A stretch of DNA of 64,000 bases from Ulva prolifera (Eukaryota; Chlorophyta; Ulvophyceae; Ulvales; Ulvaceae). The notes under the pieces were generated by a model. The model was given only the letters and a program-made list of their open reading frames with translations, did not search any database and was not told the DNA's origin. The position numbers were made by a program, and so were the translations under genes. How positions within the stretch are numbered: the stretch's first letter is position 1; each line of letters starts with the position of its first letter. The stretch is from the NCBI GenBank assembly GCA_023078555.1, contig CM041196.1:12170985-12234984 (forward strand), given 5' to 3'. This document shows, in pieces, positions 1 to 64,000 of this stretch.

Positions 1-193
1 GAATCGTCACCGAGAGGCACGGTCGCGGCAGTTACGGAGCGTCATTCTGTTCCTGCAAGGTGAATCCCCTCATTGCTGCCCAAGCGGCTTGCAGTGACCT
101 CGGGCCATTCCCCGCGGTTCTCGCTGCCTGAATGGACAGTCTTCGATTACATTGTTTGTTCTGCATGTGTGAGATGTGTTTATCTCTTGGTAA

Positions 194-445
194 TCATGCA
201 GACCTTGGCAGTTGATATGCAACGACATTTGCCTGCATCGTTACCATGAACTCAGGAAAATTCTCTGCCATGACCGCCTTATACAACTGGGTGACATCCG
301 TTTCTTTGCCATGTGCCATGAATGCGTTGTTTGGCTCGTGTTTATTGTCGTCCACTTCTGGACCTACGTCTATCTCCAGCCACACACCTTTGTTCTGTCC
401 AAAGGCGACCATGCACAGGATCAGGTGGTCATGTTGCGCAAACAC
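194..445 (-). CDS. Possible exon of an unrecognised gene
   Basis: This is an 83-codon open stretch on the minus strand with protein-like composition, including the segment GVWLEIDVGPEVDDNK. I recognise no family. It could be an extra exon of the leftward companion gene of element A or an unrelated exon at the window edge. The overlapping plus-strand frames look less protein-like. The first residue is set by an ATG, but a splice acceptor could replace it, and the true start is unknown. Confidence is low because no homologous copy exists elsewhere in the window. Confidence 0.2.
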   Translation of the reverse strand: MFAQHDHLILCMVAFGQNKGVWLEIDVGPEVDDNKHEPNNAFMAHGKETDVTQLYKAVMAENFPEFMVTMQANVVAYQLPRSA

Positions 446-1099
446 CTAGCTTAGCGATTGTGCCACTTCCTACACTACAAGAACGCCAGACATGTGATAA
501 TATGCATTTCGGCAACACATTAGCGGCTGAACACTGTGAAAGCAGTGTCGTGATGTGGATGAAATGTTCGGAGAATGCCGCTCCGGTGTATGTGAGCCGC
601 ACACTTTACGTTCTTGTGGGACCGGAATGTGCCATGTGCTAGGAACAATCGATGCGCTTCCAATGTTGCAGATGTACACTTTGGCACGACGAGTGGGCGA
701 GCTGTCCTCGATACGTTGGAGTGTGGACGAGAGTACATGAGATGTGCATTTTGGCGTATGCATGTGGACCGGAAAGATGTGCACATGCTTGTCGAGTACA
801 GCTCGCGCATGGTGTGTACATCTTCATAAAAACTAAGCATCATTGACACCTTCCAGGCACTCTTCATCCGAACGGGTACTCGCCGGATGCAGGCGTCGTG
901 TACTGTTGCGGGACGATGATGTACACGTGGTGTACACGACTAGCAGTATCATGTAATAATATATTTCGATTCCACAGTGCGTCGGCAGGCCTATTTACAT
1001 CATCAATATCAAATAATAGCTTATTCGTATGTTTAGCAAAGCATCGTGGTTCGCAGTATGCTCCACTGTTGCACTAAGCTTAAGCAACATCCACCAGAT
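446..1099. other. No gene seen; probable flank or terminal region of element A
   Basis: Short open frames here overlap in several frames and look like chance. The stretch lies beyond the last coding block of the leftward companion gene, so it may hold the 3' UTR and terminus of element A. I could not identify a terminal inverted repeat. Confidence 0.3.
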
Positions 1100-3868
1100 C
1101 TAGATGGCTGAATCCTCCTTCACGGTGCCTACTCTATAGACTATGAAGGTCGTCGTAGAGAGATGTCTTCTCCATGAGGTTGACCTTGGTCGCATATTTA
1201 ACAGCGGTGACTGCACTTGACAGCTGTGTTTGGTTTCTGTGGCAAGATACAGCTCACACATCCAGGGCGGCACGTAGCGCACACTAAAGTTAGGACAGAC
1301 CTGGAGCTCTGTGATCTTGTCCAGAGCTATACGGATCTTGGGTTGGGTGTGGTTGCGTATACCAGCGCCTAGCTTCTTGTAGTCAAGGAGGACAGCTTCT
1401 TGCTCTGGGATTTCCCGCTTGGCAGCTTCGATGTCTTGGTTCAGTCTAGCTAACTCACTTTCAATGTACGACTTCCCGTACGTTTGCTCACTGTTTGGAC
1501 CAGTTGAGCTGATCTGCATACTGGTACGCACGATATTGAGCATGCCTACGCTATGTGCAGTTCCGGTGTAGTGACGTAGCGGCTGCATTGAGGCACGCTG
1601 CAAATACATGCGGTCTTGCTCACCTAAACCTCGGGTGACTTGAGTGTAGCATCTTTATTTCCCGGCTCCTTGGTGCTCAAAGGCAGTCCGAGTAGATCGT
1701 CCTCAGCCATGCCCATCATTCTCACTACGTTATCGATTGCTACCTCAGTTAAACCCGCATGTACATGTGCGAACGTATGGGTTGCTGCTGCCCAGTCGTT
1801 CTGGTGCAGCTGTGGCTGCTCTGTAGCTGGGTGGGCTAGCTGCTCACAGATCTGGGCTGGGGAGACATATGACTTCTCGGGAAGGGGGTGTGGTGAGCCT
1901 TGCAGTGACGATTCAACTGAGCTCAGCTGTGTATTGGGATGGCGATAAATACAAGGCACTTTGCATGCAGCTGAGATGCGCGCACCTGCATTGCTGGCAG
2001 CCTACTTTGATGCCATGCCGTGTTATTACTGGCCAAGTAACTTCCTTCAAAGTCATTGCTGATATCAATGCCTAGTTTGGTACCTGCACTGTCAGGCTGT
2101 CGTCTCTTGCAGCCCACCTCGACAGGTTCCATTGGCCTCACGTTTGTTGTTGCGGTTGTGAATCCCATGAAACGCACAGTTATTGATATGTCCTTCTCTT
2201 CAACTACTGCTCTTGAGTTGTACAACGCCTGTAGGTTCTCAATACATCATGCAAAATCCTAGTGCTCCATGAGAGCCAGGTACGATGTCAATTGCCATGG
2301 TGATCATGATGACTTGACGACGGTGGCGGATGGATCATACCGTTGACATGTTGCCTGCAACGCCTGGGGGTAACTGTACATTTGTGGCAGATCGCACTGA
2401 CCCGTCTGTAGCTCCTTCTGCATGGTTCCACTTCGGCTTCTCTGGTGTCGGGCCAGTTCGTTTTAAGTCGTGCCTCGGACTTGAAGACTGAGAGGTGATT
2501 TCAAACTTGGGCTAGAAAAGGTTCTTGGGCTCATCAGGCCGCCATGGCGGGCAATGTCCATCGTCGAGTGCCCACTCTAGTCTAGATTTGCTCACCCGGC
2601 CTGGTACTTTGGCCGTCCCTCCACAGACTCTGACATGTATCACGATCGTCCCGATCATGGCGTCTACTAGTATATGAGTCAGCTGTGTAAGATACCCGAT
2701 ACAAGCTCTGTGTTGCGACTGTAAGCACACGTTCATACGAATCACCAGCCGTTTGTCACGTGCACAGCTGAATTCAGCCCGTTAATTCAGGACTCACCAT
2801 CCGGTCAAACTGCATGTGCAGTTCCGTCAAGTCTTTGCCTTGTCCCTTAGCATGAAATGCTGCCTTTGGATCATCCAGCAAAACTTCAGTGAATTTCCGG
2901 ATGCTGACATTGTTATTGCCCATGCGATCGAATACGACCTCCCTGCAAGGAACGGGTCATCGGAGACGTAAACACCTAGCTATAGGCACTTTCACTTTAC
3001 AGCTGTATAGCTACTGAACGACAGACACTGGCGAGGCCGTACTCTTCGAGTTTTGTTTCGCCTGTCTGAAATGTTGTGTAGGGCTTCATCATTGCGGCCC
3101 ACGCGATGGTCAAGTTCAAGATCTTCCGCCCTGCGTCCTCTTCGTCTGTTGCGCCGTCTCCGATTGCCTGCAATTTCCGAATGCACCGTCGGGTGATCAA
3201 TCACACGGGCTGGACTTGCCACTCTGACGCTTCACATGGCAGTGTACTGTTAGCCGCACCTTCGGCGCGAACCCCTTCAGTACTGATATTGGTGTAGTTT
3301 GAAGCCAGCATCCGTCAGGCGTGAGTTTGGGATCAAGCACCTTTTTTACCTTGGGGCACTTTCGATGTGCCTCGGGAAGGGCATTCAACGTTTCCCAAAG
3401 CTTAGCGCACATGTGAATACCACCACGCAGCTTCTCACCCTTGGTATCCACGGTCCTTGCGGTAGTGCCATTGCTGACACATGATCGGCTAACCAGTTCA
3501 TTGACACGGCTGGTAATTGGCGGGCTGGGCATCGCCAGTCTGGATACCGTCCCGATGTTGCCGGGCAGCTCTAGCGCGACTAGATCGGCTCCGTCAGGCA
3601 GATTCAACATGTCACGCAGCAATGTGCACAATGCGTCGTCTGTGTAAATGGCACTAGTCCCGCTCAGAGCTTTCGGACCCGCGGTAGCCACTCGGAATTT
3701 GTGTCGTTTCCATTCTAGTCCATCACTTTCATGGGGTACGTTTCCACCACAGTTGACAAGCAATGTCAACATGAAAGAGCCCTGTTGAGGTTCTTTGGTG
3801 TGACTGATGCTAAAGTCCTGGACATGTGTACGATCACCATCAAAGGATTTCAGAGTTACGGTCACCAT
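1100..3868 (-). CDS. Companion gene of element A (unknown function, multi-exon)
   Basis: Read leftward from an ATG at 3868, this gene is divergent from the element A transposase. Block 1 (3868-3197) is about 220 codons. Block 2 (2943-2798) is bounded by a TTGCAG acceptor and an ATG|GTGAGT donor. Further blocks lie near 2225-1923, 1959-1624 and 1609-1100. The last block has a charged, coiled-coil-like stretch around SYIESELARLNQDIEAAKRE. Block 1 aligns with the first exon of the gene at 26817: an EK(L/M)(R/K) motif, then AH(R/K), then a W and a final VRL are shared in order. Block 2 shares the AF(H/Y) and (R)(M/V)MP-like positions with the same gene. Known CACTA elements carry a second gene for a DNA-binding accessory protein (TnpA in En/Spm). 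That role is an inference here, and I recognise no domain. Exon ends other than those named are not fixed, and intactness is uncertain. Confidence 0.6.
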
Positions 3869-4140
3869 GACTCGGCGGCTGGTGTGCAGTATGATTCAAA
3901 ATGGTGTTCCGGCGCCTCAGATACTCTGACGTTGGTGGCGTCCGTAACAAGACACCGAATGCATGGCGACAAGTGACCCTCGAGATTAGTCGGCGCTGCA
4001 CGCGACCACATGTCTACAAAGCGTGTGACTGTTCGCCGCCATAGAAGATCGCATAAAGTGCTCGATTGGCACTGACTCTAATTCCAGCTGAGTTGTATGT
4101 TGTGCGCCATTGTCCGTTTCGATTGCAATCAGCCGCACCT
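3869..4140. promoter_or_regulatory. Bidirectional promoter interval between companion and transposase genes of element A
   Basis: The start codons of the two divergent genes are 272 bp apart, so this interval should hold both promoters. A TATA-like GCATAAAG lies near 4051 on the plus strand. Element B has the same head-to-head arrangement with a 337-bp interval, which supports a shared regulatory region. No further motif could be assigned. Confidence 0.35.
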
Positions 4141-7100
4141 ATGGAGGCCGATCACGTAGGTCCAGCACCTGGAGCCAAACGAGTTAGGCGGACTAATGAT
4201 GCTATAGATGCTGTCCTATCTGAGGAGGGCATTTTCAGTGATCCTTGTGCTGATGGCATTCAAAGGTGCATATGTGAGCACTGTCGGGCTACTTTCGGTC
4301 CAGACAGGAAGGCGTATGCGTTGTGGCATGATTGCCCTTCCTTGAAGCCTGTCCTACAGGACAATCAGGCCAATGGTGGCGGTGGTGTCGGCAGTGGACA
4401 TGGAGTCTCCTTTGGAGTGGCCTGTACATGTGGATCGGGAGGCTAGGTGCCTGCCACACCCCATACCAGAATCCACAGAAGACTGGGCCGCAACTTTGCA
4501 GCCCAGTACTCCCGAGTACTACACCACAAAGGCGGCCGACTTGATAGCGGCGGGAAGAGAGAGCGCCGTTGAAGCTGAGTACGAGGTGTGACAGCTTCTG
4601 CATGACCATGAGTGGAACTTATACTTGCCCATTGGTATAGATAAATACGGCAACCTGCAATTCGTATACGTACGTATGCTGTAGTGCTGCAGGCACGTGT
4701 ATAATAGCTATTACAATTTCCACTATTGGACACGTGCCTGCATTTCTACAGCATACGGAGCTGATCGGTCATCACGACTGGAGAGCTAGGGGTGGCCTAG
4801 AGGGGCTGGATACAGACGACGAGGAGGAGCCTGCTCAGGAGGGAGCAGCGATTGGGGCTGCAATTGATGGACTAGCCTCATGCTGCACTCGCTCGCGCCA
4901 TCGCATGCGGGCCTGTGCCTAGTCAAGAACTACAAGAGGCAGGAGCCCAACAAAGCGTGTACGAAGCAGTGCCTGTACACCTTGCTCCAAGCCAAAGGAG
5001 AGTGCAGCAACCGGCGCAGGAAGCCGAACTAAGACGGCGTCTAAAAAAGGGTACAGGGGCCTGGTTGTGTGAGCACCGGGTGACCCCATTACCCCGGGGC
5101 ATATTGTCACAGTCGTACAGGCCTGCTATTGGTTGGCATCGATGAAGAATGATCACAGGGTCACAGACACTGTGATCGACAAGTTCTGTGCAATGATGCA
5201 CCACCTCATCTTGCCAGCGGACAACCTGTACCCTGCACCGTACCATATGGTCACGGCTGTACTGGATATTGAATCCAGCAAGGCGTGTACTAGGCACGTA
5301 TGCGACAAGTGCTGGACCGTGTTCCCTGATATGAACTCTGCGCTTAACCCTGGAAATGCAGATGCAGTGTGTGCAGCTGAAGGTTGTGGCAACCGCCGCT
5401 TCGATGTGTCCGACACTGGAGTGACTTTGCCGGAGCGGAAAATCTACTGTCTTGATGTGCAATCAACCATCCTGGACCTATAAGATCCCAACCTGGAGGA
5501 CCTTGATACCTGTCGGGAACAGCGCGAGCAGGCTTACAAAGACCCGGCCTCATTTTTCAGGAGCCCCGCTGGTCAGTATGTCGACGCTGCTATTGGCCAA
5601 AAATTGAGTGATCCGTTGGAAGACAAAATTGTGATCCCTTTCTCTATAGGTATGCTCCCTATAGCCATGGCGACGCCTGCGCGTGGAGACTGCCTAATAT
5701 AGGCAGCTAGCGCTGCAGTACTAACCGATCCATGTTGCACACGCAGGGGGTGATGGCGCCTAGATCTACACCAAGGTGTATGGTACGCTGGCCTGTGGAC
5801 TGAAGTTGACAGATGCACCAGAAGGGTTGCAAGCCAAGAACATCACGTGGTCTTTTGTGTGCGTTGTACAAGGCCCTACTGAGCCAGGGCCCCACGATGT
5901 CACAGGCCCCATCCTCGAGTTTTTTTAGAAGCATGACCCAGGTGTGACCTTAGCAATACTATCTTCCACACCACACCATGTCTGTTGTTAGATATATCTC
6001 TCACACTAGCGCATGTTGGCGCAATGAACGCCTTTTCTTATGTGCGTAGCGAGTTATCCAGCCATGTGGACGGTCGCACACGCGTAGCTTTTGAATTACC
6101 GATCGAGTTGTACACAGTGTGATCACACGTACGCTCAGTGGGCTTACGTGCCTACACTCGCCACGCGTGACTGCACGCGTCCACCAGCCTTACGTGCACA
6201 TTGCATCAGCACTGTGTACAGCCTTCTCCCGGCACAATGTGTCCCGTCATAGGCTTATCATGGCTTTATGCGGCTAGCCGAATCGTTACTGCACATATTA
6301 CGTCTTGCTGTGTGCATTACCGCCGTTACACAGGGTCCGCCCGGCAGGCTCCAGGGTTGACATGCACGATAATATCTGTACAGCCACCCAGAGCTGCCCA
6401 CGAATTACGTGCGCAGCCTTGCTGACACTCATCTCAGGCTCTGTGAGCCACAATTTAAGATCTCCCGCGCTTATGCGGGATCGGGGATCAGTGTGGCAGT
6501 TATGCGGCACGATTCGGCGAGGCCAACTTTGACAGGGGGATTGACCTGGGCGCACACACCCCGGTATTTATACCGAGCGCTTGCTGGGACCAGGCACGCT
6601 TTACAGTAGTCTGGTTGGAGCGCCATCCAATTCTGCACTGGCACGTCGCATCCCTGCGTGTGAGTGTACCCCTGCTCTGTTTGTGCCTATACAGCCCTCG
6701 TGCTGCGGCAATCTTGACCCATCACTGCTTCTCCTTACTGCCATCGAGGTCTGTTACCCAAGACCAGACCAATAGGTCTCAACAAAGTCCCTGCAATGCG
6801 CCGGGGCTTCTGGACAGGTTGGAACTCACGCCACAAGCCACTGCAGGCCACCAAGGGTTCACACCACTCTGGGTCAATGTGGGTGGTGCAAGGCTGCTGA
6901 ACGTCTGGCCTGTATTGGTTTCAGCAGAAGGAGACATCCCAGTCATGACGAAATTAACATGAGGTTTGCGTCATACCACAGGGAATGCGTGCTTTGCGTG
7001 TGCATTTTCTGGGGCGCACAACCACGAAGCCAACACAGTCCGGTGTGTTCTTGTGGCCATGCCTCCAAAAATTGCCAGTTCCAGATGTGCTGCTCCTTGA

Positions 7101-7256
7101 CGTGTATGTCTTTCCAAGTGCACCACCCAAACCGGAGTGCCTGCAAGCGCAGGTGGATGGGGTTTGATGCAGATGCAACACAAAGAGCACCGTGTTATGT
7201 CGCTGCTGGCAGCTGAGTAGCCTTTGCGGGCCAAACTATGCACCCCCTGGAGAAGA
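4141..7256 (+). pseudogene. Tnp2-type (CACTA-like) transposase of element A, 5' part, interrupted
   Basis: The gene begins at the ATG at 4141 with a lysine/arginine patch and a Cys/His cluster (CICEHCRATF, then a downstream H and C), probably a DNA-binding zinc finger. At 5100-5480 a block matches element B: RHVCDKCWTVFPD followed by C, GC and RFD, the N-terminal zinc region of Tnp2 transposases. At 5570 FRSPAG matches B LNSPAG. At 5755-5945 a core block contains VQGPTEP and KHDPG. At 6868-6957 NVWPVLVSAEGDIP matches B HVWPVLCCVEGDIP. Tnp2 transposases are DDE enzymes that cut both element ends. This copy is dead: in-frame stops occur where B has sense codons (near 5479, 5760 and 5926), and the copia composite begins at 7257 between two transposase exons. 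The homologous reading resumes at 17248. Introns are likely but not resolved. Confidence 0.75.
7252..7256. repeat. 5-bp target-site duplication GAAGA, left copy
   Basis: GAAGA immediately precedes the TG of the first LTR. The same five bases follow the last base of the third LTR at 17243-17247. A 5-bp duplication is standard for copia integrase, so 7257-17242 was one insertion target event. Confidence 0.85.
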
Positions 7257-7610
7257 TGTCACAATGCATGCACCTGCGGGCAGCAGCATGGTGACAGGTG
7301 CACCGATGCACGATCGGTCTGCGGATCCAGTGCAGGGTGTAAGCCGCCAACGGGATTGTCCCGGAGTAGTGAGAGAGATTCTGTGAGGATCTCCCGCCGT
7401 AGTCTTGACTATTCCGTTTGCATATATGTCTGTGCACACTAAGAGCTGTAGCCATTCTTCTTACTGTTTCGCGGTACTAGCAGTATCCTTTCTCCTCCTA
7501 GCATCTCTTTGGTTCTCCCTGTGTGCGCAGTAGGTAAGAGATGCTGGCCTCTTGACTTGACCTGACGTAAGAGTGCGTGTCTGACATGCAGATAGATAGA
7601 GTTTCTAACA
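7257..7610 (+). repeat. LTR1 of copia composite (5' LTR)
   Basis: It begins TGTCACAATG and ends TTTCTAACA, the TG...CA ends of a retroelement LTR. It is 354 bp long. It is followed directly by the primer-binding site and preceded by GAAGA. Within it, TATTCCGTTTGCATATATG near 7408 may include the promoter TATA. Confidence 0.88.
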
Positions 7611-7622
7611 TGGTATCGATGA
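7611..7622 (+). promoter_or_regulatory. Primer-binding site of copia element
   Basis: TGGTATCGATGA directly follows LTR1. TGG would pair with the 3' CCA of a tRNA, and the next bases imply a primer tRNA with an A1:U72 pair, a hallmark of initiator Met tRNA. The sites of the minus-strand copia (43854-43865) and the TRIM (43106) match this one over the shared bases. Confidence 0.7.
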
Positions 7623-7916
7623 ATGTTTGCGTTATGTCTTTTATGGTCTTGTTCAGGAAGCCGTCGGCCAAAGTCTGTGCGCAGACACGGCGGGCATTCC
7701 AATGTTCTGCCGGCGCTCAAACCGCGGTCACAAGCGCAGGCATCATTAAGCGATCTCGTAGCATATTGTTAGTAGATACAATTCGAGAAGCTTGTTTTCA
7801 ATGATCAGCGCTGGGAAAAGCGAATGCGTTCGCTTGTTTTCTCAACCTGTCGGCTTGCGAGCCATCCCATCGGTTAATTGCTGCGCGCAACAAACAACCG
7901 TCCGTCCTACTGCAGG

Positions 7917-9297
7917 ATGTCTAATGTCAACCTGTCCAATGCCAACTCTCCTCGAGAGGAGAGGCAAGACAAGGCTGACCAGCAGCCACTCGTCGACAAG
8001 GACGCTGACCAGCAGCTCCCTGACGAGGAACATCCCGTAGGCATGTTACTTCGTGGCGGACGAGTTATCCGACCACGTCCCTCTTCCCAGACTGGGCAGA
8101 GTAGCCAGCAGGTGCCTTTTTCCTCTCATGTTGTGAACGATCATGGTCACACTGAGTCTTTCATCACTCTCGAGACGTTGACCGAAGCGCTGCATGCATC
8201 TCGGGGACGTAACCAGCCTGATCTGTCGAAAGGAAAACTGCCTGAATGGAATTACAAGACCGAAAGCTTCAATGCGTACGAGCAGATTGTCTTTTTTTGG
8301 TTAGGTCAGTTCGAGTTAGACCATCTGTTGCAGCACACACCGTATGCGGACGAACAACGTGTCCATGCTAGAGCAAGGACTCAAGTCCTTATGTCTTTGC
8401 TTGGCGTGGATAGGACAACTGTCTATCGCATGTCACACCTGTGTGAAGCATGGGCCTATCTGACTGCAAAGTATAGGCCTAGCACTGAAGCCGAGATCCA
8501 AAGACTGTGGAGTCACTTCAACTCATTGTCACAGAAAAATAGAGACGTTGGGTCTTACTGTGGTGATGTGATGAGTGTGTACACTCAACTGGAGGCACTA
8601 GGTTCCGATGTGGGCCAGCGATGGCTTCGTTTAAAGCTTTTAGAAGTGGGGCGGGAGTTCAACGCCGTGCGTAGCGACGTTCTCCACTCTTCCCCACATG
8701 TCATTATTTTACGTTTGACTGAGCGTGCTGATTTGCTCAAGCAGCAACGGATGCTGGCTAGGTCTGGGGCGCCTGCGGGCAAACCATGCCATGACTGGCG
8801 CAATCAGCAGCGAGGCGAAGGTCCTGCAGTTGCCGCGCTCGACGCTGGCAAGGCTGCACGCGAGGAGACCAGGACCTGTTTATTCTGCAAGAAGAAGGGA
8901 CGTTTGCGTGCAAACTGCCCCCAGCGCAAACAGGATGCGGCCAGAGATATGTGCGCTGTAGAATTGCCTGAACTATTTCCGAATCACGATGCGTTGAAAC
9001 CGTGGAATTTCATCATAGATAGTGGTTCCGATATTCATATCGTAGGCAATCGCGACATGTTTACTAGATATGGTCCGTGCCAGAGGACTGCCAATCCCGC
9101 GGGACCAGGCAAAATCCCCATTATGGGCACGGGAATCATTCAGGTGAAACTGGGCACTTATGTGGATGAGCATGGGAATAAGCATCCTTTGGATGTGAAA
9201 ATCCCGGGTGTGTACTATGCCCATGAGTGTCCGTACAATATACTGAGTACTACGGGTCTTCGTCACGAGCAAATATACTTAGACACGTGTAGAAGTG
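7917..9297 (+). pseudogene. gag-pro: Copia gag and protease
   Basis: The ATG at 7917 opens a frame that runs to 9359, although it departs from the homologous reading at the palindrome at 9282. Residues about 90-310 form the gag (UBN2-like) region. A zinc knuckle near 8878 reads CLFCKKKGRLRANC, with the usual His replaced by Arg, so zinc binding may be impaired. The protease active site is IIDSGSD near 9013, the D-S/T-G motif of aspartic proteases, followed by IPGVYY and YNILST segments found in copia. Gag packages the element RNA and PR matures the polyprotein. A 22-bp foldback duplication after codon 460 shifts the frame, so PR is no longer joined to integrase. The first ATG of the frame was chosen over non-ATG starts farther upstream. 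Confidence 0.85.
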
Positions 9298-9313
9298 CAC
9301 TTCTACACGTGTC
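9282..9313. repeat. 32-bp perfect palindrome inside copia pol
   Basis: GACACGTGTAGAAGTG is followed with no spacer by its exact reverse complement. Homologous reading continues on both sides if 22 bp are treated as a local foldback duplication. Since 22 is not a multiple of 3, this explains the frameshift between protease and integrase. Confidence 0.8.
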
Positions 9314-12300
9314 ATGTGTTGTATGTCCCCGGGTTTGGATACATGGCTACTTGCATTGAGGATGCGTCCAAATGCCAGGAGCTGGATGAGGATAAGTGTT
9401 GTGTCTTCGCATTTCAGATGAGTTCCATCAAGAAGCCTGTTCTGGAGGGCCATCCCGTCAATAGGGGGGTGGTCTGGTCCAACCAGAGCAGCCCAACCTC
9501 TGTTTTGGAGGATCAACAGCAGTGGTGTCATGTGGCTGCTGCGGCGATTGACCTGAAGCGCCCCAATGATGGGGGAGCTGTGGTCCCACATGATGCTTAC
9601 TTGCTTGAACCTGCATTCCTAGCTCATTTGTCGTTTCACCAGTCGACTTGAGTAGGAAAGCGGATGCAGTCATAGTGAATTTTATGGTGACCTGAATTTG
9701 AAAGTTGACCCCGAGCCAACGGGGAATCGTTATCACGGCTGCAGAATTGGCGAAGTGCATGCAGGCAAACTCTCAGCCAATAATCGTGAGCTCTTAGGCC
9801 AGGCGAAATACCCTGGCGAGCAATTGCATGCTGATTTGGCTGGTCCCATCACTCCAGTTGGGATCGGCGGAGTGAAATATGTTTTGTTTGTGACGTGCGC
9901 CTTCACGCGTTAAAGTTTCATTGTCGGTCTGCGTAAGAAGAGTGAGGCTGCGGCCATGATCTCTTACATCATTGAGCGCGTTTGGGTGAATGCGGTGAAG
10001 TCAGATGAACCGGGTGTGCGCATCCTTCACACCGACAAAGGGGGAGAGTTCATGGTTGAGGCCTTAAAGCTCTACCTCCAGCGTCGTGGCATCACTCACC
10101 GTACCACCCCCACAGCTGATCATCGCTATAAGGGCATGATCGAGCGGTATTACCTTCGAGGCAGTCCAAGCTGTACTGATTGCGAGCGGTCTTCCTCTGT
10201 TCCTGTGGATTGAATGCCTTGCCAGTGTCATCCATGGTCACAATCTCACGCCGTGCTAGGCGCTATACCATGACAAACTGGCAATAATGATGAAGGCCCA
10301 GAAAGCTCAGCGTGATGACAATACAGCTGCGGATGTACAGCAGGCTGAGCGGGCTAATAAGCGCATGAAAAAGGCCGAACGTGATGAGTTGCGGGAGGAG
10401 GAGAAGCGCAAGTGGGAGTTGCTCACTATGACAGAGCTGGACGAGTTTTTGACCAGGTCTTGTGACAGGGATATTATTCCCTACATGGCTTTTTTCAGAG
10501 ACACCTCCGTTGAGGTGTTCCATGATTTGGTGAAGCTGCAGCACCCGTGTTGAAGTGTATGCGTACCCTGAAAATGATAAGGTGCGGAAGTTGTCCGCGC
10601 GGGGTATGGCCGCATACTGGGTTGGTGCTGGGGTGGGGCCCAGCATGCAGCGTGTGTACGCCCAGGATGTTCCTGGGGGTAGGGTTGTGGTGGTGCGGCA
10701 GATCATGTGCTCCACGGATCAGATGATCCGACACGTACGTAACTACGATGCGTCCGCTGTTGTGGACAAGAGAGAACCTGCAGAGTTTGCGAACTCCCTA
10801 CAGGTTGTCTTTGAGGGTGATGACGAGGGTGTTCGCGTGACTGACAGTGATGTCCCCTCGTTCGTCACCGACTCCACACATGATGGGGGAGTGCTGCGAT
10901 GTCTGCGTGAATTTTCGTACGCCCCCCCAGGTCATGGTAGGGTCCCTGTCATGGACATGACGTTCAGACAGGACGCACTGCCCGACGAGGCAGTGTACTC
11001 TCCGCGTTTCGGCGCAAGCGCCTCTGCTGAGGTGCTCCGGCATGACCTTGCGCGGGACACACCAGAGGTGGCCAGGCACACCATGCATCGCGCGCTTGCG
11101 ACTGATCGTGCAGCTGCCCACCCTGACGTTGAAGTGCCTCCTCGGGTCCCAGGCCAAGTGCGCCTATCTGGGGCCCCTCCAGCACGCACTGTTGAGTATG
11201 CGGTGACTCGCAATGCGCAGCTCCATGACCCTGGCGTCGAGGCTGCATTTGTTCTGCCTATGCCTCCGCCGTCATCTGATGATCCAATGGACGAGGATGA
11301 TGATGACGACGGCCCTGGCATCTGCAGTGAGGACGATGCAGATGAGATGGAGGAGTACACCATCAGCGATGATGAACGAGCTGCGGCTCATCAGAATCGC
11401 GAGGCTCAGCGGGTCCGATCAGGGAGTAATTCGGCTGCGGCCTCAGCATCTTGCGCGGGAGCAGTAGCTAAGCCCCTGCGAGGGGCTGAGGGGCTGAGAC
11501 GTTCCTGGGAGGATGAGCCAGATGAACTTGAGATGGAGTCCGGGTCCGAATTAGGGGGAGAGATCCTGGCTGCCCCCACTGCCGCTTTCGGGGTTGATTT
11601 GCCTGATGAGGTAAGAGCCATTCCAGCTGCTGTTCCCCGCGTTAAAATCAATCCGTTTGTACGCAGATGTCTTGTTCCTTTGGCTGTGGATGTAGCTGCT
11701 GTGCATGAGCCCGCGGGCTCTGATCTTGCTAGTAGTGAAACAGTAGTAGCTGACATCAAGTCTCTAGGCTGCAATCAGAACACATCAGCCGCGGCTGACT
11801 ATGGAGTGTCCGGTGCAGGCCTGAAGCATCAGCGTGGGAAGTCTGGTGAGCAGCAGAGTGCTCAGAGTCGTGGGTCGCGCAGAGCAGCTGCCGCCAGGAA
11901 GCAGAAGCCCTCCGACCCTGATCTGCCTTCTATGAACGAAGGACTTGCGGGTCCGGACAGGGATGTTTGGCTGCGTGCCATGCAGGAGGAGGTGGAAGCA
12001 CTGGGCGAGCACGGGACATTTATGTTGTGCTATCTGCCTGCGGGTAAGAAAGCTATCTCGGGCAAGTGGGTGTTCAAGATCAAGCGCGGACCTGCGGGTG
12101 AGATTCAGCGCTGCAAGGCACGTTATGTAGCTCGTGGTTTTTCTCAGGTAGAAGGGATAGATTTCTTTGAGACCTGGTCCCCTTTCGGTAGTTATGCGAC
12201 ACTGAGTGTGCTGCTGTCAATTGCTGCTCAGGAGGATTTGGAGATTAGGCATGTAGATATACAGTGTGCTTTTCTGAACGGTGACTTGGAGGAAGAGGTT

Positions 12301-13468
12301 TTCGTTGAACAGCCCATGTACTTTACAGACGGGACAACACGTGTATGGAATTTGCATAAGACTCTGTATGGCCTGAAGCAAGCCGCTCGCGAGTGGCATA
12401 AAGCTTTAGTAAAGGTCTTGGCTGAACTAGGATTTGTGTGCGCACAAAGTGATCCAAGACTGTATGTCAAAACAACTGGTCGATGTCTCAATTTTTCTGT
12501 GGGTAGATGACTTGATCATTTTCAGTTGCTCTGCGGGGCTGCAAGAAATTGTCAGTGTCATTCTCACAAAATTTGAAGGCAGAGATTTAGGTGACCTGTC
12601 TCGGGCACTTGCCACTGAGATCACGCGTGATCGTAAGGCCAAAACAATCACAATGACACAACGTACCAAAATCAAGAACCTGTTGGACAAGTACAGTATG
12701 TCTGACTGTCGTAAATCTCCCACTCCATTAGTGCAGCGGCAACAGCTAAGGAGTGTGAAAAAGCATCCTGACCGGGAGAAAGCCAGTGCTGCTGAGCATT
12801 CCAGGTTCATGAGTGATGTAGGGAGCATCAATTATATTGTAGGAGTGACACGACCTAACTTGAGCTATGTGGCACATGCCCTGGCCCGGCACATGTCTAG
12901 TAGTCTGAAGGAACATTGGTCTGCCGTGCAACATGTTCTGAGATACCTGCAGTCCACGAAGAATTTAGGAATACAATTTATAGGCTCTGAGGGACATGGG
13001 TGTTTATTAGAGGCTTTTTCAGATGCAGATTTTGCGAATTCTGCAGATCTGAAAAGTGTTTCTGGTATGATTATTCGAGTGTACGGGTACTCTGTTCTCT
13101 GGCGTTCTAAGAAGCAGAGTATAGTGGCTGGGGATACAACAGAGGCTGAGCTCATTGCGATGAGTGCAACAGCCAACGAGTTGATGTGGGTGAAGCAGTT
13201 GCTTCTCGATTTGGAGCTCGTCCCACATAAGCCAACTCTGTGGGGTGACAATAAGAGTGCCAATATCTTGGCAGTGAATGCTGTGTCCACTGACAGATCC
13301 AAGCACATTTGTGTGCGGCACTTGCGAGTGCGGGAATATGTCCAGATGGATGAACTTAAGGTAGCATGGGTTGGCACTGCCGATCAGTTAGCGGATGTGT
13401 TTACTAAGGTGCTGCCCGGACCTGCCTTGCAAGAAGTTCGTAATAAACTCCAGCTAGTGGAGACATAG
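9314..13468 (+). pseudogene. pol: Copia integrase, reverse transcriptase and RNase H
   Basis: Integrase lies at 9700-10210, with HADLAGP (first D), LHTDKGGEF (second D) and GMIER (E) giving the DDE triad. A TAA at 9911 and further frame changes break it. A low-complexity acidic linker follows (10700-11900). RT starts near 11950 with RDVWLRAMQEE and continues through KWVFKIKR, ARGFSQVEGIDF, HVDIQCAFLNGDLEEEVFV and LYGLKQAAREWHK. It then shifts frame near 12480-12510 and continues as FLWVDDLIIF, the YVDD-type catalytic box with W for Y. RNase H at 13000-13400 has DADFANSADLKS, SKKQSIVAGDTTEAELIA, WGDNKSANILA and a KHICVRHLRVRE block, ending ADVFTKVLPGPAL with a stop at 13466. Order PR-IN-RT-RH identifies copia. 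At least five lesions make it non-functional. Confidence 0.9.
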
Positions 13469-13470
13469 CA

Positions 13471-13485
13471 GGGTTTATGGGGGAG
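13471..13485 (+). promoter_or_regulatory. Polypurine tract before LTR2
   Basis: GGGTTTATGGGGGAG directly precedes the TGTCAC of LTR2 and lies 3 bp after the pol stop codon. A purine-rich tract here primes plus-strand DNA synthesis in LTR elements. The equivalent tract before LTR3 is at 16881-16895. Confidence 0.75.
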
Positions 13486-13835
13486 TGTCACAATGCATGC
13501 GCCTGCGGGCAGCAGCGTGGTGACAGGTGCACCCATGCACGGGCGATCCGCGGATCCAGTGTATGGGTAAGCCGCCAGCCAGGATTGACTCGATGTAGTG
13601 AGGGAGATCCTGCGAGGGTTTCCCGGCGTAACCTTGAGTGTTCAGTGTGCATATAAGGATGTGCACACTATTATCTGTAACCTTTATTCTCACTGTTTCA
13701 CGGTATTAGCTGTATCTTGTCTTCCTTCAGCATCTCTCCGGTTCTACCTCTGTGCGCAGCAGGTATGAGATGCTGGCCTCCTGACTTGACATAAGACTGC
13801 GCGTCTGACCTGTACGAAGGATAGCCTTTCTGACA
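13486..13835 (+). repeat. LTR2, central LTR of copia composite
   Basis: It starts TGTCACAATG and ends TTTCTGACA, 350 bp. By eye it differs from LTR1 and LTR3 at many positions where those two agree, for example in the segments around 13565 and 13650. It is followed by RT coding sequence and not by a primer-binding site, so it acts as the 3' LTR of the first internal region. Confidence 0.88.
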
Positions 13836-14545
13836 ACTTCAGACTCTGTATGGCCTGTAGCAAGCCGCTCGCGAGTGGCATAAAGCTTTAGTAAATTTAC
13901 TCAAGGTCTTGGCTTTACTAAAGGTCCTTAATTAAGGTCTTGGCTGAACTGGGATTTGTGTGCGCACAAAGTGATCCTGGAGTGTATGTCAGAAAACCCG
14001 GTCGATGTTTCATATTTCTGTGGGTAGATGATTTGTTCATTTTCAGTTGCTCTGCAGGGCTGCAAGAAATCATCGGTGTCATCCTCACAAAATTTGAAGG
14101 CAGAGACTTAGGTGACCTGTCTTGGGCACTTGGCACTGATATCATGCGTGATCGAAAGGCCAAAACAATCACAATGACACAACGTATCAAAATCCAAACC
14201 CTGCTGGACAAGTAAAGCATGTCTGACTGTCGCAAATATCCCACTCCATTAGTGCGGCGGCACAATCTAAGGAATGTGAAAGAGCATCCTAACCTGGAGA
14301 AAGCCAGTGCTGCTGAGCATTCCAGGTTCATGAGTGTTGTATGAAGCAACTAGTATATTGCAGGAGTGACACGACCTGACCTGAGCTATGTGGCACATGC
14401 CCTGGCCCGGCACATGTCTAGTAGTCTGAAGGAACATTGGTCTGCCATACAACACGTTCTGAGATACCTGCAGTCCACAAAGAATTTAGGAATAAATTTG
14501 TAGGCTCTGAGGGACATGGGTGTTTGCTAGAAGCTTTTTCAGATG
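13836..14545 (+). pseudogene. 5'-truncated copia RT fragment downstream of LTR2
   Basis: From 13842 the sequence matches the RT region of the first copy starting at 12359 (ACTCTGTATGGCCTG). It includes FLWVDDLFIFSCSAGLQEI and the downstream connection region. There is a stuttered segment at 13888-13945 in which GTCTTGGCT occurs three times instead of once. A TAA at 14214 and a deletion near 14500 disrupt it. The fragment continues after the DNA insertion at 14546-16427. Confidence 0.85.
14538..14545. repeat. 8-bp target-site duplication TTCAGATG, left copy
   Basis: TTCAGATG occurs here and again at 16428-16435, directly outside matching inverted termini. One extra T at each side allows an alternative 9-bp reading with asymmetric ends. 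The 8-bp reading makes both termini perfectly symmetrical. Confidence 0.8.
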
Positions 14546-16427
14546 AGGGGGGTCTGCACTTCGGCCATGCACACACCCACCGGGAACGCGAGCCACTCAG
14601 ACATCGCCCAGGGCCCTGGGCGGTGACGATAGACTCACAATAACATACTGAATGCATACATGCGGTCCCTAGGCGAAACGTAGAAAGGTGCCCTGGGAAA
14701 GGCATGTTTTCGCCCCAAATGCTGATTTCGCCCATGGATGCGGATTTGGCGCCTAGCGCACGCCCAATGAGCACAGTGGGTTGAGAACACCCCAAAAACA
14801 CTATAATATGTCTCATGGATGTTCAATGACCTATCAACCGGTTTCGTGCGGGTATGTCCGAGGTGTCCGTGATGCAGCCATGGAGAGCGGACACCACGCC
14901 GGCCTAGACCGGCTTAGGCACAACAGACTCAGCGATTTAGTGAAATGAAGTGGCTGGCCTTGCTGTTGGTTTCTGCCGGAATTTGCGTGCAGTTTCTGCA
15001 CCTCGTGAGTTTACAAAGACGCAAAACAGCTGTGTCAGCAAAGACGAAACATAGCATTCCAATCGACCACAGCATAGACGTACACATATCAAAAATCACC
15101 AGCTCCAGATGGCTCAGGATATTTAATCTCGGTGGGGAAGGCAGCATTGTTCTTCCGTCACAGTTATTGAAAGTACGCTGCCGTACACCGGCTCATCAAA
15201 GCCACGGCAAGAATGATCCCTGCGCGATCTAAAAATTGCAGTAAAAAGTTTCACCTGTTTATATCAGTTCCATCTTCGTTTTGGAGGGCACGGAGGCGCT
15301 GCGAATCTGGCTGTGACGGTCGCGACAGCATGTTCATTCACACAAATATATCGAGCGCTACGCAATAACTTATCGCTATTCAACTAGCACCGATCCACGT
15401 GAGTGACTCGTGATCAATCATGATGTCATCAATAGACGTAATGTGGCAGGTCACAGATGCAAGCACAAAAAATAGGCTGTGTCTAAGGCAATCTTGCTTT
15501 CCTACACCTCTGATGCAGTTCAGAATCCCATGACAGTGATGCCGAGCGCATGCTGAGCTCTTCTCGCGTAAGTATTCTTTTGCATTCTTTTTCACAGCAG
15601 TATGCAGCCAACTGCATCGGTTTTCCGCCTCTTGCAAAATGCTACCATGCAATCAGCATATAACCTGACTGGCATCCTTCAGATGTGACATCGCTTGCAA
15701 TAGAATCTAGGTGCAACTACGTGATACTGTCATTTATGACAAATATGCCAGATGTGTCAACCAGACCAGCTGCATCCATGTGGTGTCAATGCAATGACCT
15801 TCATCATGTGGACAGCCGCGTGATCAGCCTCGATCACAGCTGTCGGTATCGTTGAAGGTATCCCGACTGTACCATAATTTAAGCATGCACGCCTATTGAA
15901 GCCTGTTGTTTATACTCATGCCATGTATTGGACACGCCAAAACGAAATGGGGTCAGAGCCGCTGAAGCAATCAACCGCAGAGCGGCCAAATGACCCATCC
16001 CTAAGAGTGAACAACATTTGTATTGATTCTTCATAGCGCTCCAATTGCGCAGAGCACCTGCCTACATGTGACAATACATGACCTCTCAATTCACAACGGC
16101 TAGGACACCTTCCACAGCAATCGATAACATCAAGGATAACGTCCCACTAATGAATGTCAACATAATAAGGGTGTCCTAGGCTCACTGGGCGTGCTCTGGG
16201 CACGCGCTGGGCGTTGTAGGCGCTCTCTGGGCGAAATGGGTCGTTCTGCCCAGGCATGCACACGCTTTGCGAAGAAAAGGCTGCTTTCGCCAAGCGACGT
16301 GAGACGACCGCCTGTGTGCATTCAGTATGTTATTGTGAGTCCATAGACACCACCCAGGGCTCTGGGCGATATCTGAGTGGCTCGCATTCCCGGTGGACGT
16401 GTGCATGTCCCGAGTGCAGACCCCCCT
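14546..16427. mobile_element. Non-autonomous long-TIR DNA transposon nested in copia
   Basis: Both ends are AGGGGGGTCTGCAC in inverted orientation. Similarity continues inward for more than 110 bp: CCACCGGGAA, GCGAGCCACTCAGA, TATCGCCCAG and ACTCACAATAACATACTGAA occur in both arms with few changes. Weaker similarity (CGCCCA(A/G)TGAGC) extends to about 250 bp. The element is 1882 bp and interrupts the RNase H codons of the second copia copy at FSDADF. Long TIRs suggest a Mutator-like element (usually 9-bp TSD), whereas 8 bp would suit hAT. No transposase is visible inside, so it must be mobilised in trans. The only notable ORF is 14945-15232. Confidence 0.85.
14945..15232 (+). CDS. Short ORF with N-terminal hydrophobic segment inside the long-TIR element
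   Basis: A 95-codon frame starts with ATG and MKWLALLLVSAGICVQFLHL, a sequence resembling a signal peptide or membrane anchor. It is followed by a basic, otherwise unremarkable chain. It might be a captured host exon, as such elements often pick up gene pieces, or a chance frame. There is no homologue in the window and no codon signal to decide. Confidence 0.2.
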   Translation: MKWLALLLVSAGICVQFLHLVSLQRRKTAVSAKTKHSIPIDHSIDVHISKITSSRWLRIFNLGGEGSIVLPSQLLKVRCRTPAHQSHGKNDPCAI

Positions 16428-16895
16428 TTCAGATGCAGACTTTGCGAATTCTGCGGATCTAAAGAGTGTGTCTTGTATGATTGTTCGAGTGTATGGGAAC
16501 TGTGTTGTCTGGCGTTCGAAGAAGCAGAGTATAGTGGCTGGGGATACAACAGAGGCTGAACTCATTGTGATGAGTGCAACAGCCAACGAGTTGATGTGGA
16601 TGAAGCAGTGGCTTCTAGATGTGAACTTGATCCCTCAAAAGCCGACTCTGTGGGGTGACAATAAGAGTGCCAACATTTTGACTGTGAATGCTGTGTCCAC
16701 TGACAGATCCAAGCACATTTGTGTGCGGCACTTGCGAGTGCGGGAATATGTCCAGATAGATAAACTTAAGGTAGAATGGGTTGGCACCGTTGACCAGTTA
16801 GCCGATGTGTTTACTAAGGTGCTGCCCGGTCCTGCTTTGTAAGAAGTTCGTAATAAACTCCAGCTAGTGGAAACGTAGCAGGGTTTATGAAGGAG
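16428..16895 (+). pseudogene. RNase H end of the truncated copia copy, with polypurine tract
   Basis: The sequence resumes at TTCAGATG and continues as DADFANSADLKS, SKKQSIVAGDTTEAELI, WGDNKSANILT and ADVFTKVLPGPAL, parallel to 13020-13430 of the first copy. It ends with a TAA at 16840-16842, earlier than the TAG of the first copy. The polypurine tract GGGTTTATGAAGGAG (16881-16895) abuts LTR3. Confidence 0.88.
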
Positions 16896-17242
16896 TGTCA
16901 CAATGCTTGCGCCTGGGGGCAGCAGCGTGGTGACAGGTGCACCCATGCACGACCGGTCTGCGGATTCAGTGCATGGGGTAAGCCGCCAGTGAGATTGTCC
17001 CGGAGTAGTGAGGGAGATTCTGCGAGGATCTCCCGCCGTAATCTTGACTATTCAGTGTGCATATGTGTCTGTGCACACTGAGCTTCAACCATTCTTCTTA
17101 CTGTTTCGCGGTACTAGCAGTATCCTTTCTCTTCCTAGCACCTCTCTGGTTCTACCTCTGTGCACAGAAGGTCTGAGATGTTGGCCTCCTGACTTGACGT
17201 AAGACTGCGTGTCGGACCTGCATATAGATAGAGTTTCTGATA
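16896..17242 (+). repeat. LTR3, 3' outer LTR of copia composite
   Basis: It begins TGTCACAATG and ends TTTCTGATA, so the last base pair of the usual CA end has mutated to TA. It is 347 bp and more similar to LTR1 than to LTR2, for example over CTTCTTACTGTTTCGCGG. It is followed by GAAGA. Confidence 0.88.
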
Positions 17243-17247
17243 GAAGA
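17243..17247. repeat. 5-bp target-site duplication GAAGA, right copy
   Basis: It matches 7252-7256 exactly and directly follows LTR3. Element A transposase sequence resumes right after it. Confidence 0.85.
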
Positions 17248-18375
17248 TGGGTGTAGCCCGCTCAGGGGAAAACCCCCGCATGCCACTTCGCTACCTACAG
17301 AAGGATGATGGGCGCTTCCTCGCTAGGACAGCCTGCACAGATCCCATCGCTGTGGGATCAGATACGTGGCTCACAGATAATGTGCTGAAGTACAGCCCTA
17401 CCAAGATCCTCTAACGAGGCAAGAATGCCAAACTCCTCCAAGACCAAGTGTTGCATTCAACACTCAAAGCAGTGGAGGATATGGACCAAACACAGCGCGC
17501 TGAGTGGGTCAATCAGGAGCAGAAGGATCTGGGTGCTCGGGGAGAGCCTATGTTCCAGACGCTGTCGTACGTGAAGTGAGTCCCTCCATATGATGTTCCA
17601 GTGTGCTGCCAACTGGAAGCAGGTTCCCGCAGTTGCGGTATCTCGCTGACTAGATCCGGATGTGCTTGCAGCCCATGTCACTTCTTTCGGTACGTCATCG
17701 CACACCTCTTCTTGCTACGCTTTCTGAAGGACTTCTGCAGAATGTGGCTGGGGAAAGTGTCCAGAGAGGGGTACGTCCTCCCTACCTACATCTGGACGCA
17801 TCTCATCAAGAAAGGAGATGATATTCTTACTACCAAGCTCTTCGGGAAGCCATACACTGATCTCATTCGGTGTGTGACAACCTTCGTGGCCGTGCTTGCA
17901 TACACAATTGTGCCTGGTGGAATTAGCCCAATACAACTAATGTGGCCGCCTCCTGATGCAGGTACCGAGGACTCTGGATGATGGAAGAGTGGCTTGCTTT
18001 CACCGAGACGTTTTCAATGTTCCTACTGCACGATCTGCCATGGAAACGGGAGCACCTTCACCTGGAAAAAGGTGTTTGACGTGCAGTGGGCACTACTACG
18101 GTCATCGGTGCTTTACTTCATGAAGTGGCATACTGGTCAACACACTGAAGAGCGCCTAGTACAGGCTCAGAAAGATCTCTTGGAATATGGGAGACTCGCT
18201 GAACAGGTGCTTGTCATCCTTGAAGTCGCGATCGGGATGTTCACACATACGAGTCATTGTGATCACGAATGTGCCATGCTGCAGCTGGAATTACAAGCAT
18301 GCATATGCGTGCAGATGTTCGGTGGGTAGTAAATAACCACCTTCAAGCTGCATCTGGCTGCTGTTGTGAGATGAC
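17248..18375 (+). pseudogene. Tnp2-type transposase of element A, 3' part, truncated
   Basis: Recognisable blocks follow the order of element B. WLTDNVLKYSPTKIL (17370-17413) matches B WESDNRLKYSAAEIL. HLFLLRFLKDF (17702) matches HVFLLGVLMDF. MMEEWLAFTETFSMFLLHDLPWK (17979-18046) and VLYFMKWHTGQHTEERLVQAQ (18110-18170) match the corresponding B blocks. TFKLHLAA at 18340-18363 matches B STYKLHLAA, and similarity then stops at about 18375. A TAA at 17413 and a frameshift between 18046 and 18072 make it non-functional. The missing C-terminus and the nearby end of the Ulp1-like gene on the other strand suggest that element A was cut where element B begins. Confidence 0.7.
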
Positions 18376-19037
18376 CATCTCACCTCCGGCGCAGGCCCGG
18401 AGTGGTGCCGCCTGCGAGGGGGGGTGGGGGCGAGACCAGCGACTGTGCGATGACTAGACAAGGCCTGTGCGGGCCGGCAAATGACAGACTTTCCAGAGGA
18501 GTGGAGGTGGTGGGGCTATGGTGGTGGTAACATGGGGATTGTGTAGCGCACACCTCAACTGATCTGCAGACATGTCTGCAAACGGCGGGGACTGCAGGTG
18601 GCGGTCCCACAGAGCATCGGCTAGGATGTTGGTGCCGTCTTCAGCGGATAGACCCACTAGCTGGTCCCCCGCCCTCCCACCACGGTGCCATTCTTGCAAG
18701 AGGGCCCGTGTAAGCAGGATGCGGTACAGCACCGCATGCTGCACCTTGAGGCGGGATATGCGCTTCAGGACCCTACGAGTAGCCTCCACCCCGTGGAGGT
18801 CACTAGAAAATAGGTCTTCCTCCTCTTGTCGCATTTCGCGGACGACCTGGCATGCTGCATCAGCGAACATTGCAGTGTACGCCCCGCAGTCATGGCCGTT
18901 CGGTTGTTGGGGGACTCCACCGACCTGTATTCCACAGTGCACTGGTGTAGGTGGCCAAGACGGGCGTGTCAACGGCGAAAATTCAAGTCAATGACATGCT
19001 AGGGTGTGGTTATGACAGGGCCCGCTGGGATGCAGGT

Positions 19038-19040
<3 letters not shown>

Positions 19041-19074
<34 letters not shown>
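19041..19074. repeat. G34 homopolymer
   Basis: There are thirty-four consecutive G on the plus strand, within the presumed intron of the Ulp1-like gene. Its length should be treated as approximate, because such runs are unstable in cells and in sequencing. Confidence 0.9.
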
Positions 19075-19075
<1 letters not shown>

Positions 19076-20837
19076 GTCGGGGGGTGGCTTGAGGCGGCGG
19101 GTGGCTGGAGGACGGGGGCACCATGGAAGCTGGCCGGCGCCACGCGGTTGAGTGTGTAACTCCCTGTGAGCGGGTGACAGCAAGCAGGTGGCCGGGCCGC
19201 ATGTTCAAGATACCAGTGCCCGGGGAGAATCGCACTGTAGTCAAATTCAGAGTGATCCTCGCTGTGGAAGCCGGTGGCCTGGTGCCCAAACGCACGTTTG
19301 GACGCCGTCCCACTCCTCCCCTCCCTGTCCCCGACCTAGTTGGGGGATCCTCTGGCAGGGAGGTGCCGGTTGCTTGGCGCTCCGGGTTGTCGAGCGCCAT
19401 GCACAGCGCCTCACTCAGCACCGCCTAGACCCGCTCGGCGGTGCCGCAGCCGGCGTCCATCAAGCTGTCGAAAAAGAACATGCTAGGGGCCTTGTCCTGC
19501 TTCAACAGCCCTGCATCACGACATCACCATCGGTGGGCCCTTGCAGTGTCTTCGCCTGCTGGGATAACGCGACAGGAGCGACTAACAGAGTATGCGATTC
19601 ACATTGCATAGTCAGTTGAGTCGAGGGGGCGCACATGGATGCCAGATGACGGCCAGTGCCCAGTGGCCGTTCCGGGGTACTGGGACCATGACGCATGCTT
19701 GCTCGAATATGTGGGCTCGGACCATCCACCGCCCCAAACACCTACTGCGACTGGCAGACCAGCCTGCACCCGCATCCCCGGGACATACCCCGGCCAAGTT
19801 CGTGCTTTGCAGCGCGATGACGCCCTGGCCTGCAAGTGTCACACATCTGCTGAGTGCATAGTCTACTTGCGGCGATTCTAGCCAGGACGTGGGCCAGCCT
19901 CTCGCAAGGATTGGTAGTCCCACGACCACATACACCCGCGCTTCCCCAAAATGCCCCAGCTGTACCGTTACGCCCCCCGGCACTGATGACGGGCCTGGCT
20001 CGTCGTCATCGGAGGAGGGCACCTCAGTGGGCCCGCCCGCGTCACGCGACTGGGCAGGGGCTGTGTTACTGGGCCCCGGGGGTGTCGGCGACCACAGCTG
20101 CTTCAGTTTCCCCGGCGGCTTTGCGGGCATGTCCGTCACCCATGCCGGAGGGGTCACCGGAGGGTGGGCCAGTAGTGAGGCCGAGAGCAGCTGTACGCCC
20201 TGACTAGCCCCTGTCGGAGGGAGGGCGATCGTGTCTGCCCCGGGCGACATGCGTGTTGGTGCGGCGGGCCCCCCTGCAGGGTTGGGCCTGGCGCCCGGAC
20301 CCTCCCCGTCGTCCGCAGCGGTGACCGGCACGTCCTGAGATTCAGGAGTTGGCTCGATGTCACCTTCTGCGGGGGGGTCTGCAATGGCCCCCTCCCGAGC
20401 TATCAGACCCTCCTCCGCCTCTGCCTGTGGCCTGGGGGGGGCGGCAGCTGTTGCAGCCACCCTCGGAAGCGGAGGTGGCAGACAGCCGGTGGTCCGGGAT
20501 GGAGAAGATGCGGCCCTTGCAGGCCCTTCTGGCTGATCGGGCTCTGGGCGCACCGCTGGAGGGTGAGCCCCTACTGCTGCTGGCACTACTGGTGCCGGAG
20601 GCTCACGACTGAGTATCTCCGCCACGGCCGCAGCGCCCCGGCGGGAGCCAACCCGTGCACTGACACGTACCCGCGCGGGCTGTTGGAGGGTGTTAGGGCG
20701 GGACCCACGCCCTGCAACCGGTGCCACTGCCCCTCGTGCCCCCACCGCCCTGTGCCGCTGCGGGGCATGTCTGCCACGCCCCCGCTTGCCACCACCCCTG
20801 AACACGCTGTCGCCGCTGGACTCCGCCCAGGGTAAAG

Positions 20838-21023
20838 GAGCGACCGACTCCACGCCCGGGGATGTGGCGGCGTTGATGGACTCCTCCAGATCGGGGTCAC
20901 CAGCAGCCCCCCCCCTCGTCGAGCTGTAAGGGAACGACCGACACCACGCCCGGGGATGTGGCGACGTCAGTGGCCCCCTCCGGAGCGGGGTCATCAGCAG
21001 CACCCCCCAAGTCGAGCTGTAAG
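20838..21023. repeat. Two tandem 93-bp units in the Ulp1-like gene
   Basis: Units 20838-20930 and 20931-21023 both contain CACGCCCGGGGATGTGGCG and end TCGAGCTGTAAG. The period is 31 codons. The left unit carries the C9 run that disrupts the frame. Confidence 0.75.
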
Positions 21024-21817
21024 GGCAACAGAGGCGCCTGCAGAGGGGCCACCTGCACCTCTGAAAGTGGCCATGTGGGATTGCGCTGATGCGGCGCCTC
21101 TCTCTCCACCTCTACCCACCGGCGAATCGCCTCGGTCCCGCTCGTGCCCAGCACACGCACGAGCAGGCCGCCGGCATCTTCCACCACTCCCACTCCGGCT
21201 TTACATGCTCTGTACAGTACGATGTCCTCGGGATCGCACGGTGCGCCCGTCCTGACCGCGCGCTCGACCGCGATGAGCCGGATGTCGTGCCATAGAGAAT
21301 GCATCTTCTTCTCTACGACCGCTGCGTGGTTTGCGGCGTGGGCTACCTGGACGCCTTCCTTCATAGCCCGAATGGAGTCCAGGTACTCGTCCAGCCCCTC
21401 TCCCCCGGCATCGATAATAAACCCCACCATGGTGATGTCAACCGTGGTCAGGAGATAGGAGTTCCCCATTAAATCTAGTGGGAACCCCGGATCCCTGCTG
21501 CAGATAGTGAGAACCGGAATCAGTTGACCTGGCGTCCATGTCCCCCTTAGGGCCGTTTCTACGAATCTATAGAACGACGACTCGTATGAATTTCTACTAT
21601 TTAATGTCGCAATCAAGGTCCTCAGGTCCCCGGCTCAAATCATCCTGTCTAACCAAGTTGGGGATCTAAGCACTACGGGCGTGTTGTACCGAGCTTATCG
21701 CGTCGCCGTCATCCAGTATCTAATACATCTAACTATTAACATATATTCAATCGATCCGCAGTGCCGGTACCATGATGTCAGAGCCGTCGCCGATGCTCGA
21801 AGCAGGCGCGAAAGTTG

Positions 21818-24800
21818 CTACACGCGCACCACGTTTGGCGAATGACTGTTGGCTGCTGCCGAGAAGGCACCGGTGGCCATACAGTGCCGGAGACTTGGCG
21901 CCAACTTATCTGCTGTAGCATGTGCCGTACTGGTATCAATGGGAGAGCACACGATGCCCCCAGCGCTTGACACGGTTCGGCCAGAAGCATTGTTCGCAGT
22001 GGCCCAATACTGCACACTTTGTGCACTCCTCCGGACTGGAACTAATTGGCATGGAACTGCGTCCAACTCTACGACGTATCTGCCGCCATACGCCCGAGAC
22101 CCCCTGTTTGCACCCGCCACACCGAAAAACTCAGGGGGACGTTTCAACACGGGATCTGGGGCGCGGGCACCCGGGGTGGCTGGCAAGGTGCATTTATACA
22201 GATCAGCAACCCCCAGGTACAATGGGTTTGGTTCCGCAACACATGACACGCAACTCACGCCATCCCGGGGCTGCAGACACGCCCTCATGAAATACTGCAG
22301 TTCCCCGACGTAATACGTCACTGTCCCGCCACCCCCGTCCCCGTCCCCCCCAATGAGGTACCTCAAGAGGCACCACTTGTTGCCTTTCTTCCCTTGCGTA
22401 GACTGTTGTGCGCAGCTGAACATATCTGCAACGCGGGATTGCATCTGGTGGAACTTCAGAAGTGTCACTGTACCCTCACGGCGAGCCTCATCAACAGTGC
22501 CATCCACCTTCAGGCCCAGAGCTCGGTGGATGGCCACGCCACGTGCATATCCAACCCCCCGGCGACAGTGAGTTGGCCAGCCCTCATCCTGTAGGGAATC
22601 CTGATGGGAGAGGAGGTACGGCAACCCTGTCAGCTCATCTCCCACGAAGTCAAGGGGGAGGACCTCTGCTGTCTCAGACTGGGCAGGAGCCCTGCCCACC
22701 CCGACGACCCTGCCGGTGATCCGGTCGCTGTCAACTGATTGATCCCCGTCAGCGGATCTGCCATTGCGAGTTCGTGCCCGCCGGCGTTTCTCCGTCGCTA
22801 TGGCATCCGACAGTGAGGTCATGGCAGCAGGCAGTGAAGCTGCATCATGCAGCAGCCGCATACATGTGCGGCGCAGCAGTTCATTGCTCACGTATACTTG
22901 TTCAGGGCAACGAGTCGATCGATATTTGATCAGTCTCTTCAAGAGCTGGACCATCCGCTCAATCCATAATTCAAGTCTGAAGAAGGATGCACCGCAGCAC
23001 CTCACCTGATCCGGAAGGTGACAAGCCGCCAGATGCAGCTTGTACGTGCTGAGAGCAGCGCCCTCAAACGTCTCCTCCGCCAGCTTGGCGTACTGCAGCA
23101 TCAATCGCTGTGCTTCCGTGATTCGGGCCGGTGTGTGCTGACCCTCTTCATATCTGAGAAAGTAGAGGGCCCCTGCTGGCAGGAGCCCCCACGACTGCTC
23201 AAACACTCTGCGTATGCGTTTCTCGGAGGCTTTCCACGGGAGATCGTGCAGGAGGTACATCGAGAATGTCTCGGTGAAGGCCAGCCAGTCTTCCATGAGC
23301 CAGCGACTGCGGTGCCTACGCAAACAGTCACCCTGACTCAGACGGGCTGCTTCAACAGGAGTGCACATGGTTCCCGTGTCCAAGTAACAGTCCGACAAGT
23401 GGCGCAGCCTCGGATGCGAGCAGGGCGTGCAGGCGATGGGACTGCGCACTTGGTGATGTCGGAGTACACCTTCTTGAAAAGAGAGGTCTGCATGATGTGG
23501 GGCGCTCTGGCAGCTATCGCCTTGACGACATCCTCTGGCAGTCGGAACAGGGCCCGGACGCCCGTCAATGGCGCCTTCTTGGACTTCTTCCGGCCCAGGG
23601 GAGGGAGCCACTGGTTCCAGAAGTCCATGAGCACACCGAGCAGAAACACGTGCGCCACTCCGAGCCGGAAGAAATGGCAGGGACTGCAACGTCACAGCGT
23701 AATTCGTAATCCATTACAAACTCAAGGGCCGGGCAGGGAGCAGCAGGCTGGGGGTGCTCGTACTTAAAGTAGGAGAGGAGACTGAAGAGCGGAGAACCTT
23801 TCACCCCCAGTAGCTTGTACTCGTCTTTGGCGAGCTTGGCCCTGGACTTCGGTGTCTTCCGGTCGCAATAGCGTTTCAAGGTTGGTGCGTGGACCTGCAA
23901 TACCACAGGCTTGGCCAGGGTTACCACAAGAAAAGCGCCGTATCACCTACGACGCGTGTTCGGTGTCAGAGGGGTGGGCAGGATGAGTGGGGGCACAGAG
24001 GGGGGGCCGGGGAGTAGGCCGCATGTGCACAGATGGCAATCGATGACACTGTGGATGGAATTGCACCTGAGCAGCAATCTTGTCGCCCTTTCGGCCACTG
24101 GCCAGGATCTCTGCCGCCGAGTACTTCAAGCGGTTGTCAGACTCCCAGGTACAGGGCTGCACATGCTGGGGCTCGGTCCACGCGGTCCGCGGCGGGTTGC
24201 CACCAGTGTCCGGTTGCACACTCCCAGGCACCATCCGGGGGTTTGCAGCTGAAGATGCCGCTTATTCCTCCGGGGTGAGTGATGTCCCTTTCAGAGGCCC
24301 GTCGGCATAGCAGGGCACGGGCTGATGCAGAGGGAGATGGTGTCCCATCCACCTGCATCGCCGTGGCATGCATGATAGCAATTGTAAGCGGGACAGGTAC
24401 GTGAGGCAGCACTAGCAGGAAAGTGTTTACACACGGAAGTGACCACCACGGACCTGACCGTGTTGGCGGGGTAATGCCACACGCCGTTTTGGTCACATCT
24501 GAAACATGCCCTCTTCGCTGTGTGGCCGATGATGTTGGTAAGTTTCTCCAGCCATGGGATATCCCCCTCCACACAGCACAGCACCGGCCACACGTGCAGT
24601 ACCTCACCCCCAGGCAGTGTGATTTCGAGTGCCTCTCCGCCAGCTCCTGCATTGAAGCCATCCCATGATGGCGGGGACAGATATACGTGGTCGGGAACTG
24701 TACACATCACCTGGCAGTGATGAGGCAGGCAAGGTGAGTGCGCGCCCGGATCATGCTTCTGGAAGAACGCCATCACGGACTCCAGAATGCTGGCCATGCA

Positions 24801-26479
24801 CGTCGGTTCGGATGGCCCCTCCACCACTCCAAGGGGAATCCAGGCCACATTGGTACTTGAGAGATGGGGCGGCAGGTCAAGCAGGCGGATCCCCCAGATG
24901 GTGACCCCGTGCTGCTTGTTGACATACAGCTGGGCCCCGCCCCCCCCTGCAGGAGACGCGACTGTCGGGACACGTGGCTGAGGGTCTCAATTCGCGGAGT
25001 GGCATATGCGTGCCGTTTCGGTGTGCCTGATAGCCACCTACTCAGTTGTGGAGATGGAGCGCACCGAGGCTGAACAGCAGGACAAGCTCCCGATGCTTTG
25101 GCTTGAGGATTTTTCCCCCACACGCCAGGTTGAGGGCCTTTCCAGCCGGGGAGTTGAGGAAGCTGCTTTTGTCTTTGACAGCTGTTGCCCTGGCTTCCCG
25201 TACGCTCGTCAGCAGCCCCGGCTGCAGGAGGAGGTCTTTCAGCGAGGCTTCTTCGCCAAAGAAGAAAGCTGAGCGCACTGGGACACCCTTCCCTGTGAGA
25301 TCGACATCGAATCGCTGTTGACAACAACCAGGGGTTCCGCAGGTGTCCGCCAGATGCTGGTGATGGTCACCCGGATCAAGTGGGGGGAACAAGGTCCAGC
25401 ATTGAACACAAACGTGGCGCGTCACAGAGGAAACAGGCGGGACACCCAAGACCGCCTTGACGAGGTGGAAGGAGGGGGGGAAAAAGTTGCCATCGGGTAG
25501 CAGGAGGTAATGTATGAACCTGCACCACGTATCGACGACCACGTCTTGTATGCGAAAGAGGCTCTTCAACTGGGCAATCCACATGCACACCGTGAGGACG
25601 GTGAGGGCGCTGCCAGTGTATATGTGTTTCATGCGTTGGTCATGCCACCAGGCGCCCGTGCCCTTCCGGGCCCCCGTGGTGGGGAGCGGGCCGCCGTCAT
25701 CCGCCTCCTGCATGTGCAACGATCCGGCCAGTCCCACGGAGGAGTACGAGCGGATTCACAGCATTGCATGTAATGGAAGATGAGGACACACCTCGGATTC
25801 GTCTGAACTGTAGTCCGTCTCTGAGGAGAAGGCAATGGAGTCTGCGTCTGAGATGTCTGAGTCGGCGTCTGAAAATTGTGCGGGGCCCTCGGCATAGTCA
25901 CTTTCGGACGGTGGGGGCAGCTGTACACAATCCCAACACATCAGAGTTGCTTTGGGCGAGCAGGCAAGATACAGCAAAGGGACAGGAGCGCTGACACCCA
26001 TGGCCATCACGAGCCGCTGTCATGCCGATCTGCATCATGATCAGGCAATCCGGGACTCAGCACGGTCAACTACCGCAGGTACGCACGTCGAAGAGGTCGT
26101 CGGAGTGGGCAGGGTCATTGGGGGGACCCCACATGTCTGGAGAGGATGGTGGTCTCCCAGGGGGACCGGCCCCGTCGTGTATGCCGATGACGTCATCATC
26201 GGCAGCAGCGGAGGTCGGGCCCGTGCCTGGCCTCGAGACTGGGCCCGCGTCGTCGTGTCCACCAGCGGCTCTCCGCGCTGCGGCTGCTGCACTCAGTAAC
26301 CTGCTTCAGGGATCGTGATGGTTTTGGGCGGTGGTGTGCCGGGCAAACTTCTCACCACAGGCTAGACACTGGTATTTCAACGGTTCCTTCCCCGTCGGCT
26401 CGGGAGGGACCAGGCGCTTACAGTTCGCTTTGGCAATCAACTCGTTCACCTCATACCTCTTCCGTCTAGACTCGGCCAT
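21818..26479 (-). CDS. Tnp2-type (CACTA-like) transposase of element B, multi-exon
   Basis: The ATG at 26479 opens a short exon with a C2H2-like finger (YQCLACGEKFARHTTAQNHH). An acidic Ser/Asp/Glu segment follows at 25756-26010. Block 25737-25042 has RHVCVQCWTLFPP and a further Cys cluster (TCGTPGC), the Tnp2 N-terminal zinc region. Block 24960-24291 has GAQLYVNKQHGVTIWG, LLDLP, EGPSEPT, HVWPVLCCVEGDIP and CFRCD, the DDE catalytic core region of Transposase_21. Block 23658-23338 has HVFLLGVLMDFW. Block about 23330-21818 has LMEDWLAFTETFS, LYFLRYEEGQHT and HLPDQVR with ELWIERMVQLLKR, a DUF4218-like region. A C-terminal extension follows. Several blocks lie in different frames, consistent with introns, but I did not fix the splice sites. 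It appears less decayed than element A and could be the active source, which is unproven. Confidence 0.72.
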
Positions 26480-26786
26480 CGTAGCCAGCCGTAGTTGAGC
26501 ATACTTGTGACGAAGTTTTTACGACAGAGCGGCCTCTGGTGGTTACCGTTCCTACGATGGCATTAAGTACCACAAAGACCTCCCTGTCGTCTACCGTGTT
26601 CGCCCTGTCGCCACGATATCTGGCGAGGCGCCGGGGTATCGCGGCAGCCAAACCTTTGAAGGCAGACCGCACGACGACGATACATCGGCATACCATTCAA
26701 AGCACGGAGCAGCAAAGCATGGGCGAACGACGCGATCTGTTAGCTGTCATACGAAAAGACCATCCACAGTACCGACTGTATACGTG

Positions 26787-26792
26787 TATAAA
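26787..26792 (+). promoter_or_regulatory. TATA box of the element B companion gene
   Basis: TATAAA lies 25 bp before the ATG at 26817, so transcription would start very close to the start codon. It sits in the 337-bp interval between the two divergent genes of element B. Confidence 0.45.
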
Positions 26793-26816
26793 GTCCGCTT
26801 TCTCTAATCCTCCACC

Positions 26817-29250
26817 ATGTCCAACCTGCAGTTCACGTTCCTCCGCGCCTCGCCCGTCATCATCGAGAAAGAAGTTGTAGATGATGCTGACAACGGAGCA
26901 GGGATGCTTAACGTGCTGGTCAGCAACGTGTGGAGCAGGGGTGCCGGCGTCGACGGGTTGACTTTGACGTCAACCGTCGACAAAGACAGCTCCGTTGATG
27001 TCGACAGTGTGGAGAAACTGATGACGTGCGTAAAGTACTTCTTCAGGAAAGGCACAATCGCTTGACTGCTGAAGCCGCCCGTGCTGGTGAAGGCGCTGGG
27101 CAAGGGCAGAGGGAGCGTGGGACAAGCGTCGGCAGCCGTCGGCACTGCACACTCCACAGCTACGGCCTTGACTGCGGACCCCAAAGCTGACGTGCGTTGG
27201 GAAAAGATGAAGGATGCGGTGCTGATGTGGACGGAAGGGATGAGATCGAAGGTGGAGGGAATGGCCGCTGCCCACAAGGAAGGCAAGCTCGTGCAGGCAC
27301 TAGTGAACCTGAAAGCCCCAGCCGACGAGAAGGTGTGGGTCGGGAGTATTCTAACGAAAAAGCAGGCGGACGCGCTCGGCAAAGCTGCATATGGGGTACG
27401 GCTGCTGTCTCCGACTAACAACGTGATTGCAACGTGAGGTCCACTACCACCCCGTCAGGGCCACGGGATCGCATGCCACCGACTTTCAGTGTAGTTTCTT
27501 GCGGCACTTCACCATCGCCATTCGCGGTCAGAATGCAGTGACGGGTATCGTGTACAGGATGGCAAAACAGGTGAAGCGTACGAAGTTGCGACTAATATCA
27601 ATCATGCTTTCTACAGCCAGCACAAGCATTTGAACACCACGACCAAAGAGTGTGCCTCTGCTGATGCTCGGGTTATGCCGTACCTGTTGCCGTGCCCAAC
27701 GGTGGCGGAGAAGGGGAGCATACAATATCCGCCCAGACGGAGGTGACCCGATGTGCAGGAAGTATGCGAGACGGGCGTGGGACCATAACACGGCGCTGCG
27801 GAGGAATCCCGACTCTCGCGAGCAGAGGAAGCTTCAAGCGGCAATGCAAGTGTTCCAGAACTCCAAGGCATGTCCTCCTCCTTGGCCAGAGCTGGAGTGG
27901 CCATTCGGCGAATGGCCACTCCAGCGTGTCATGCATTGTCTTGCACTGCACGGGCCTGGAGTGGCCATTCGGCGAATGGCCACTCCAGCGTGTCATGCAT
28001 TGTCTTGCACTGCACGCGCCTGGAGTGGCCATTCGCCGAATGGCCACTCCAGCGCGTCATGCATTGTCTTGCACTGCACGCGCCTGGAGTGGCCATTCGC
28101 CGAATGGCCACTCCAGCGCGGCGCGGCCTGCATGAATCTGCACTTGCATAGGCACTGACTGGCCATTCGGCGAATGGCCACTGTGTTCCAACAAACGTGA
28201 TTCGTGCGCAGTTCACCGTTAGAGGAGACCGCCTCCCTATTGCTGACGAACCCATGAAAACCCCCCAGGCATGGGCTATGGAGGACGGTCTGTATGTGTG
28301 CGAAGGAATCGCCAATGTTGCTGCAGCCAAGCGCGCCCTCGAAGGGACCGCTGACTCTCCCGTCCAACGGGGCAAGAGACCAAAGAAGACCGGGAAGGTA
28401 CAATCTCACCACACGCTGTACTGCCCGCCTGAGGGTGGCCATTAAGTGGTACCAGGATTGCACGGGCGCCTGTGTGAGCGGCATGTGCCATGATTCGAGA
28501 CAGCCATGCGGGTACAGGCTCCTACCGCATTCAAGTCAGGAAGACGGGGCACTCATTCCAGCAGCGGACGGCGCACAATGCTCGCTGACCTTTCTCCCCG
28601 GCGGCCAGGCCTCCAGTGAGAACCAAAGGGAGACCGCAATGCTGCTCAGGACAGTGAGCACCAGCCGGACGAGGTGGGTCACGATCAGACGGAGGAAAAT
28701 GAAGAGCCTGATTCTCCCCAGCGTGCAGACGATCGATGCAAGTCCCCGGAGATGGAACTACAAGACGTGGCGCCGGTATGTCCTCTTATGATGTGTGCCA
28801 ATGTGTGCCTAGTCCGATTGTAATTGCCCCACCCATCATCAGACCAGGTGTAGAAGCGCATGTACGTTGCAGAAGCCCAACAGAGCTCTCGAGAAGCGAA
28901 AGGCCAAGGCAGAAAAGGAGGCCGCCCTACAAGCGCGTAGGGATATTCGGAAAAAGATTGAGGATTGCAAGGCTAAGCTGGCAACGCATCAGCCCAAAAG
29001 CAAGGGTCCGAGTGTGCAGAAATTAAAACAACAGATTAGTGTATTGAGGGTATGTCGCTACCCCGATACACTTGATCTGACATGTATCACCAATGTCTGC
29101 AATCCCAGGTTGTAGCACTATTTGTGTGACAGTCACTCGGACAACGAATGCATCGGAACCGTGCACTCATGCAGCTGGTATTGCATGCAAGACGAGTTAT
29201 CAAAGGTTCAAGACTCCATAATTGACGGCCTCCCGGACGAGGACGAGTAG
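26817..29250 (+). pseudogene. Companion gene of element B (unknown function, multi-exon)
   Basis: The ATG at 26817 opens a frame that continues to 27437 with a single TGA at 27063-27065. The sequence on both sides stays homologous to the companion gene of element A (block 3868-3197). Shared positions include a G-x-ML-x-x-LV motif early, EKMKDAVLM, AAHKEGK, KVWVGS and a terminal YGVRL. A later block at about 27540-27750 (NINHAFYSQHKHL) matches the second block of the A gene. Further coding-like blocks are VIRAQFTVRGDRLPIADEPM (28200) and a lysine-rich coiled-coil stretch at 28876-29050 (KRKAKAEKEAALQARRDIRK), as in the last block of the A gene. A palindromic repeat array lies between blocks, probably in an intron. 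Being head-to-head with the transposase in two diverged elements suggests it works in transposition. No domain is recognised. Confidence 0.6.
27892..28180. repeat. Array of palindromic 64-bp repeats
   Basis: Four units start at 27892, 27956, 28020 and 28084, period exactly 64. Each holds a 33-bp palindrome with 16-bp arms (CTGGAGTGGCCATTCG) and a single central base that is G in the first two and C in the last two. A 31-bp spacer ends each unit. A fifth, shorter palindrome is centred at 28170. Because 64 is not a multiple of 3, all frames are read through the array, which explains the similar-looking ORFs on both strands. Confidence 0.9.
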
Positions 29251-30286
29251 ACATGCCAGTGCATTGCATGCTTGTAGTTGGGTCACCTCAGGACCATCTT
29301 GCAGCCTGTACATAGGTCCTTTGCCCGGTCATGTCCAGGGAATGTCAGGGAGCCTGTCCTGAGGGAATGTATGGGAGTGTGAGCTATGTATGAAGCTCGA
29401 TCTGAACAAGGAAAGCGCAAGCCATGTAAGCACCTACATCATATGAATGCAGGCAAGTTGCCATCTCCAGTGCCGTGTACATGTGCCTCAAATGATAACA
29501 AACAAATCCACCCCATCATGCTTCCACTCTCCTGCCTTAAGGCTACACCCTGCTTACACGAGCGCGACCAAGTCTGATCCGGAAATGACGCCCATGACGC
29601 CTCTGCTGAAGCATGGCGCCACGCGCGTGTCTACAAGTGCACATCATTCGTGACCATGCGTGAGTATCCCAAGCCATACGGGTACAAGACGTCGGGAGGC
29701 CACCACTCCTAAGGCCCAGCCCGTACTTCCCGCATCCCCGAGGCGGAAGTCAGACGGATACGAGATGGATCCGAAATTTAGTGCAACCGTCCGCAGCCCG
29801 TCCGCCGGACGCATAACGGAACCGACTTATCTTCCGTACATCCTCCTGTTGTGCTCCGAAAACAGGCTTGCCACAAAAGGCGTTGCCCTAGGGCGTACCG
29901 GACGGGAATCGGAAAATCCTACCTACCTCTGCCCCACCTCCGCCACAACGATCCGATACTCCGTGCAACCTACGTCCGGCCTCCACCGATTCTCCGAAGG
30001 CTCTCCAACTGCCCCTCCGTACACACTACGTCAGCTCTCCGAATCACCGTGTTGCCATTCTTCTAGTGCCTGTTCATGTCGTGCGCGCAAAGTCTGCGGT
30101 TGAACTGCCTCTTTGGCTTTGTCCTTGTGAAACATGCACACACCTCACACATTGTTGCTCCCTGCTACTATTGTAGTACCTGGCTAGCTGCCCTGGGCGT
30201 CAGGCCGCCCGTCTTCGCACATGCGGCGCAATCTGTCCTTGGCATCCACAATCCGGCTGCTCTAGTCTCTCCAGCAAGCGAAATTA
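29251..30286. other. No gene seen between element B and the 46-residue repeat ORF
   Basis: Only short overlapping frames are present. The first part probably contains the right end of element B, but no terminal repeat could be matched to the 18.4-kb side by eye. Confidence 0.3.
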
Positions 30287-30403
30287 GTGTTAGCTGCATG
30301 GCCTGTACTCGCTCTTTCAAGGCCGGAGCAGTACAGATTTGTTCGGTGCGGCACGAGGTGCATCTGTGTCAATACCGGTGTTTGTGAGGGGGGTGTCTGG
30401 GAG

Positions 30404-31153
30404 ATGAGGCCCCCTGCAGTCGGGTTTCCGGGCTGGGGATCTTCCCGTGCGTCTGTTGTCTTGACCCCCTGTCATCGCAACGTGGTTCAGTGGCATGTCC
30501 ACTGCACTGCTTGTGCGGGCAGAGGGCATGGCAGCACAAAAACCATGCATCACCACAATGCTGTTGCAGCCAATGTCTGCAGATTCAGTGGCATATCCTC
30601 TGCAATGTCAGTGGAGGCAGAGAGCACGGAAAGCCCAGAAACAGCAGCATACACAGTTCTGTGCTGTTTCTGTAAAAGGTTGCAGTGCCATGCCATGTGC
30701 ACTGTTCGACATTGTAGGCAAAGGTATTGGCATACTGTGATGAAGATTGTTTCAAAGCTATTTGGAAGCAGCAGGAAATCCATTCGTTGCCGCTCCACAG
30801 ATGCTGGCAAGGCTGGAGATGTCAGTGCTGATGACCTGGACCTTAAACATCGTAGGCAAAGGTATTGGCATGCTGTGATGAAGATTGTTCCAAAGCTATC
30901 TGGAGGCAGCAGGAAATCCATTCGTTGCCGCTCCACAGATGCTGGCAAGGCTGGAGATGTCAGTGCTGAGGATCTGGACCTCAGACATCGTAGGCAAAGG
31001 TATTGGCATGCTGTGATGAAGATTGTTCCAAAGCTATCTGGAAGCAGCAGGAAATCCATTCGTTGCTGCTCCACAGATGCAGGCAAGGCTGGAGATGTCA
31101 GTGCTGAGGATCTGCGCCTCAGACATGTTAGAAACCGTATTGGCATGCTGTAA
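30404..31153 (+). CDS. ORF with 46-residue tandem repeats, unknown function
   Basis: The frame is open to a TAA at 31151-31153. The first in-frame ATG is at 30404, since the frame further upstream begins only with GTG. The C-terminal half consists of three 46-residue repeats plus a short remnant. Each repeat contains RQRYWH, VMKIV(P/S)KL, SRKSIRC, STDAGKAGDVSA and ends DLxLRH or DLDLKH, so it is rich in basic and Ser residues. The minus strand (31191-30550) is also open through the repeats, so the coding strand is not certain. I recognise no family. Some copies differ by only a few bases, so the array is recent. It could be a repeat-protein gene or a minisatellite that happens to be open. Confidence 0.35.
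   Translation: MRPPAVGFPGWGSSRASVVLTPCHRNVVQWHVHCTACAGRGHGSTKTMHHHNAVAANVCRFSGISSAMSVEAESTESPETAAYTVLCCFCKRLQCHAMCTVRHCRQRYWHTVMKIVSKLFGSSRKSIRCRSTDAGKAGDVSADDLDLKHRRQRYWHAVMKIVPKLSGGSRKSIRCRSTDAGKAGDVSAEDLDLRHRRQRYWHAVMKIVPKLSGSSRKSIRCCSTDAGKAGDVSAEDLRLRHVRNRIGML
30710..31123 (+). repeat. Three tandem 138-bp units
   Basis: Units start at 30710, 30848 and 30986, each beginning CAT(T/C)GTAGGCAAAGG. A degenerate fourth copy starts at 31124 and fades out by about 31185. The period of 138 is 46 codons. Confidence 0.92.
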
Positions 31154-31191
31154 CTACAGTGGTGGGAAAGGTGTCTAGAAGCAGCAGACAT

Positions 31192-32745
31192 GTCATTGTG
31201 CCATACAGTGGCTCTGCCAAAATTTCAGGCACGGATCGGCTGCGGAGCAGCAGATTTGCACGGGCAGACTTTGTTACTTGAAAGCGATACAAAACTCATT
31301 GCGTATTCCCCGGAAAGCATCTTCCTGTTCAAGGCGTCGTGTACGGCTGACGCTACTGGTTGTCGAATGCGCTTCTGTCCCGGTCGCCACTCGAGAAACG
31401 AGGTTCTTGTGCACGCTCTATCTCCCGGCTTCAGCGGCTCGATGCAAAGTCAAGCACCGACCTTGTAGCACAAAGGTTATGCTTTGTACTGTATGTACGC
31501 AGTGTTCGCCGACGTGGTGTTTCATGCCGGTCTGGGGTGGTTGAATAGTCAGGCCAAAGAAGCCCTCGAATACACTGCACCGCAGCATTGCGACTGGAAG
31601 CTGCTTGAGCGCCTCGAATTCTTCTAGTATGTAATTGTCTATTGCGTTGTGACCTAGAGTAGCTTGATGGAAACGCTGCATCAACGGACGACCGGGCTTG
31701 TTAGCGGCAGCCGCGCGTTATCTTGACCACTGCCCAGGCAGCTTACGGATGTCCTGCCGAATATGCAATCAAGGTATGCCACTGTAGCTACGGTGGATCT
31801 GGCTCACCTGGGTGCGCCATGTAATTGGGTGCGCCAGTGCGGGGTGCGCGCATTATTGAAATACAAGAAATGGTACGGGACAGCGTTTTAAGGCCGCAGA
31901 CGTGGCTCGTCACTCATGTTATGGCATTTTATACGGAATCACAGTCATTTCTGGTCGTGTAGACCTTTCAGGCGCTGGCGTGGACTTTTTCTTGCGCACT
32001 GTAAGGGTGCGCGATGCTGCTCGGAGCGTAAATACCGGGCGAGCGGCATAGTGAACTACTAGGTTGCGCTACGATCGATGGTACGTGTAAGCCAGAAACA
32101 TTCATATGAATATATGCGTGATGTCAGTGTACGATGAGCATCTCACAGAATTTTGTTGATAAGTTGCTTTAAAGTCTGCGCACCGACGCAAGTGCGCCCC
32201 AGGTTTGGGTGCGCAGCTGTACAGTGCATGGCTTCGTGGCTGTGCCTACAGCTGGCGAGTTGTTTAGAAGTGAAAGCTGCATTGCGCATATCAATGCATC
32301 TAACGATGCCCCGTGTGAGTGTTGCTTTGTCTATACCGTTCTATACCGTTCTGATCGATGTCTTGTTGAGCCTATCATCGGGACAGATCGTCAAGCGGTC
32401 CGTTGATAGCTTGAAATTTCGGGGTGATGATGTCGTAGAGGCTGCATGTGCACCTGTAAATAGTCGAGCCTTGTGTCGTGTGGTGATGCACGCACCTGGA
32501 GTGGGTTGCCTGTGTGTCGGTGAGTGTCCATGCCTAGGACCGCCTTCCATACCAGCATTCGCGGGCGTACGTGTGCCAGTCTCCCCGCGCACACAATGCC
32601 TTCTAATTGTAGATGGTGTGGTACATGCAGCAGTCTTGTATCCTCTACAGAAGCGGTGAACCCTCCTCGAGACCTGATCAGATTGCCAAAATCGCGAGTC
32701 GCACAGTTTCGATGTTTTCGGTGAAACCCATCGTGGAACCCGCCC
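31192..32745. other. Gene-free stretch with GGTGCGC motifs, possible left end of element C
   Basis: GGTGCGC occurs at 31811, 31828 and 31842, again near 32006 and 32205, and inverted near 32174. A second group lies at 44660-44700. Clustered short motifs near termini are typical of CACTA-like elements, where they bind the accessory protein. No coding block is convincing here. Confidence 0.3.
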
Positions 32746-35700
32746 ATGCCTGTAAAGCGACGTAAGGTCGAGATTGTTGCATTGGACCAAGACAAGTTTT
32801 TCTGCGAGCTGTGTGGCGTACCCCTTTCCGGGAAGGACCATCTCGCCCGCCATCGAGGATCTTCGGATCACAGGCTCAAGCTTCAGCTTGCAGCTGTTCG
32901 AGCGAAGTCGGGGCCGTCTAAAGACTCCGTTGTTGGGACAACTGATTCCAAAGGGGCCTCAAACGGGGATTCGGTCTTATGTAACGATGCAGGAGCGGGT
33001 GAATTGCAGAAACTCAGGACAGAGGAGCTCAATGATGTACATCTGGATGCTATACCGGGCCTGAATCCGGACCTTCAGGAACCAGAGGCTGATGATCCCT
33101 TGAATGAGGGGCCCAAGCTTCCTCCTCCAGTGCCGTTGCCCAAGTCGCTGCTTGATGAACTGGACCCAGATAAGCCGCTTTCTTGGGAAGTTGAAGAATC
33201 GGAGCAGGACGAACCTCATAAAAGAACTGCGGACGAATCAGTGGACCATGCTGAGAGCTATGCAGTGCGTCTCCATCTCTGTAGTGAGCTCTAGGTGAGC
33301 AATTACTCGTGTGCAATCACCGGAATGACAATCAATTAGACAGAACTACTGCACGGTGACCACTCGACTTCATGGCTCTCTTGTTGCAGGATATTGATGA
33401 CATCATTAAGTTCTATGAGGAGGATTGGCGCATCCGTGGAGGCCTTGATGTCCAGGCCGTCTTGCGTGCTGTTAGTGATGCAGGTATACGCGCAGGGCCG
33501 GACTTGTGCATGGAGGTCCTCAGCGATGAATTGCAGAGCCGCATGGATCAGAAGCATGGTGACGAGGTGGACCCCAGTCGCCCTCCGGCCAGAATGAACA
33601 CCGTAAGGTGGTTTCAACGCAACGCAGATTCGCCCATCGCAGCAAATTGCAGTGTCACAATCAGGCAGGCATGCTTCTGTATGGCTGTTCTCAAACTGCG
33701 TGGTGGCGTAACAGATCAAACGTTTGATGACTTTTGCAACCTGCTAGCCTCTAGCGGATTTCTTCCAGCAGAAAACAATATGATGCCAAGGTGTGTGCCA
33801 CATTGTCGCTGGCTTGCCGTTTACATGCTTGTGACTAGGGCACGTGTTTGTGGTGACACAACCCGTCCATTTGATGTCTCCACTTATGAGCCCACAAACG
33901 TCTTGATGCAGATCTCTGCATATCATTAATGGTGTCCTTTGTCAACATAAGCCTGATGATTACGCTTGGGACATGTGCGATAATGGGCGGTGCCCTACTA
34001 TGTATGGCCGCCAGCTCCCAAGGATAGACAGGTTGGCTAGGCAAGGCGAGCGGTGTGGTCGCTGAGGAAATCATCGCTTCCGTAAGCGTAGTGGGCAGAT
34101 CCAACCCGTCCGCATGCATGTTCGACTGTACTTTTGGAATTTTGAAATATCGGCATGTAGCCATCGCTTAACTTATATGGTGCGTTGCAGTGCCTACATA
34201 TTGAACCTCGCTGACGTCATTGGGCACCTGTTTGGTGTCCCAATGTTTGCCAAATTCGCCGGTACAAGAACAGAGGCGCTTTTGAATTCGCCTTTGTATC
34301 AGCACCTGGACGACATGCACGGAGGTGCAATATCCGCATTGACATGTATAGAATCCATGGTTGATGCGGCATGTCGCCGTGGAGGTTCTTTTAAGGCAGA
34401 CACCGATACCGACTCACCTCCTGAGCCGAGGTTGCGCGGGAATGGTACCCCAGATGCTTCTGGGCCCGATGTAGGTTCGAGTGTCCCCCAGCCGAAGCCA
34501 TCTGCTGGTGCAGTGGTCAACTCCCCAGACCTTCCTTCGAACGCTGTTTTCAGACAAAAAAACCCCACCCCCAGTGATCGCCTCCGGGGCCCCTCTACTA
34601 GGCCCCCCCCAATGGGCTCACATGCTGTGACATCTGCGCCATCACCAGTGCGGCCTTCTGTTGAGAATGATATGGTGGACCCGGATCCTAGCGACGAACA
34701 GATGACAGGTGCCGGGGATGCTCTCACTCTCATGTTTGGGATTTTTGTGGATGGTGTGCAGTTGCATGGCCACGGTAGGGCAACGACCACCGTGATTGGT
34801 GTCAAGTGTCTAGACTTGCCAGGCTTCCTTGCAAATACCGACCTAGCTTGTTATGCACTGTCATTCATTGCCGGTCCTAAGGAGCCTACCATTCTCACCG
34901 AGATTATGACCATCATCCTCAAGCAATTCAAGACGCACGAGCCTATGGGCTGTCAAGATGATAAAGGTGTGTCATGCATTGAACAATGCCTGGGGATACC
35001 GGGGTTTCCAGGCAATCCAATTGTCTAGTTGCGACTTTCAACATGTTGTTCAGGGAACGTTGTGGTACACGGCGTGCCCATAATTGTATGGGACAGCCAC
35101 AGGAATAAGCATCGCAAGGTGTACCCGATTCTCGTGTTTCCTTTGCCGACACTCCAGCATGTCGGAGTTGGGCGCTAACGACTGGACATACAGGATTCAG
35201 AGGTTGTGATAAGTGTGGCCTCATAGGATTCCGGCAGGTGACGGAGGAGGTGACGCTGAAATGGACGGCATTTGCTGGGTACTGCACCAAGTGCCATGCA
35301 GTGGTGCTTCCGCCGGGAAGTGAGGTACACCCCGAGTTGGCATATCCTTGTTCGGGCAATGCGGTTGTTTGTGCTGCCATGCTTGCCCAGAGACTGAGGC
35401 ATTGATCTCACTTGCATGAGTGGCAACAAGTTGAGGTGCAGTTGGGTCAAGATGGCCAGCCTGACCTAGCAGCCTTGGCCAGAATTACCATCTCTGATGC
35501 CAAGCATCGGGTCAGGAGCGCCAAGGCCGAGGCAATCACCAAGAAATGGGAGGCTCAAGTGAAGTTGCCAGATCTTGCTCGCAATGGAGGGGAGATGGCT
35601 ACCAACCTAAATACAAAACAACAAAGGCGACTCTCCCGAGGCAAGGATCCCTTGCAGCAGTATAAGCACACTTTGTGAATGTGAAATTGCCAAGGCATGA

Positions 35701-37676
35701 CCTGTGTTGTTACAGCGGGTGTTACATATGCAGACTGTAAGGTGAAATGGGAACAAAGTTACACAGGAGCGAATAAAGAGCACTTGGAGATTGGCAGCCG
35801 TGGGATCAACCCATTTAAAGCCAGCGGTCTTCGTTCTTATGAGTGTGTCTAACCCCACATGCTTGACCTTGCATCTTGCAGGAGCTTTTGTCAATCTGCT
35901 GAAGTGGCATTCACCAATATAATATTGTACGTACGTGCAGCTTTCAGCTCACTTTCGTCGAGCCCATGTCACATTCCATTTTGTACGCCCTGGTGAAGGC
36001 ATTCCTGGAACGCCATATTCCTGGAACGCCATATTCCTGGAATGCCATCCAAGCATCGGACTTACTGTCGACGACAAGGCTTTTTCAATTCCGGTTGAGC
36101 TTCAAGTCAGAATGGACATGTTCGCAGACAGAATAGAGTATCCCAGTGCCTATGGCCGGCGTCCACCTAAGCTCCAAGGGTGTAGCTGCTGCCGCTCCTT
36201 TGTGTCACTCGCCCGCTTATACAGCGAGTCTCCATGTGATGAGACATTGTGTGCAGGGATGAGGCTATCTCCAGATGGTTGTTTGAGGAGCTCATGACCT
36301 TTGTGGAAATAACCGGTGCCATCTGCTTCTACGTAGCAAGGAAGGAGATTCACAAGGGTATTCTGAAGATGTGGACACACATCCGCAAGTTTTGCCTATA
36401 CTTCTTGCAATATCGCCCGGGTCAGCACACCGAGAGCCAGATCCGTGCAGCGCAAAGGGAACTATTCCAGTTTGGTGAGTTTGCAGAACGCCATCTCCAA
36501 TGCAAGACCCTGACATGCTTGGTACATCGTTGCTTTGCACACATCCCAGACCATGTGATGGCAACTCTACCGGGTGCGTTCCTTCGCGAAGACTGGGGGG
36601 AACGCCTTGTACGGCACACCAAAGGCAGGATTACAGTTCACGCCAGTGGGGACGCCGCGAGGGCCTCAGCAGGTGTCTGCCTTACGGAAATGGGTCTTCG
36701 AATCAACCAACGGAAGTATCCCGGCATTGATGACCCCTTACACAGGATCCGTCCCATACCGAGTCCAAGACCTCTGGATACCGGAGATGAGCATGGCACT
36801 TTGCTACATCAGTTGGTCCCCGCTTACACAGGCGAAGACAATGACGCGGTACAGAGTCTGCCTCAATGCTTGAGACGTGCAGGTGGTTGGTAATTTGAAG
36901 CATGTGCATGTATTGGACTGCCATACTGACTTCATCTAGACTAGGGTGAATGCTTATTGCACTGAATGCGGCTGCAGATGACAAGATTTGCTCGGGTTCT
37001 ACGCCTGATGAACGAGCGGGCTGCAGCTGGTCGAGGACACCAGGTTCAAGGGGATCTTGCGTTGGCTGGCAAATTGACGGAGAAGCACATTTCAGGATGG
37101 TGGAGCACGGGACTGGGGAGAAGAGAGTACCCAGAAGGGGTACGGCCGATTGTGCAGGTATCTGACACCGCATCCATTCAGTCGGGTGCATTTGTGATCC
37201 GATCTGTGGCGGGCAGTACAACTTGTTTGCGAACCCACCCTGATAAATACGTATACATTCCGTTTGCGCCAGCTGGGGGCCACAATGCTTGTGTCATGCG
37301 TGTGGAACAGCTAGTGCTTGTTAGGCGTGCAAATATGGGTTGGCGGAATGATGAGGCACGCCTGGCTGTAGGCACACTGTGGGACCACAAAGCAGTCAGA
37401 CGCGGTGTCGGATTGGAGTCTGTATACAATGACGATCCAAACAGAGGTGCATGCAGAGTTCCGCATGCCTTGTGGCTTATTCCATTGAAGAAAGCTAAGG
37501 GTTACCAGGTGGTCGTGTTTATTAGGCAGATTCACTGCCCGTGTGTGTATATACCTGACCCTGTCGATGGAGACATTTTCATGACGATCACCAAGATGGG
37601 ATACCGTGGTAGGAAAGATCTTCTGTGGAATACAGGGTGTGGGCAACCCGCATCAGATGTTGAGAGAGAACGGTAA
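32746..37676 (+). CDS. Tnp2-type (CACTA-like) transposase of element C, multi-exon
   Basis: The ATG at 32746 starts a basic N-terminus and a C2H2 finger (FFCELCGVPLSGKDHLARHR, then H). An acidic, proline-rich segment follows. Block 33372-33800 has CMAVLKLRGGVTDQTFDDFC and a later LPAEN motif, equivalent to the VxD-x-x-x-D-x-(F/W)C and LP(A/D)(D/G)N positions of A and B. Block 34114-35000 has FVDGVQLHGHGRATT, CLDLP and AGPKEPT, the Transposase_21 core. VYPILVF near 35128 and GCDKCGLIGF near 35200 continue it. Block 36260-36890 has LFEELMTFVEI, LYFLQYRPGQHTESQI and IPDHV. Block 36966-37676 is the C-terminal region shared with B (NRGACRVPHALWLIPL). It is clearly a more distant family than A and B. 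I saw no definite stop inside the conserved blocks. Triplicated 16-bp units at 36001-36048 may mark an intron. Confidence 0.7.
36001..36048 (+). repeat. Three tandem 16-bp units
   Basis: ATTCCTGGAACGCCAT occurs three times in a row, the last with one C-to-T change. It lies between coding blocks of the element C transposase. Confidence 0.85.
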
Positions 37677-39065
37677 CATGATCGAAAGCCTTCGATGCTG
37701 TTGGTGTGGCCTGCACGCTGCTTTCGCCAGGATGCTTTTATCCGCATTTTATGTGCGGTACCCATGTACGTGTCTCCATTCACCACCTGCCTTGCTGGTT
37801 TATTTCATGCATCATTGCAAAATCACCATTCCATGGCAGTGCTCGTTGCCCTCTCCAGCGACAACAATGCACCCACCCCACCGTGTCTCGTGTACATCGC
37901 TGTTGCAGTAACAATCTCCAAACTCTGTCGGTTGTGCTTGTAGAGCTGTGGGCCTTGGGGCTATAAACGTTATGAGTGGTCTGTGCCAATTTAATCGAGA
38001 TTGAAAGTGACGACAACCTAGCTTACTCCCTGGCATTCCCTTAATTTGGGACCTGACAAATGCGATTCGCGTCCGTTTGGGGACCGGGAACACTATACTG
38101 AGATCTGGGTTTTCACCACCACTGTTTCTGATCTTAATTCAGGGCGCAAATTGCCGGGAGACGTACCCGCAAGACTTTCTGATTACGATACAATAACTTT
38201 TTGAGGTTTGCTTAGGCGTGTACTGCTGTGGGTTGATAGCTTGAGTGAACAAGCTTCAATGCAACAAGATCAGAGCCACAGGCACCAGGCCGCCCATAGC
38301 ATCCTCGTGTCGATGGCATACTTACTTTCGTATACCAAAAAGTCCACTCCCGCTCGCCTCAGCATGCTCGTTGTGGGTTATCGACGTTCATTGAATCCGT
38401 GCAATTGAGCAGCGCCCACTACACTCGTAGCCACTACAGCTCCAGACTACATTGTTCTTGTGTGGTGGCATACTCGTGTGCGCTCACTCTGAACAAATAA
38501 CCCACACGATAAAGAAAGGTTGCGTCACAATGATATTGCGCGACTGATTTTAATTGGCTTCATTCTGGGGCGCCGGCTGGTTGTTGCATGCATACATCTA
38601 TGAATCGTTTCAGACTGTAGCAAGCCCAAAATACCTAATAGGGCGGGAATTTTCCCATTACACAACATTCTGTATACTTCTGTTTTTGTTCTCACGATGT
38701 CAAATATCCGCCCTTCGCTCGGAATTTAGGCACATTATCGACAATGGAGTAGAGGCCAAACGGCCCAAGAGATGAGCAGGCCCGAGCAGGCAGAAACTGT
38801 TGTACATAACAAGTTAAAGCAGTACAGAAATCATCAGCGGCTGGTCGACGACGTGATCATGGACGACATGTTCCTGATAATCTCAGGGATTGCATAATGT
38901 CGTGTCCACCGGTGCGCGGTGTCGTCATGTTTTGAACTCAGACGCTACGACAGCTAGAGACCGCGAGCGTATCGACAAAGACTTAGGGATACATGTCATC
39001 ACAGACTACGCCACACTGCTGTATTCACCATTCCAGTGATCGAACGCGATCCCTCCTCGGTGACG
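37677..39065. other. No gene seen between element C transposase and the next gene
   Basis: Only short frames are present. The interval probably holds the 3' end of the transposase gene and the promoter of the gene at 39066. Confidence 0.3.
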
Positions 39066-40620
39066 ATGGCGGAGGCAGCGCAACCTGTGCATGTCCAAAA
39101 GTTGACTTCGTTGGTTCTTGTGATTGACGGTAAGAAGTATGCATTGTCTGTCAGGACGCCATCGGGACAGTCTGTCAGCGACTTTATGCGCGAGACTCGA
39201 GAGGAATTCAAACGCCGCTTTATTGCTGGCACCTCGCGGACTTACAACAGCGTCGAAGGCAGCATGGATCTTGAAGAAGCAACTGTGGACAAGATATTTG
39301 ACACACTATTTCTGATTCCATATGAGAACGAAGAAAACTGGATCATGCCCGTGCACGGATTAGCAGGCGTGATCGTGGTGAAGCCACCTCGAGGTGGTGA
39401 AGACACCCGGCCAACTACGTCGACAAGACAAGCATCAGGCAAACGACAACAGAGAAAGATGGCACAGGTGACGCTCATTGATGTTCAGAGCATCGGGTAG
39501 GATGTAATGTGGTAGCGTTGTTACATTCACACGTTGTAAATATGCGCAACGTTGCAAGTGCTATGCAATCGTCATCACTGCGATCATTGAATTTATGCAG
39601 GAAGAGGAAAAAATGATCGCTGCCGTACATTTGTTCATGCCCCGCATCAGCATAGTGGCGTGGATGTACATACTTCTACACTTGCCAATCGCCCTTATTG
39701 CAAAGACGCCGTCGCTGAGTCTAGGAGCGGTCATGTTGACCCAGATCAGGAAATGGCTCAGAGATCCGTCGATTATGTGTTGGCAGCTGCCAGATGATAT
39801 TGCTGGGACGCTCATGCATGCATGTGTAGACACGACCCGACAGTGTACCAGCTATTGTCCACCTCATTGATCACGGCGTCAACACCACTCATTGTCATTG
39901 CAGGATTTCGAGGGGTTGCTGCAATTGAGGAACGGATTTTCAATCAAGAAGGCGAAAAGCCAGGTTATCCGCTTGGTGTACTCGTACATTAAGAGACGAT
40001 GTCTGCTTGCAGAGCGCCAAGATGTTAAAGATGAGGCGAAGGCTGCTTTGAACAAGATATCCAAAGATTGTGACACAAACAACAGGCGTAAAATCAAGTC
40101 ATCTGCAGACTTATTGTTTCTTTCTTGTGCATACGGGTTGCACATCGAGGGCAAGCTCGCGGCAGCGTTGGCAGATGAGAAATATGATGTCCCAAAGGAC
40201 GTACAGGCAGATGTGCATCGGGAATTGAAGAGTATTTTCACAAAGATCCACGAAACTGAGAAGACAAATCTTGCTAAGACTTTCAGGGAGAACCTACCTA
40301 AGCATATGCTGAACCTGGCCGCCTCCAAACACAATGAATGCGTGTGTCTTACCGCTGTTTGCTATTTCCGGTGGTTCATGTGCCCGTTTAGTCCTTGAAG
40401 CCGCATGATTTCAGGGTGTCCGTGCACTGCTGACGCAGTTTGCTGACATAATGGATGAGGACATCTCCTTGTTCAAGACGAAGGATGTCGCTGAAGCTTA
40501 CAAATCAAAGCTGTTCGAATTCCACCATGAGACGATCTGGAGGCCTGGTTGGGGACCACTCAATGACAACTCACCATCTGCACCACTCTCATTTGCGCTC
40601 GAAGACATTCCAAAATCAAA
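39066..40620 (+). CDS. Unrecognised multi-exon gene downstream of element C transposase, cut by a copia insertion
   Basis: The ATG at 39066 starts a block to 39500 (TSLVLVIDGKKYALSVRT, then a charged helix with REEFKRRF). A Lys/Glu/Ala-rich helical block at 39900-40370 follows (for example KDEAKAALNKISKD and KSADLLFLSCAYGLHIEGK). A block at 40430-40620 contains FADIMDEDISLFKTKD and ETIWRPGWGPLND. These read like one soluble, helical protein with two or more introns. The gene is on the same strand as the element C transposase, so it could be the accessory gene of that element, but it shows no clear similarity to the companion genes of A and B. Coding similarity ends where the minus-strand copia sequence begins near 40616-40640. 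No function is proposed. Confidence 0.4.
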
Positions 40621-41417
40621 GGGGAGCAACAAACACTGGCCGATTCTGGTGGTCATGCGATTGAGTAATCCGACCCTCCGTGTGGCCCATGGCCTGGTCA
40701 GAACACCCAGGTACAAAAACAAGATCACCTCCTTCTGTCGCCACATGCGTTTGCAAGGTAAAGCCGACATTCTTCAACAAATGTGTAGACAAAATGTTGG
40801 AAGGACAGTGCGGCACATACAAGCAATTCGGGATCTCAATGGTCAGATCCTTGATCTCCCCATCCATCGTGACATAGGACCCCAGCCGGAAACATATAGT
40901 TCCCTCCCCCAGAACTGGAATATCCTCATCCCCTATTGGGTGAATGCACTCTACAGATGCAGCATGCATTGACAAGAACAGCTCGGGGTTCCTAATGACA
41001 TGGACATCAGATCCGTTGTCCACCAGGAAGTTCAGGCTTTCGCCCAGGTGCGCAACATCCGTCAAGGAGAAGTCGTCGCTAGGAAATCGCACGACAGCAA
41101 CAGAGTTGCCATTGCCTCGTCCTCGTCCGCGTCCTCTGCCGGCGCCTCGTCCCTGGCGGCTGGCGTTGTTGGCAACCTGGTTCTGAAGATACTTCCTGAC
41201 TTCCGGATGCAAATCCAGGCAGTCCTTCTGGAGGTGTCCAGTCTTCTTGCATACGTGGCAGGTGCGCATCTCGCCATTGGCGATCGCGGCGACAGCTGCC
41301 GGTTGTCCTCGGTTCCCATTGCCCCCTCTGTAACCATGGCCTTGGCCGTGGCCTCGGCCTGCTATGCCACCACCACGTGCGGGCCCATCGGCATCTAAAG
41401 CCTGGGCATGGTTGGTA

Positions 41418-41425
41418 ATGGCAGC
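41418..41425. repeat. 8-bp target-site duplication ATGGCAGC, left copy
   Basis: ATGGCAGC here is repeated at 42283-42290, directly outside the inverted ends of the hAT element. Confidence 0.92.
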
Positions 41426-42282
41426 CAGTGTTGGCAAAATACGCGTATTCTCGAAAAAAACGTATGAAATACGCGTATTATGGCCACAACGTATGGAATA
41501 CGGCATACGTTGGACTTGGCCAGCGTGTGGGCACCTAAGTGCTAGCGCTGTACACAGACTGCGCTTGTAGACGCTTGTCGACAAGCGCGTAGGCTCAATA
41601 GTCACCTGCCGCGGCCGCTGCGCTGCGCATGCCGCCACACAGAGCCTCGTGTAACGTTTAGTCGTGTCTGTAGTATTGTCAGAGGTCATGAGACATTGCG
41701 GCTTACGTGCAGCGTGCTATTCACTGTGGCACGATGCAGCGGTTCTTGGGGAACGGGCCCTGCAGCGCAAAAGCGAGGGCGTGATGATGACTGGAAATCT
41801 CACGTAGATATTAAGGCATTGCAGAAATTGCAAAGCGCATCACTGCGCTGGGGCCAACGGCGTCGCCTTGTGAGCGCAACTGGTCTGCGTATGAGCATGT
41901 TGTGAGCAAGAAGCGCAACCGCCTGAGCGTAGACAAGGCTGAGAAGCTTGTTTATGTGTTTCAGAACCTGCGTACGCTGTATGCGACAGAGCACGCCAAC
42001 CGTAGTGAGCTCTATGAGCAGATGTACTTCGATGCATTTGCTTCGGAGGACGAGGGTGGAAGCAGTGATGCCAGCGACGAGGATGTTGCAACAGAATGAG
42101 CTGCTGTTGTCTTGGTGCATGCACAGATGCTCTGGTCGGCGGGGGCTGCGCCCCCGCACCCCCGTTGCTATGTTCCTGCCTCAAGTGCACTTTGACACAC
42201 GTATTCCCCCACCGCAAACGTATTTGCATACCGTATTCGCTGCCCAGCGTATGCCATACGAAATACAAAAGTGCCAACACTG
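41426..42282 (+). mobile_element. hAT deletion derivative nested in copia gag
   Basis: The ends are CAGTGTTGGCA and its inverse TGCCAACACTG, the CA(A/G)TG-type terminus of hAT elements. They are flanked by a perfect 8-bp duplication, also a hAT trait. It is 857 bp. Subterminal copies of ATACGCGTATT and CGTAT-rich words lie at the left end, with related CGTATG words at the right. The interior keeps only the last part of a transposase, so it moves only with help from a full copy. Confidence 0.93.
41815..42099 (+). pseudogene. C-terminal remnant of hAT transposase (hATC dimerisation region)
   Basis: The frame after a TAA at 41812 reads GIAEIAKRITALGPTASPCE and continues with RNWSAYEHVVSKKRNRLS and EKLVYVFQNLR, ending in an acidic tail with a stop at 42097-42099. 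The pattern S-P-CERNWS followed by KKRNRL and a Y-x-x-x-NLR motif is characteristic of the hAT C-terminal dimerisation domain. Everything upstream, including the catalytic DDE residues, is missing or out of frame. Confidence 0.88.
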
Positions 42283-42811
42283 ATGGCAGCTATTTTAGTC
42301 AGGAAATTTTTTCCGCCCTGCTCACTACGCAATGATACATACTCTCGGCCGAGAGGCTCAAACAACTTGTTGCTGACCTGATATGGAGCAGGCGCAGCAC
42401 CGAGAGCAGTAAGCTGGTTCACCAGCGACATGATGAGTGTACAATAATCCTGAATTTGTTTTGCCCTGGCACCTCTGAGCGTGGCACGAGAGAACCTATC
42501 CCAGAGACTCCTAACCTTAGCCTCTTTGCTAGGCATATACTTGGCTCTCAAGGCAGCCCAAATATCCTACAGCGTAGTATGAACCCGGACATACTCTAAG
42601 TCCTGTGCAGGCACCTGAAAACATACTACAGCCAACACATTATCATGGACACTTGTCTCAGGTCCAGTGGGGAAAACAGTGAGCAAATGGTACAGGCCAT
42701 GGCCTTTCAACCATAGCTCGACACGGAACTCAAAGGTTGAGAACCTCTCGCCCCTTGCAAAATCCCAAGACGGGGTCTTGCCTTTGTCTATTGCGGGTTC
42801 ACGCACAGACA

Positions 42812-42816
42812 CAGCT
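42812..42816. repeat. 5-bp target-site duplication CAGCT, left copy of the TRIM
   Basis: CAGCT precedes LTR1 of the TRIM and recurs at 43668-43672 after LTR2. The copia gag reading frame is continuous when the TRIM and one CAGCT are removed. Confidence 0.92.
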
Positions 42817-43105
42817 TGTTGTGGGATATCCATATCTGGGGATCCAAGAATATAGATGACATAATCAAGGGAGGAGTCATCTAACAAAGGACTCGTTGCT
42901 TCAGGTGAGCCCCAGTGGTTAGAGCATGTCGTGTGTACTCTAGAGGTCACCGGTTCAATTCTTACTTCCATTTCTGCCGCGCGACTTTACGCGTTGGCAA
43001 GGTACGCTCCCCTCCACATCGTCATGCACAGTCAGCATGCTTACCAGCTCAGGCACGCGCATTAACCCCTGTGCACACTCGATGAGACTAACACGCGTCT
43101 TGACA
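42817..43105 (+). repeat. TRIM LTR1
   Basis: This 289-bp 5' LTR is followed by GGTATCGATGAGCAG, the primer site. It contains the tRNA-like part at 42903-42966. Confidence 0.92.
42903..42966 (+). promoter_or_regulatory. tRNA-like region with A-box and B-box in TRIM LTR1
   Basis: CAGTGGTTAGAGC at 42913-42925 is identical to the D-arm part of many tRNA genes, which overlaps the A box. GGTTCAATTCT at 42952-42962 is close to the B-box consensus GGTTCGANNCC and to the T loop of the tRNA-Pro gene in this window. The spacing of about 40 bp is normal for a type 2 Pol III promoter. Stem pairing is poor, so it is tRNA-derived or tRNA-like and not a working tRNA. The same region is at 43465-43528 in LTR2. 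Confidence 0.6.
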
Positions 43106-43120
43106 GGTATCGATGAGCAG
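43106..43120 (+). promoter_or_regulatory. TRIM primer-binding site
   Basis: GGTATCGATGAGCAG directly follows LTR1. It matches 11 bases of the sites of the two copia elements but lacks the first T of TGGTATC, unless the LTR end is read one base differently. Confidence 0.65.
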
Positions 43121-43378
43121 ACTTCGTAATCTGCCTTACAGCTTCCATCTTCCTTACACCTTCCGCTGTGTGAGCTCCTCCCGAGCGATCGCATCCCAGT
43201 CAGCATAGCTCTCGAGCTTAAGGGAGTCCCAGTTATATGAGTTCGGTTACAGCGGGTTGGGCCCCCGTGGACTCGGGACGCGAAGAGAAGGTTCCAACAT
43301 TCCATCAGGAGTATCGAAGATATCCCACAGTTATCAGATCTGGATCTCCCTACGCTCGATCCTCGTTAAGGGGGGAAG

Positions 43379-43667
43379 TGTTGTGGGATATCCATATCTG
43401 GGGATCCAAGAATATAGATGACATAATCAAGGGAGGAGTCATCTAACAAAGGACTCGTTGCTTCAGGTGAGCCCCAGTGGTTAGAGCATGTCGTGTGTAC
43501 TCTAGAGGTCACCGGTTCAATTCTTACTTTCATTTCTGCCGCGCGACTTTACGCGTTGGCAAGGTACGCTCCCCTCCACATCGTCATGCACAGTCAGCAT
43601 GCTTACCAGCTCAGGCACGCGCATTAACCCCTGTGCACACTCGATGAGACTAACACGCGTCTTGACA
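43379..43667 (+). repeat. TRIM LTR2
   Basis: This 289-bp 3' LTR is preceded by the purine tract ending GGGGGGAAG. It is followed by the CAGCT duplication at 43668-43672. The tRNA-like region is at 43465-43528. Confidence 0.92.
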
Positions 43668-43853
43668 CAGCTCTCATTGCATCTACAATAGCATCGTCGT
43701 CATTCAGTTCACAATCAAACATGTGACAACCTGTGACATAATGACGGTTGATCTGGTCATTGATTGCACACTGATGACAGTGCGGTTGCCCGTAGCCGCG
43801 CGCATTCAAATGACAACCACCTCATCGCGCAACTAATGCAGCGACACAACACA

Positions 43854-43865
43854 TCATCGATACCA
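43854..43865 (-). promoter_or_regulatory. Primer-binding site of the minus-strand copia element
   Basis: Read on the minus strand it is TGGTATCGATGA, directly after the ...TAACA end of the LTR. It is identical over 12 bases to the site at 7611-7622. Confidence 0.7.
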
Positions 43866-44140
43866 TGTTATAAACGAGAACCTATTATGTGTGCATTAGG
43901 AGGTTAGTAGTGCCTATACCTGGAGAGCCGCCAGGTCGTACGAAAGGTCACTACACAGATCAGGGAGAATACTGCACTGGATGCAAGACAGTGCATGAAC
44001 CTATGGAAGATGTAAGAGAAAAGGTTACTTCAGACTTGGACGCATACGACTATATGCGACCATTCGTGGCCCAATGACATTGGCCCGGGGCGAGCCTCTC
44101 ACGGAGCGCCCCAAGTATGCTCATGCATACTATCCTAACA
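43866..44140 (-). repeat. 5' LTR of the minus-strand copia element
   Basis: On the minus strand it begins TGTTAGGATAG and ends TATAACA next to the primer site, 275 bp. The inner end is fixed by the primer site. The outer end is placed at TATCCTAACA (plus strand 44131-44140) because it gives TG...CA termini with matching TGTTA/TAACA. No partner LTR is in the window to confirm it. Confidence 0.6.
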
Positions 44141-45974
44141 TAACACGGGTTGGGCCCTTGGCCACCATACCCATGCGCAGACTTGCGCGTCATGCATTGC
44201 AGGTGTACCTAGACACTGATTTATGATAGGAGCATACACTAAAATCGTCGGCGCCAGGAGCTTCCAAAAAGTCACACTGATGTTTAAGGCGCGTTGCGCG
44301 GCACCTTTTGCGCGAGAGGTCTTGCACACAACGCGAACATGGGAAACCTGGTGCAAAGCGTGGCGGGTGCAAGTGCACGCTCGCCCTCAATGCAAAGTCG
44401 ACCGGCAACCCGTACGCACACAAGCAATCATATTACATTTTCAAACCTCATCGGGGTCGTCGTTACATCAGCGGCCTCGCCCTTTGGAGCTGGCACGCTG
44501 GGCAGTGGAAACGAGGTGCTTGATGGTATCGTTCGTAAATAGACCAAATGGAACCTGATCGACATCGGGGCGGTTTCATGCTACACAAAAGGGACATCTG
44601 CACAATGTAGACATGTAATTAGGTTATTTGAAGCTGTTTTCGAAAGTTTGTGTTCGAAGTTCTATCGCGCACCCACAGTCGCGCACCCCGGGTGCGCGAC
44701 TTGGCTGTAGGCAATGTGTCCCTTTGGCCTTGCAACGTCATCTGCCATACACATTCACATGTCCACCATGCCGTTTTAAAGGTCATGCCGGTGTCTACAT
44801 AAGGCCGTATTCAGTGGACTGACCTCAGTAAATAAAAAAGTTGCAAAAGGCCTGAACGAAGTATGAACTATACATATAAATATGATTTAAGTACTTCTGG
44901 ACCGGCCGTTTGTCCAAATTCGATGTCGTTTAAAAGTTATTTAATGATGCGTGATGTGACCCACAAATGTGTCCGGTGGGGTATGTGACCCCCCCTAGGG
45001 GGGGGTATACATTGCCTGGACGCATGTCGGCGGACGCGGACGAGGTCACGAGCTAGGACGCATGCCCTCAAGACTTCGTCACAACGGGCTCTGACCATGG
45101 CCAAGCTAATTTATATTGTTCCTAAATTCGTAAATATACTTACGAATTTACTTATAAGTATTATAAACTTCTGCTCGTCGTCTCCGATCGTTTTTTTGAA
45201 TGTCCGTTTCCGATTAGCATCATGTCTGCGTCTGCCAGCAAGGGACATCTCTCTCGCGAGCAGGAAGAGGTTCTGTTTGATAGTTTCTTGCGATATCACT
45301 GTTCATGTACCCGTGTATCATGATTTCTCCCTCACTATCAGACCAGGTGGCAACAGGACAGCGCACGATGTCGCCATCATGCACAGCCCCGAAATTCATA
45401 TCGATGCACTCTCGAACAACATCATACATCAATATGTATTACGCAGGGCGTGTTTAAGTGTTTTCAGCGTGCTTGTAGTTGTTTTCGCAATCGTGGTGAT
45501 ATGCGTTCTCATGACGCCATTCGCCACTGAACACAACACGCAATGCGACCGGTCACATCACCCACGTCCGCCCCATGCGTCCTATTTCAGGCGCACCCCA
45601 CTGAACACGGCCTTACGTATGGATTTTGGGGGAAGGGGGGTGCAAAAAGTGTGACCGTGCGAGTACGTGTTCTATCGACGACACACTGCCCGGTCCGGGC
45701 TGCTAGAGTGAAATGTTTTGCAGTAAGGCCGGGCTACCACATTGGGCTTGGACTCGTGTGCTATGGGCAGGACACACAACATCGCCACATTGGTTCACAA
45801 CCACACAAAATTTGAGATATTTGGTGCAAGCATCCCAATGTCGACGTGCAATCGTGAAAGTTCAACATCGTCTACAATGTCAGCAGCCATGCGGTCGGTA
45901 CCATGGAGTCTCTCGTGACATGGCTTTGTCGACACGTTGTCGACACTTTGAGAATTCGACATTTTTCTGCAAAA
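44141..45974. other. No confident gene; GC-rich palindrome and weak ORFs
   Basis: A 185-codon ATG frame at 45097-45654 contains two hydrophobic stretches (45115-45210 and 45440-45510), but codon use is unconvincing and the antisense strand is also open. CCCCCCCTAGGGGGGG at 44989-45004 is a perfect palindrome. GCGCACC/GGTGCGC words at 44660-44700 mirror those near 31.8-32.2 kb and may mark the right end of element C. Confidence 0.3.
45971..45974 (-). terminator. Pol III T-tract terminator of tRNA-Pro
   Basis: TTTT on the minus strand directly follows the discriminator base of the tRNA. A second T run lies 6 nt further at 45961-45966. Confidence 0.7.
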
Positions 45975-46060
45975 GGGGCAAGCCGAGAATTGAACTCGGG
46001 ACCTCTCGCAGGCTAGATATGCTTCCCTAAGCGAGAATCATACCACTAGACCACATGCCC
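45975..46060 (-). tRNA. trnP: tRNA-Pro(AGG) with 14-nt intron
   Basis: The minus strand begins GGGCATGTGGTCTAGTGGTA and ends with T arm CCGAGTTCAATTCTCGG and acceptor CTTGCCC plus discriminator C. The anticodon stem is CTCGC/GCGAG and the anticodon is AGG (TTAGGG loop), which fits eukaryotic tRNA-Pro. A 14-nt intron occupies plus-strand 46011-46024, at the canonical place one base 3' of the anticodon. The mature length is 72 nt. One T-T mismatch is visible in the acceptor stem. Four T follow on the minus strand, a Pol III terminator. The A and B boxes are internal. Confidence 0.93.
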
Positions 46061-46836
46061 GACATATTTTCGGGGAAAGGACTCCTGATGCACCGCAATG
46101 TGAATTTACAAAATCTATCGTATCTGCTTATTACTCTGTTTTGGGCGCAGTTCATCTTTGGACACAATATGTACCTGAACGTTCAAAGGCGAAACAACAC
46201 GGCCACAATGATATCAGATGGGACGCAGCTGACCGGATCTCAGCTCAACGGAAATGCCAGGATGGACGATATCAACCTGCCTGATAACAAATGCTTGCAG
46301 CTCACATCAACGGATGGACACCCTGCCCGGGCGTGAACACAGCAATCGCAGGTCCTGACTGCAGCGACATTCAAGCACAGCTGGGCATTGGACGGAGTAT
46401 GCAGTTCCGTATTTCGTGAACACCAACTGCCACATGCAAGGTTCGCGACTGTGATGGTCGGCAGCTTCATGACACCATCACAAGCTCAAGAACCCACCCA
46501 GCCTCTTCGGGAAATAGTTGCGTGAAGCAATGTAGACAGGAAGCATCAGGCATAATTGCCGCTTGCTTGCGCAATGTGTTGACCCATGCAGTTTCCGGCA
46601 GCACTGTTCCGAACGACGGTGCCAGCACGAAGAAATCGCATCACCGGGACGTATTGTGCAAAGGGAACAATGGTGTGCAGCTCACTGACTTTCACTGACG
46701 CAGCTGTGTAAAGGTGTCCAGAACGGCTGTAGGCTGTGCGGTGGTTGTTGAGAGGCGGGTCAGCGACAGCACCAACTCGGAGCGGCCTGCATTCAGCATG
46801 TGAGAGTTGGACGGCGACCTCTACATCATATATAAT

Positions 46837-47526
46837 TTATTTTATGAAGGAAGTGCCAGGCGCGAATCGGGAGGAAAATGTGAGAGGAGGCGCGCGGAAA
46901 TGTGTACCGAGGCTGTACCACAGACCCACGGCCTCGCTGCAGGCACGCAGCCGCATCGCAGCCAAGGCGACAGCGACATATCGCATACCATTTCTGGCAT
47001 CACTGCCCGCTGATAAAGGTCTTCCTGCATCATCAAGCGAGATGTCGACCCATCGGGTGCTACAGCGCACGAAGCCATCCAACGCCTCGACAAGCAACGC
47101 AAGCACTGTTTATGCAAACAGCGCCAGGTGTAGCTCGTCGATCGCGCCAGTGCCTGGTGGGGTAAAGAGCTATGGCACTGATTTTGAGGTGACGAGGCCT
47201 TCGTCGTCCACATGTTTGGCGACAGACGACGGAACCACCGACCCGCTGGGTCGACCGAGAATGTCAACATGAAAATTGTGTGTATATATTCTCCAGTAGC
47301 TGTACTTGCGGTAGTCATATGCATAGAGCAACTGTGGCGCACCATGAGCGGACGCTCCTCGGGACGTGCGAGGGTGTCCCCGCTCGCCAGCATCATGCAG
47401 TTCAATGGCATCAATGTCCCATAGAGCGAGTGATGGGACACTGCAGTGGGTCTTCGTGATGCGGAAGCTCAGTGCAAGTGGCATAAGTTCGCAGTCCGTA
47501 ACAATACAGGCGGATGTGCTTCGCAT
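46837..47526 (-). pseudogene. Decayed ORF of unknown family
   Basis: One minus-strand frame is continuous from 47526 to 46837 except for a TAG at about 47169 and a TAA near 47109. The flanking pieces have protein-like composition (QLLYAYDYRKYSYWRIY and ALDGFVRCSTRWVDISLDD). I recognise no family and see no homologue in the window. The reading could also be chance in a GC-rich stretch. Confidence 0.22.
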
Positions 47527-49689
47527 TGTGATTCAATTTGTGAAGCATGCACATGCCGAGGCTGCCTAACACCGCGAGGAGAAGTGTAGCTGTGAGCTTT
47601 GGAATCTTGCATGATCTGAGCCAACTATACTGATGCCTGGGATAGTTCTGGTCCTTGCGTGACCGCGTTTTTCGGCTGATCGGCTGGAGCATGCATGCGC
47701 ACAACACCGGCCACATATTGTGCTGGCGCCACAGCATCACAGATGGGTCGGTTATACGAAGTATCCCGTTCTGCGTTATTTAAGAATCTTCCATTGATCC
47801 GATGGCCTATTTTCCGCGTGCATAGGAGTTTAGCCGATGGATGGGTATCGGTTGCTCCCACGCTGTGAGCATGTGGAAGTTGTAAGCTTTTGAAAGCGTA
47901 GATTGCAAGTGCATAAGGTTTCACAATAGCCATTGCAAGTTCAGCGCTGCATTTTGTGCTGCGTCGTCAGTGTTGGAACTCCCGCGGTTGAGTCTAATCC
48001 AGCGTCATTCAATCCAGCCAGTGGGGTCAGTCCAAGGGCATCCGTGATACGTTAATATTGCGCAGCATAAGGATGCTTTGCCCGTCTTACTGTACTCTAA
48101 GGCCACGTCCGACCATGGCGATGCCAGCCCCGCGTCTGCCCACTTCACCAGCCGCAAGAAAAGCGCCCTGGTACCTCGCTTCCGTGTGTATTATGTACGG
48201 ATGATACTCAGGTGTGTCGTTCACATGGCTTTATCTTGCCGGAACGGTCCCAACAGACAGTGGACTCCTGGCAGTCGACCTACTGCTGCATCTTTACGTC
48301 GTTCGGTGCTTGAAAAGCACCATTAGTGCCACTGGGACAAACTAAATATGAAGCGCTGCCTGTGGTCGGCCGCGGCAGTGCAGCACTTGCGGTCAACCAC
48401 TGTGCCACACACCGGACTTGCCAAGCATGCCCCAGGCACAATGCCAGTGACACACCACATGCTCCAAACAGTTGATAATTTTTCATCACGTCACTGATTC
48501 CTCAAGAGCTGCGGATCTAGACACAGAGCTGCGACCGCTGCATCACCAGGCCCCCTCTACACACAGAACCTGTCCTGGTTTTCCAATATGTTTCGCGGGT
48601 CTGGGCCACAGCATCACCAATAATACATAATGGTCCATCTACGCTGCATGAGTGTCACTCTGATCTGGCCACAGCACCGCCTTGGCGCTTGCCGTTGGCT
48701 GGACCGGGCATTCTGTCCTTCAGCCTGTCGCTTAGCTACCACTGGCATGCTACAGAGCAAGCAGCCTTGGTGGAGTGTGGCCTCAGCTTCTCCACTGACG
48801 TAGCTGATTTTTGTGGGGGCGTTGGTGTCTACGTACGTGCCTGTGGGCGCTGTTGGTCCAGGTTGCCGGCTGCGGCTGTGGCTTAGGTGCGATGGGCGCG
48901 GTCGGTGTTTTCGCTGTCTCCGTGGCGCCGCCCGCCCCGCCAACTTTGTCACTGTTTTACACAGACTGAGCTGAGGCTGTAGTATGCCCCGTCTTGTGCA
49001 CACGCACTCGCATGCCAACGTGTATCTGCAGCACGCCTGTGGCAACCTGTTGCGTGCACGTGTTTCACATCTCGGCTTGCGTGGTTGAATACAGTGGATC
49101 CAAGTGGATCTCCGGATGAATGTTCCTGGCTGCATTACCTCCTGGTGTGTGCTGGTGTTTTGCCATTCAGTGGCCCGGCCTCGTGTGAACGCGCTGTTCC
49201 CTGTCCGCTGCAGAGCTCAGCAGCGACCAGGGGCTCATGCATGCCGGGGAGGCTGCCTGGGGGGGGCACCTGCGCAGCGGGGACCCGCGCTCGCGGGAAG
49301 GCAGGGTGCAGCATGCATGGCAGGTGTAACGACAGCTTCCTTGGCGAGCTCGAGGCTGAGCGGGTGATGTTTTGAGTTCCCCTCCAGCATGCATACGCAT
49401 CCATCCTCTGAGGCGCTGGCCATGGCCATCCTATAAGCCTGCATGGCCACCGCGCCGCAGAATCTCCCTGTGGCTGGCTCACTAGAAGTAGCATCTGCGC
49501 TGACACGACGTGCAGTAGGCCGTGCAGGGGTCTGAGCTGCACCTGTGCCACGGAGAAGTACCCCTGCGTCCACAGACAGCTTCACGTGCCGAACGCGTGG
49601 CAGCTGTTTGCTTGGCCCACTCTGCATTGCTCACTCTGCATGGCTTGCAGCAGCCCTTCCTGTATCGGGGGTAGCAACAAGTCGTTGTG
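47527..49689. other. No gene seen
   Basis: Frames on both strands are short or overlap one another. Nothing beyond scattered GCATGC-rich sequence was noted. Confidence 0.3.
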
Positions 49690-50330
49690 GCCTGGAGTTG
49701 CTCGACCCTTGCCGCCGCCATACCAACACCTGCGCACGTGTCCATGCATGTGCATGCAACCAGAACCGGTGACGGCCGCCACCGGCACCTGCACGCCACG
49801 CCCGGCTTCTGGACCTCTTGCAGCTTCACTGTGCCATGTATGGACAATGGTGCAGGGCCCCTCCGGCACATGCAGCAGCCACCGCACCGCATGCAGGACC
49901 TCCGCATGCATGAGAACATGTGCAGGGCCACCACCGGCGCCTGCATGCTGTGGCCGGCCGCTCCACCGCTTGCGGCACCAGCTCACCATGCATAAGCATA
50001 TTCACCGGACCACCCCCCACACGTGCAGGCCAAGCCCAACCACTGAGGCGCTTTCGGCACCACCGCACCATGCATTGGCATGTTATCAACACCATTACCT
50101 GCACCTGCTGGCCATGGCCGCCCGCTCAACCACTTGCAGCACCGGCGCGCCATAGATCGGTTTCGTACAGTACCACCATCCGCGCCTGCAAGCCGTGGCC
50201 GGCTGCTGGACCGCCTGTAGCACCACAGCGCCATGCACGAGCAGATTCAGCACCTGCAGGCAACGGCCGGCCGCGCGATCACGCGACCGCTTGCAGAACC
50301 ACCATCTGCATCTGCCCCCCGCGCTAGGTT
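49690..50330. repeat. Degenerate minisatellite, period about 80 bp
   Basis: About seven to eight diverged units share a core like GCACCAC(C/A)GC(A/G)CCATGCA followed by a CACC(T/G)GCA segment. Clear cores start near 49971, 50055, 50137 and 50217, spaced 80-84 bp. Indels shift the frame between units, which gives several similar ORFs on the minus strand with CRRxWW-like words. Confidence 0.65.
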
Positions 50331-51272
50331 CAACACAGACAGCAGCATGCCAGCACGCACAGTCGACTCTGTCCGCGGCCCTGTCCTGTTGGATTCCCGC
50401 TTGAAACAAGGGCACTCGCAGAGCCAGCACCGGCCAGCCGGGTGCACCCCCCACGTGGGGGGTGGAGGTTGCAGAGCAGCTGCATGGCTTGGTGCTTGGT
50501 AGGATCACCAGGCCTGCTGACAACATCGGTATTGGAGGCACAGACAGCGAGAAAAACATTGGGCATTCAACATACTGGAACAGTAGGAATGGGACGCATT
50601 GCATCTGCCGAGCCAGGGCAGGCCGAGCGGAGAGGGTGGATGTCACAGACCACATGCATGCAGGGGTAGGTGCGATAGCGCGTGGATGCAGCTGCAGGGA
50701 AACACATGTAGGGGCCAGAAGCTACAGGATGGGGTGCTCGGTGCAGCAGGACCCCTCCAACCTGGCCCCTCCTCACCACCGCAATGTGGCGCACATGTGG
50801 CACTGCATCACTGGTGGTGCTGTTGATGAGGCTGTAAGTGCTGGAGCCTGCCCTAGGCAGAGGGGGCCCTGCATGCACATGACTCGCAGCACACTCACCC
50901 CACAGAGACCCTGCTGGGCGCAGGATCTCTGTGGCTGCATGAGGGTGGAGCGCCCTGCCATGCTGCAGCGAGCCGGGCGGAGACTCCAGTATTGTGTGCG
51001 CTCTAGAGCGCTCTTGTGGGGCGCTCTCCATGGGGTTGATGATAATTATAAGGCGAGGCAGTGGCGGCCGGTGCAAGCTGTTTGTGAAAATCCATTCGTA
51101 GAGCTGCAAACGGATACAGCCTGTGGCTGTAGCGTGTGGAGCGGGCGGGCCGGGACGCCTCAGTGGCCGTACAGGTCACCGAGGTGGCGGCATCCGCAAG
51201 CGCCTCCTCTATGACCTGCAGACGCCTGCACATTGGTGTTCGGGGCAAGGAGGAACCTGAAACTCGCGACCA

Positions 51273-51275
<3 letters not shown>

Positions 51276-51315
<40 letters not shown>
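51276..51315. repeat. C40 homopolymer
   Basis: There are forty consecutive C on the plus strand. The sequence on each side is not related to that around the G34 run at 19041. Proline and glycine ORFs through it are artefacts. Confidence 0.9.
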
Positions 51316-51650
51316 ATATCCCCTCCCCCTGCAGTACATGCTCAACAGATCTCACATGTGGCCTGTCGCACTGCTTGTGGCGTACAATGAGAGGATGTAT
51401 TGTACACAGTACATGGCAATGTATCTTAAGGGGAGCGCCATCTAAAGTGGCTATTGACAAAGCCGTGGACAAATCCGGCTGGACGCTGTGCCTACAGGGT
51501 GTGCCGGCGAGATGCCGGGGCAGGTGTCGCCAAAGCGATGCCTCTGTAACCATGCGGACTCAAACTGCAGCTAATTATAAGGCGCCAGCCGGCTGTGACA
51601 ATATATACTGGAAAAAGGAATCAACTGTAGTTCAGTTGCAACATGCGGTA

Positions 51651-51694
51651 CTGGATTGTGTTCAAGCCTGGCATCAGACTTGAACACAATCCAG
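51651..51694. repeat. Perfect inverted repeat, 16-bp arms
   Basis: CTGGATTGTGTTCAAG at 51651-51666 is followed after 12 bp by its exact reverse complement at 51679-51694. It could form a hairpin. No adjacent gene is seen. Confidence 0.85.
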
Positions 51695-52360
51695 TGCAGC
51701 TGCAGCTCCAGACATCACAGCAGGAAACGAGACTGGGCTCTTCTCAAGCGGAGTGCTTGTGGTCGGTGCATCTTGCAGCGCTGCTAGTATGCATGCGGGA
51801 CGGGGCCCCGTCGCCACTGGCCTGCGTGCATATACCCGTGCGCGACAGCACCAACTCGTTGCGCCATGCACACGGTTCGCCAGTATCGAGAGATGCGTAC
51901 CTGTATACAGGTCGGCATGTCTCACATGTCGAGACACCTCGGAATCCATAATTACGTTGTGGAGGCGATGGCGTAATTGCACAAGCAGCAGACAACATAC
52001 ACGAATGATTGGATGAAGGGCGCTGACCTAACACAACTGCAAAGAAAACCCTCGGTCACGAACGCCAGCTGGTAGCAACACGTAGAAACTGGACACTGGG
52101 CTGCCATGCATGGCGAGCTGCTGCATGCACTATCCAATATAAACCGGACTAATCCACGATGCGCACTCAGTTGGAGAAACGTGGTGCATATGGGATTTTC
52201 TTACGGCCGCAGCCGCGTCAGTGGCACGGCGCAGCTGCGGCGGCGGGATGGCGCAGGAGGTGTACGTATCGTTACAGGAGATCTAGAGCGAGGCGTGCGT
52301 ACGTTAATCCCAGCGTCGTGATGCCATAATCATGAGATTCGGTTGAGATTCGGTTTCAGT
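51695..52360. other. No gene seen
   Basis: Only short overlapping ORFs are present and no repeat was recognised. Confidence 0.3.
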
Positions 52361-52392
52361 GTTTGTTTTCTCCCGTTCACTCTTTTGTAACG

Positions 52393-52427
52393 ACGCACAA
52401 GCTTTGTCGACGCGCAAGCTTGTGCGT
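52393..52427. repeat. Inverted repeat, 12-bp arms
   Basis: ACGCACAAGCTT (52393-52404) and AAGCTTGTGCGT (52416-52427) are exact reverse complements with an 11-bp spacer. It lies directly after the first copy of the 27-bp motif. Confidence 0.8.
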
Positions 52428-52458
52428 GACCTGTCAGGCTGTGTCAGCTGAAATGGCA

Positions 52459-52501
52459 ACTAGCTGATCATGAGGACTCCGAGTCCTCATGATCAGCTAG
52501 T
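52459..52501. repeat. Perfect hairpin, 20-bp arms and 3-nt loop
   Basis: ACTAGCTGATCATGAGGACT (52459-52478), spacer CCG, then the exact reverse complement (52482-52501). No terminator-like T run or neighbouring gene explains it. Confidence 0.92.
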
Positions 52502-52697
52502 CGCCTGCTAGCGGTGACATGTAGATGACTAATCATGTTACATACAAGCGTGCACGGGCATGTCTGCGTTGCTAACACGAGGCAAGGCATGACTAACCAG
52601 TGCAAGACAGCGCGGTGTATGACTAGTGTCAGACAGGCAGGCAGCACCGCAGCTGCGAAGAAGGTGGGCATGCAGCCTGGCATCACAGAGGCGCAAA

Positions 52698-52724
52698 TTT
52701 ACCTTATTTACCTTATTTACCTTA
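52698..52724 (+). repeat. Three tandem 9-bp units
   Basis: TTTACCTTA occurs three times in a row. Confidence 0.85.
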
Positions 52725-54640
52725 AGGACATAGGCACGCACAGCGAAAAAATCTCTCGAAAACAACAAAGTGATTGCAGTGCACGTCCAGTGATTGCAGT
52801 GCACGCCAATTCACAACCCGATCCGCGACTGCAAACACATGCACGCCAGATCTAGAGCCGCGCGCTGTAGCATCAAACATGCATTTGCAGCAGCTTGCAA
52901 TGCCAACTGTTCACAAAAGAGTGAACGGAAGAAGACAAACACATGTACGTGTACACCAACTGAACTGCCAGTGTGCATTTTGTGGTGTTTGGCTTCCCCC
53001 GTTTACTCTTTTGGCCAGTCCCCAGTGTGTGCGTGTTGAAGTTGATCCGGATGAGATTCGGCTTCAGTGTTTGTTTTCTCCCGTTCACTCTTTTGTAATA
53101 TACCCAGTGTGTGCGTACCGCACGCCCGGAACCCGGAACTGCCAGTGCCAGTGCCGGAACTGTACAGACGTCTAACGTCAAGGGCGGACTAAGGGCGCCA
53201 TGGGTTACAGACGCGCGTGCGCACGCTGTCTGTAACCCATGGATAGAGGCGGCCAGGCAGGCACCAACGGGAAACCAGCGAGGTCGTCTGTGCATGGTGA
53301 CATACGCCCACTATCGCATGCATGTATTACAGGTTTGTGCACGTCAGCCATGCATGTCCAGCTCCGGCCTGAAAATGTCTGCACAAGGTGCGCCCACAGC
53401 AGGGGCCTCATGATGAGCAGAAGCTGGTGAGCTCACACCAACCACTGCATCTATTCTAATTCTTTTAGATCATGTGCAATGATTTGCTGTGCATGATGGC
53501 GAGCCCGAGCTGGTGTTGCAAGGACAATGCAAGCAAGGCAGGTACTAGTATACTAGGACTATAGCACCTCAGCACTTCAAAGTTGAATTCAAGTTGCTCC
53601 TCAGGCTGTTGGCAGTGCACTGCCCCTGTCGGCAACCAGGGGACTCCGGAACCATACACTCATGCATGTAACCAGCCAGCCACAAATACGCAGCACCCAC
53701 CAACACACCCAGCACGAGCCCCAGCTGGTGTCCATGCAGTGCATGTTCAGGAGAGTGGATGAGCAGTATATAACAGCAAACTGGACCGTGTGTGCATGCT
53801 GACATGTTCCCTTTAAAGGAATTTCTTAAATTAAGGCCCTTGAATTCGAAGATGGGGCCGGATTTGCGCTTCTATGCAGCCAGCCAGCAGTTCTAGCCCA
53901 GAACACATGCACAATTGCATGAGGTACACACTTACTCTATCGGGACCCAGCAGAAGTTGAGCCTTCTATATAGAACATGCATATGTATCATCATGCATGC
54001 CATTGCGGAATCGTCCGCTGCATCACGGCTGGGAAAGGACGGCTGCAGAAATGCTGAGCCTTGGTCCCATGCTCGCACGAGCTCGCGCCACACGGTGTCC
54101 GTGTTGCCCGCGCCATGGGCCAAGCAGATGCAGCTGTCCGGATCAGGGTCGCGGACGCGGGCACGCGGGCGCATATGCATGGCATAAATGCGTGTGGCGT
54201 GGGTGCATGGCCTGCATTGCCATGTGCATGCTTGATGCATCAAGATGGATAGCGCAAGGACACTCTCTTGCAGGGCAGGACCCAGTGCTGTGCGAGATAG
54301 GTGATTTTTCTTCAAGGTCCCGTGTGCTGAGTCCTGCCGGAATTGTATTTGCAACTACGCCTTCGACATGTTCACGTTACGGCAAGCACGCAGTATACTA
54401 TAACCTCCTGGGGGCAGTAGTCCTCCTGGGGACGTGCAAGGTTCGGCTTCCAAGGCGACGTCGGGCAGACCAAAAGCACGTTATTCCCCACAACTTGTCC
54501 TGAAGTTGAACTTCAATTTAAGTTACCCGGGTGCGCACGCAGTGTTGCTGTAGTGTGGCTGCAAACACTATGTCAACCTACAGCGTTGCAAAAGAGTGAA
54601 CAAGAGAAGACAAACACCAAAACCGAATCTCATCCGCATC

Positions 54641-57615
54641 AGCAGCAACACATATGCAGCCATACTACGGCTGCGCCCTTGCATCAGCACTAGACTAGCT
54701 ATTGTACTAGTCTAGCACTGGCCTGGGGTCCTAGGTAGCTGCAGCATCAGGCTGTACAGCCGGGCCACATGTGGCCCACATCATACCACAGAACCAACAC
54801 ATTGTACAATTGCAGTAACACATAATAGCCGCATACATGACACAGCTATATATCATTCAGGGGGCCACCTGCACACTCCCATCCTTCAGACTCACACACC
54901 AGCACTGCCTGGCAGGCTAGCTTCCATGGGTGCACATGCATCTCACTGACAGGAGATATCTGCACGAAGTTGAGCAATTTTAATTGACATAATAATTGTC
55001 ACAGTAAGTATAAGGGATGTCGCACAGAGGCACAGATCTGTGCCTTGAGGGACGGGCTCATGCAGAGATATGCTCAGTACAGGACTCTCACAAAGCAGAC
55101 TCCGGATCCCAGGTGACAGGCCGCACCCTGCAGCTCTGCCCATGTGGCCATGGCGGCGCCGGGTGGGCGTTTGCAAATGCATGCAGGAGGTGCACGTGCA
55201 GTTTAGTGCTGCCGGCACCAGAGTGCACGGGCCGCTTATAGCTAGCTAGCTAGGTCTGCATGAGCAGGATATGTACATGCAATGAAATGCCACATTTTGG
55301 CCTGTGCAAAATATGCGCCAATGGAGCATTGTCCTTCGTCCGTGCAGAGTGCTACGTCATGGAATGCGCGACCTGAATGCACGCGGCAGCTAGCAGGGGT
55401 GGTGACGTCATCGAATCAGTCGGTTCCCCCAACGCTTCCGTATCGGACGCCATGGCGCGCCACCACCATGTTCGTGGTCTCGGACGCGTGTATGCATGCA
55501 TCCATTGAGATGCATATGTATTCGCTGAACGCCGCGTAGCCGCTCGCATGCTCCGCAGGTAAGATGAGGTGTATGCGGCCCTCTGCCAGCCCGCCCTGCT
55601 CGCAGCTTCATGCAGGTGGCTATGGGCCCGCCGGCGTCCGCAAAACGCACCACACACGCAGAAGATACGGTGCGTGTCATAATGACAGATGCACCGCCAG
55701 TCGCCGCCTGCATATACCCATCGCAGGGGCAGGCTCCCGCGGGCTCTGCAAGCTTTTAGTACACTGGATATCCAACTCCCAGATGTCATGCCCGACATTC
55801 CGCTTGCTGCCAAGGATAAGCACACTCGCACCGCCCTGACCAGCACGTCTGTTCTTCGTCTTTCATAGATCCAGAGCATTCAATTTGCAGCGGGCCGCGA
55901 GTCCGCACCTGACAGTATACGCACTCTGTAAGCCTTGTTGTCGACAACTGTAGCGCCGCGCTCTAGCGCAGTTGACAGACGAGCAAACACGCAAGGCGTT
56001 GCTGTTACCAGCTCGACAACAGCTCTCAAGCAAGAATCCGACATTCTACAGCGACGCCTGTTGGCGAAGGAGTCTGCTGGCGCGGCGTCGGTCGCGATGG
56101 CAGGGCACACTGCGCTTGCCGCGAGCACACTGCCTGGGGCAATTGCAACAGGCGAGCCAGGCGATCCAGGCGACCGCTTCGAAAGTGCGCTGCCTGCACC
56201 GCCATCGATGCTCTCTCTACCGACAACTGGTAGTTGTCTGTGAGCTTTGCTTATTTGTGTTGTGCTGTCTTTGTTGTTGTGGACCTGGGAGGTGAAGTGC
56301 GGGAGTTTTCACGCTTCCCGCTGGTGCTGGCGCGGTCGTCACGTCACAGCTGCAGCGCGGTCTGCGTGCCAATTGCACTGCCACCCGTCTCGGCAACGCT
56401 CAAACACGAACATTTACTGTTTTCTTGCAATGCATATCCAGCGTTACTCCTTTGTCAGTTTCCCAGATCCGCTGAAAGAGGCGTCCTTCGCACTTGCGTG
56501 GGACGATTTGCAATTGTGAGCTTCCGAAATCGGAACTGCGTGTTTACCTCAACAGGCCATGCCAGAAGATTAAAATTTCACTGTGTCAGGACTTAGCTGG
56601 CATAAGCGTTGTCCCGCTGGGTCAATTGCGCTGTCGCCTTGGCCTGGTCATGAGGCCGCTTCGCGAGCACGACAGCTGGCCTGTGTCGAGCCCGCAGCAT
56701 TGACCATGGCATAGGCACGCTGCAATGTACTGTGATTTGGTAAGCGCTGTCATTCACGCTTTCCACGTGTCACTCACGCTTCCGAAGTTGCACGGCCTCA
56801 GCTGCGGTAAGTCGACACGAGAGAGAGCTAGTCCAGCCCGCATTAAACACTGCATAGTATTTATGTATCAGTCTGAACTTTAGACTTCTGAAATGTAGAT
56901 GTGCTGGGGCGACTTCTAAAGGCGTTGTTCGTCGGAGCCCGCGGCCTGGCACATCTCTGTAACCACCAACTCGATCTATACCCGATCCACCAACCAACTG
57001 TTAGTGGAGAATGAACGGGCTCGATCGAACACACCACACAGCCCTCTTACGCAGCGGCAGCACATGTACATCCGATGTCGAGTATTCGCAAAAGTCATCT
57101 GATACCCCAGGGACATGCAGCTGGCAGGCTGCATCTGCCACAATCTCAGATCAGAGAGAGATAGCTAGAAGCAGTGTGCCATCTGGCAGAAGCAGGCAGC
57201 TGCATGGCCCCAGGTGACACTTGCACACTATGATGTATGTTGAAAGAATCTGAGGGCTTGCAGACCGGAGATCCCACCAGCTGATTTTCCAGCAGCTGCA
57301 GCAAGGGGGCCTTGCAAGTACGGGGCGCCTCATGCTTGCAATAGTGTCCATGTACATTCAAGTGAGTGCACAAATTTGCTGTTAGAACAGGGTCTGGGAG
57401 TGCCATGGCAGGGATGGCCAGGAGCTGGAGGCAGCCACGCCTTGCTGCATCACACACAGCATGCTGCACGCAGCGGAACAGTCAGAAAATCAGGTAAACA
57501 TGCACACAAGTGTTTCAAGGACAAAGCCAGCGAGGCAGGCAGGTGGCACCGCAGGCCACAAGTGTTTGTGGTTTGTTGTCAGCAGGGTAACTACACACAT
57601 GTGTGCTGCATGCAC
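54641..57615. other. No confident gene seen
   Basis: Frames at 55880-56243 (plus) and 55352-55879 (minus) are moderately long, but neither shows a recognisable motif and the two strands are open at once. An AGCTAGCTAGCTAG microsatellite lies near 55240. Confidence 0.3.
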
Positions 57616-57675
57616 GGCTTGTTGTGTGGCTTGTTGTGTGGCTTGTTATGTGGCTTGTTGTGTGGCTTGTTGCGT
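57616..57675 (+). repeat. Five tandem 12-bp units
   Basis: GGCTTGTTGTGT is repeated five times with single-base changes in the third and fifth units. It translates as a four-residue hydrophobic repeat in each frame, so ORFs across it are not evidence of a gene. Confidence 0.88.
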
Positions 57676-58244
57676 GCTGTGCGGTTCCCCTGGCTGTTGC
57701 TCGCGGTGCTGCGTGCCTTGCTTGCTTTCTCCTTGTGCCTCATGTGTGTGCTGGCATCTGGGTCAACGCTGTGCAAATGTACAGTGTTCAGGCAGGATGA
57801 TGTTGCCTGAATGAAGACACAAAACACAACTGTAGATCACTTCATCATTCATATTGCTGAGTGTGATCACACACATCTCGTGTGGTCACCTCCACCTCCC
57901 CCTGTGTAGTACAAAGGCAACGGAGACGGAGACGCAGGTAGCACGTCAGGATGCAGGTAGCACGTCAGGATGATGACAGACGCACAGTCACACAGATCAG
58001 AATTCGCGAGTTTATCCTTGAAACACAGTCACACACCGCATCTCCCACTGCCCAGCACATGTACAAGTGTATCAGTAACAGAATTGGAGATGCCGGTAGA
58101 ACCGCCAAGGCCACATGTACAGTTTTATTTTGCGTGTTGATTCGGAACACATTCTTTTGCTGTGTTTGTCAATGCCGGTTCCTTCTTCTGTAACATGTAC
58201 ACCTGTTAACGCACATGCATGTATACATGTGTTCACATATATCA
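57676..58244. other. No gene seen between the 12-bp repeat and the LINE fragment
   Basis: Sequence rich in CACAC and ACATGT words. No coding block was recognised. Confidence 0.3.
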
Positions 58245-58818
58245 CGCAGCGCGGGCTGCGGCCCTGGCGGCGGCGGCGGCGGCGCCGGGTGGTCAGGATC
58301 CGGCGGGGCCTGGGGAGCAGGCCGCTGCCGCGCAGGCAACGGCGCTGGATCAGGTGTTCAGGGCAGTGGCCCACGAGAAACTGGGGGACATCATGTTTAT
58401 GCCGCCGGGTGACCCTTTGTGCATAGGAGATGTGTCGGTTGTGAACCCCTGTGCCGGTTCCTATTGCGGCCGTGCGGCCCGCGAGGACGGGGGTGCTGCG
58501 GAGACGCGGGACGTGCAGAAACGCACTGCTTATCGTTTGTACGACCCTGATGCGTATAGTTTTGTGCCGTTGTCGCATGAGACGCATGGTCGATTGGGAC
58601 GGCCTGCCATGAATCACTTGAATCGGCTGGCGGAGGTTGCGTCTCGGTGTGGCAAGGTGAACCGTGCTTTGTTTGTGACGAATGCTCTGCGCCGGTTGAG
58701 TGTGGCGTTGTGCAAGGGGAATGCTCTTGTGCTCCGTGCGGGGCTTCGATCTTTGGCTGGCATCACCGGCCGAGCTGTGGTACGTGCTCGTGCCCGGCCT
58801 AGTGCCATGACTGCGTGA
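58245..58818 (+). pseudogene. 3' end of a LINE (non-LTR retrotransposon) ORF2
   Basis: The frame ends with TGA at 58816-58818. It contains GDVSVVNPCAGSYC, a K-x-x-x-Y segment (KRTAYRLYD), FVPLSHETHGRLGRPAMNHL and a final basic helix (RRLSVALCKGNALVLRAGLR). From memory of the family, this order (a D-V-x-V-x-x-P motif, then f-x-P-l-x-x-E-t-x-G-r-x-G) is typical of the region after the RT domain in LINE ORF2 proteins of algae, oomycetes and animals. No endonuclease or RT is upstream, so this is a 5'-truncated copy, as is usual for LINEs. The alanine run at the start is probably outside the homologous part. No poly(A) tail was seen after the stop. Confidence 0.6.
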
Positions 58819-58918
58819 GTGGATTTGCGTGTGTATTCCTGGCAACGGCTCGCTTCCCGGCCTCTGTCCTTTGTAACTACATGTATACATGTGCGCCACA
58901 ATCGGCGGTGCGCTGCAG

Positions 58919-61900
58919 GGCGGGCGCGGGTCCGGAGGGGCGGCAGCCCCTGGAGCAGTGCGGCCGTGGCCGCGCTGTGTGCAGCCCTTGCGCTGCTAAC
59001 CCGCCTGACCGCATGCACAGCACGGATGCTGGGGCCGGACCAGGGCCCCCGGAAGCCTGGGGACCCGCCGCGAGTCGCCGCCAGCAACTTGAACGAGTAC
59101 CGGCACCTCCAATGTGCGACCCCCCGCCCCCGACAATGTGATGAATCAACAGCCCGATCAAGTAGTGTGTACACACAAGGGCAATGCCAGCTTCTGTTGT
59201 GCACTCACGTACCTGTGCTTCAGCATGGAAGCCATGCAGCCACACCTCATGCGTGAGGGTGCCATGAGGGACCGGTTGCCACCCCGATGCTTCGAATTCA
59301 AAGAATTGTCAAAGAAAACCAGGACAACCCTCACATCTACAGCACAACCATTTGGTGTAGCCATGCCTTCCAAGGGCGTCGATCCTCTTGGGCCGTGTTT
59401 CTGACGATTCCAGTGATGCTATTGGCCCATCGCCACTGGTGGCCACTGAGGCTTCACCGCTGCTTCTGCTGTGCAGTCTACAACGATGAGTACAAGGACT
59501 GGATAAGGGACACCATCCGGCCAGTGGAGTATGTCAACCAGACCGGAGTCATTGAGCTGGGATGGCAGGGCCTACAGCAGAGGGCTGCAGCTGGTGAGCC
59601 GGTGGTAGTCATGGTGACTCAGGCCACAGTCTCCAGGTGGGGCAGCTCTGTACCATGCCCATATACATGGGTTCCATGTTATATCATATTGCAAGAACAC
59701 AGGCACAAAGAGCTGGAGGCAGACATATGCAGTGACACAGCACCACATGCTTGTCCCCACATGCAATAACACAGGCACATGGTGTTTCCTTGTGGAAGTT
59801 GGCGGGCCTCAGAGCATTTTGAGGTGCTGCCAACACTTCAGAATGACTGCACATGCTGCCGCCTGAGGGCTCTGCAGGTCTGCATCACCTCTGCAGACGC
59901 ATGTGTCTAGAAGCAGCTGCTTCTATGAGTCTTCCTATGTACATGCAAGTGACATCAGTGCCGCAGTAGTTGCCCCATATGCTGCACATGCACGATACAT
60001 GTACATTGTTTTTGTTCCCCCTAAATACAGTGTTGCTCTGGTGCACAGCATGCTAAAGGACAGCTCAGGCCTGTGGGCACTGGCATGCATCCCCCGCCAA
60101 ACACGCAGAACACGCAGACCATCGCCCCACACCGCGCCACCGTGCCTCGTGCCACATGCATCAGCCCTTCCTCACGCTTGAAGCCGTGACGCTCGGGTTC
60201 CTTACCCTGGCTAGCTGCTGGGGAACATTCACCGGCCAGACACCATGCTTGTCGCCGATGCATCTCGCTCATACAGTGCTCTCTCGAGAGAGCTCCAACC
60301 CAGACACAAGCAGCAGCACTATGCCTTGCGCCACCGTGTATGGCAGTGTACAACATCCGCACATGCACAACATCCCAGTGGAGCGCCCTGCTGCAGTTGA
60401 TGCAGGTCATTTGTCTGCCAACGGCCGTGTGGATGCAGGCTGCAGTCGCTGAAGCTCGTCATGAAGGAGTGGAACGGCCCCGTCGCCCTCACCATCTTCG
60501 TCGACTACCTCGGCGACAGCCCGGAGGCCCACGACTGCGCCGGCCGCATCACGCAGTACCTGCACAACACCTTCGCCACCCTCTGGCCCGCCCCCGGCGC
60601 CACCCCCGCCATCTCCGTCTCCTTCCTCTACACCGCATTCGCAATGGACGACGCCGCCTGCGCCGTCCCGGCGTCGTCCACCCCGGCCGGCGCAGCGACG
60701 GCCGCGACGCGGAAGGTCGCGGCGCGGCGGACGGCCGTCGCGATCGGCGATGACACCTACAGGGACTCGGAGAGCAACGGCGTGCTGTGGTCGCCGCACA
60801 CGCTGCTGCGGCGGCTGCTAGGGGCTGTGGGGGAAGCGTCGCGGATCACGGACCCGGGGGGAGGCCCGGCGGTGACGGACGCGTGGCACTACTGGCCACA
60901 CAAGCGGGTGCACCGGCTCCGGGCGCCGGACGAGCCGTGGCAGCTCGTGTACGATGCGTACTATCCCGTGAACGCGCTGCGCAACCTCGCATGGAGCCAG
61001 GTGCGCACCCCTTCAATAATCTCATGGCCGCATGCATGGCCTCCGAATGAGTCCTGATGATGAGGACTGAGACGCGCATGCATGGGCAGCATGTCGGCGC
61101 GCGCGTGTTGTGCAGCTGTGTTGTCTTATGCCCACGGTGCGAGGGTGTGCATGTGCTTACCATCCCGTGTGCACACGTTCAGTGTGAGTCTCGATGAGGC
61201 AACTGCGCCAACAGGCTGCGGGGCAGTGAATCAGTGAAGCACTGCGATACGATCAGTGCATGAAGATCGCGATCCGCAACTATGAGTGTGCTGTTGTGCT
61301 GATGGGAATTGGGCAGCCGTGCGCGTGCACAGCTGGCCGACCAGACTCCAGGAAGGTGTTCACCAACTTGCAGTGGCCATGTGTTCTTTCTGCCAGTCAC
61401 TCCTCAGTGCCACATTGCCTGCCCAGTTGCATGAACACTCCCACAGACCGGGGAGCCCCTTATCAGGTTCTGCAAGGAATCAACGCCAAGCTTCCTGTCT
61501 CACTCATGCCACCACTGGTGGCATGCCATCCAACATTGATCAGCTGCAATGCCTGTCTCAGCAGCCGCAGTGTTGCTGCAGGCATCAACAATTGAGGTGA
61601 CATCACATGGTCTCGGCCACCCACATGCCAGAGCACATACATTCATTTGAACTGCCAGCGTCACTGCAGGTGCCGTCTGGGGCGTTTGTGTTCCTCAATG
61701 ACGTCGACTTCCTCCCCACCCCAACCCTCCACGCCGACCTCATCCAGGGCGCCTGGCGCACCGAGCTCCAGCGCATGCGTGCTGCGTTCTTCGATGACGG
61801 CGCGCGGGAAACGCTCGTGCTACCGGCGTTCGAGCGGCTCGCGGAAAAGGGGCCCGGCGGCGTGCCCAAGGCGACGCCGTGGCGGGGGCCGTGCCGCGAG

Positions 61901-63084
61901 ACAGACGGCTGCGCGATGATTGACGGCGTCGCGCTGCCGCGCTCGTTCGAGATGCTGCGGACGATGGTGCAGAAGGAGACGGTCGTGGACATCTTCCACC
62001 GCAAGCAGGTGTGGATTGCGGTCATCAGCCTGCTGTGCTGATGGCGGCTATGTGGTACCCGGAGCACTGCTCCTGCCTGTGTCACAGGGTGTGTGTGGGG
62101 CAGCTGCCCCGTCGATGCATATGCAACCGTGAAAGGCAATGACTGCTGCTGCCGCCTCGAACCGGGGTCCTGTTGGTGCTGCTGCTGGACGCCTGTGTGA
62201 ATTCGCAAGCAGATCTGTGTGATCTGTCAGATAGAGCAGCCATTCATGCTGGAGCAATGAGATATGCTGGTTTCAGCGTCTGGGTCTGCATCCCCGACCA
62301 CAGGCATCGCACGTGCCAAGTGCTGGGCCCGCGGTGCGGGTGCTCTTGATGCTGCACTACTACCTCCTGCCGACGTCGACGCTGCTGCAGTTCGTGATGC
62401 TCAATATTTTGCTTGCGAACATAAAAAAATGCATCCGAGTGTACTGGGGGCAAGGCGACTGCACTGCGTTAAGTCACAAATGGGTGGCCGCCGGGAGTTC
62501 TGCGACAACCCGTGTCTCCGCACTGACGCCGTGCCACATTCTCACCCCATAGTATGTGCCCTGCAACCAGCTGATCATTCGCATCGTGCACAATTCCACA
62601 AGCTTAAGGTCGTCCCCGTGCTGCACTACATGTGTTGACGGATCGCGTGTCGGTGTCGCATGCCTGCCCCGACGGCTGCATTCCTGCCGTGCAGTTCTTC
62701 CCCGGCCACGGCTGCTACTCGTGGATGACGTGGCTGCAATCCGAGACCCCCGCCCACATGGTCAACATGGAGTACTCCAACCCCTGCGAGCCGTACGTCA
62801 TCGCGCTGAGCGACGCGATGCCGCGGTACGACGAGCGCTTCCGCGGCCGCGGCCAGAACAAGGTCGAGCAGCTGACTCATATGGCGATGTGGGGGTTCTC
62901 GTGGCGGGTGCTGCCGGGCCACTTTGTGCTGCATGTGCCGCACCCGTCGGTCGCGCCGAACGTGATTGGCTGGGACGAGGTAACGACGCCGCTGGTGCTG
63001 ACGAAGCTGAAGATCGAGGAGATCGAGCAGCAGCCGGAGTTCAAGCGCCACGTCACGCAGGCGGTGCCGCTGCCGATCGTGTAA
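58919..63084 (+). CDS. LARGE/B4GAT1-type glycosyltransferase (Glyco_transf_49), five exons visible
   Basis: Exons are 58919-59137, 59477-59636, 60439-61000, 61670-62008 and 62695-63084 (TAA). All four introns are GT-AG with a TGCAG acceptor and a GTG donor start, and the reading frame is continuous across all junctions, about 555 codons. Exon 1 has a basic segment and a membrane anchor (AAVAALCAALALLTRL), as in type II Golgi enzymes. Exon 2 ends PVVVMVTQATVSR and exon 3 opens with EWNGPVALTIFVDYLG, the family N-terminal pattern. At the exon 3-4 junction YPVNALRNLAWSQ leads to FVFLNDVDFLP, holding the DxD metal/nucleotide-sugar motif. Exon 5 has GHGCYSWMTWL, EPYVI and RYDERFRGRGQNKV, also diagnostic. 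Known members transfer glucuronic acid or related sugars onto glycans from UDP-sugars, but the acceptor here is unknown. The initiator ATG lies in an upstream exon I could not place, so the 5' limit is provisional. Confidence 0.88.
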
Positions 63085-64000
63085 GTCGGATTGGAGAGGT
63101 GCATGTGCGGCCTGCGTGCTTGGATGCCCGGCAGTGGCTTAGGGTGCCGTCACGACCACCCATAGCCGTGTTTGCTGCTTATCGTGTGGGCGCCGACAAG
63201 TGCATGTGCGGCGTACATGCTCAGACGGCCGGCCGTGGCCGGTAAAGGCTTGAGCCTGCCCAGAGCTCGCGTGGCGGTGCTGCTGCTGAGGGTGTAGGTG
63301 AACCTTGCCACTGTGTACGGCGCCGGCTGTAGGACGCGTGTGGACACTCGTACATGTGCCACATGTGTGTCCGTCTGGCCGCGGCGCCGGCAGAGGCCGG
63401 CTCAAGGTGAATCTGGGGATTCCTTGCGACGGTGAAGCACCGTTAAGGGGCTTTATCTGTGGTCGGACGCCATGCAGTGTCTTGTGCAGCGGGAGGCCCC
63501 CGCCAGTCGCGTGGACGGCTGGCGATGATCGAGTGCATATGCCCATACATGCATGTTCGGGCGTGGCTGGGGCGCATTGAATGTGATTTATGCATGCCTC
63601 TCTTCTACTGCGCATACACGATCTACATGCAGTGATTTGACAGGAACCAGTTGCCTGAGGTGCGGCCCGTTCGCTTCAAGGACAGGGGCGTCAACCCCTA
63701 CCCAGTGCACGCCTGACTCGAGGCCGCCTGTGCCGCAGCTCACGTCCAACCGAGTCCGTGCGGATCCCCCGCCTCTGCAACCGGCATGCAGATGTACCCG
63801 GCCACATCTGCTCGGCCTCCTCCCCGTGCCCGGCCAAATCTACAGGGCCTCAGCGTCTCGGGCCGTTCCTGGATGATCCCTTACGAGTCACAGGGCGGCA
63901 GGGGGGGGTTAGAGAGGTAGTGGCGGGGGTGTTGGAGCGATAGTGTGCAGCGTAGGAACCGCAGCGGCATGCCTCGCGATATGCATCGCCCGGCGGAAGC
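63085..64000. other. No gene seen downstream of the glycosyltransferase gene
   Basis: The stretch probably holds the 3' UTR. Overlapping proline- and arginine-rich frames on both strands look like composition effects. Confidence 0.3.

Follow-up and report, generated by a model that had tools for sequence, protein, structure and literature searches.

The window analysed here, a stretch of 64,000 nucleotides from the green alga Ulva prolifera, contains at positions 42817-43667 an 851-bp TRIM which is composed of two LTRs, a 273-bp internal region, a primer-binding site (PBS) and a polypurine tract (PPT) (Table 1). The LTRs are 289-bp direct repeats (42817-43105 and 43379-43667) with the termini TGTTGT...TTGACA, and a single mismatch distinguishes them at LTR position 152, where the 5′ LTR carries a C (42968) and the 3′ LTR a T (43530). 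Two LTRs, a PBS, a PPT, a length below 1000 bp, the absence of gag and pol and the short target-site duplication CAGCT are the features by which TRIMs are recognised, and all of them are present. An earlier sequence-only reading of this DNA had described the same anatomy, including the single LTR difference and the 5-bp duplication, and is borne out by the sequence in these points. Its statement that the element has no coding capacity also holds. No gene was recognised, the longest open reading frame (ORF) lying fully within the 851 bp encodes 116 aa on the minus strand, and a Pfam scan of this ORF and of one of 69 aa (ORFs of 54-56 aa being left out) gave no match above the cut-off; a single match among the scanned TRIM ORFs stood below it (E = 0.014). 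Elsewhere the window harbours remnants of copia-type pol genes (Pol_BBD at 40616-41689 on the minus strand, RVT_2 at 10555-12510) and, at 30708-31131, a 148-nt repeat in three overlapping copies with a spacing of 138 bases.

Table 1. Features of the TRIM and its target site, in window positions.
Feature	Position	Strand	Basis or remark
Target-site duplication CAGCT, left copy	42812..42816		exact 5-bp duplication
5′ LTR, 289 bp, TGTTGT...TTGACA	42817..43105	+	repeat comparison
tRNA-Thr(UGU)-derived module, 5′ LTR	42902..42959	+	tRNA nucleotides 2-58; 3′ acceptor strand missing
A box GAGCCCCAGTGG, 5′ LTR	42907..42918	+	tRNA alignment
B box GGTTCAATTCT, 5′ LTR	42952..42962	+	starts at LTR 136
Primer-binding site GGTATCGATGAG	43106..43117	+	complement of iMet tRNA 3′ end, all but last A
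Internal region, 273 bp, no recognisable gene	43106..43378	+	1 of 29 full-length genome copies
Polypurine tract AAGGGGGGAAG	43368..43378	+	expected position before 3′ LTR
3′ LTR, one base unlike 5′ LTR	43379..43667	+	repeat comparison
tRNA-Thr-derived module, 3′ LTR	43464..43521	+	A box 43469-43480, B box 43514-43524
Target-site duplication CAGCT, right copy	43668..43672		exact 5-bp duplication

The internal region has 33 matches in the genome (88.9 Mb searched in 44 contigs), of which 29 cover its full length, and a 30-mer close to the end of the LTR has 156 with up to three mismatches, for which the reversed control gave none. Forty genome stretches picked from the match lists were classified together with the window, and these 41 loci comprise 23 complete elements with whole LTRs, nine solo LTRs and nine copies that are truncated or otherwise odd. 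Exact 5-bp duplications flank 19 of the 23 complete elements and all nine solo LTRs. The LTR pairs are identical in 13 of the 22 elements having exactly two whole LTRs, which establishes that the family moved recently. Non-identical pairs differ at 1 to 10 sites, except for the pair at L012, where an insertion accounts for 32 differences. One further locus (L018; C7:4649900-4652200) is a tandem TRIM with three LTRs and two internal regions, whose PBS variants are GGTATCGG and GGTATCGA.

Within the LTR, positions 86-143 (58 nt) are collinear with nucleotides 2-58 of tRNA-Thr(UGU), beginning in the 5′ acceptor strand and reaching as far as the T loop (nucleotides 3-59 in a listing which carries one extra leading base). 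Here CAGTGGTTAGAGC begins at LTR position 97 and GGTTCAATTCT at 136, and the A box has one additional base relative to tRNA-Thr. The comparison set was a sample of 30 tRNA genes, drawn from the 60 matches listed of 1780 first-look candidates and yielding 23 distinct strings, some of which differ just at their ends; among these 23, tRNA-Thr(TGT) matched the LTR best. The LTR of the window reached a score of 24, compared to 12.7 on average for its shuffles (sd 1.7, maximum 22), and the LTR of a second subfamily (L013) a score of 30, compared to a mean of 12.6; in both cases none of 300 shuffles came as high. Scores remained at shuffle level for the internal region, for the reverse strand and for the LTRs of a sibling TRIM and of a gypsy element (both described below). 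In addition, a genome-wide count of the pattern AGTGGTTAGAGC-N12..40-GGTTCAA gave 53 occurrences, compared to none for its reversed form, and the 53 sequences look like one family. The homology identifies LTR 86-143, on the alignment evidence, as a descendant of a tRNA-Thr-like gene, and the A and B boxes that had been claimed at tRNA-like spacing are thereby confirmed. A check of the LTR for a tRNA, as suggested by the sequence-only reading, had a divided outcome: the alignment to the tRNAs of the genome exceeded all shuffles, but ARAGORN called no tRNA at the module and Rfam returned nothing between 42700 and 43800, even at E values up to 10. This silence marks the module as a relic and not a tRNA gene, and together with the missing 3′ acceptor strand it fits a sequence that was kept as a promoter and not as a tRNA. 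It is also what could be brought forward for a chance resemblance of the boxes in an ordinary TRIM; against the shuffle scores of both LTRs and the collinearity of the alignment, however, such a coincidence is extremely improbable. Outside the element, ARAGORN reported on the minus strand at 45975-46060 of the window a tRNA of undefined type with a two-base anticodon, which is probably spurious.

The PBS leads to the initiator tRNA-Met (iMet), for which three genes were found in the genome. The two genes that were read have CATCGAT and CACCGAT, respectively, ahead of the discriminator A, and their 3′ ends with CCA added predict the PBSs TGGTATCGATGAGAGG and TGGTATCGGTGAGAGG. The 29 exact PBSs of the family are GGTATCGATGAG in nine cases and GGTATCGGTGAG in 20, two versions which correspond to the two iMet genes. 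If the PBS were copied from either isodecoder in each round, as one would infer from the known replication of LTR elements, the existence of two variants would be explained. The match to the iMet 3′ end extends over 12 nt and lacks the last A of the tRNA. In both sets of TRIMs and in the gypsy elements L101-L103 the base ahead of the GG of the PBS is an A (window 43103-43108), so that the last A of the primer tRNA would not pair, while L096-L098 have a T at this place. A primer without its last base is the sole account that we can offer for this A. An origin of the PBS from the end of another tRNA was discarded, as a search with GTTCRANNCTGCTCAYCGAT yielded a single match that did not convince and the iMet genes explain the PBS.

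A search for the PBS pattern with two mismatches allowed gave 90 places in the genome compared to four for the reversed control. Forty-one of the 90 end in GAGTAA; 18 of these, distributed over 12 loci, were read and represent a second TRIM with a 278-bp LTR and a 470-bp unit (L080-L091, e.g., C2:3952000-3955500). Four of the loci hold this second TRIM in tandem arrays. It shares the start of the PBS and the first LTR bases with the TRIM of the window, the PPTs are similar, and the 18 PBSs are the same two variants (12 and 6). A tRNA module was not recovered in the one LTR of this sibling that was tested, as its score of 14 was reached by 62 of 300 shuffles (mean 12.4); the LTR does carry the B-box-like GGTTCAAG.

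Five longer loci were also read. The pattern of PPT and LTR tip has 89 matches in the genome compared to none in reversed controls, and L103 is among them, its junction (TTAAGGGGGGAGG-TGTTGTGAGATATC) differing from that of the TRIM at two of 27 positions. L101, L102 and L103 each encode RVT_1 and RNase H and have the PBS region in common with the TRIM; in L102 the integrase follows behind the reverse transcriptase, which is the gypsy order. L103, the PBS of which begins GGTATCGGTGA, shows RVT_1, RNase H, a Tf2-1-like SH3 and a chromodomain above the cut-off and a protease match below it. As an alignment of the TRIM and gypsy LTRs revealed no similarity beyond the tip, the case for a partner rests on PBS, PPT and LTR tip, which point to the chromodomain Ty3/gypsy element. 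Dissimilarity of the remaining LTR is likewise reported for the one Helenus/Copia pair in the account of Kojima (2024; PMC10886601).

At L104:3145-4659 (plus strand), CA-TGGTATCGATGA, a full iMet-type PBS with the T, lies about 160 nt ahead of an ORF whose match to a copia-type gag falls just short of the cut-off. This might possibly be a copia element primed by the same iMet tRNA, and with such a site near a weak copia-type gag the PBS by itself is not specific to gypsy, which weakens a gypsy-only partnership. A site at 3145 (+) was rejected as PBS of that locus, since it is a chance site and the real PBS lies on the minus strand; no pol domain is therefore assigned to the L104 element. At two other loci (L049:4019-4291 on the minus strand, and L035) the internal region of the TRIM stands with PBS and PPT within non-TRIM sequence, which ends in CA and resumes with TG, and the left flank at L049 resembles the LTR of the gypsy element L103 over 60 nt (77%). 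This copy may be a recombinant of TRIM and gypsy; a clean LTR-swapped element was dismissed, as no repeat beyond 12-13 nt exists between the two flanks.

TRIMs with tRNA-derived sequence in their LTRs have been named Helenus and united with Cassandra and Ajax as TRIMp3 (Kojima, 2024; PMC10886601). The expectation that a tRNA-like module in a TRIM LTR was undescribed is consequently not borne out, and of the overall reading the TRIM with a tRNA-derived A/B-box module stands while its novelty does not. The present element resembles Helenus, as characterised there, in being a short TRIM in which each LTR has tRNA-derived A and B boxes, with a PBS and a PPT and no coding capacity; the 5-bp duplications agree with those of fungal and plant Helenus families, and the PBS is complementary to a host tRNA, at the iMet 3′ end. 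Hosts of Helenus in Table 1 of that paper are fungi, animals and the lycophyte (spikemoss) Selaginella, with green algae absent from the table, so that U. prolifera lies outside the groups given. The genome itself shows 38 exon-level matches to light-harvesting (LHC) proteins, and the one that was read, a green-type Lhcb, matches chlorophyll a/b-binding proteins in the PDB, the top entry being 9vfj, which may come from a secondary green alga; these matches speak for a green antenna and against a fungal host. A search for hydrophobins gave no match, as did its controls, and twenty ORFs near the sampled tRNA genes carried no signal of lineage. Fungal Helenus is tied to Copia, mostly by PBSs directed to the tRNA anticodon loop, and animal Helenus to Gypsy; here, by contrast, the PBS fits a tRNA 3′ end, a type which is given for some fungal families too, and PPT and LTR tip are common with a Ty3/gypsy element. 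According to the legend of Figure 2 in the same paper, fungal Helenus families were aligned to yeast tRNA-Thr. Cassandra, there called the only validated TRIMp3 lineage, is similar in having a Pol III-type internal promoter sequence in its LTR (predicted in the present case), but this derives from 5S rRNA and not from a tRNA; for the present LTR a 5S-derived promoter is not indicated, as Rfam gave no match. Ajax likewise combines a small-RNA promoter in a TRIM LTR with 5-bp duplications, but its promoter is 5S-derived and its hosts are two nemerteans. tRNA-derived SINEs share an A/B-box stretch of tRNA origin without a functional tRNA (PMC10886601), but the present element has LTRs, a PBS, a PPT and integrase-type duplications. 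No algal TRIM with a tRNA promoter appeared among the literature matches listed, which is weak evidence of absence as most subscription journals lay outside the search. Judged by its sequence, the element is a real, recently active Helenus-type TRIM and in other respects typical of a class already described.

To gauge the conservation of the boxes, 80 LTRs were aligned, one per locus except for L018, of which three were dropped for less than 90% coverage. The remaining 77 represent a young family in which very old copies are under-sampled, because 40 of the 80 LTRs were chosen among copies with an intact 30-mer. The core of the A box is kept in 67 of the 77 copies, the B box in 68 and both in 59. 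Rare variants, defined as present in at most three rows and counted per site and row, occur at rates of 0.0148 upstream of the module, 0.0123 within it and 0.0103 downstream, with 0.0167 for the A box and 0.0142 for the B box. As these box rates resemble those elsewhere in the LTR, insertion is not followed by any special protection of the boxes, and selection on them was not seen among the 77 copies. No second Helenus family was encountered with which the boxes could be compared. The sequence-only reading had proposed that the module should be more conserved than the remaining LTR, which is not the case here, and that boxes which are absent from other copies or drift like neutral sequence would reduce the match to chance. 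The boxes are present in most copies; that they drift like their surroundings counts against the reading. We read this drift as that of dead copies, since the tRNA-Thr homology is independent of box conservation.

Common variants are found at nine LTR sites, five of them inside the module (97, 103, 114, 125 and 126), and these five spare the whole B box as well as the A-box GG. The state without T at 103 and the AT at 125-126 are nearer to tRNA-Thr, for which reason the subfamily of the window appears derived. The T at 103 is a change in D-loop length, of a kind that tRNAs tolerate. TTTT is missing from the unique 562 bp of the element, but it is also missing in 28% of shuffles, and its depletion is not significant as a Pol III signature.

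From the boxes themselves we infer that Pol III would transcribe the element from the LTR. The competing view takes the module as a real tRNA fossil which is no longer a promoter, with Pol II transcribing from an ordinary LTR promoter, as presumably in the sibling TRIM and the gypsy element. It draws on the missing preferential conservation of the boxes in the 77 copies, on the lower tRNA likeness of the window LTR compared to that of subfamily 2, on a TATA string at LTR position 35, and on the sibling, which multiplied too, yet without a module. Still, the B box and the A-box GG are free of the common variants of the module, and what was retained of the tRNA is its 5′ portion, in which the two boxes have kept their tRNA spacing, as a promoter would require; we regard the Pol II view as rather unlikely. 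How the module arrived in the LTR is a separate matter, compatible with either a tRNA-Thr-headed SINE which landed there or the direct capture of a tRNA gene under the preferred Pol III reading. The SINE route, to which we give slightly less than an even chance, is the one proposed for Helenus and Ajax (Kojima, 2024; PMC10886601), and the start of the module near the tRNA 5′ end is compatible with it; on the other side, no SINE with this module came up among the 53 pattern matches, a search which would miss diverged SINEs.

Taken as a whole, the element is probably a non-coding TRIM of the Helenus type that carries most of a tRNA-Thr gene in its LTR, provides its RNA by Pol III, uses the proteins of a gypsy element and is primed by iMet tRNA. 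TFIIIC and Pol III would use the A and B boxes of the 5′ LTR and start the RNA just upstream of the tRNA-like stretch, at about LTR position 80, and transcription would continue across the element to a point within or beyond the 3′ LTR. The RNA would be packaged by gypsy proteins, iMet tRNA would prime it at the PBS, the repeated LTR would serve strand transfer and the PPT would prime the second strand, before the gypsy integrase would insert the product with a 5-bp duplication. It is possible, albeit doubtful, that Helenus arose in the algal lineage independently of its fungal and animal counterparts, when a gypsy-dependent TRIM took up in its LTR a tRNA-Thr gene of the alga itself, with the sister TRIM keeping its presumed Pol II LTR.

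The element extends tRNA-promoter TRIMs to a lineage outside the published table, and points to a Ty3/gypsy chromodomain partner with an iMet 3′-end primer. As it is paired with a sibling that lacks the module, the question of whether Pol III drives Helenus becomes testable inside one small genome. If Helenus did arise independently in the alga in the way considered above, it and its sibling would compete in one cell for one gypsy machinery, which would constitute a natural comparison of RNA supply by Pol III and by Pol II.
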